Shown piece by piece: positions 1 through 33,571 of a DNA stretch of 33,571 bases (position 1 is the stretch's first letter; each line of letters starts with the position of its first letter). The notes below the pieces were generated by a model. The model was not told where the DNA came from and ran no database searches. It was given only the letters and a program-made list of their open reading frames with translations. A program made the translations under genes and the position numbers. The stretch covers positions 1 to 33,571 of the forward strand of contig SHVL01000026.1 in NCBI GenBank assembly GCA_009694305.1, read 5' to 3'. The stretch comes from Thermoleophilia bacterium. Lineage in GTDB: Bacteria; Actinomycetota; Thermoleophilia; Gaiellales; Gaiellaceae.

Positions 1-291
1 GCCGGCCTGGCGCATCAGCCGCTCAACCGCGCACTTGGCCACCTGGTGCCCTTCGGCTTTCAGCTGTCGCCGAACCTTACGGGCACCGTACTTGCCGCGG
101 CCCGGGCCGAAATAGACATGCTTGATCTCGGCCAGCAGCTCGACGTCGCGCAGCGCGCGCACACTCGCCGGCCTCGACTTGTAGGCGTAGTAGCTGCTCG
201 GAGCGATCCCCACCCCGTGCCCGCAGAGCACACGGCAGACCGGCACGACCCCGAACCGGTGTTTGTGAGAGTCGATCAACTCGACTACCAC
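1..291 (-). CDS. IS3-family transposase OrfB, N-terminal part only
   Basis: The frame is -1 relative to orfA and runs open to the window edge. It begins VVELIDSHKHRFGVVPVCRV and continues through SSYYAYKSRPAS, then FGPGRGKYGARKVRRQLKAEG, the region before the DDE catalytic core of IS3 OrfB (HTH_21). A GTG at 291 overlaps the orfA stop. No other start is visible upstream in this frame, so expression may be by translational coupling or by a -1 frameshift, although no slippery A-run is seen. The catalytic D, D, E residues would lie outside the window. Confidence 0.85.
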   Translation of the reverse strand, partial: MVVELIDSHKHRFGVVPVCRVLCGHGVGIAPSSYYAYKSRPASVRALRDVELLAEIKHVYFGPGRGKYGARKVRRQLKAEGHQVAKCAVERLMRQAG

Positions 292-611
292 GGCAGTCGC
301 GAGTCGAGCTCCCGCGCGAAGAAACTCGAGGCCGCCAACAGAATCTCGTTGGCGCGCTTCAACTCGCGCACCTCCCGCTCCAACTCCCGCACCCGTGCCA
401 ACTCGTCCGTCGAGCGGCCCGGCACCTCACCCGCGTCGACCCGGGCCTGCTTCACCCAGCCGCGCAACGTGTCCGGAACGACCCCGACCCGCGGGCCGAT
501 CCGCAACACCGCCTGACTCAACGACAGCTCAGGCGATTCCGCCTGCGCCTCCGCGACCATCCGCACCGACCGCTCCCGCAACTCCCGCGGATACCTCCTG
601 CCCTGCGCCAT
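285..611 (-). CDS. IS3-family transposase OrfA (helix-turn-helix subunit)
   Basis: About 108 residues from an ATG at 611 (MAQGRRYPRELRERSVRMVAEA). The N-terminal half has the HTH_Tnp_1 pattern (YPRELRERSVRMV, later DTLRGWVKQARVD). The C-terminal half is a leucine-zipper-like coiled coil (ELARVRELEREVRELKRANE), the usual OrfA multimerisation region. The protein binds the element ends and combines with the OrfB catalytic subunit. An in-frame start further upstream at 644 is possible but runs into the terminal repeat. Its stop (285..287) overlaps the start of the orfB frame. Confidence 0.9.
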   Translation of the reverse strand: MAQGRRYPRELRERSVRMVAEAQAESPELSLSQAVLRIGPRVGVVPDTLRGWVKQARVDAGEVPGRSTDELARVRELEREVRELKRANEILLAASSFFARELDSRLPW

Positions 612-637
612 AGCCCTCTCCCTTCGTGAACCCGAAG

Positions 638-662
638 TGTCCACGAAACCCGGGGCGATTCA
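638..662 (-). repeat. Probable IS3 terminal inverted repeat
   Basis: A 25-bp sequence just upstream of orfA whose minus-strand reading starts TGAATCGCCCCGGG and ends GTGGACA, resembling known IS3-family ends. It marks the likely junction between the element and host DNA. The partner repeat is beyond the left edge, so this rests on resemblance and position only. Confidence 0.65.
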
Positions 663-728
663 GCCTACCGTTGTCGGCCTCAACTTGCCCGACGTGAATC
701 ACCCGTTCCCCGTCACGTCAAGCGTACG

Positions 729-1165
729 AAGATCGCGATGTACGGGTCAACCGGCGAGATCGGTCGCCAGATCCTTGCGGATGCCCTCGACCGTGTGCAG
801 GACGTGACCGCAATCATGCGGGATCCCAAGTCTCTCGATCTCGTCCGAATGCGCCTCGGTAGGCCAGCCGGACGACGTGAGAGAGCTCGATCATATGGCC
901 CAGGACGTCGCCGGCCACGACGCCGTCATCGCTTCCGTGAGTGGGCTGCGCACGGCGACGACAACCTCAGCGCCGACGCAGCCGGGTCTCTCAGCTAGGC
1001 CATGCGCAGAGCCGGAGTCGCCCGGATCACCTACGCCGGCGCTGCTGGAACACTGGAAGGCGCCCCCAGGGCTACAGCGGATGGACACGCCGGACTTCCC
1101 CGAGGGGCTCAAAGGTGAAGCCGCCGCACAGCGTGCGGCACTCACCTTGATCTCAGATGCCGGGC
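729..1165 (+). pseudogene. Decayed NAD(P)-binding (NmrA/SDR-like) oxidoreductase
   Basis: Recognisable pieces of one protein occur in successive frames. From 729 there is KIAMYGSTGEIGRQILADAL, a Rossmann GxxGxxG nucleotide-binding motif, followed by DVTAIMRDP. From about 862, in another frame, comes GQPDDVRELDHMAQDVAGHD then AVIASVSG. From about 1009 a third frame gives RRAGVARITYAGAAGTLEGA. From about 1075 a fourth segment gives MDTPDFPEGLKGEAAAQRAA. The order matches a single NAD(P)H-binding family protein, so I read it as an ancestral gene with at least three frameshifts and no start codon. The adjacent IS3 element may be connected with its loss. Confidence 0.8.
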
Positions 1166-1470
1166 ACGAACCAGAAGACGCGGCGCATCCGGGCATGAGC
1201 CTGGTGCACCGCGGCGCACTGCACTTCGAGCCGCGCCCACGAGATGGCGAGCCTCGCGGTGGCGTTGGTGAGCCGCCCCGTCGCCGCCTCTGCCTTCATC
1301 AGTTGGCGGTCGATCCGGAGCGAGGCCGCACTGACGCGATCGACCTCCGACGTCAGAGCCGCGCCGCCGCGCTTCAGATCGCGGTAGAACTGGAAGCCAC
1401 GGAGCGCGGCATATGCTGCCCCACCGGCGACCGCGCCGAGGAGCACACCGAGGGCGACCCAGATCATCAC
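1153..1470 (-). CDS. Small single-pass membrane protein with coiled coil, function unknown
   Basis: About 105 residues. Residues 1-24 form one hydrophobic membrane segment (IWVALGVLLGAVAGGAAYAAL). A basic stretch follows (FYRDLKRGG), then a long amphipathic helix rich in Ala, Arg, Leu and Glu. This layout resembles the small DUF948-like membrane proteins of actinobacteria, but I cannot assign a family with certainty. It may start at the GTG at 1470 or the ATG at 1467. It is divergent from the tRNA gene and its 3' end touches the end of the oxidoreductase pseudogene. The coherent membrane and coil pattern argues for a real gene. Confidence 0.6.
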   Translation of the reverse strand: MMIWVALGVLLGAVAGGAAYAALRGFQFYRDLKRGGAALTSEVDRVSAASLRIDRQLMKAEAATGRLTNATARLAISWARLEVQCAAVHQAHARMRRVFWFVPGI

Positions 1471-1510
1471 AGCCCCAAAACTACCAGGGAGTACCGGCCG
1501 AACGAGACAG

Positions 1511-1519
1511 TGCTACGAT
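1511..1519 (+). promoter_or_regulatory. Possible extended -10 promoter for tRNA-fMet
   Basis: TGCTACGAT matches the extended -10 form TGnTAnnnT and lies 11 bp upstream of the mature tRNA 5' end. No clear -35 hexamer is seen at the usual distance, which is common for extended -10 promoters. Confidence 0.45.
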
Positions 1520-1530
1520 GGTCGCTGCGT

Positions 1531-1604
1531 CGCGGGGTGGAGCAGTCAGGTAGCTCGCCGGGCTCATAACCCGGAGGTCGCAGGTTCAAATCCTGCCCCC
1601 GCTA
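1531..1604 (+). tRNA. Initiator tRNA-fMet (anticodon CAT)
   Basis: This 74-nt cloverleaf is nearly identical to bacterial tRNA-fMet. The acceptor 5' strand is CGCGGGG, the D arm contains GGAGCAG...GGTAGCTC, and the anticodon stem-loop is CGGGCTCATAACCCG with the three consecutive G:C pairs diagnostic of initiators. The T arm is GCAGGTTCAAATCCTGC. Position 1 is unpaired (C1 opposite U72), the second initiator hallmark. The CCA end is not encoded. A terminator follows immediately. Confidence 0.97.
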
Positions 1605-1607
1605 TGG

Positions 1608-1634
1608 AAAGGCCCCGGAAAGCGGGGCTTTTTC
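1608..1634 (+). terminator. Rho-independent terminator after tRNA-fMet
   Basis: GCCCCG and CGGGGC pair around a GAAAG loop and are followed by a T-rich run (CTTTTTCTTT). The A-rich 5' flank also lets it act on the opposite strand, where the desaturase gene converges. From 1635 to 1822 I see only short weak hairpins and no gene. Confidence 0.85.
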
Positions 1635-1822
1635 TTTGCTCAGTTTGTCTCGGCCAGCGAACTTTTGCCCGAACACCTTGGCGCAGAGGTGATCGTCGCC
1701 TCGCTGTGCGGCACCCGGGAACAGCACCTGGGTCTGGGTCTGGATCCAGGGCCGAGCGGACACGAGACTCGCTGCCCGTCTTCGGGTGCTCTGACGGCCG
1801 GCACGCACCGCCCTCGCTCGGA

Positions 1823-2773
1823 TCAGGCCTCGAGTCGGCGACGCGCCCGCTGGCCCGCGGTCGGGAGCCGCACGTTCCACGCGAGACCGACCTTTTCGAG
1901 CGAGCGGATCGTGATCCAGGCGATGTCGAGCTGGAGGCGGTCGAGCCCGTGGCGGGCCGATGCCGGAAACGCATGATGGTTGTTGTGCCAGCCCTCGCCG
2001 AAAGTGAACGCTGCCACAACCCAGTTGTTGCGGCTCTCGTCCCGTGAGCGGTAGCTGCGCCGCCCGAACATGTGGCAGATCGAGTTCACCGAGAACGTCG
2101 CGTGCTGGTAGGCGAAGATCCTGATCAGGCCGCCCCAGATGAGTACCTCGACGCCGAGCTTCCAGCTCGCCCCACCGACCGCATACCCGATCGCGAACGG
2201 AATCATGAAGGTCAGGACAACCCACAGGAAGTACATCCGGTCGATGCGGCGGATGAGGCTATCGGCGTAGAGATCCTTGCCGTAGTGCTCGCCGCGCTCC
2301 ATCCCCTTGAGGTGGAACAGCCAGCCCATGTGCGCGTGGAGGAAGCCCAGCATCGCACCGCGGGCGTTCGGCGTGAAGCCCGCGTGCGGGGAGTGCGGGT
2401 CGCCCTCCTCGTCGGAGAGTGCGTGATGCTTCCTGTGGTCGGTCACCCACTGGGTCACGGGTCCCTGCAACGTCATCGACCCGAGAATCGCGAACGCGGC
2501 ACGCACCGTCTTCGTCGTCTCGAAGCTGCGATGCGTGAAGAGCCGGTGGAAGCCGACGGTCGTGCCGAGGCCCGTCAGGACGTACAGCGTCAGGAAGACG
2601 GCGACGTCGATCCACGAGAGCGCGATGCCCCAGAGACCCACGGCCGCGGCGATGATCCCGAGCGGTGGGACGACGATTGCGATCATCGTGACGGCCTGGC
2701 TCGCCCGCGACGTGTGCTCGCGCACCGTGGCAGTTTCCACCTGGGGCGCGGTGAGGACGACTGCCTCAGACAT
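1823..2773 (-). CDS. Membrane acyl-CoA/acyl-lipid fatty-acid desaturase
   Basis: This 316-residue di-iron membrane desaturase introduces a cis double bond into fatty acyl chains, probably at delta-9. The three histidine boxes are present: HRLFTH (residues 76-81), HRKHH (113-117) and HNNHH (263-267), with the expected spacing. Hydrophobic pairs around 30-70 and 180-215 are the membrane hairpins. The family normally runs 300-380 residues, so this looks complete. It is divergent from the lipid-modification operon starting at 2818, separated by only 44 bp, so the two probably share a control region. Its product is the natural substrate for the CFA-like methyltransferase across the divide. Substrate (acyl-CoA or phospholipid) and regiospecificity cannot be read from sequence. 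Confidence 0.93.
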   Translation of the reverse strand: MSEAVVLTAPQVETATVREHTSRASQAVTMIAIVVPPLGIIAAAVGLWGIALSWIDVAVFLTLYVLTGLGTTVGFHRLFTHRSFETTKTVRAAFAILGSMTLQGPVTQWVTDHRKHHALSDEEGDPHSPHAGFTPNARGAMLGFLHAHMGWLFHLKGMERGEHYGKDLYADSLIRRIDRMYFLWVVLTFMIPFAIGYAVGGASWKLGVEVLIWGGLIRIFAYQHATFSVNSICHMFGRRSYRSRDESRNNWVVAAFTFGEGWHNNHHAFPASARHGLDRLQLDIAWITIRSLEKVGLAWNVRLPTAGQRARRRLEA

Positions 2774-2817
2774 GATCCGTCACATAGTGGAATGGTTTCG
2801 GACGAATCACCGTTGAG

Positions 2818-4008
2818 ATGACGATAGCGATCATCGGTACCGGCGTGGCCGGACTGGGGGCGGCATATGCGCTCTCACGGCTCCACGACATCGAACTCTT
2901 TGAGGCAAGCGCCTCCCCCGGGGGCCACGTCAACACGGTACCACACGGCGATCTCGGCCTCGACACCGGGTTCATCGTCCACAACGAGAAGAACTATCCG
3001 AATCTGACCCGCCTGTTCCGTGAGATCGGCGTCGAGACCCAACCGGCGGAGATGTCCTTCTCCATGGCGTGTGGGTGCGGGCTCGAGTGGTCGAGCCGTC
3101 GGCCCTGGCGCGCCGGGCCAAAGCTCCTCCGCGAGATCCTCCGGTTCCTGCGAACGGCCGGGGAGGCCGACGTGGCAGGAAAGTCGTTCGACCGTTTCGT
3201 GCGTGACGAGGGGTATACGGATGCGTTCCGCTGGCACTACCTCGTGCCGATGACGGCGGCGCTCTGGTCTACCGCTCCGGGGGACGCGCTCGAGTTCCCG
3301 GCCTCGGCCGGGATCGAGTTCTTCCGCAACCACTCGATGCTCGGCCTCCGACGGAGTCGCTGGCGGACAGTCAGCGGTGGAAGCCGCACCTATGTGGAGG
3401 CACTCCTCCACCGTCTCGAGGCGCAGGTGCACCTGGGGTCGCCGGTGACGTCGCTTGCGCGTACGGCGACGGGAGTGGAGATTCGCTGTGCAGACGGGAT
3501 GCTGCGCTCCTACGACGGGGTCGTCGTGGCGACGAGTGCGCCGCGTGCTCTCGCCCTCCTCGAGGATCCGTCGGGTGACGAGCGGCGGATGCTGTCGGCG
3601 TTCGAGGTGACGGCCAACGAGACGGTGCTGCACACGGACGCGCGCTTTCTGCCCCGGCGACGGTCAGACCGCTCCTCGTGGAACTACCAGTCTCCCGGGT
3701 GCGGTGTGCTTGCCGACGCACCCTCGCTGACGTACTCGCTCAACCGCCTGCAGAAGCTCGACGCGGGCGTCGAGTACTGCGTCACCCTCAACCGAACGGA
3801 CGAGATCGACGAGACTACCGTGATCCGCGTGATCGACTACGAGCATCCAAAGACGACGTTCGCGAGCCTTGCTGCGGCCGGGTACGCCCGTTCGTTCGGG
3901 GTCGTGCGCCGGACAGCGTTCGCGGGAGCGTGGCAGGGAAACGGCTTTCACGAGGACGGCCTCGACTCGGGACTTCGTGCCGCCGCGGCCTTCGGAGCGA
4001 GCGCGTGA
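2818..4008 (+). CDS. FAD/NAD(P)-binding oxidoreductase (COG2907, amine-oxidase-like fold)
   Basis: The 396-residue protein opens with a Rossmann FAD-binding motif (IIGTGVAGLGAAYAL, residues 5-19) and an acidic residue at the end of the second strand (FEAS). The following GGHVNT stretch and the conserved DTGFIVHNEKNYPNLTRLF segment are typical of the COG2907 group. This group is recurrently found beside DUF1365 and cyclopropane-fatty-acid-synthase genes, as here, and is thought to act on unsaturated or methylated acyl chains. The exact reaction is not established for this protein. Its stop overlaps the GTG start of the DUF1365 gene (GTGA), indicating translational coupling. Confidence 0.9.
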   Translation: MTIAIIGTGVAGLGAAYALSRLHDIELFEASASPGGHVNTVPHGDLGLDTGFIVHNEKNYPNLTRLFREIGVETQPAEMSFSMACGCGLEWSSRRPWRAGPKLLREILRFLRTAGEADVAGKSFDRFVRDEGYTDAFRWHYLVPMTAALWSTAPGDALEFPASAGIEFFRNHSMLGLRRSRWRTVSGGSRTYVEALLHRLEAQVHLGSPVTSLARTATGVEIRCADGMLRSYDGVVVATSAPRALALLEDPSGDERRMLSAFEVTANETVLHTDARFLPRRRSDRSSWNYQSPGCGVLADAPSLTYSLNRLQKLDAGVEYCVTLNRTDEIDETTVIRVIDYEHPKTTFASLAAAGYARSFGVVRRTAFAGAWQGNGFHEDGLDSGLRAAAAFGASA

Positions 4009-4751
4009 AGAGCGCGCTCTACACCGGGACGGTCATGCATGCGCGCCGGTCGCCGCACGACAACGTCTTCAGCTACCCGGTCTACATGGCGCTGCTCGAC
4101 CTCGACGAGTTACCGACACTCGACGGTCGTCTGCGTCTCTTTGGCTGGAATCGCCGGGCGGTGACGAGCTTCTACGATGCCGACCACATCGATATTCGTG
4201 GGCTTCTGGCCGAGAGTGGCGTTGATCTCGGTGCGGACGGCTCGATCCAGGTGCTCACGAACCTGCGTGTGCTCGGGTACGTCTTCAACCCCGTCTCGTT
4301 CTGGTGGTGCAGGCGAGGCGACGGATCTGTCGCGTGCATCGTGGCCGAGGTGAACAACACCTTCGGAGAGAGACACGCCTACGTGCTCCATCCCTCGGAG
4401 GGCAGCAAGGCGGGGGGCAGAGCCGTTTTCGAGACCGACAAGCTCCTGCACGTCTCACCGTTCATGCCCATGGATCAGGCCTACACCTGGTGGCTCTCCG
4501 AGCCAGAGCAGCACCTCAGCGTTCGGATGGACGTGCGCGAGGCCGGCAGTCTCGACTTTCACGCCACCCTGACGGCGCGGCGAGTGCCCCTCACCTCAGC
4601 ATCCCTGCGTTTCGCACTCTGCCGGTACCCGCTGATGCCTGCCCGGGTTCTCGCCCTGATCCACTGGCAGGCGGTGCGTCTGTGGTTGAAGCGGACACCC
4701 TTCTACCGCAAGCCGCCTCACGTGCCGGGGCAAGGCTCGGTGCGTGGGTGA
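4005..4751 (+). CDS. DUF1365 family protein
   Basis: The protein has 248 residues from a GTG at 4005 that overlaps the preceding stop by four bases. The open frame extends upstream, but conservation begins at SALYTGTVMHARRSPHDNVF, the usual N-terminus. The signature YVFNPVSFWWC near residue 90 and later HVSPFMPMDQAYTW are characteristic of DUF1365. The family has no proven activity, but it travels with COG2907 oxidoreductases and CFA synthases, implying a role in acyl-chain modification. Its stop overlaps the GTG of the methyltransferase gene (GTGA), so all products of this operon are probably made together. Confidence 0.9.
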   Translation: MKSALYTGTVMHARRSPHDNVFSYPVYMALLDLDELPTLDGRLRLFGWNRRAVTSFYDADHIDIRGLLAESGVDLGADGSIQVLTNLRVLGYVFNPVSFWWCRRGDGSVACIVAEVNNTFGERHAYVLHPSEGSKAGGRAVFETDKLLHVSPFMPMDQAYTWWLSEPEQHLSVRMDVREAGSLDFHATLTARRVPLTSASLRFALCRYPLMPARVLALIHWQAVRLWLKRTPFYRKPPHVPGQGSVRG

Positions 4752-5977
4752 GAATCGCTGCCGATGTTGCCCGCCGGCTTGCGTTCCGGGCGCTCTCCGC
4801 GGTCGAGGGAGGCGAGGTCGTCCTGCGCTACCCCGACGGGCGAGGACGTCGTTTTGGTGATGCGAAGGGGCAGTCGATCACCGTGGAGCTCAGGAGGCCC
4901 GACGCTTTCTGGCGCAAGCTCGGCACCCGTACGCGCGTCGGGTTCGGAGAGTCGTACGTGGAGGGCGACTGGGAGTGCGACGATCTCGTGGGGCTCTTTT
5001 CGTTGCTCGGCCGCAACCTCGAGACGAGCGCCGAGCACCCGACGTTGAAGCGTCTCTACCGGCTGCAGGAGCTGCGCCCCGACCGGCGGCCACGGCAGAC
5101 GCCCGCCGCGGCGAAGAACAACATCCATGCGCACTACGACCTCGGAAACGACCTCTTCGAGCTGATGCTCGATCCGACGATGGCGTACTCGTGCGCATAC
5201 TGGGAGCGTCCCGGAATGACGCTCGAGGAGGCGCAGAGAGCCAAGGCGCGGCACATCTGCGAGAAGCTCCGGCTGGGCCCCGACGACGAGGTGCTCGAGA
5301 TCGGCTGCGGCTGGGGTGGGTTTGCGATCCAGGCCGCTACGGAGGCCGGCTGCAGGGTCACCGGTCTGACCCTGTCACCGAGCCAGGCGACGTTTACCCG
5401 GGAGCGCGTCGAGGCTGCCGGGCTCACGGGCCGCGTCGAGATCCGCGAGCAGGACTACCGCGTCACCGGGGGACGCTTCACGAAGATCGTCTCGATCGAG
5501 ATGTTCGAGGCTATCGGTCTTGCCGAGTACGGCAACTACTTCTCGGCGATCGACCGGCTGCTCACCCGCGGCGGTCTCGCGTGCATCCAGACGATCGGCG
5601 TGCCCGACTGGCGGTTCGAGAGATTCCGCCGCCGCCCCGACTGGCTCCAGCAGACCATCTTCCCCGGCTCGCTGATCCCGTCGCTCGGGGCGATCGCAAA
5701 GGCCGTCGGAGGGACGCAGTTGCAGATCTACGGTGTCGAGGAGATCGGCTTCGGATACGCGCGCACGTTGCGCGAGTGGCGTGGGAACGTCGAGCAGAAC
5801 ATCGAGCGGATCCGCGCGCTCGGCTACGACGAACGATTCCTGCGAATCTGGGCGTTCTACCTCGCCTACTGCGAGGCAGGATTCGCTATCCGTTCGCTGC
5901 GCGACATGCAGATCGTGCTGAGTCATTCCGCGAACGACGCGCTCCCCGAGTTTCCGCGTGTCAGGCCGGGATATTGA
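4748..5977 (+). CDS. Cyclopropane-fatty-acyl-phospholipid synthase-like SAM methyltransferase
   Basis: The protein has 409 residues from a GTG at 4748. It is predicted to transfer a methyl(ene) group from S-adenosylmethionine to a double bond in a phospholipid acyl chain. The N-terminal part (about 1-115) is the CFAS accessory domain. AHYDLGNDLFELMLD then MAYSCAYW precede the SAM motif EIGCGWGGFA. Other family markers are SIEMFEAIGLAEYGNYF, the IFPGS substrate-loop segment and a C-terminal YLAYCEAGFAIRSLRDMQIV. Its length is close to the roughly 380-420 of CFA synthases. The product could be a cyclopropane or a methyl-branched chain; sequence alone does not decide. Four-base overlaps join it to both neighbours. 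Confidence 0.93.
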   Translation: MRIAADVARRLAFRALSAVEGGEVVLRYPDGRGRRFGDAKGQSITVELRRPDAFWRKLGTRTRVGFGESYVEGDWECDDLVGLFSLLGRNLETSAEHPTLKRLYRLQELRPDRRPRQTPAAAKNNIHAHYDLGNDLFELMLDPTMAYSCAYWERPGMTLEEAQRAKARHICEKLRLGPDDEVLEIGCGWGGFAIQAATEAGCRVTGLTLSPSQATFTRERVEAAGLTGRVEIREQDYRVTGGRFTKIVSIEMFEAIGLAEYGNYFSAIDRLLTRGGLACIQTIGVPDWRFERFRRRPDWLQQTIFPGSLIPSLGAIAKAVGGTQLQIYGVEEIGFGYARTLREWRGNVEQNIERIRALGYDERFLRIWAFYLAYCEAGFAIRSLRDMQIVLSHSANDALPEFPRVRPGY

Positions 5978-6555
5978 GCTACGAGGCCTACCGGCGCTCG
6001 CTGGCGCCGATCGTGCGCGCGGTCTACCGCCTCGAGGTACGCGGGGTCGAGCACGTGCCGGCAGACGGAGCTCTCGTCATAGCCGGCAATCACGAATCCA
6101 TGCTCGATCCCTTCGTGATGTCCTCTGCGATCTCGCGGCCGATCCGCTACCTCGCGAAGTCCGATCTCTGGGAGGTACCGCTGCTTTCCTTCTGGCTCAA
6201 GAGCGTCGAGGCGATCTCGGTGAAGCGGGGAGGGAGCGACGTTGCGGCGATTGCAGCGGCAGTCGCTGCACTTGAGGTGGGCGAGGCCGTGGGTCTCTTT
6301 CCCGAGGGCGGCGTCAAGCGCGAGGGGCCGTGGATGCGTGGTGCGGCGCGGCTTGCGCTTGCAGCGGGCGCACCGATCCTGCCGGTGCGGCTCCTCGAGA
6401 CACGCAAGGCTCTCGGGAAGAACAGCTTCGGCTTTCCCCGGATCGTGGCGCTCATCGGGGAACCTCTTGCCGTGGAGCAGACGACCCCGACGCCGGAGCT
6501 TGCCCGGGCGCTCACCGATCGCCTCCAGGCGGCCGTCGAGGAGCTCGGCACGTGA
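5974..6555 (+). CDS. PlsC-like 1-acylglycerol-3-phosphate O-acyltransferase
   Basis: The protein has 193 residues from a TTG at 5974 that overlaps the preceding stop (TTGA); no ATG or GTG is better placed. It carries the PlsC catalytic motif NHESMLD (NHx4D), the FPEGG motif with a following basic segment (VKREG), and the PILPV strand. The family esterifies the sn-2 position of lysophosphatidic acid at the inner membrane face. It is short for PlsC (usually 200-260), but all catalytic blocks are present. As the last gene of the operon it may place particular acyl chains into phospholipids or recycle lysolipids. The region 6556-6656 looks non-coding. Confidence 0.9.
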   Translation: MSYEAYRRSLAPIVRAVYRLEVRGVEHVPADGALVIAGNHESMLDPFVMSSAISRPIRYLAKSDLWEVPLLSFWLKSVEAISVKRGGSDVAAIAAAVAALEVGEAVGLFPEGGVKREGPWMRGAARLALAAGAPILPVRLLETRKALGKNSFGFPRIVALIGEPLAVEQTTPTPELARALTDRLQAAVEELGT

Positions 6556-6656
6556 GTGGATGGCCTGGTTCAACAAGATGACCCGTCCCGCCCGTCCGTC
6601 GCGTGCCGCGAGCCTGCGTTCGTCACGCGCCGCGGTGCGGCAGGCACTCTAGAACC

Positions 6657-8492
6657 ATGGCCGGTCGCCGCTTTGGAGGAGAAAACGCCGCCGAGCCGCC
6701 GAAGCGGCCTGCCGACCCGGCGGTGCGCAGCGCCAACCTGCGCCGGATCTTCCCGCTCTTTCGCTCGTACCGCCCGCAGCTCGCGGTCGTCTTCACGCTG
6801 ATCATCTTCTCCGCGGCCCTCGGCGTGATCCCGTCGTTCCTGCTCGTCCGTGTCCTCGATACCGCGATCCCCGACAACAACGTGCGCCTCCTTACGTTGC
6901 TCGTCGCCGGGATGGTCCTGATTCCCGTTGTCACCGGCGCGATCGGCGTCTACCAGACGCTGCTCTCGAACCGCGTCGGCCAGGCCGTCATGCACGACCT
7001 GCGGACATCCGTCTACCAGCACCTGCAGCGGCTCTCGCTCGCGTTCTTCACCCGCACCCGCACGGGTGACGTGCAGAGCAGGATTGCCAACGACATCGGC
7101 GGCATCGACACCGTTGTCACCACCACGGCGACGTCGGTGCTCTCGAACGTGACCACCGTCATCGCCACGGTCGTCGCGATGATGCTGCTCGACTGGCGTC
7201 TCGCCGTCTTCGCGTTGATTCTCCTGCCGTTCTTCGTCTGGCTGACAAAGCGCGTGGGTGCCCAGCGCAAGAAGGTGACCGCGGAGCGGCAGGTCTCGCT
7301 CGCCGACGTCTCGTCGATCGTGCAGGAGTCGCTCTCCGTCTCGGGCATCCTCCTCGGCAAGACGATGGGGCGTTCCGGCGACCTCGCGGAGCGGTTCTCG
7401 GCCGAGTCGTTGAGGCTCGCCGACCTCGAGGTGCGCAGCCGGATGACAGGCCGCTGGATGATGGCGGCGATCCAGATGACCTTCGCGGTGATGCCGGCTC
7501 TCGTCTACTGGTTCGCAGGGTGGTCGCAGGCGCGCGGCAGCTCCGTGATCAGCATCGGGGTGCTCGTCGCGTTCACCACGTTGCAGACGCGGCTCTTCTT
7601 CCCGATCGGCAGCCTGCTGGGTGTCCAGCTCGAGGTGCAGAGCTCCCTCGCGCTCTTCGACCGCATCTTCGAGTATCTCGACCAGCCGATCGACATCGTC
7701 GAGGGCACGCGGACACTCGAGCGCCCCCGGGGGGACGTCATCTTCGACCGCGTTTGCTTCCGCTACGACGAGGATGCCTGGACGCTCGAGGACGTGTCGT
7801 TCAGCGTCCCGGCCGGCACGAAGACGGCGCTCGTCGGAGAAACGGGTTCGGGTAAGACGACCTGCGGCTACCTCGTGGCGCGGCTGTACGACGCGACGCG
7901 GGGCACCATCTCGATCGACGGCATCGACATCCGTGACCTCACCTTCGAGTCGCTCGCCGCAGCCGTCGGCGTCGTCTCGCAGGAGACCTACCTGTTCCAC
8001 TCGACCGTGCGCGAGAATCTCCGCTTCGCACACCCCGAGGCAAGCGACGAGGACGTCGAGGAGGCGGCGCGGGCGGCACAGATCCACGATCTGATCGCAT
8101 CACTTCCCGACGGCTACGAGACCGTCGTCGGCGAGCGCGGCTACCGGTTCTCGGGCGGCGAGCGGCAGCGTATGGCGATCGCGCGGACGGTTCTGCGGAA
8201 TCCTCCGATTCTCGTGCTCGACGAGGCCACCTCGGCGCTCGACACGCAGACCGAGAGGCTCGTGCAGGAGGCGCTCGAACGCCTCGCCGAGGGACGTACG
8301 ACGATCACGATTGCGCACCGCCTCTCGACGGTGCGGGACGCCGAGCAGATCGTGGTTCTCGACCGTGGCACCGTGGCCGAGACAGGCACACACGAGGAGC
8401 TGCTCGCCGCCCGTGGGCGCTATGCGCTGCTCGTCGCGCGGGACGAGAACGTCGAGCCGGAGTCCCGGGGCACCGTCGTCGGCATCGCCTGA
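6657..8492 (+). CDS. ABC exporter, fused permease and ATP-binding protein
   Basis: The protein has 611 residues from an ATG at 6657. Residues about 30-320 are a type I exporter membrane domain with six predicted helices. Residues about 360-600 form the nucleotide-binding domain: Walker A GETGSGKTT, Q-loop VSQETYLF, signature FSGGERQRMAIART (a variant of LSGGQ), Walker B ILVLDEATSALD and H-loop IAHRLST. It would work as a dimer exporting lipids, drugs or peptides; the substrate is not evident. It follows the lipid operon by about 100 bp, so lipid export is plausible but unproven. An upstream in-frame GTG/ATG extension is low-complexity and unlikely to be translated. Confidence 0.93.
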   Translation: MAGRRFGGENAAEPPKRPADPAVRSANLRRIFPLFRSYRPQLAVVFTLIIFSAALGVIPSFLLVRVLDTAIPDNNVRLLTLLVAGMVLIPVVTGAIGVYQTLLSNRVGQAVMHDLRTSVYQHLQRLSLAFFTRTRTGDVQSRIANDIGGIDTVVTTTATSVLSNVTTVIATVVAMMLLDWRLAVFALILLPFFVWLTKRVGAQRKKVTAERQVSLADVSSIVQESLSVSGILLGKTMGRSGDLAERFSAESLRLADLEVRSRMTGRWMMAAIQMTFAVMPALVYWFAGWSQARGSSVISIGVLVAFTTLQTRLFFPIGSLLGVQLEVQSSLALFDRIFEYLDQPIDIVEGTRTLERPRGDVIFDRVCFRYDEDAWTLEDVSFSVPAGTKTALVGETGSGKTTCGYLVARLYDATRGTISIDGIDIRDLTFESLAAAVGVVSQETYLFHSTVRENLRFAHPEASDEDVEEAARAAQIHDLIASLPDGYETVVGERGYRFSGGERQRMAIARTVLRNPPILVLDEATSALDTQTERLVQEALERLAEGRTTITIAHRLSTVRDAEQIVVLDRGTVAETGTHEELLAARGRYALLVARDENVEPESRGTVVGIA

Positions 8493-8659
8493 CCGCCGGT
8501 GCGGGCACGCGAAAGGACACGTTTGCGAGAGACGTCGCACGTGGGGGGGCGGCCCACGAGGATCGCGTCACGAGATAGGATGAGCGGCTTGCGCGAACGT
8601 CCGCTACGTTGCACCCCGAATCGAGTTTTCCGGTTGACGTGTCCCCTGGAGGCACTGCG

Positions 8660-10258
8660 ATGGCGATGACCATAACCCGAACGTACGACACCCTCGTCCA
8701 CCACGGCGTCGAGCCGGCGGGCACCGTGTGCTGGCATCCGTCCACGGCCCTGCTCTACGAGCACGCGCTCGGGCGCGGCGACGGCCGGATCGCGGAGGGC
8801 GGCCCTCTCGCCGTTGACACCGGCGCGTTCACGGGCCGGTCGCCGAAGGACAAGTTCGTCGTCGTCGAGCCGGGCTCCGAGGACAGGATCTGGTGGGGCG
8901 ACATCAACCACCGACTGTCGGAGGAGCATTTCGACGGGCTGCGGGCAAGGGTCGTAGCGCACCTGGAGGCGCAGAGCCCGCTCTACGTCGTCGATGCGTT
9001 CGCGGGTGCCGACCCGGCTCACCGGGTCGCGGTCAGGGTGCTCACGGGCAGCCCCTATCACGCGCTCTTCTCGAAGACGATGTTCATCGACCCCGACCCC
9101 TCCGAGCTTCTCGAGTTCCAGCCGCAGGCTCTCGTGCTGCACGCGCCCGAGGTCGAAGCCGTTCCCGCCGAGGACGGCACGCGCACGGGGACGTTCGTCG
9201 CCTTCCACCCCACGAGAACCGAGGTGATCGTCGGCGGCACCTTCTACGCCGGTGAGATCAAGAAGTCGATCTTCACGGTGATGAACGATCGTCTTCCGCT
9301 CGACGGTGTCCTCCCGATGCACTGCTCGGCGAACGTCGGCGACGACGGCAAGGTCGCCGTCTTCTTCGGGCTTTCCGGCACCGGCAAGACGACGTTGTCG
9401 GCCGATCCGAACCGCTCGCTGATCGGCGATGACGAACACGGGTGGGGCCCGACAGGCGTGTTCAACATCGAGGGCGGGTGCTACGCCAAGGTCATCTGCC
9501 TCTCCGCCGAGGTGGAGCCGGAGATCTTCCTGGCGGCACAGTCCTACGGCACGGTGCTCGAGAACGTCGTCATCGACGAGCGTGGCGTCGTCGATCTCAC
9601 AAGCGACGCGAAGACCGAGAACACCCGTGCCGCCTACAAGCTCGAGCGGATCGCAAACGCGCTGCCGGCGAAGCGTGCCGGCCATCCGAGCGCGGTCGTG
9701 ATGTTGACCGCAGACGCCTTCGGGATCCTGCCGCCGATCGCGCGGCTGACGCGTGACCAGGCGCTCTTCTACTTCCTCTCGGGCTTCACCGCCAAGCTTG
9801 CGGGTACCGAGATCGGGGTCAAGGAGCCGCAGCCGACGTTCTCGACGTGCTTTGGTGCGCCGTTTCTTCCGCAGCCCCCGGCCGTGTACGCGAGGATGCT
9901 GGGCCAGAAGCTCGACGAGCACGGCTCGGCAGTCTGGCTCGTGAACACGGGCTGGACGGGCGGCTCCTATGGTGAGGGCCACCGTATGCCGATCCAGGCG
10001 ACCCGTCGGCTGTTGCACGCCGCGCTCTCGGGTGAGCTCGCGGGAGCCGACTACCGCGTTGACGGCGTCTTCGGCTTCGACGTGCCGACCGAGGTGCCCG
10101 GTGTCGATTCCGCGCTGCTCGACCCACGCTCGACCTGGGGCGACCCGGCGGCCTACGACACGAAGGCGCTGGAGCTGGCCGCGATGTTCACCGCAAACTT
10201 CGAGAAGTTCGCCGCCGACGCAGGCCCTGCGGTCACCGCCGCCGGGCCACAGGCCTGA
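8660..10258 (+). CDS. pckA: Phosphoenolpyruvate carboxykinase (ATP)
   Basis: The enzyme interconverts oxaloacetate plus ATP with phosphoenolpyruvate, CO2 and ADP, the first committed step of gluconeogenesis. It has 532 residues, the family's usual length. Visible are FTGRSPKDKF (substrate binding), the kinase-1 loop GLSGTGKTTLS, the kinase-2 motif GDDEHGW, then FNIEGGCYAK, and near the C-terminus NTGWTGGSYGEGHRMPI. The ATG at 8660 is preceded by a good ribosome-binding site (CTGGAGG, about 7 bp away); a longer in-frame start at 8609 lacks one. The region 8493-8659 holds no gene. The ATP-dependent form is less typical of actinobacteria, many of which use the GTP enzyme. Confidence 0.97.
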   Translation: MAMTITRTYDTLVHHGVEPAGTVCWHPSTALLYEHALGRGDGRIAEGGPLAVDTGAFTGRSPKDKFVVVEPGSEDRIWWGDINHRLSEEHFDGLRARVVAHLEAQSPLYVVDAFAGADPAHRVAVRVLTGSPYHALFSKTMFIDPDPSELLEFQPQALVLHAPEVEAVPAEDGTRTGTFVAFHPTRTEVIVGGTFYAGEIKKSIFTVMNDRLPLDGVLPMHCSANVGDDGKVAVFFGLSGTGKTTLSADPNRSLIGDDEHGWGPTGVFNIEGGCYAKVICLSAEVEPEIFLAAQSYGTVLENVVIDERGVVDLTSDAKTENTRAAYKLERIANALPAKRAGHPSAVVMLTADAFGILPPIARLTRDQALFYFLSGFTAKLAGTEIGVKEPQPTFSTCFGAPFLPQPPAVYARMLGQKLDEHGSAVWLVNTGWTGGSYGEGHRMPIQATRRLLHAALSGELAGADYRVDGVFGFDVPTEVPGVDSALLDPRSTWGDPAAYDTKALELAAMFTANFEKFAADAGPAVTAAGPQA

Positions 10259-10416
10259 GCACCGGGTAACCGTTGTGCGCGGGGGGCATCGCGCCGCTCT
10301 AGCGTCGGCGAGTCAGGCCGTCATCTGGAGGTAGGGCACCGTGTCCCGACGATCGCCTGAACCTGGAGGGACGGTTCCAGGGCGCAGCGGAATCACCATT
10401 CGGTAGGTTTAGGAGC

Positions 10417-12114
10417 GTGGAACCCACCTACGATGTCCTCGTTGTCGGTGCCGGGTGCGCCGGGATGCGTGCCGCTATCGAGGCCCATGATCGGGGTGCG
10501 AGCGTCGGTGTGATCTCGAAGTTGCACCCGACCCGGAGCCATTCGGGCGCCGCCGAGGGGGGTATCAACGCCGCGCTCGGCAACACGGCAGAGGACAGCC
10601 CCGAGATGCACGCGTTCGACACCGTCAAGGGCTCCGATTACCTCGGCGACCAGGATGCGATCGAGATCCTCGCGGCCGAGGCGCCGGGCGACATCTACCA
10701 GCTCGAGCACTGGGGCGCCGTGTTCTCTCGCAACGGTGAAGGCCGACTCGATCAGCGCCCCTTCGGAGCGGCGGGGTCGCCGCGCACCGTGTACGCCGCG
10801 GACATCACCGGCCACGTCCTGATCCAGGTGCTCTACGAGCAGCTGCAGCGGCGGATGACTCAGGGGATGAAGGTGTACGAGGAGTTCTTTGCCTTCCGCC
10901 TGCTCGTCGAGGACGGACGCTGCACCGGTGTCATCTCCTGGGATCTGATGAACGGTGGCGTCACGCTGATCAGGGGCAAGTCGGTGATTCTCGCCACGGG
11001 CGGTGTCGGACGGCTGTACCGGGCGACCACGAACGCCTACGCCTGCACCGGCGACGGCATGTCGATGGCGCTGCGTGAAGGACTGCCGTTGAAGGACATC
11101 GAGTTCATGCAGTTTCACCCGACCACCATGTACCCGAGCGGAATCCTGATCACCGAGGGCTGCCGTGGCGAGGGTGGCTACCTGATCAACAAGGACGGCG
11201 AGCGCTTCATGCAGCGCTACGCCCCGAACGCGCTCGAACTGGCGTCCCGCGATGTCGTCTCGCGGTCGGAGACGACCGAGATCGAGGCAGGCCGCGGTGT
11301 CAACGGGTCGGTCTACCTCGACCTCCGTCATCTCGGGCCGGAGAAGATCCTGACGAAGTTGCCCGGTTCGCGCGAGCTCGCGATGACCTACGCCGGGGTT
11401 GACCCGATCTACGCGCCGATCCCCGTTCGACCCGGTGCGCACTATCACATGGGTGGCGTGGAGACCGACAACCAGGGCCTCACAGGGATCGAGGGGCTGT
11501 ACGCCGCCGGAGAGGTCGCCTGTGTGTCCGTGCACGGCGCCAACCGGCTCGGTGGTAACTCGTTGATGGAGACGATCACCTTCGGCCGTCGTTCGGGACA
11601 CGCTGCAGCGGAGTACGCGCTCGGCGCTCCGGCGGTCGGCAACGGAGGCGAGGCCGCACGGGCCGACGCCGAGACGTGGATCAAGTCGCTGCTCGGGAAC
11701 ACGCAGGGGGAGCGTCCCTGGTCGATTCGGGACGAGCTGGGACAGACGATGCTCGACAACTTCGGCGTGTTCCGGCGACCCGAGAAGATGGAGCAACAGG
11801 TCGAGGTGATCGCCGGGCTGCGTGAGCGCTACGACCGAGGCGTCGTGATCGAGGACAAGGGCGACGTCTTCAACACCGACCTCACACAGGTGATCGAGCT
11901 CGGGTACCTGCTCGACATCGCCTCTTGCATGCTCCAGGCCGGGATCGCCCGCAAGGAGAGCCGGGGTGCGCACTCGAGGCCGTACGACTTCCCCGAACGC
12001 GACGACGCGAACTTCCTCAGACACTCGATCTCGCACTGGAAGGGCGACGGCCCCGAGCTCACCTATGGAGAGGTCAGGATGACGAAGTGGGAGCCCATGG
12101 AGAGGACGTACTGA
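10417..12114 (+). CDS. sdhA: Succinate dehydrogenase/fumarate reductase flavoprotein subunit
   Basis: The 565-residue catalytic subunit oxidises succinate to fumarate or the reverse. The N-terminal Rossmann motif is VVGAGCAGMRAA. PTRSHSGAAEGGI contains the histidine that covalently carries FAD. QFHPTTMYPSG, LITEGCRGEGGYL and RPGAHYHMGG are active-site blocks, with the expected catalytic arginine and histidines. The GTG start at 10417 is preceded by TAGGAG. It is the first gene of a three-gene operon and overlaps sdhB by one base (TGATG). The preceding 158 bp contain a short inverted repeat (CCTGGA...TCCAGG) and no gene. Confidence 0.96.
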   Translation: MEPTYDVLVVGAGCAGMRAAIEAHDRGASVGVISKLHPTRSHSGAAEGGINAALGNTAEDSPEMHAFDTVKGSDYLGDQDAIEILAAEAPGDIYQLEHWGAVFSRNGEGRLDQRPFGAAGSPRTVYAADITGHVLIQVLYEQLQRRMTQGMKVYEEFFAFRLLVEDGRCTGVISWDLMNGGVTLIRGKSVILATGGVGRLYRATTNAYACTGDGMSMALREGLPLKDIEFMQFHPTTMYPSGILITEGCRGEGGYLINKDGERFMQRYAPNALELASRDVVSRSETTEIEAGRGVNGSVYLDLRHLGPEKILTKLPGSRELAMTYAGVDPIYAPIPVRPGAHYHMGGVETDNQGLTGIEGLYAAGEVACVSVHGANRLGGNSLMETITFGRRSGHAAAEYALGAPAVGNGGEAARADAETWIKSLLGNTQGERPWSIRDELGQTMLDNFGVFRRPEKMEQQVEVIAGLRERYDRGVVIEDKGDVFNTDLTQVIELGYLLDIASCMLQAGIARKESRGAHSRPYDFPERDDANFLRHSISHWKGDGPELTYGEVRMTKWEPMERTY

Positions 12115-13217
12115 TGCAGGTTGGACTGAAGATCTGGAGATACGACTCGAAGACGGGCGACCGTGCGCTCCGCGAGTACGAGATCGACGCGCCCGAGGAG
12201 GCGACCCTGCTCGACTGCCTCGACATCGTCAAGGACAAGCACGATGGATCGCTCGCCTTTCGCAAGAGCTGCCGGATGATGATCTGCGGCTCGTGCGGGA
12301 TGCGGATGGACGGCGGCGCGGTGCTCGCCTGCAAGGTGCGGATGTACGACATCGCACAGGAAGGCCGTGTGCCCGTCATCGCGGCGATGGGCAACCTCCC
12401 GATCGTCAAGGATCTCGTCGTGGACATGGATCCCTTCTGGGAGAAGATGCGCGCCGTTGACCCGTACCTGAAACCGCGCTACGACCAGGCGCAGGAGCGC
12501 GAGAACGTGATTCCGGCGCCGCAGATGAGCGTTATCCACAAGGAGTCGCTCTGCATCAACTGTGGCTGCTGCGTCTCGGAGTGCAACTCGATGGAGGTGG
12601 ATCCCGACTTCCTCGGTCCGGCGGCGCTTGCCAAGGGGATGCGCTTTGTCGGCGACCCGCGCGACGGCGCCACGATCGAGCGGCTCGAGAAGTACTCGGA
12701 GCCTCACGGGCTGTGGGACTGCACGCGCTGCTACTTCTGTAGCGAGCGTTGCCCGAAGGGTGTTGACCCTCGCGATGCGATCGCGAAACTCGGCGCAGAG
12801 GCGATGAAGAACGGGATCGACCGCGACATGGGCGCGAAGCACGCCCGCTGGTTTGTCACCTCCGCGAAGACGACGGGCTGGCTGCGCGAGACCGAGCTCG
12901 TCCCGAAGACACAGGGCATCGTCTCGTCGATCCGGGAGATGAAGTTTGCGATGGGCCTTGCCGTCAAAGGCAAGGTGCCGCCGCCGTTTCCGCCGCACGT
13001 GGCAGCGGAGGTGCACGAGTCGCGTGCACTCTTCGACCTCGTCAAGAGCCAGGACCGCAACGGTGCCGCCGGCATCGTCCAGGGCGAGAAGGCGCTTGGC
13101 CGGATCGAGTCGCACCACGACGCATCCCGGGGACGCGATCCGTATACGGAGGCCGACTCTGCGCCACGGCCCTACCTGCCCAGTGAGCGCGAAGAGACCG
13201 AGGGGGTCACACCGTGA
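12114..13217 (+). CDS. sdhB: Succinate dehydrogenase/fumarate reductase iron-sulfur subunit, non-classical type
   Basis: The 367-residue electron-transfer subunit has a 2Fe-2S ferredoxin domain (C53, C58, C61, C73) followed by two cysteine clusters, C147/150/153/157 and C203/206/209/213. In classical SdhB the second set lacks the residue equivalent to C206, which leaves a 3Fe-4S centre. Here the extra cysteine suggests a second 4Fe-4S centre, as proposed for archaeal and Mfr-type enzymes paired with an HdrB-like subunit, which is exactly what follows. The C-terminus carries an extension of about 120 residues beyond the usual end, with no recognisable motif. It is coupled to both neighbours by overlaps of one and four bases. 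Confidence 0.95.
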   Translation: MQVGLKIWRYDSKTGDRALREYEIDAPEEATLLDCLDIVKDKHDGSLAFRKSCRMMICGSCGMRMDGGAVLACKVRMYDIAQEGRVPVIAAMGNLPIVKDLVVDMDPFWEKMRAVDPYLKPRYDQAQERENVIPAPQMSVIHKESLCINCGCCVSECNSMEVDPDFLGPAALAKGMRFVGDPRDGATIERLEKYSEPHGLWDCTRCYFCSERCPKGVDPRDAIAKLGAEAMKNGIDRDMGAKHARWFVTSAKTTGWLRETELVPKTQGIVSSIREMKFAMGLAVKGKVPPPFPPHVAAEVHESRALFDLVKSQDRNGAAGIVQGEKALGRIESHHDASRGRDPYTEADSAPRPYLPSEREETEGVTP

Positions 13218-14095
13218 AGAAACTTGCCTACTACAAGGGATGTCTCGCCTCGCTGTCGGCGAAGGAGCTCGACACCTCGACCCGGGCACTCGCGCCGAAG
13301 GTCGGCTACGAGCTGATCGAGCTCGACTCGGTGACCTGCTGCGGTGCCGGCGACATCCACGAGGCCGAGCCCGACTACTACCTCCACCTGAACGCGCGGA
13401 TCCTCTCCTACGCGGAGGCAACCGGCTGCGACACGCTGATGACGGTGTGCAACGTCTGCACGCTCAACCTGCGTCAGGCGAACTACCAGCTGCAGATCGA
13501 CGGCGACCTGCGGCAGCGGATCAACGACAACCTCGAGCAGGTCGGGGTGCCGCCGTACTCCGGCGGCGTCGAGGTGAAGCACTTCCTCTGGCTCATTGCC
13601 GGCGAGTCGTTCGACAAGCTGCAGGAGGTGGCACACAAGGGACTGAAGGGTCTCAAGGTAGCCCCGTTCTACGGCTGTCAGATCCTCCGCCCGTCGAAGC
13701 TGATGGGGTTCGAGGATCCCGACAAGCCCAGCTCACTCGAGCGGATCATCGAGGCCTGCGGCGGAGAGGCGGTGGACTACCCCGCCAAGATCAAGTGCTG
13801 CGGCTTCCCGATCATCCAGGCGCGGGAAGAGACTGCGCTCGCCGAGCTGATCCAGCCGATCGAGCAGGCGATGGAGGCGGGCGCGGACGCGATGGTGACG
13901 CCGTGCCCGCTCTGCCATCTCTCGCTCGACGCGTGGCAGTCGAAGCTGAAGAAGCAGACGGGACGGGATTTCGCGATGCCGATCCTGCATCTCTCCCAAC
14001 TCGTCGGCGTCGCCGCCGGCCTGACCGACTCGGAGCTGAAGTTCCGGCGCCACGTCGTCTCCGTCGATCCGGTAATTGAAAAACTGTCGGTCTGA
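13214..14095 (+). CDS. SdhE/MfrE-type subunit with two CCG domains (HdrB-like)
   Basis: The 293-residue protein has two cysteine-rich CCG domains: C10, C42-C43, C79, C82, and C155, C195-C196, C231, C234. This is the ten-cysteine pattern of heterodisulfide reductase subunit B and of the SdhE/MfrE subunits in archaeal, cyanobacterial and epsilonproteobacterial enzymes. It replaces the haem-b membrane anchors SdhC/SdhD and is expected to pass electrons between SdhB and the quinone pool, probably attached to the membrane by amphipathic helices. The GTG start overlaps the sdhB stop (GTGA). No sdhC or sdhD follows. The name sdhE is also used for an unrelated flavinylation factor, so no symbol is given. 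Confidence 0.93.
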   Translation: MKKLAYYKGCLASLSAKELDTSTRALAPKVGYELIELDSVTCCGAGDIHEAEPDYYLHLNARILSYAEATGCDTLMTVCNVCTLNLRQANYQLQIDGDLRQRINDNLEQVGVPPYSGGVEVKHFLWLIAGESFDKLQEVAHKGLKGLKVAPFYGCQILRPSKLMGFEDPDKPSSLERIIEACGGEAVDYPAKIKCCGFPIIQAREETALAELIQPIEQAMEAGADAMVTPCPLCHLSLDAWQSKLKKQTGRDFAMPILHLSQLVGVAAGLTDSELKFRRHVVSVDPVIEKLSV

Positions 14096-14112
14096 GTTCG
14101 ACTCCGGCCGGT

Positions 14113-14130
14113 GACAGGCTTCAGCCTGTC
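14113..14130. repeat. Short perfect palindrome downstream of the sdh operon
   Basis: GACAGGC and GCCTGTC flank a TTCA loop, giving a 7-bp hairpin in the 68-bp gap between the SdhE-type gene and the next gene. No T-run follows, so it is not a classical terminator. It could be a transcript-end stabiliser or a REP-like unit. Confidence 0.5.
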
Positions 14131-14163
14131 TCCTGGGTCTCGCGGCCCCCGTAGCATCGCAGC

Positions 14164-14997
14164 ATGATCTGGATCGCCGCCCTCGCAGTCCTCGCCCTCG
14201 CGCTTCTCGCGTGGGGCGTTTTCGAGGCCGGCTGGCTGCGCTGCCGGGTGCTCGACGTCGAGATCGACGGCTTGCCATCGGAGCTGGACGGCCTGCGGAT
14301 CGCGCATCTCTCGGACCTCCACCTCGGGGTGCGCTCGCGCGGTCTGGGCGCGAGCGAGAAGGCCGTCGCGTGGGTCGCGAGCCGCAGGCCCGATCTCGTG
14401 TGCATCACCGGCGACCTCGCCTCGAGCCCGAAGGGAGTGCCTTTGCTCGTGGAGCTACTCGGGACACTCGACCGCCCCTACGTGATCCTCGGCAACCACG
14501 ACGTCGCCGCGACGAGAGATCCGTTCTCGCAACCGGCGGATCTTGCACAGCTCGGCGATGCCGCGATTCTGCTTCGCGACGCGGCCGCCACGATCGAGAA
14601 GGCAGGCAAGCGGGTTCAGCTCGTCGGAGTTGACCCGAAGAGCTACTCGGCCGGTACAGCGAGGCCCTGGCAGCTCACCGATCCCACAGCGGATTTCCGG
14701 ATCCTGCTCTGCCACTTTCCCGGCATCGAACGGGCTCTCCAGCCCGGGACGTTCGGCCTCGTTCTCACGGGCCATCTCCACGCGGGTCAGATCGTCGTGC
14801 CCTATCCGGGCGGGAGGGTGTCGCTCGCCCACCCCGGAGTGCGCTCCGTCTCGGGCCTGCACCCGGTGAGGGGAGGCGTGATGCACATCTCGCCGGGCAC
14901 CGGGACGACGTTCGTGCCGTTCCGGTTCTTTGCCCGGCCCGAGGTGACCGAGCTCGTTCTGCACCCGGCGGTGCCGGGGGTGCGACACTCTCCGTGA
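14164..14997 (+). CDS. Membrane-anchored metallophosphoesterase (YkuE-like)
   Basis: The protein has 277 residues. Residues 1-24 form an uncleaved hydrophobic anchor. The calcineurin-type dinuclear metal motifs follow in order: SDLHLG (DxH), TGDL (GDxx), GNHD, CHFP and GHLHAGQ. This set and the GLRIAHLSDLHLG opening match the YkuE/YaeI group, which hydrolyses phosphoesters such as UDP-sugar lipids or nucleotides. Here the substrate is unknown. The ATG at 14164 begins the hydrophobic segment. It lies after the sdh operon on the same strand, separated by 68 bp with a hairpin, and is probably transcribed separately. Confidence 0.9.
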   Translation: MIWIAALAVLALALLAWGVFEAGWLRCRVLDVEIDGLPSELDGLRIAHLSDLHLGVRSRGLGASEKAVAWVASRRPDLVCITGDLASSPKGVPLLVELLGTLDRPYVILGNHDVAATRDPFSQPADLAQLGDAAILLRDAAATIEKAGKRVQLVGVDPKSYSAGTARPWQLTDPTADFRILLCHFPGIERALQPGTFGLVLTGHLHAGQIVVPYPGGRVSLAHPGVRSVSGLHPVRGGVMHISPGTGTTFVPFRFFARPEVTELVLHPAVPGVRHSP

Positions 14998-15105
14998 TGG
15001 AAGGGCGCACACCTGTCGTCACAGATGTCCCTGCGTGCCCGGCGCCTGCCACAGACGACGTCGCGGGCGATGCCAACGGCCTGCTGCGGGAAGGCCGGTA
15101 GAGCA

Positions 15106-15726
15106 GTGCCGGCCCGGGTGACAGGGCTCACGCGCGGCACCCTTGCGACGGCACCCTCGGTCTGTCACGACTGCGTCTGGTGGCAGTCACGAGGCAACAG
15201 AACCGCGTCGAAGGAGCGCTGGATCGAGCGTTTTGAGGAGGAATCGGGCGCGTGGGGAACGATCTACTACGACGACGACGGGTCGGTGCTGGGGTCGATG
15301 CAGTACGGCCCGGCGGGTTTCTTCCCGCGTGGCGCAGACCTCCCCGCAGGGCCGGCTTCGGACGATGCAGTGCTCGTCACCTGCGCGTATCTCACCGGAG
15401 GCGGGGCCGAGTGGGTCGAGAAGTCACTTCTCCTTGCTGCGATCGGAGAGGCGCGTGACGGGGGTGCGAAGGCAATCGAGGCATTTGCCTACAGCATCCC
15501 GGAGCGCGACCGGACGGCGGAGCGCTCTATCGTCCACCGAACGGTGTTTCCCCGCGAGTTCCTCGAGGACTTCGGGTTCGTCACGGTGCGCACGCAGGGG
15601 AGAGTCGAGTTGTGCCGACTCGAGTTGACCGGCCTTGCTCCGGTCGAGGAGGGACGCCGTGCGAAGGTGCTGCGCCGCGTTCACGAGGTGCTCGTCCCGG
15701 AGGGGGCGCCCGTTCTGGAGCCCTGA
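15106..15726 (+). CDS. GNAT-like acetyltransferase-fold protein, CoA motif degenerate
   Basis: About 206 residues from a GTG at 15106; an in-frame ATG at 15025 would add 27 low-quality residues. It resembles an actinobacterial group of GNAT proteins: the opening CHDCVWWQ, KERWIERFEEESGAWGTIYY, then GSMQYGPAGFFPRG, DAVLVTCAYL and, near the end, PREFLEDFGFVTVR. The acetyl-CoA pyrophosphate-binding loop, normally R/QxxGxG/A, reads LTGGGAEWVEK here, so ordinary CoA binding is doubtful. The fold assignment is from pattern memory. It is convergent with the secreted phosphoesterase gene. Confidence 0.65.
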   Translation: MPARVTGLTRGTLATAPSVCHDCVWWQSRGNRTASKERWIERFEEESGAWGTIYYDDDGSVLGSMQYGPAGFFPRGADLPAGPASDDAVLVTCAYLTGGGAEWVEKSLLLAAIGEARDGGAKAIEAFAYSIPERDRTAERSIVHRTVFPREFLEDFGFVTVRTQGRVELCRLELTGLAPVEEGRRAKVLRRVHEVLVPEGAPVLEP

Positions 15727-15747
15727 ACGGTGCCGAACGCGCCCCGC

Positions 15748-16593
15748 TCAGCGGCATCGAGCGGTGCCGGCGTCGCTGAACGAACCATCGCTCACCGGCA
15801 GGAACTTCCAGTCGTAGGCCGTCGGGCGTAACGTGAGCCTGAGCACGCCGTAGGTGTCGCTGTTACGCACGACGCTTCCCGGCCGTGGCAGGAGCGTGGG
15901 ATAGTGACTCTTGCCTCCGGTGCCGACGACGAAGGAGCGGATGCTCCTGAGTGGCGCGAATCGCTCGTAGTGGTGGTCGTGGCCCTGGAGGACGACGTCC
16001 GCCTTTGCCCGTGCGAGAAGCTCCCAGAAGGGGGCGTAGGCGGTGTCGGAGCCGTGGAATCCCGAGCTGAACCGCGGGTGGTGCCAGTAGGCGAGCGTGC
16101 AGCGGTTGTGGTGCGCCGCAAGGTCGGCCTGGAGCCAGCGCCACTGGGGTGAGCCCCGCTCGCAGCCACCGATCTTCCAGCAGTTCGAGTTCAACACGAT
16201 CACATGCCATGCGCCGATGGAGTAGCTGTACCAGCCGTTTGCAGGCAGCTTGAAGAGGTCGATCGCGGCCGCCGCTCCGTCGGCGACGTACTCGCGGTTG
16301 CCGAGCGCCGCCCGGATCCGAGGGAGGAAACGGCCCCACGGTGGCAGAAAGCAGCGGGATAGCTCCTCGCGAGTCCCGCTCTCGTAGGCGATGTCGCCGA
16401 GCACGGCGATCGGCCCCGGGAGCGTGTTGACGAGCGCCGCCGTCTGTTCGTCTCCGTCCGACGAGCATGACGCGATGTCGCCGACTGCGGTCAGGGTCGG
16501 TGGCCGGGTGGCAGTGCCGACGGCGCCCGCAAGGAGAAGGGCTGCCATGAGCCCCGCACCGGTTGCGCGCGCTGTTCTACGCGGTAGCGACAC
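15748..16593 (-). CDS. Secreted metallophosphoesterase with altered catalytic motif
   Basis: The protein has 281 residues from a GTG. It carries an N-terminal signal sequence (RRTAR, then AGLMAALLLAGAVG) and the calcineurin-like blocks GDIASC, LGDIAYESG, LGNREY, YWHHPRFSSG and GHDHHYERF, with VLNSNC and VVGTGG as further family marks. The motif usually written GNHE is GNRE here: the codon is CGC where CAC would be expected. This replaces a residue important for catalysis in the family. The start lies inside the 3' end of asd (17-bp overlap), so it is probably the last gene of the recR-asd transcript. The substrate is unknown, and activity may be reduced or changed. Confidence 0.82.
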   Translation of the reverse strand: MSLPRRTARATGAGLMAALLLAGAVGTATRPPTLTAVGDIASCSSDGDEQTAALVNTLPGPIAVLGDIAYESGTREELSRCFLPPWGRFLPRIRAALGNREYVADGAAAAIDLFKLPANGWYSYSIGAWHVIVLNSNCWKIGGCERGSPQWRWLQADLAAHHNRCTLAYWHHPRFSSGFHGSDTAYAPFWELLARAKADVVLQGHDHHYERFAPLRSIRSFVVGTGGKSHYPTLLPRPGSVVRNSDTYGVLRLTLRPTAYDWKFLPVSDGSFSDAGTARCR

Positions 16594-17536
16594 CGGCGAG
16601 CAACACCTCGGCGATCTGGATCGCGTTCAGCGCCGCCCCCTTGCGGAGGTTGTCGCAGGCGAGGAAGAGGGCGAGGCCGTTGATCGACCCCTCGTCCTTG
16701 CGGATCCGGCCGACCAGCACCTCGTCGCCGCCCGCGGCGTCCCTCGGAGTCGGGAACTCGGGTAGTCGCAGGACCCGAACGCTTGGTGCTTCGCTGAGAA
16801 TTGCGGTTGCGTCCCCGGGAGAGAGTGGCTCCTCGAACTCGACCCAGATCGCTTCCGAGTGGCCGACGAGCACCGGTACGCGCACGCAGGTGGCACTGAT
16901 CGCGAGATCGGGCAGCTCGAGGATCTTCCGTGTCTCCGCCCGGAGCTTCGACTCCTCGTCCGACTCGTCTCCCTCCCACGACCAGTCCATCACCAGATTG
17001 TGGTCGGCGGAGGGCTCTCCGCGGAGCTGCTCCATTCGCTTGGCGCCCGCGCCCGAGACGGATTGGTAGGTAGCGACGTGGACGCGTTTCAGCGGCACGA
17101 CGTCGTGAAGCGGCTTCAGCACGCAGGTGAGCGGGATCGTGCAGCAGTTCGGGTTTGCGACGATCCGGTGGCTCTCGAGCGCTTCGACGGCGCGATTCGC
17201 GTTCACCTCGGGCACGACGAGTGGATAGCCTTCCACGAGGCGGTAGGCGGAAGACTTGTCGATGCAGATCGCGCCGGCCGCCGAGGCGATCGGCACGAGC
17301 TCGCGGCTCGCGTCGGTGCCGACCGAGAAGAGGAAGAGGTCGATGTCGCCTGCACGCAGTGCGTCTGGCGTCGCCTCCTCGACGGGGATTTCGTCGCTGC
17401 CAAACGGCAACCTCGATCCGGCCGAGCGCGCCGAGGCGAACGCGCGCACGTCGTAGCCGCGCTCGGCTAGGAGCTCCAGCGTGATCGTGCCGACCGCGCC
17501 CGTCGCGCCGACAACACCGATGCGTGGTGTGGACAT
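16577..17536 (-). CDS. asd: Aspartate-semialdehyde dehydrogenase
   Basis: The 319-residue enzyme reduces aspartyl-4-phosphate to aspartate-4-semialdehyde with NADPH, feeding lysine/diaminopimelate, threonine and methionine synthesis. The N-terminal NADP motif is GVVGATGAVG. The catalytic cysteine lies in NPNCCTIP. SVSGAGAKRM and, near the C-terminus, GHSEAIWVEF are active-site segments of the Gram-positive type. It is slightly shorter than the usual 335-345. It starts at an ATG 21 bp downstream of recR and overlaps the following phosphoesterase gene. lysC is not in view. Confidence 0.95.
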   Translation of the reverse strand: MSTPRIGVVGATGAVGTITLELLAERGYDVRAFASARSAGSRLPFGSDEIPVEEATPDALRAGDIDLFLFSVGTDASRELVPIASAAGAICIDKSSAYRLVEGYPLVVPEVNANRAVEALESHRIVANPNCCTIPLTCVLKPLHDVVPLKRVHVATYQSVSGAGAKRMEQLRGEPSADHNLVMDWSWEGDESDEESKLRAETRKILELPDLAISATCVRVPVLVGHSEAIWVEFEEPLSPGDATAILSEAPSVRVLRLPEFPTPRDAAGGDEVLVGRIRKDEGSINGLALFLACDNLRKGAALNAIQIAEVLLAGVATA

Positions 17537-17557
17537 GGCCTCAGGATACCGGCGAAA

Positions 17558-18148
17558 CTACGCTGGGCGACGGCCCGAAAGAGCGCGTCCGAGCGTCACC
17601 TCGTCGGCGTACTCGAGGTCTCCGCCGACAGGGAGTCCGCTCGCAAGCCGGGTCACGCGAACGCGGTCGCGGAGGCGGTCGGCGAGGTAGGCGGCAGTCG
17701 CTTCGCCCGTCATGTTCGGATTCGTTGCGAGCACGACCTCTTCGATTCCACCCTGCTCGACCCGGTGCAGCAACTGGCCGATGCGGAGGTCTGACGGCTC
17801 GACGCCGTCGAGCGGGGACAGCGAGCCGCCGAGGACGTGGTAGAGCCCTCGATACTCGTGCGTCCGTTCGAGCGAGACGACATCGACGGGCTGTTCGACG
17901 ACGCAGACGATCGTGCGGTCGCGCCGCGGGTCGGAGCAGACGGTGCAGAGCTCATCCTCGGTGAGGTTGCCGCAGTCCCGACAGAAGCCGACGCGCTCCT
18001 TCATCTCGGCGATCGCCTCGCCGAGCGCGAGCGCCTCCTCCGGCGACACGGAGAGCAGATGGAAGGTGAGTCGCTGCGCGGTGCGGGTGCCGATCCCGGG
18101 GAGGCGGGTCAGCTGTGCGACGAGGTTGTCAACGGCAGGACTCAGCAT
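17558..18148 (-). CDS. recR: Recombination protein RecR
   Basis: The 196-residue protein works with RecF and RecO in loading RecA at single-strand gaps. It has the N-terminal helix-hairpin-helix (LTRLPGIGTRTAQRLTFHL), the four-cysteine zinc site (CRDCGNLTEDELCTVCSD), the Toprim domain beginning IVCVVEQPVDV, and the conserved C-terminal RLASGLPVGGDLEYADE. The length is normal. In many bacteria recR directly follows dnaX-ybaB. Here a LysR/EamA pair lies between them, and recR instead heads a recR-asd-phosphoesterase run. Confidence 0.97.
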   Translation of the reverse strand: MLSPAVDNLVAQLTRLPGIGTRTAQRLTFHLLSVSPEEALALGEAIAEMKERVGFCRDCGNLTEDELCTVCSDPRRDRTIVCVVEQPVDVVSLERTHEYRGLYHVLGGSLSPLDGVEPSDLRIGQLLHRVEQGGIEEVVLATNPNMTGEATAAYLADRLRDRVRVTRLASGLPVGGDLEYADEVTLGRALSGRRPA

Positions 18149-18160
18149 CGTAGGAGGGTA

Positions 18161-19093
18161 CTAGTCCGTCTCGGACGTGCCTGCTGCGTACATGGCCGCT
18201 TCGGACAGCCGGTCGAGCCGGCGCTCGACGATCTGGACGAACGCGTGGGCCGCCGGCGAGAGCGGTGCGTCGGCTCTGGTGATGAACGCGAAGGTGTCGT
18301 AGAGCGGCTCGGCGAACGACGCAAAGTGCATTCCTCGCATCCCCTGGCGGCTGATCGCGGCGCGTGGGACGATCGTGTCGCCGAGACCGCGGCGTGCCAG
18401 GCCGACGGCTGCTTCGATTCCCTCGACCTCGATCACCGGCCGCAGCGTCACTCCGGCCCGCTGGGCGCGATCGAGCAGCTGTCGGCGCATCGGGTCGAGG
18501 GCGCCGTACTGGGCGTCGTAGAGAATCAGAGGCGCATCGGCAAGCGCCTCGATCGTGACCGGCGCATCGAGGCGTGACGTCTCGCGGCTGATGACGACGA
18601 GCTCCTCGAGTCGTGCGACGCGAACATCGAGCCCTGCGTCGTCCACGGGGAGGACGACGAGACCGGCTTCCAGGGTCGCGTTCCGCACCTGGTCGGCCAC
18701 TTCCGACGAGTTCAGGCCGACGAGCTTCAGGCGGACATCAGGGTGTTTCCGACGAAAATCAGTGGCAAGATCGGCGATCAGATACGCCGAGGCGGTTCCG
18801 AACATCCCGAAGCCGAGGGTGCCGCCACGGAGATCACGCACCGCGGCGACCGCGTCGCGCGCCCGCTCCACGTCGGCAAGCACGCGCTCGGCCTCGGGCC
18901 GGAATTTCTTCCCTGCCTCGGTGAGGACGAGCCCGCGGCCCGCGCGGGCAAAGAGAGCGATGCCGAGCTCCCCCTCTAGCTGACGGATCTGCTCCGAGAT
19001 CGACGGTTGGGTGAGGAAGAGGGAGCGGGCAGCCCCGCTGAACGAGCCGTGCTCGACGGTGGCCAGGAAGTAGGTGAGTTGGTGAATCGTCAT
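18161..19093 (-). CDS. LysR-family transcriptional regulator
   Basis: The protein has 310 residues from the ATG at 19093; the frame is open upstream, but conservation begins at MTIHQLTYFLATVEHGSFS. Residues 1-60 form the winged helix-turn-helix (SGAARSLFLTQPSISEQIRQ) and residues 90-295 the periplasmic-binding-like effector domain. It is divergent from an EamA transporter gene across 64 bp that contain a LysR-type box, so it most likely controls that exporter in response to the transported metabolite. Its stop is 12 bp from recR, so read-through into recR is possible. Confidence 0.92.
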   Translation of the reverse strand: MTIHQLTYFLATVEHGSFSGAARSLFLTQPSISEQIRQLEGELGIALFARAGRGLVLTEAGKKFRPEAERVLADVERARDAVAAVRDLRGGTLGFGMFGTASAYLIADLATDFRRKHPDVRLKLVGLNSSEVADQVRNATLEAGLVVLPVDDAGLDVRVARLEELVVISRETSRLDAPVTIEALADAPLILYDAQYGALDPMRRQLLDRAQRAGVTLRPVIEVEGIEAAVGLARRGLGDTIVPRAAISRQGMRGMHFASFAEPLYDTFAFITRADAPLSPAAHAFVQIVERRLDRLSEAAMYAAGTSETD

Positions 19094-19106
19094 AGAGGAA
19101 AAACCT

Positions 19107-19123
19107 TTATACAGAGAAGATAA
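19107..19123. promoter_or_regulatory. Candidate LysR operator between divergent genes
   Basis: TTAT-N9-ATAA is a perfect interrupted palindrome containing the T-N11-A signature of LysR binding sites. It lies in an AT-rich island in the 64-bp space between the LysR gene and the EamA gene, where such sites regulate both promoters. Confidence 0.6.
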
Positions 19124-19157
19124 CTCAGGGAAGGCTTTTTGTTCAACCACCCGTACA

Positions 19158-20108
19158 GTGGACGTCATGGCTCGACTGCGCGCTCCCCATGTCCGTGGAA
19201 CCCTCTTCTGCCTCGTCGCCGGGGTGGCGTTCTCGGTCTCCCCGGTGCTCATCCAGATCGCCTACGCCCACGGCGCCGCGGTCACAGGCCTTCTCGCGTG
19301 GCGGTATCTGGTGTCGGCCCTGCTGCTCCTCACGCTTGCCGGGCGCAGAATATTCGCCGTTCCGGCCAGGGCCGCTGTCGGCGCATTCGCCCTCGGGGCC
19401 GTCGTCTACGCGCTCGACTCCGCACTGTTCTACGGGTCACTCGAGCGGATCTCGGCACCGGTTGCGTCGCTCGTCCACTACGCCCACCTCATGCTGATCG
19501 TGGGTGTGGCGGCGATAATCGGACGGGAGCGACTCACGGGCCGCCGTGTCCTCGCACTCGCCGGAATCTTCGGTGGCGTCGCTCTCGTCGGTGGCGCCGC
19601 CACCAACCCAGACCTCGTGGGCGTTGGCATGGCGCTCGGCTCTGCTGCGGCCTACGCGGCCTACGTGATCTTCGCCGACAGGCTGCTGCGCGACGCAGAC
19701 CCTCTTGCGCTTACCGCCTACCTGACGTTCGGGGCGACGGCGACCTTCTTCGTCGCGGCAGGTGTTGTCGGTTCGCTCGGCGCCGTCGGGGGGCCTACCG
19801 GCATGGCCTGCCTCGTTCTCGCGGCACTCGTCGGCTCGGTCTTCGCTGCCGTCGTGTTCCTCGAGGGCGTGCGGCTCGTCGGGCCCTCCACCGCCTCCCT
19901 TCTCGTAACGATCGAGGTTCCGGTCACGATCACCCTTGCGGCGGTCGTACTCGGGCAACACCTGGCACCGCCGCAACTCGCAGGTGCAGGTCTCGTCGTC
20001 GCGGCAATCGTGGCGATGCAGTTGCGGCGCCGGCCGAAGCTGCGACTCGTCGAACAGCCGCCGCCCGTGCCGCTCACACTCGAGTCTTCGGAGCAACGCG
20101 CAGCGTAG
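19158..20108 (+). CDS. EamA/DMT-family transporter
   Basis: The protein has up to 316 residues from a GTG at 19158, or 313 from the ATG at 19167. Ten hydrophobic segments form two repeated EamA halves, the first beginning GTLFCLVAGVAFSVSPVLIQ and the second near LVGVGMALGSAAAYAAYVIF. The family exports amino acids and other small metabolites. The divergent LysR gene is its likely regulator. The C-terminal tail is basic and proline-rich (RRRPKLRLVEQPPPVP), and its stop codon lies within the left end of a palindromic repeat element. Confidence 0.92.
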   Translation: MDVMARLRAPHVRGTLFCLVAGVAFSVSPVLIQIAYAHGAAVTGLLAWRYLVSALLLLTLAGRRIFAVPARAAVGAFALGAVVYALDSALFYGSLERISAPVASLVHYAHLMLIVGVAAIIGRERLTGRRVLALAGIFGGVALVGGAATNPDLVGVGMALGSAAAYAAYVIFADRLLRDADPLALTAYLTFGATATFFVAAGVVGSLGAVGGPTGMACLVLAALVGSVFAAVVFLEGVRLVGPSTASLLVTIEVPVTITLAAVVLGQHLAPPQLAGAGLVVAAIVAMQLRRRPKLRLVEQPPPVPLTLESSEQRAA

Positions 20109-20219
20109 GGGCCGGGACCTGTCCCGCCCGGCCGTTCGCCTGCCGGGTGCGTCGGGTTCCGCCCGGTGCCGAACCGTCTTTTCGCCCGCCCGTGCGGGCG
20201 GGACAATTCCCGCCCCTAC
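20105..20219. repeat. REPIN-like palindromic element (two inverted REP-type units)
   Basis: The left unit reads GTAGGGGCCGGGACC then TGTCCCGCCCG. The right unit, on the opposite strand, reads GTAGGGGCGGGAATT then TGTCCCGCCCG. The two copies differ by one indel and two substitutions and face each other over about 115 bp. A strong inner hairpin is CCCGCCCGTGCGGGCGGG. The TAG in each outer GTAG is the stop codon of the flanking gene: eamA on the left, ybaB on the right. Confidence 0.75.
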
Positions 20220-20530
20220 AGACCGAGGGCTCCGAGGTCGGGCATCTGGCCGCGAATCTTCGACTCCACGAGCTCGCTCGCAGACCGCAGCGCCTCGTTC
20301 GCTGCCGCCATCACGATGTCGGCGAGCATCTCCGGGTCGTCCGGGTCGATTGCCCTGGGGTCGATCACGATCTCGACGAGCTCACCGCCGCCGTTTGCCT
20401 TCACGGTGACCATGCCCCCGCCGGCAGACGCCTCGACGATCTCCTGCCGGGCCTGCTCCTGGGCCTCCATCATCTGGGTCTGCATCTGCTGGGCCTGCTT
20501 GAGCATCGCGTTCATGTCGAACTTCGCCAT
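20216..20530 (-). CDS. ybaB: YbaB/EbfC nucleoid-associated protein
   Basis: The 104-residue protein binds DNA as a dimer. Family hallmarks are the N-terminal helix rich in Met and Gln (MNAMLKQAQQMQTQMMEAQE), then VTVKANGGGELVEIVIDP and DIVMAAANEAL. Its ATG overlaps the dnaX stop (TGATG), giving the conserved dnaX-ybaB coupling. Its own TAG stop lies within the right end of the palindromic element, so the last residues and stop may derive from that repeat. Confidence 0.96.
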   Translation of the reverse strand: MAKFDMNAMLKQAQQMQTQMMEAQEQARQEIVEASAGGGMVTVKANGGGELVEIVIDPRAIDPDDPEMLADIVMAAANEALRSASELVESKIRGQMPDLGALGL

Positions 20531-22236
20531 CAGCCTTCCTCAACTTCCTCTGCGTCGAAGGTTTCCTTGAGCAACGAGATCACGTCTTCCTCGGAGAGCT
20601 CCTGTGGGCCTTCCTGCTCGGTGGGGTCGGGTGCCGAGCCGACGGTCGTCTCGACCCTGAGACGGCGGCCCGTGACCTCGTAGAGCGCGTCGGCGAGCAG
20701 TGCAAGGTTCTTCGGCTCCTCTATCTGCGACCGGTGGAAGCCGGCGGCGGGTGAGAACTCGATCGTCAGCGTGTCTCCGCTGATCTCGACGGGACGTGCT
20801 TCGACGAGGAGCGTCGAGATCGGGATCGAGCGGTCTCTGACGGCGTCAACCACATTCCGCTGCCACGCGTCGCGGAGCTGGTCGAGCTCGAGAGGAGGCA
20901 GTGCCGGCACAGAAGCCGGAGCGCTGTCGACAACGGCACTATCGACGGCAGCAACAGCAACAGCCACGTGGCTAGCGGGGGCAGGGGCAGCAGTCGGTTG
21001 GGCGGGAGTCACCGGCTTCGGCAAGGCGGGGACTGTAGGAGCTGCCACCGGCTGCGCAGCGCGGGGGCTCTCGGTAGGGATGACTACAGCAGCACCCGGC
21101 GACCTCGATTCGAGCAGCTCCAGCCGGTGCGCGAGCGACTCGCGCGCCATGTCTGCCTGCGGGCGCGTCACCTTGATGAGGGCGAGCTCGAGCGGCAAGC
21201 GCGCGTCGCCGCCCTGACGCATGTCGTCCAGGGCAAGCGCGAGGAGGTCGATCAGGCGGAGAACGGTTGGCTCGGGCAGCTGGTTTGCCTGCTCGCGGAG
21301 CCGCACGCGGGTCTCTTCGGTGACAGGCAGTGACTCGGGAACGTGGCCGATGTGCTGCACGAGCAGGAGCTGCCGCAGGTGGTCGATCAGGTCAACCACG
21401 AGGCGGCCGATGTCCTGACCCTGTTCGGCGAGCTCCTCGACCTGGAGGAGGGCGCCGGCGGTGTCCCGGTCGATGATCATGTCGCAGAGCCTGAAGAGGG
21501 AGTCTTCCTCGATGCCGCCGACGAGCTGAAGTACGTCCTGCACGGAGACCGTGCTGCCGGTCGCAGCGGCGAGCTGATCGAGGGTCGAGACGGCATCACG
21601 GAACGACCCGTGCGCACCCTGGGCGATGAGCGCGAGAGCCGCATCGGTGGCGTCGATGCTCTCGCCCTCGCAGACGCGGCGCAGGACGGCGACGAGCTCC
21701 TGCAGGCGGGGACGCTGGAAGACGAACGTCTGACAGCGCGAGCGGACGGTGGGGAGCAGGCTCTCGAGCTCGGTCGTGCAGAACACGAAGACGAGGTGGG
21801 GTGGCGGTTCCTCGATCAGCTTCAACATCGCCTGCCAGGCTTGGCTCGTGAGCTGGTGGGCCTCGTCCACGATGTAGACCTTGTAGCCGCCTTCGACCGG
21901 CTGGAGGACGGCGCGCTCGCGGATCTCGCGGGCGTCGTCGATGCCACGATTGGAGGCACCGTCTATCTCGACGACGTCGAGAGAGCTGCCGTTCGCAATT
22001 GCCAGGGCGACGGGGTGGTTCGGGTCGAAGTTGGCGTCTGGCCCGCCTTCGGCGTTCAGAGCCTTCGCGAAGATTCGCGCCATCGACGTTTTGCCGGTTC
22101 CGCGTGGGCCCGCAAACAGGTATGCCTGCCGTACCTGGTCATGTTCGATCGCGTTGCGGAGCGTGCGCACGACCGCCTCCTGGCCGATCACATGGCCGAA
22201 GTCGAGTGGGCGGTATGTCCGGTACAGCGCGGCCAT
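20530..22236 (-). CDS. dnaX: DNA polymerase III subunit gamma/tau (clamp loader)
   Basis: The 568-residue ATPase of the clamp-loader complex. Visible are YRPLDFGHVIGQ, Walker A GPRGTGKTS, Walker B VDEAH, the SRC motif (TVRSRCQTF) and the DNA polymerase III domain. A proline/alanine-rich linker (about 385-450) leads to a C-terminal tau-like region ending in an acidic tail. The canonical zinc module after ARIFAKALN, with four cysteines, is replaced by AEGGPDANFDPNHPVALA without any cysteine. The protein is otherwise intact and ordinary. It lies 33 bp downstream of the SRP RNA and is coupled to ybaB. No frameshift site for a short gamma form is evident. Confidence 0.96.
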   Translation of the reverse strand: MAALYRTYRPLDFGHVIGQEAVVRTLRNAIEHDQVRQAYLFAGPRGTGKTSMARIFAKALNAEGGPDANFDPNHPVALAIANGSSLDVVEIDGASNRGIDDAREIRERAVLQPVEGGYKVYIVDEAHQLTSQAWQAMLKLIEEPPPHLVFVFCTTELESLLPTVRSRCQTFVFQRPRLQELVAVLRRVCEGESIDATDAALALIAQGAHGSFRDAVSTLDQLAAATGSTVSVQDVLQLVGGIEEDSLFRLCDMIIDRDTAGALLQVEELAEQGQDIGRLVVDLIDHLRQLLLVQHIGHVPESLPVTEETRVRLREQANQLPEPTVLRLIDLLALALDDMRQGGDARLPLELALIKVTRPQADMARESLAHRLELLESRSPGAAVVIPTESPRAAQPVAAPTVPALPKPVTPAQPTAAPAPASHVAVAVAAVDSAVVDSAPASVPALPPLELDQLRDAWQRNVVDAVRDRSIPISTLLVEARPVEISGDTLTIEFSPAAGFHRSQIEEPKNLALLADALYEVTGRRLRVETTVGSAPDPTEQEGPQELSEEDVISLLKETFDAEEVEEG

Positions 22237-22269
22237 GCAGCGATCCTATTCGCTGCGGCCCGTAACAGT

Positions 22270-22549
22270 GCCCGGTCACGCGCTCCGTCGTCGAAACGGG
22301 CTTCCCCGGAGGAACCTGCGTCGCCGGCTCGGGCCGGGCGGAACCGCGGCACCTGGGAGGGAGTCCTTAGCGCTGCTTCCTTCCGGACCTGACGCGGTTC
22401 GAACGCTCCCAGTGCGCGGGACCCGACCTGTCAACACCTCGTGCGCAGACCAATCCCGATGAAACCGCCCCTCGGACGGCGTTCGGTCCCGCTGGAGCGG
22501 ATTTCGGGTTCAGGGAACCGCTACCTCCCCACCTAGCGCGACCGGGCGG
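22270..22549 (-). ncRNA. ffs: Signal recognition particle RNA, large bacterial type
   Basis: On the minus strand the apical helix 8 motif GTCAGGTCCGGAAGGAAGCA is exact for SRP RNA, the Ffh-binding region. Near the 5' end GCTAGGTGGGGAGGTAGCGG followed by CCCGAAATCCGCT matches the Alu domain of the long Gram-positive form. The two ends pair: GCGCGACCGGGC at 22536..22547 against GCCCGGTCACGCGC at 22270..22283, forming helix 1. The estimated length is about 280 nt, with ends uncertain by several bases. dnaX follows 33 bp downstream, a familiar arrangement. The region 22550-22764 shows no gene. Confidence 0.93.
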
Positions 22550-22764
22550 AAGAAGCGTAGCAGGGCACCTCGTCTGCCTGGTTGGCGTGGGTGATCACGA
22601 GGTGTTCTGCCGGGCGGGGGTGTTCCCGTGGGCATCGGGGCTCTCGCCGCCGTCAACTCCGTCTTCGCCGTCTCTCACAATCCGAGCAACAAACGCTGGT
22701 GTTCGGCAGCTACGGTTCGGGCGATTCTCTAGAGTTCTGACGATTCAGTTACGGATGTTCCACC

Positions 22765-23337
22765 GTGGTCCGTAGAAACCGACGTCGTCTTCGTCCCCAG
22801 CCAGCAACCGTCCTTGCCGCCACCGCACTCGTGGTCGCCGTTCTCGGCACGAGTCCTGTCGGTAACGCAGCATGGAACGCCCTCCTCCCGAAGGGGAGCG
22901 TCGGCACCATGTAACTCAAAAACAACGCCGTCACGACGGCAAAGGTCAAGAACGGCACTCTCCTGAGCACCGACTTCAAGCGAGGACAACTGCCAGCAGG
23001 CCCGGCAGGAGCAGCGGGAGCAGCGGGAGCAGCGGGAGCAGCGGGAGCAGCGGGAGCAGCGGGAGCAGCGGGAGCAGCGGGAGCAACAACTATCACGCGA
23101 CGTGAAGGCAACACGGGATCGGCGGCCACGGGATCACTAGCGGCGATTGTGTACTGCGAGGGGAATGAAAAAGTCGTCGGCGGCGGAGCCTGGATCGAGG
23201 GGGCCAACATGGGTGACTATCTGCACAGCTCCTTCCCAATCTCTTCACCAAACAAAGGTTGGTACGCTGTAGCGTCCATTAACTCCTCCCTCAACAATCA
23301 CACTCTCCATGCTTACGCCCTTTGCGCCGCTCCGTAG
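22765..23337 (+). pseudogene. Secreted collagen-like repeat protein with in-frame premature stop
   Basis: Read from the GTG at 22765, 190 codons stay in one frame except for a TAA at 22912..22914 (codon 50). Before it are a basic start (VVRRNRRRLRPQ), a hydrophobic signal segment (ATVLAATALVVAVLG) and LLPKGSVGTM. After it come LKNNAVTTAKVKNGTLLSTD, FKRGQLPAGPAG, then Gly-Ala-Ala repeats and a globular tail ending HTLHAYALCAAP. Related proteins usually have Gln before LKN, so CAA to TAA is the likely change. The downstream frame remains intact, so the mutation is recent, a sequencing error, or read through. A terminator follows. Confidence 0.75.
23008..23079 (+). repeat. Eight perfect 9-bp tandem repeats (GGAGCAGCG)
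   Basis: Eight identical copies of GGAGCAGCG, with a partial ninth, encode Gly-Ala-Ala triplets within the collagen-like region. Perfect identity at third codon positions indicates recent slippage expansion, so copy number may vary between strains. Confidence 0.95.
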
Positions 23338-23367
23338 AGCGGAGGCCGGTCGCACACACGTCACCGC

Positions 23368-23400
23368 GAGGGCCCGCCACGGCGGGCCCTCCGTTGTTTC
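23368..23400 (+). terminator. Strong hairpin terminator
   Basis: GAGGGCCCGC pairs perfectly with GCGGGCCCTC across a CACG loop and is followed by CGTTGTTT. It lies 30 bp after the collagen-like gene and faces the carbonic anhydrase gene on the other strand, so it may serve both directions. Confidence 0.8.
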
Positions 23401-23463
23401 CCGGGTGCGTCGTGCCGGGCCATCCGGCGGGTCTGGCCGGCAGGAGCCCCGGGGCCGGCCGGG

Positions 23464-24177
23464 TTATCGTGCGTCGTCAGAAGCGCAACGGCGAAGGCCG
23501 CGCAAACCCGTCGGGTCGAGGTCTCGTTCCGGCGAGAGCTCTCGGCGCGAGCCGGGCTGAAGCCACATCGGGTCGTGCCGGTCGAGGAACGTCGCGCTGA
23601 CACAGAGGTCACGCAGGAGCCCATCGTGGAGCCCGTAGATGAGGCCGTGCACGGTCAGCTCCTGATCGCGTGCCCAGACGTCTTCGACGATCGTTGTCTG
23701 GCAGATGTTCATCGCCTGCTCGATCACGTTCAGCTCGCAGAGCCGGTCGAGTCTTCGGGCCTCCGGGAGGGAGTCAACCTCGGCGGCGTGTTTCTCTTGC
23801 ACGTCCATCACGTGGCGGAGCCAGTTGTCCACGAGCCCGTGGCGGGCCCCTTCGAGCGAGGCCTTCACGCCGCCGCAGCCGTAGTGGCCCGCGACGATCA
23901 CGTGCTTGACGTGCAGGATGTCCACCGCGTACTGCAGCACCGAGAGGCAGTTGAGGTCGGTGTGGACGACGACGTTCGCGATGTTGCGGTGGACGAAGAC
24001 CTCGCCCGGCGGAAGCCCCACGATCTCGTTCGCAGGAACGCGGCTGTCGGAGCAGCCGATCCAGAGGTATTTGGGCGTCTGCACCTCGATGAGGCTCTCG
24101 AAGAAGCGCGGATCGTCCTCGACCATCGCGGCTGCCCAGGCGCGGTTGTTCTCGAAGAGATCCGTGAGGTCTGCCAT
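23464..24177 (-). CDS. can: Beta-carbonic anhydrase
   Basis: The 237-residue zinc enzyme interconverts CO2 and bicarbonate. Zinc ligands C42, H98 and C101 and the catalytic Asp44/Arg46 pair (GCSDSR) fall at the same numbers as in E. coli Can; GHYGCGGV is the second zinc block. The tail from about residue 205 is longer and arginine-rich (RRELSPERDLDPTGLRG) and probably disordered. It lies 47 bp downstream of icd on the same strand. Supplying bicarbonate near a decarboxylating enzyme is plausible but unproven. Confidence 0.96.
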   Translation of the reverse strand: MADLTDLFENNRAWAAAMVEDDPRFFESLIEVQTPKYLWIGCSDSRVPANEIVGLPPGEVFVHRNIANVVVHTDLNCLSVLQYAVDILHVKHVIVAGHYGCGGVKASLEGARHGLVDNWLRHVMDVQEKHAAEVDSLPEARRLDRLCELNVIEQAMNICQTTIVEDVWARDQELTVHGLIYGLHDGLLRDLCVSATFLDRHDPMWLQPGSRRELSPERDLDPTGLRGLRRCASDDAR

Positions 24178-24224
24178 CGCCGCAGGCTATCCCGCGGAGG
24201 CATCACGCTGCTGCATGACCTGCC

Positions 24225-25472
24225 TTACATCCGGTCGATCATCGCCTGGCCGAAGGCAGAGCACGACACCTCGTTCGCGCCGTCCATCAGGCGCGCGAAG
24301 TCGTAGGTGACCTGCTTGTCCCCGATGGCCGCTTCGATCGACGAGACGATCAGGTCGGCAGCCTCCTTCCAGCCGAGATGGCGCAGCATCATCTCGGCCG
24401 AGAGGATCAACGAACCGGGGTTGACCTTGTCCTGGCCCGCGTACTTCGGTGCCGTCCCATGCGTTGCCTCGAACAGCGCCACCGTGTCGGACATGTTCGC
24501 GCCTGGAGCGATGCCGATCCCGCCGACCTGTGCCGCGAGCGCATCGGAGATGTAGTCGCCGTTCAGGTTCGTCGTCGCGATCACGTCGTACTCGCCGGGG
24601 CGCAGGAGGATCTGCTGCAGGAAAGCGTCGGCGATCACGTCCTTGACGACGATCTCTCGGCCCGTGTTCGGGTTCGTGAAGCTCATCCACGGCCCCCCGT
24701 CGAGCGGCTGTGCCCCGAACTCGCTCGCTGCGAGGGCGTAGCCCCAGTCGCGGAATGCGCCCTCGGTGAACTTCATGATGTTGCCCTTGTGCGTCAGCGT
24801 GACGGAGCGCCGATCATTGTCCACCGCGTACCTCAGAGCCTGGCGCACGAGCCGCTCTGTCCCTTCCCTCGAGATCGGCTTGATACCGATGCCGGACGTC
24901 TCCGGGAAGCGGATCTTCCGCACGCCCATCTCCTCCTGCAGGAACGCGATCACCTTGCGAGCACCCTCCGACTCCGCCTCCCACTCGATCCCCGCGTATA
25001 TGTCCTCGGTGTTCTCGCGGAAGATCACCATGTCGGTCTGCGTCGGATCCCTGAGTGGGCTCGGCACGCCACGGAAGTAGCGCACAGGGCGCAGGCACAC
25101 GTAGAGGTCGAGCTCCTGGCGGAGGGCTACGTTCAGCGAGCGAATCCCGCCGCCGACGGGTGTTGTCATCGGGCCCTTGATCGAGACCGCGTACTCGCGC
25201 ATCGCGACGAGCGTCTCGGCCGGCAACCACACGTCGGCGCCGTAGAGACGGGTGGACTTCTCACCCGCGTAGACCTCCATCCAGTGGATCGATCGCGCGC
25301 CGCCGTACGCCCGTGCCACGGCCGCATCGACGACCGCCTGCATGACAGGCGTGATGTCCGCGCCGATGCCGTCGCCCTCGATGAAGGGGATGATCGGGTT
25401 GTCCGGCACGGGTTGTCCGGCAACGATTCTGGCTCCGCCCTCGGGCGCGACGATGAGTGATGTCTCGATCAT
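24225..25472 (-). CDS. icd: Isocitrate dehydrogenase (NADP+)
   Basis: The 415-residue enzyme oxidatively decarboxylates isocitrate to 2-oxoglutarate. It is strikingly like the E. coli homodimeric enzyme: [11 protein letters not shown], the phosphorylation segment [14 protein letters not shown] (Ser112, equal to E. coli Ser113), [18 protein letters not shown], and [17 protein letters not shown], whose Lys-Tyr pair marks NADP specificity. The ATG at 25472 is preceded by GAGGAA at a good distance; an upstream in-frame start is unlikely. It is divergent from aceK across 95 bp, so the target and its kinase/phosphatase are neighbours. Many actinobacteria instead use a monomeric or other IDH type. 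Confidence 0.96.
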
Positions 25473-25567
25473 TTCGGTATTCCTCGCTCGCTTGTGTGTG
25501 GCTGAAGTTTCCGTCAATCTACGGCATCTCCCAGTGCGCCCGCGCGCTTTACTACGCTTCACGTACG

Positions 25568-27331
25568 GTGGACGGCGATACGGAGACACGCGCGGACGAG
25601 ATTGCTCGGCGGATTACCCGCGTTCTGATCGAGGGATTCGCCCGCCATTACGGGCTCTTTCGGGAAGCCAGCTCGGGTGCGAAGCACCGCTTCGAGGTCG
25701 CGGCCTGGACGGAGGTGCAGCAGGCGGTGCGCGAGCGAAACCGCTTCTACGACGACCGTGTCGAGGAATGCGTCGAGCGGCTGAACGGCGAGCTCGCAGC
25801 GGGCACGATCGACGATGCCACGTGGCGTCGGGCGAAGCTGCTCTATATAGACCTACTCGTTGACCACAAGCAGCCCGAGCTTGCCGAGACGTTCTTCAAC
25901 TCGGTTGTCACCAGGGTGATCGGGCGCACCTACGTCCGCAATGACTTTGCTTTCGTGCGCGCTGCGGTCTCGACCGAGTACATCGAGTCGGATCCGCCGA
26001 TCTACCGGAGCTACTACCCCGTCGAGACGGGCCTTCGGGTTGCCCTGCTCGCCATCTTCGCCGACTTCGGCTGGCGTCTGCCCTTCGCCGACCTCAAACG
26101 AGATGTCGGCTTCGTCTGGCAGACATTACTCGAGCATTTCGGCGGCGAGTGGCCGGCGCGCGAGCCGAACTACCAGGTACAGGTGCTCGGCTCGGCGTTC
26201 TACCGCAACAAGGGCGCCTACGTGATCGGCAAGATCGTGAACGGCAACGTCGAAACGCCCTTCGCCGTCTGCGTGCTCCATGACGCGGCCGGCCGGCTGG
26301 TGCTCGACACCATCCTGTGCGACTCGGAGAGCATCTCCGTGCTCTTCTCGCTCTCGCGGGCATACTTCATGGCCGACATGGACGTACCCTCGGGGTACGT
26401 GCAGTTCCTGCAGACGCTGATGCCCGCAAAGCCCCGCTCCGACCTGTACACGGTGGTCGGCCTCGCAAAACAGGGGAAGACGCTCTTCTTCCGCGACCTG
26501 CTGCATCACCTGCATCATTCGCAGGACGCGTTCGTCGAGGCGCCCGGGACGCGCGGCCTCGTGATGCACGTCTTCACCCTTCCCTCGTACCCCTACGTGA
26601 TCAAGGTGATCAAGGACGAGTTCGGCCTCTCGAAACATTCCGACCGCGCAACGGTGAAGCGCAAGTTCCTGATGGTCAAGGAGATCGACCGCGTGGGTCG
26701 GATGGCCGACACGCTCGAGTTCAAGCACCTGGCTCTGCCTCGTTCCCGTTTTGCGCCCGAACTGCTTGCGCAGCTTCTCGACCTCGCTCCGTCAACGGTC
26801 GAGATCGACGGTGAGGATTTGATCGTCGGCCACTGCTACGTCGAGCGTCGTATGACGCCGCTCAATCTCTACCTCGAGACGGCGACGGCGGAGGAGGTCG
26901 AGCACGTCGTCCGCGAGTACGGAGACACGATCCGCGAACTCGCTATTGCGAACGTGTTTGCCGGGGACATGCTCTGGCGCAACTTCGGGGTCAACCGCCA
27001 CGGCCGCGTCGTCTTCTACGACTACGACGAGATCGAGTACCTGACCGACTGCACGTTCCGTGCCGTCCCGCCTGCGCCGAACCCCGAGGCAGAGCTGTCG
27101 GCGGAGCCCTGGTACCCGGTTGGCCCACTCGACGTCTTCCCCGAGGAGTTCGAGACGTTCCTGCTCGGCAACCCCCGGGTACGCGGGGCGTTCCTGCGCT
27201 ACCACGCCGAGCTCCTGCGGCCCATGTTCTGGCAGAACTGCCAGCAACAGGTGGCGCGCGGCGAGATCGTGGACTTCTTCCCCTACCCCGAGTCGATCCG
27301 TTTCTGCCGGCGCTACGACGTGCCGGTGTGA
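25568..27331 (+). CDS. aceK: Isocitrate dehydrogenase kinase/phosphatase
   Basis: About 587 residues from a GTG at 25568 (E. coli AceK has 578). It reversibly phosphorylates IDH on the active-site serine, switching flux between the TCA cycle and glyoxylate bypass. The N-terminal regulatory domain includes [10 protein letters not shown]. The kinase part has the nucleotide loop [17 protein letters not shown], the lysine in [12 protein letters not shown] (K346), the catalytic [14 protein letters not shown] (D467) and the metal-binding FYDYDE. All blocks are present and unbroken. An upstream ATG extension to 25457 overlaps icd and looks non-conserved. aceA and aceB are not in the window. Confidence 0.95.
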
Positions 27332-27412
27332 GTACCGGGCCGGGACGGATTCCGCGTTGGGTAGGGTCGGGATCTCACGTCAGATGCGTCACACCGGGAA
27401 ACGGGGAATCTC

Positions 27413-29752
27413 ATGACGAGCCTCAAGCTGCCTGAAGGAGATCCCGGGTTCGGTGGAGCGATCGAACCGCTCGCGACAGACTCGACGCCGTCGAAGCCGG
27501 AGATTCGACGGCCACCGGCAGGGGCGCCGAACGTGGTCGTTGTGATGCTCGACGACGTTGGCTTTGGCGCACCCGGCACGTTCGGGGGCCCGGTTCCGAC
27601 CCCCGCTCTCGACCGGGTCGCTGCGCAGGGTGTGCGCTACAACCAGTTCCACACGACAGCCATGTGCTCACCGACGCGTGCGGCGCTCCTGACGGGGCGG
27701 AATCATCACAGCGCCCACATGGGTTGCATCGCAGAGATCGCCTATGGCTACCCCGGTTATGACGGCGTCATTCCTCGCAGCACGGCGACCGTTGCAGAGG
27801 TCCTGCGACTGAGTGGCTACAGCACTGCAATGTTCGGCAAGGCGCATTTCACTCCGACGTGGGAGATGAGCCCGTCGGGGCCGTTCGACCACTGGCCGAC
27901 CGGTCTCGGCTTCGACCGCTTCTACGGCTTCCTCGGTGCCGAGGCGTCCCAGTACGAGCCGGCGCTCTACGACCAGACGACCCCGGTCGAGCCGTACGTC
28001 GGGGTCGAGGACTACCACCTGACGGAGGACCTGGTCGATCAGGCCGTTGCCTGGGTGCGCCAGCAGCGTGTCGGCACGCCCGACCTGCCCTTCTTCCTCT
28101 ACTTCTCCCCCGGTGCGACGCATGCGCCACACCACGTGTGGCCCGAGTGGATCGAGAAGTTCCGCGGCCGCTTCGATGAGGGCTGGGACAGGCTTCGTGA
28201 GGAGATCCACGCCCGTCAGCTCGAGCTCGGCGTGATTCCACCCGGCACACGGCTGACCCCGAGACCCGACCAGCTTCCCGCCTGGAACGACTACGACGAC
28301 CGCTACAAGCCGGTCGCCGCGCGGCTGATGGAGGTGTACGCGGCGTATCTTGCGCACACCGATGCGCAGGTCGGGCGCCTCATCGACGCATTCCAGGATC
28401 TCGACATCTGGGAGGACACGCTGTTCGTCTACGTGACGGGCGACAACGGTGCTTCCGCCGAGGGGACGCTACACGGCGTCTGGAGCGCACCGTCGTTCCA
28501 GAACGGGTTCCCGGAGGATCCTGAATGGCTTCTCGAGCACATGGGGGATTTCGGCTCGGCGCGGTGCGAGAATCACTTCAACGCAGCCTGGGCGTGGGCG
28601 CTCGACTCCCCGTTCCAGTGGACGAAGCAGGTCGCCTCCCACTTCGGGGGCACCCGTAACGGCCTGGCCGTCTCCTGGCCTTCGCGGATTGCCGCCCGCG
28701 GCGAGTTACGCAGCCAGTTCCACCACATCATCGACATCGTCCCGACCATCTACGAGGCGGCCGGGATACCCCAGCCGACCCACGTCAACGGCATCGAGCA
28801 GAAGCCCATCGACGGGGTGCCGATGAGCTACAGCTTCGACGAGGCAGACGCTCCGAGCACGCGCGTCACGCAGTACTTCGAGATCCTCGGCAATCGGGCT
28901 CTCTATCACGATGGCTGGATTGCCAGCTGTTTCCACGGCCGGGTGCCCTGGATGCGCAGTGAGGCGTTGCCGTTTGCAGCAGGTGACGAGAAATGGGAGC
29001 TGTACCGGATCACCGACGACTTCAGCCAGGCCGTCGATCTCGCCGCCGACCACCCCGACAAGCTTGCCGAGTTACAGAAGCTCTTCGACATCGAGGCCCG
29101 CAAGCACGACGTGTACCCGCTGAGCGACGCGACAACCATGCGGGCGCTTCCGCATAACCGGCCAAGCCACCTCGAGGGCCTCCGCACGTTCACGTTGTAC
29201 CCCGAGAACGTCCGCATGTCCGAGTTCGCGAGCGTCAACCTCAAGAACGTGTCCTTCGACCTCACGGCCCACGTTGTCGTTCCCGACGGCGGAGCCCGGG
29301 GCGTCGTGATCTGTCAGGGCGGAGCGATGGCCGGCTGGTCGTTGTATCTCGACGTGGACGGCCGCCCGACGTATTTGTACAACTACTTCGGCAGGGAGCG
29401 CACGGTGCTCACCGGCCCCGATGCCGTGCCTGCCGGGCCCGCCCTGATAGGTGTTGTGTTCGACTATGACGGGAACGGACTCGGCAAGGGCGGTGACGCA
29501 CGGCTGACCGTCAATGGCGCAACCGTCGCCGAGGGGCGTATCGAGCGGACGGTGCCCTTCGTCTTCTCGATGAGTGGCGAGACCCTCGATGTCGGAGTCG
29601 ATACCGCCTCGCCCGTCGGGCCCTACGAGCCGCGGTTTGCCTTCACCGGCACGATCGACCGCGTCGTCGTCGATCTGCGGTCGCAGCTGCCCTCTGATGC
29701 GGCGAGAGACTTCGAGGATGGCCAGTTCCGCGGAGCGATCACACAGCACTGA
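27413..29752 (+). CDS. Arylsulfatase-family sulfatase
   Basis: The 779-residue enzyme hydrolyses sulfate esters. The signature MCSPTRAALLTGR contains the cysteine of CxPxR that must be converted to formylglycine. VVVMLDDVGFG supplies the paired metal-binding aspartates, and FGKAHF, GDNGAS and a histidine-containing THAPHH segment complete the active site. Residues about 600-779 form an extra beta-rich, lectin-like domain. The size and this tail match the AtsD-like group of actinobacteria. No signal peptide is seen, so it is probably cytoplasmic. The ATG follows GGGGAA. The activating formylglycine enzyme is not in the window. The region 29753-29874 holds no gene. Confidence 0.94.
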   Translation: MTSLKLPEGDPGFGGAIEPLATDSTPSKPEIRRPPAGAPNVVVVMLDDVGFGAPGTFGGPVPTPALDRVAAQGVRYNQFHTTAMCSPTRAALLTGRNHHSAHMGCIAEIAYGYPGYDGVIPRSTATVAEVLRLSGYSTAMFGKAHFTPTWEMSPSGPFDHWPTGLGFDRFYGFLGAEASQYEPALYDQTTPVEPYVGVEDYHLTEDLVDQAVAWVRQQRVGTPDLPFFLYFSPGATHAPHHVWPEWIEKFRGRFDEGWDRLREEIHARQLELGVIPPGTRLTPRPDQLPAWNDYDDRYKPVAARLMEVYAAYLAHTDAQVGRLIDAFQDLDIWEDTLFVYVTGDNGASAEGTLHGVWSAPSFQNGFPEDPEWLLEHMGDFGSARCENHFNAAWAWALDSPFQWTKQVASHFGGTRNGLAVSWPSRIAARGELRSQFHHIIDIVPTIYEAAGIPQPTHVNGIEQKPIDGVPMSYSFDEADAPSTRVTQYFEILGNRALYHDGWIASCFHGRVPWMRSEALPFAAGDEKWELYRITDDFSQAVDLAADHPDKLAELQKLFDIEARKHDVYPLSDATTMRALPHNRPSHLEGLRTFTLYPENVRMSEFASVNLKNVSFDLTAHVVVPDGGARGVVICQGGAMAGWSLYLDVDGRPTYLYNYFGRERTVLTGPDAVPAGPALIGVVFDYDGNGLGKGGDARLTVNGATVAEGRIERTVPFVFSMSGETLDVGVDTASPVGPYEPRFAFTGTIDRVVVDLRSQLPSDAARDFEDGQFRGAITQH

Positions 29753-29874
29753 CACTGCCCGGGTGCCCCGCGGCCAGGGTCTCTTCGCAAGGGGTCTCCC
29801 GCCGGCGGCGGCATCAGGGGCCGGATGCAAAATGCCATGCACCCGATGGAGGTTCCTCGCTAAAGGCCGTTTGT

Positions 29875-30861
29875 CTACAAGCCGAAAACGTGTAAATCCG
29901 TGCGAGTCTGAAGCGGGGTGCTGCCGAGACCACCGGGGCGTGAACCTGTATAGGTTCCCGTGCCGCCGGTGACTGCCTTGTAGATACCCGTGCCGCCAAC
30001 CACACTGATTGTCCCACCAAATACAGCTCCGCCGCCCTTGGTTGCAATTGTTGCCCCCGACATCACGCCCGAGATCGTCGATCCGTCGGAAAACGTCATG
30101 GTCATGGTGGCATTCCACGTGCCGTTCCCCGAGAGATAATTCACCAGGAACGTTGCATTCAACTTTGCGCGCACTCCGGTCAGACTCCCACCGACCCCTT
30201 CCAGGATGCCGCTGCCCTCCTGGACGGCTGTGCCGATGGTGTTCAGCGCATTCGGTCCAACTGTGACGATGTCTCGACTGGTCACGACGAGTTCTGCGGG
30301 GAGGACTATCCGCGTGCCTGTCACTGCCGCCCCGACAGGTGTGGAGAGTCCGGCTCCCTCGCTGAGGAGTGCTGCAGTGATCAGGGTTGTTTTCTTGTTT
30401 GTGTTGTTGCTTGCCCAGTGGACAAGACTTGATGTTTCGACAACCGAGTCGCCTTTACGCAGAATGGTCGTCGTAGATTTGAGCTTCTCTACGGCTCCAC
30501 TAGCACGGGTAAGCATCGCCGTCCCGGCATTGACTCGATAGGTGAGTGCACCAGACTCCACACGAAAAATCTGAGTTCCTTCGTGGTAGTGCACAGAGCC
30601 TTTGGCCTTTGGCGCATATGTCACGCGAGTCAGATAGAGCACCTGGCCAGGTGCGTTGAAAGGCTGCGTAACCGCCAGCACTTTTCTGGTCAGGCCATTT
30701 GCCGATACAACACTTCCGACTTTGGGGGTTGGAGTGCCAGCGGTCGTACCGCGTGTTCCGGTTGCCCGAGCGCTACTCGCCGATACGGCGGCCGAAATCG
30801 CACCGAGGAAAAGGGCGAAGACAGCAAGAAGAGCAGCAATCTGCCTCGGGCTCGAATGCAC
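29875..30861 (-). CDS. Secreted cupin plus AOC/dirigent-like beta-barrel protein
   Basis: The protein has 328 residues from a GTG with a fine ribosome-binding site (GGAGG, 6 bp upstream). Residues 1-30 are a signal peptide (QIAALLAVFALFLGAISAAV then ASSARA). Residues about 45-165 look like a cupin: VTYAPKAKGSVHYHEGTQIF with the metal-type HxH, then LRKGDSVVETSSLVHWASNN. Residues about 210-325 resemble the allene-oxide-cyclase/dirigent barrel: TMTFSDGSTISGVMSGATI, then GGTISVVGGTGIYKAVTGGT. The combination in one exported protein is unusual. Base composition is less GC-rich than neighbours, suggesting transfer. No enzymatic role can be assigned. Confidence 0.75.
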   Translation of the reverse strand: MHSSPRQIAALLAVFALFLGAISAAVSASSARATGTRGTTAGTPTPKVGSVVSANGLTRKVLAVTQPFNAPGQVLYLTRVTYAPKAKGSVHYHEGTQIFRVESGALTYRVNAGTAMLTRASGAVEKLKSTTTILRKGDSVVETSSLVHWASNNTNKKTTLITAALLSEGAGLSTPVGAAVTGTRIVLPAELVVTSRDIVTVGPNALNTIGTAVQEGSGILEGVGGSLTGVRAKLNATFLVNYLSGNGTWNATMTMTFSDGSTISGVMSGATIATKGGGAVFGGTISVVGGTGIYKAVTGGTGTYTGSRPGGLGSTPLQTRTDLHVFGL

Positions 30862-30924
30862 TGGAGTCCTCCATTGGGAGTATAGGGCGAAAGCCAGGGC
30901 TAAAGGTAACAGCAGTGTGGTGTC

Positions 30925-30978
30925 AGTGTGGTGTCAGGTCTCGCATTCACGCACTCCGCTCGCTCCTCAGGAGCCGCC
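30925..30978 (-). repeat. 54-bp repeat, copy 1 (fragment of a RAYT-like gene 3' end)
   Basis: Identical over 54 bp to 33418..33471. On the minus strand it encodes the last residues of the transposase frame at the right edge (RRLLRSERSA, stop) followed by GCGAGACCTGACACCAC. It is a displaced copy of that gene's tail without the rest of the gene. Confidence 0.92.
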
Positions 30979-30985
30979 CAGTGTG

Positions 30986-31066
30986 GTGTCAGGTCTCGCG
31001 TTGCCGCACGCCGAGTCCAGGGTCGCAGCGGGTGTCAGGTCTCGCGTTGCCGCACGCCGGGTCCAG
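30986..31066 (+). repeat. Two tandem REP-like units with an inverted partner nearby
   Basis: Thirty-five-base units at 30986..31020 and 31032..31066 begin GTGTCAGGTCTCGCGTTGCC, continue GCACGCC and end GTCCAG; they differ at one base. They share GTGTCAGGTCTCGC with the 54-bp repeats at 30925 and 33418. A related inverted core, AGACCTGACCCC, follows at 31103..31114. This cluster fills the upstream half of the 456-bp gap before the flavoenzyme gene; 31115-31317 shows no further gene. Confidence 0.85.
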
Positions 31067-31317
31067 GAGTCCGTCGGCAAGCGCCAGCAGATGGAACGAA
31101 GAAGACCTGACCCCGGTCTCACCCGGTATCAGCGCGGGATCAGCTAGCACGGAGGGCGCAAAAACCGCACGCATAAGCGGTTCGTCGTCACGGGCCGGAG
31201 GATCGGTGCAAGGCTGAGCGTGCGAAATGCGGCCAACAAGTGCGATCCCGCGTGCTGCCGGTCAAGGAGTGCGGGGGTGGTATGTTCGCCGGGCCACAAC
31301 TCCCTCGGAGGAAGAAT

Positions 31318-33327
31318 ATGCCGCGTGATCCTCGATTCGACCTCCTCTTCGAGCCTGTTCGCATCGGGCCGGTGACGGCCCCGAACCGCTTCTACCAGGT
31401 GCCCCACTGCACGGGCATGGGATACCGGCGGCCTCAGACACTCGCCGGGATGCGCGAGGTGAAGGCGGAGGGTGGCTGGGGTACGGTGTGCACCGAGTAC
31501 TGCTCGATTCACCCCTCTTCCGACGACGAGCCGTTCCCCTCCGCCTCTCTCTGGGATGACGGGGACATCGACCGGCACGCGCTGATGGTCGAGAAGGTTC
31601 ACGCCCACGGAGCCCTTGCCGGCGTCGAGCTCTGGCACGGAGGTGCAGCGAGCGCAAACCACTACTCGCGCGAAGCCCCGCTCGGTCCAGCGAGTATCCC
31701 GGCCGGCGTCTACGACCCCGTGCAGACCCGGGCGATGGACAAGACCGATATCCGCGAGTTCAAGCGCTGGCACGTCGAGGCGGCGCGACGCGCCCAGAAG
31801 GCCGGGTTCGACATCGTCTACGTCTACGCGGCCCACTGGTATCTGATCCAGCAGTTCCTGCTGCCCTCGAACCAGCGTTCCGACGAGTACGGCGGCTCCC
31901 TCGAGAACCGGGCTCGGCTACTCCGCGAGCTGATCGTAGAAACGAAGGAGGCCGTCGGGGACACGTGCGCGGTGGCGGTGCGCTTCTCGGCGAGCACAGG
32001 TGGTGACGACGACGATCAGGACACGGCGGAGCCCCGGGAGATGCTGGAGCTGATGGCGGATCTGCCGGATCTGTGGGACATCACGGTGCACGACTACAGC
32101 TACGAGATGGGAACGTCGCGGTTCATCCCGGAGGCCGCGCTCGAGGCGACGATGTCATGGGTCAAGAGCGTGACGGACAAGCCCGTCGTCAGCGTGGGGA
32201 GGTTCACGTCGCCGGAGACGATGCTGCGGCTCGTCCGTGACGGCGTCATCGATCTCGTGGGGGCAGCCCGTCCTTCGATCGCTGATCCCTTCCTGCCCCA
32301 GAAGATCGCGGAGGGACGTGAGGACGAAATCCGCGAGTGCATCGGCTGCAACATCTGTTACACCGGCGACCAGACCGGGACGCCGATTCGTTGCACCCAG
32401 AACCCCACGATGGGAGAGGAGTGGCGGAAGGGTTGGCATCCAGAGCAGATTCCGGCGAAGGGGTCGGACGCGAGGATCCTGATCGTCGGTGGAGGTCCCG
32501 CCGGTCTCGAAGCGGCGGTGTCGCTCGGCAAGCGTGGCTACGACGTGGCCCTGGCCGAGGCCCGCAGAGTGCTGGGGGGTCGGGTCGCGCTCGAGTCGTC
32601 ATTGCCGGGGCTCGGCCAGTGGGCGCGCGTACGTGACTGGCGTCTCAACCAGATCGAGAAGCTCCCGAACGTCGAGGTCTACCTCGAGAGCATGGTTGAC
32701 GAGGAGCAGATCCTCGACTTCGGCGCCGATCGCGTCGTCGTCGCAACCGGCGCGCGGTGGCGAAGAGACGGCACGGGCCGCTGGCATACGTCAGCGATAC
32801 CGGGTTCGGAGTCTCCATCGATCCTCACGCCGGACGACGTCATGGCAGGGGCGATGCCGAGCGGCCCCGTGGTCGTGTTCGACGACGACCACTACTACAT
32901 GGGTGGGGTGATCGCCGAAGCCCTGCGGCACGCCGGACTCGAGGTCACCCTGGTGACGCCCGCGAATGAGGTCTCGACGTGGACGACCCACACCGACGAG
33001 CAGCATCGAATCCAGTCGAGGATCCTCGGGCTCGGCATCGCAGTCGAGACGGGGGCGGCCCTCGTCCGTGTGAACGAGGGCTCGGTGATCCTCGAGTCCG
33101 TCCACACCGAAGCGACCAGGGAGGTCGAGGCTCCGAGCGTCGTGATGGTCACATCCCGCGAGCCGCTGGACAGCCTCTACTACGCATTGAGCGATCGCAT
33201 TCCCATCCAGCGCATCGGTGATTGTCTTGCTCCGGGAACGATCGCGACCGCGGTCTACTCGGGGCACCGCTACGCCCGCGAGGCGGATGCCGAAGTGGCT
33301 ACCGACGTAGCGTTCTCTCGCGAGTAG
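31318..33327 (+). CDS. Trimethylamine/dimethylamine/histamine dehydrogenase-family flavoenzyme
   Basis: The 669-residue iron-sulfur flavoprotein closely resembles trimethylamine dehydrogenase. The N-terminal TIM barrel begins RDPRFDLLFEPVRIGP, with NRFYQVPHC carrying the cysteine (C31) that forms 6-S-cysteinyl-FMN. TEYCSI supplies Tyr61, and YVYAAH the catalytic Tyr170/His173. The 4Fe-4S ligands are C341, C344, C347 and C359. The second half has an ADP-binding Rossmann fold (ILIVGGGPAGLEAA). The two tryptophans of the trimethylamine aromatic bowl are not found, so the amine substrate probably differs. The ATG at 31318 follows GGAGG. No electron-transfer flavoprotein genes are adjacent. Confidence 0.92.
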   Translation: MPRDPRFDLLFEPVRIGPVTAPNRFYQVPHCTGMGYRRPQTLAGMREVKAEGGWGTVCTEYCSIHPSSDDEPFPSASLWDDGDIDRHALMVEKVHAHGALAGVELWHGGAASANHYSREAPLGPASIPAGVYDPVQTRAMDKTDIREFKRWHVEAARRAQKAGFDIVYVYAAHWYLIQQFLLPSNQRSDEYGGSLENRARLLRELIVETKEAVGDTCAVAVRFSASTGGDDDDQDTAEPREMLELMADLPDLWDITVHDYSYEMGTSRFIPEAALEATMSWVKSVTDKPVVSVGRFTSPETMLRLVRDGVIDLVGAARPSIADPFLPQKIAEGREDEIRECIGCNICYTGDQTGTPIRCTQNPTMGEEWRKGWHPEQIPAKGSDARILIVGGGPAGLEAAVSLGKRGYDVALAEARRVLGGRVALESSLPGLGQWARVRDWRLNQIEKLPNVEVYLESMVDEEQILDFGADRVVVATGARWRRDGTGRWHTSAIPGSESPSILTPDDVMAGAMPSGPVVVFDDDHYYMGGVIAEALRHAGLEVTLVTPANEVSTWTTHTDEQHRIQSRILGLGIAVETGAALVRVNEGSVILESVHTEATREVEAPSVVMVTSREPLDSLYYALSDRIPIQRIGDCLAPGTIATAVYSGHRYAREADAEVATDVAFSRE

Positions 33328-33417
33328 AAGCCCCGCGTTCGCTCGCCCGTTTGCAATCAGGAGAGGAGGCGTTCGCCGGCCGGGTCGAGGAGCGGCTGGT
33401 CGGAGAGGAGTGTGGCG

Positions 33418-33471
33418 AGTGTGGTGTCAGGTCTCGCATTCACGCACTCCGCTCGCTCCTCAGGAGCCGCC
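33418..33471 (-). repeat. 54-bp repeat, copy 2 (native 3' end of the RAYT-like gene)
   Basis: Identical to 30925..30978. This copy joins the end of the transposase reading frame with its adjoining GCGAGACCTGACACCAC, so it is likely the source of copy 1. The two copies are in the same orientation and enclose the amine dehydrogenase gene. Confidence 0.92.
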
Positions 33472-33571
33472 TGCTGACGGTCGAGTAGTGGCAGCCGAGA
33501 TGACCGCCGATCTCCCCGAGCGTGTAGCCATACCGGCGGTAGGCGACGGCGATCGGGTCGGCCTCGGCCCG
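33440..33571 (-). CDS. REP-associated (RAYT/IS200-like) transposase, C-terminal 43 residues
   Basis: A minus-strand frame open to the window edge begins RAEADPIAVAYRRYGYTLGE, continues IGGHLGCHYSTVSRRL and ends LRSERSA. This is the C-terminal helix-turn-helix typical of RAYT transposases (YxYT..EIA.HLG.HYSTVSR). The Y1 catalytic domain (HUH and tyrosine) would lie outside the window. RAYTs mobilise short REP sequences, and such sequences with the common core GTGTCAGGTCTCGC lie immediately downstream and again at 30931-31045. Its stop codon is inside the 54-bp repeat. Confidence 0.75.
   Translation of the reverse strand, partial: RAEADPIAVAYRRYGYTLGEIGGHLGCHYSTVSRRLLRSERSA

Follow-up and report, generated by a model that had tools for sequence, protein, structure and literature searches.

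A TIRYT-like transposase gene end and related terminal repeats beside an amine dehydrogenase gene in a Thermoleophilia genome

Two described systems come closest to the repeats considered here, and both are built around transposases of the Y1 superfamily. In the RAYT/REP system and its REPINs, such a transposase is associated with flanking inverted repeats and paired non-autonomous units (PMC2817692, PMC3116915), the classical REPs being palindromes with a GTAG/GTGG tag (PMC2817692, PMC3733652). The TIRYTs are defined by Di Nocera et al. 2013 as Y1 genes with flanking terminal inverted repeats, many of which carry the sequence GGGGWSAS, common to the majority of the published repeats and not to all of them (PMC3733652). 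According to a later classification, most TIRYTs belong to TnpA-REP subclass 2.1, in which the C-terminal helix-turn-helix is of the Bac_DnaA_C, HTH_23 or HTH_28 type, REPs are absent, and no REP-like sequences are reported near the genes (PMC6006769). Here, we describe a locus of a Thermoleophilia bacterium that looks like an ordinary instance of this known, little-studied family of bacterial mini-transposons, contained in a stretch of 33,571 nucleotides (assembly GCA_009694305.1, contig SHVL01000026.1), hereafter the window.

Repeats and gene end in the window

The features under study lie towards the right end of the window and are the following:

30925..30978, minus strand: left copy of a 54-bp repeat, an orphan 3' remnant of the transposase gene with its terminal repeat (similarity from 30911; aligned with relatives)
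30979..31030, plus strand: solo terminal-repeat unit in the same orientation (repeat and core search)
31031..31115, no strand: REPIN/MITE-like paired unit, GGTGTCAGGTCTCGC on one side and an inverted GGGGTCAGGTCTTCTTCGTT opposite (fold; 92% copy on contig C14)
31318..33327, plus strand: flavoprotein gene like histamine and trimethylamine dehydrogenases (Pfam Oxidored_FMN and Pyr_redox_2; 3k30, 6de6, 1djn)
33418..33471, minus strand: right copy of the 54-bp repeat, the downstream terminal repeat with the last 11 transposase codons (aligned with relatives)
33443..33571, minus strand: TIRYT/RAYT-like Y1 transposase gene, 3' part only, coding for a helix-turn-helix at the C-terminus and closed by the stop codon TGA (translation; helix-turn-helix matches; homology to genome G046)

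A preliminary description of this DNA had placed an exact 54-bp repeat on both sides of the flavoenzyme gene in the same orientation, with two further units and an inverted core, all sharing one sequence, beside the left copy. The two 54-bp copies are indeed direct repeats with 100% identity, in a region of 3.2 kb that, when shuffled 50 times by mononucleotide, gave no exact repeat longer than 16 bp, and the left one holds, as had been claimed, only the last codons of the gene (11, with the stop) and its tail. Left and right remain similar for about 14-20 bp outside the repeat (30911-30978 against 33406-33471, about 68 bp matching at 94% with a small gap), and CAGTGTGGTGTCAG is tandemly repeated beyond the outer end. 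The two extra units are real as well, at 30985 and 31031, with 37 bp in common at 97%. An inverted core does exist at 31095-31113; however, it is part of a related second class of units, GGGGTCAGGTCTTCTTCGTT, and not of the shared core.

Both classes are dispersed. The core GTGTCAGGTCTCGC occurs exactly four times in the window (30931, 30986, 31032 and 33424) and has five matches there with up to two mismatches, against 0.78 expected. The preliminary description had proposed a search of the genome for such cores, and three further exact sites were found outside the window, with none for the reversed pattern. For the 19-base core of GGGGTCAGGTCTTCTTCGTT, allowing up to two mismatches, the genome search gave 13 sites, and the reversed control none. 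A selenocysteine tRNA gene (G000:C66; L077:2240-2360) is followed within a few bases by a repeat unit.

From left to right, the left cluster consists of a partial repeat, the 54-bp copy, the solo unit and the paired unit. The latter folds better than its shuffles (z -2.1 and -2.65), contig C14 carries a 93-bp copy of it with 92% identity, and parts of it recur on contigs C3, C16 and C66; with inverted ends, a short spacer, dispersal and the capacity to form a hairpin, it fits a REPIN/MITE-like unit. Its ends are of two classes, resembling the window's transposase end and the repeats of the transposase gene of genome G041, respectively. The single units fold no better than their shuffles (z +0.50, +0.18 and +0.72).

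At the right end of the window, the minus strand translates to RAEADPIAVAYRRYGYTLGEIGGHLGCHYSTVSRRLLRSERSA followed by a stop codon. The contig ends at 33571, inside the transposase gene, and the rest of the gene lies beyond, so that only the C-terminal helix-turn-helix is visible; it matches HTH_23 with E 7.8e-5 and 22.8 bits, just under the curated cut-off of 24.6, and HTH_38, likewise under the curated cut-off. Neither a Y1_Tnp domain nor the missing part of the gene was found anywhere in the assembly. The best relative of the tail, in a genome of the same genus (G046, contig C41), is 81% identical over 37 amino acids in one comparison and 83% over 36 in another. It is a full-length gene, the product of which carries Y1_Tnp (40.3 bits, cut-off 23) and, at its C-terminus, matches HTH_23 with 24.5 bits against a cut-off of 24.6. 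Owing to this homology, the earlier designation of the gene as RAYT-like holds at the level of the Y1/HUH superfamily. Compared with G046, the window frame has, counted by eye, a net four extra bases near its end and terminates immediately ahead of the repeat, so this copy may be slightly damaged.

The missing body of the transposase gene may be a casualty of assembly. Five of about 14 repeat-unit clusters in the genome are found no more than 150 bp from the end of a contig, where 0.17 would be expected, and this concentration indicates that contigs tend to break at the repeats, so that unit counts are likely to be low. In fact, the end of C14 and the start of C38 share the same 149 bases, at a repeat unit (L083:2257-2405, L278:1-149), which points to a break in the assembly at that place; with these two merged as one cluster, the proportion becomes 4 of 13 (p 1e-5).

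Full-length relatives and the class of the element

Eight full-length Y1/HTH genes in the fetched loci were compared, and inverted repeats surround most of them. In six (those of G046, G011, G049, G059 and G041, and one of the genes of G039) exact inverted cores flank the gene; for G067 there are two same-orientation copies upstream and, just downstream, a core with one mismatch, and for the second G039 gene no exact core was present within the fetched locus. The downstream repeat is also present in the window, where the upstream end falls beyond the assembly. In G046, G011 and G059 the downstream repeat includes the stop codon: the proteins end in ...CKT and the TGA belongs to the repeat (GCAAGACC-TGA-CMC). 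Furthermore, repeats and gene tend to occur together, since, in a set of 103 genomes from the family, at least three exact GKGTCAGGTCTYGC sites are present in 12, the helix-turn-helix tail (E below 1e-8) in 10 and both in 8 (hypergeometric p 9e-8, phylogeny ignored).

The preliminary description had taken the units for REPs, an interpretation that their sequences do not support. By reading, no GTAG/GTGG tag is present in them, and the single units form neither an imperfect palindrome nor a significant hairpin; they fit instead the terminal inverted repeats of TIRYTs (PMC3733652, PMC6006769). The repeats read GG(G/T)GTCAG overall. The unit at 31095-31115 reads GGGGTCAG and fits GGGGWSAS, and the main unit, at the transposase end, reads GGTGTCAG, one base off. 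The helix-turn-helix expected for subclass 2.1 is there, with scores just below the curated cut-offs.

A canonical RAYT/REP system, with GTAG-tagged palindromic REPs and a domesticated REP transposase, would account for the membership of the Y1 superfamily, for the match of the G046 protein to NCBIfam REP_Tyr_transpos (58.7 bits, under a cut-off of 80) and for the clustered and paired units, which resemble REPINs or BIMEs. The single-unit hairpins, with z about 0, and the lack of the tag stand against it and led us to reject it; moreover, the C-terminal helix-turn-helix of the protein is typical of subclass 2.1 and not of the REP-flanked subclasses, so that we consider such a system very unlikely.

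The element is thus best filed as a TIRYT, with the catalytic domain and the upstream repeat of the window copy out of sight. With the TIRYTs, or TIRtrons, of subclass 2.1 it shares, judging in part by its relatives, a Y1 gene that encodes a helix-turn-helix at the C-terminus and lies between inverted repeats with a start similar to GGGGWSAS; in both, repeats sometimes overlap the 3' end of the gene and are scattered as singles, dimers and clusters (PMC3733652, PMC6006769). It differs in that the catalytic domain of the window copy lies beyond the contig, in that one repeat class reads GGTGTCAG, and in the gene copies with deletions and the orphan 3' tails found here, which the consulted passages of those papers do not describe (PMC3733652, PMC6006769). 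With RAYT/REP and REPIN systems it has in common the superfamily of the transposase, the flanking inverted repeats and the paired non-autonomous units, whereas REPs are tagged palindromes and the window units are singly not self-complementary (PMC2817692, PMC3116915); by analogy, the element may nevertheless work like a RAYT/REPIN system.

Short length and terminal inverted repeats recall MITEs too, and some of the derivatives are internal deletions of the autonomous element (G046:C41, G061:C51), with the difference that the partner is here a Y1 transposase. Target-site duplications are typical of MITEs of other transposases.

Mechanism and origin of the left copy

Shortened copies of the transposase gene recur in related genomes. 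In particular, one copy in G046 (C41:337-480) has kept its two terminal repeats but no more than about 40 codons, from the C-terminal part, in G061 (C51) residues 4-48 are fused to residues 209-268, and G067 has three orphan tails; G011 has two more, which lie near contig ends and could have been cut by the contig edge. In G049, a REPIN-like unit on C321 includes a stretch 81% identical to the 5' part of the local transposase unit. As one of two alternatives, the other being the deletion of a full copy, the preliminary description had proposed that the transposase mobilises its own 3' end as a non-autonomous unit, and the recurrence of tail-only and internally deleted derivatives makes this a plausible origin for the left copy.

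We regard it as probable that the contig end cuts through a TIRtron, and that the segment 30925-31115 consists of non-autonomous derivatives. The contig end would truncate a TIRYT-type Y1/HUH gene of subclass 2.1, of which the window retains the 3' end together with the terminal repeat downstream; about 0.8 kb more of the gene and then an inverted GG(G/T)GTCAGGTCT repeat would be expected on the 5' side. The cluster would then comprise a 3'-end remnant of the gene, a solo terminal repeat and a paired REPIN/MITE-like unit, all of the same or of a sister repeat class. By analogy with IS200/IS605 and with RAYT/REPIN systems, the terminal repeats, in single-stranded form, are probably the substrate of the enzyme, and short stretches of DNA between them, among these copies of the transposase gene with internal deletions, would be mobilised in trans. 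That the enzyme moves the repeats is what we infer from these analogies. The reading draws on the homology of the tail to a full Y1 gene of the same genus, the inverted flanks in six of eight relatives, the dispersal of the repeats and their co-occurrence with the helix-turn-helix, the deleted or tail-only copies in G046, G061, G067 and G011, and the fit of GGGGTCAG to GGGGWSAS and of the helix-turn-helix to subclass 2.1. Against it are the absence of this copy's catalytic domain and upstream repeat from the assembly, the one-base departure of GGTGTCAG from that consensus and the lack of reported REP-like sequences near subclass 2.1 genes (PMC6006769).

The left 54 bp would accordingly stem from a transposition event rather than from plain duplication or from the erosion of a full copy. 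The similarity that continues about 14-20 bp past the repeat is, however, not predicted by clean transposition of a repeat-bounded unit and, together with the tandem CAGTGTGGTGTCAG, suits a simple duplication at least as well. The DNA between the units at 30925, 30979 and 31031, which form direct repeats, could have been deleted; the left copy might thus be what is left of a second full transposase copy lost by recombination between direct repeats, or a local duplication, with no transposition of the 3' end. This leaves unexplained the recurrent tail-only copies and the deleted copies with both repeats in other genomes, for which other origins are possible, and we give it a substantial chance, somewhat short of even.

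Returning to transposition of the 3' end, one may ask whether solo 3' ends are a regular by-product of the TIRYT transposases in this lineage. The right terminal repeat would at the same time be the end of the coding sequence, and internally deleted or one-ended copies could thereby form a standing non-autonomous population, of which the window would be one case; this extension is speculative and, in our judgement, rather unlikely. If it were true, the window would catch an element that has kept 100% identity with its parent over 54 bp. The origin of REPIN and MITE populations is an open question, and possible intermediates are the full genes with both repeats, the gene that has an internal deletion but retains both (G046:C41) and the tail-only pieces.

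Paired repeat units are numerous in G049, G059, G038 and G016. Several interiors of the G049 units are related in subfamilies (pairwise tests, z up to 21), so these units look, from their sequences, like a diverged family, and an earlier idea that their fixed-length interiors were unrelated was dropped; the G059 interiors are mostly not alignable, the best pair reaching only z 4. The outer span of the paired units is nearly constant in each genome, about 148 bp in G049 and 126 bp in G059 (L208-L221).

The dehydrogenase gene and other features of the window

The gene between the two 54-bp repeats (31318-33327) is intact and encodes an FMN/FAD enzyme of 669 amino acids. Its best match among solved structures is histamine dehydrogenase (3k30, E 1.5e-223; also 6de6), with trimethylamine dehydrogenase likewise among the closest, and the name amine dehydrogenase, given to it in the preliminary description, is a fair one on the strength of the 3k30 match.

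Its position between direct repeats could suggest that these bracket it as a composite unit, with the gene as mobile or excisable cargo, and its patchy distribution would agree with this: the best match in the same genus has 54% identity (G044), and relatives with 74-84% identity come mostly from metagenome-assembled genomes of Acidimicrobiia and Actinobacteria. The preliminary description had also suggested that recombination between the direct repeats, 2.4 kb apart, might remove the gene. For comparison, no close ortholog of the gene, or of the flanking cupin gene, was found in the genomes of the genus, nor an empty or occupied sister site. Among 20 relative loci, though, none has the window repeats beside the dehydrogenase gene, one of them (L091) showing a single bare core match about 4.5 kb upstream, and none shares flanks with the window, the gene alone being alignable. 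With neither adjacent repeats nor synteny with the window in the relatives checked, the cargo interpretation is unsupported and appears highly improbable, and the dehydrogenase gene is probably a bystander. Y1_Tnp was absent from the nine searched genomes that hold dehydrogenase relatives.

Two further features were observed elsewhere in the window. The gene for AceK, the isocitrate dehydrogenase kinase/phosphatase (25457-27331, plus strand), adjoins an isocitrate/isopropylmalate dehydrogenase gene (24225-25589, minus strand), and a large bacterial signal recognition particle RNA is encoded on the minus strand at 22278-22541.
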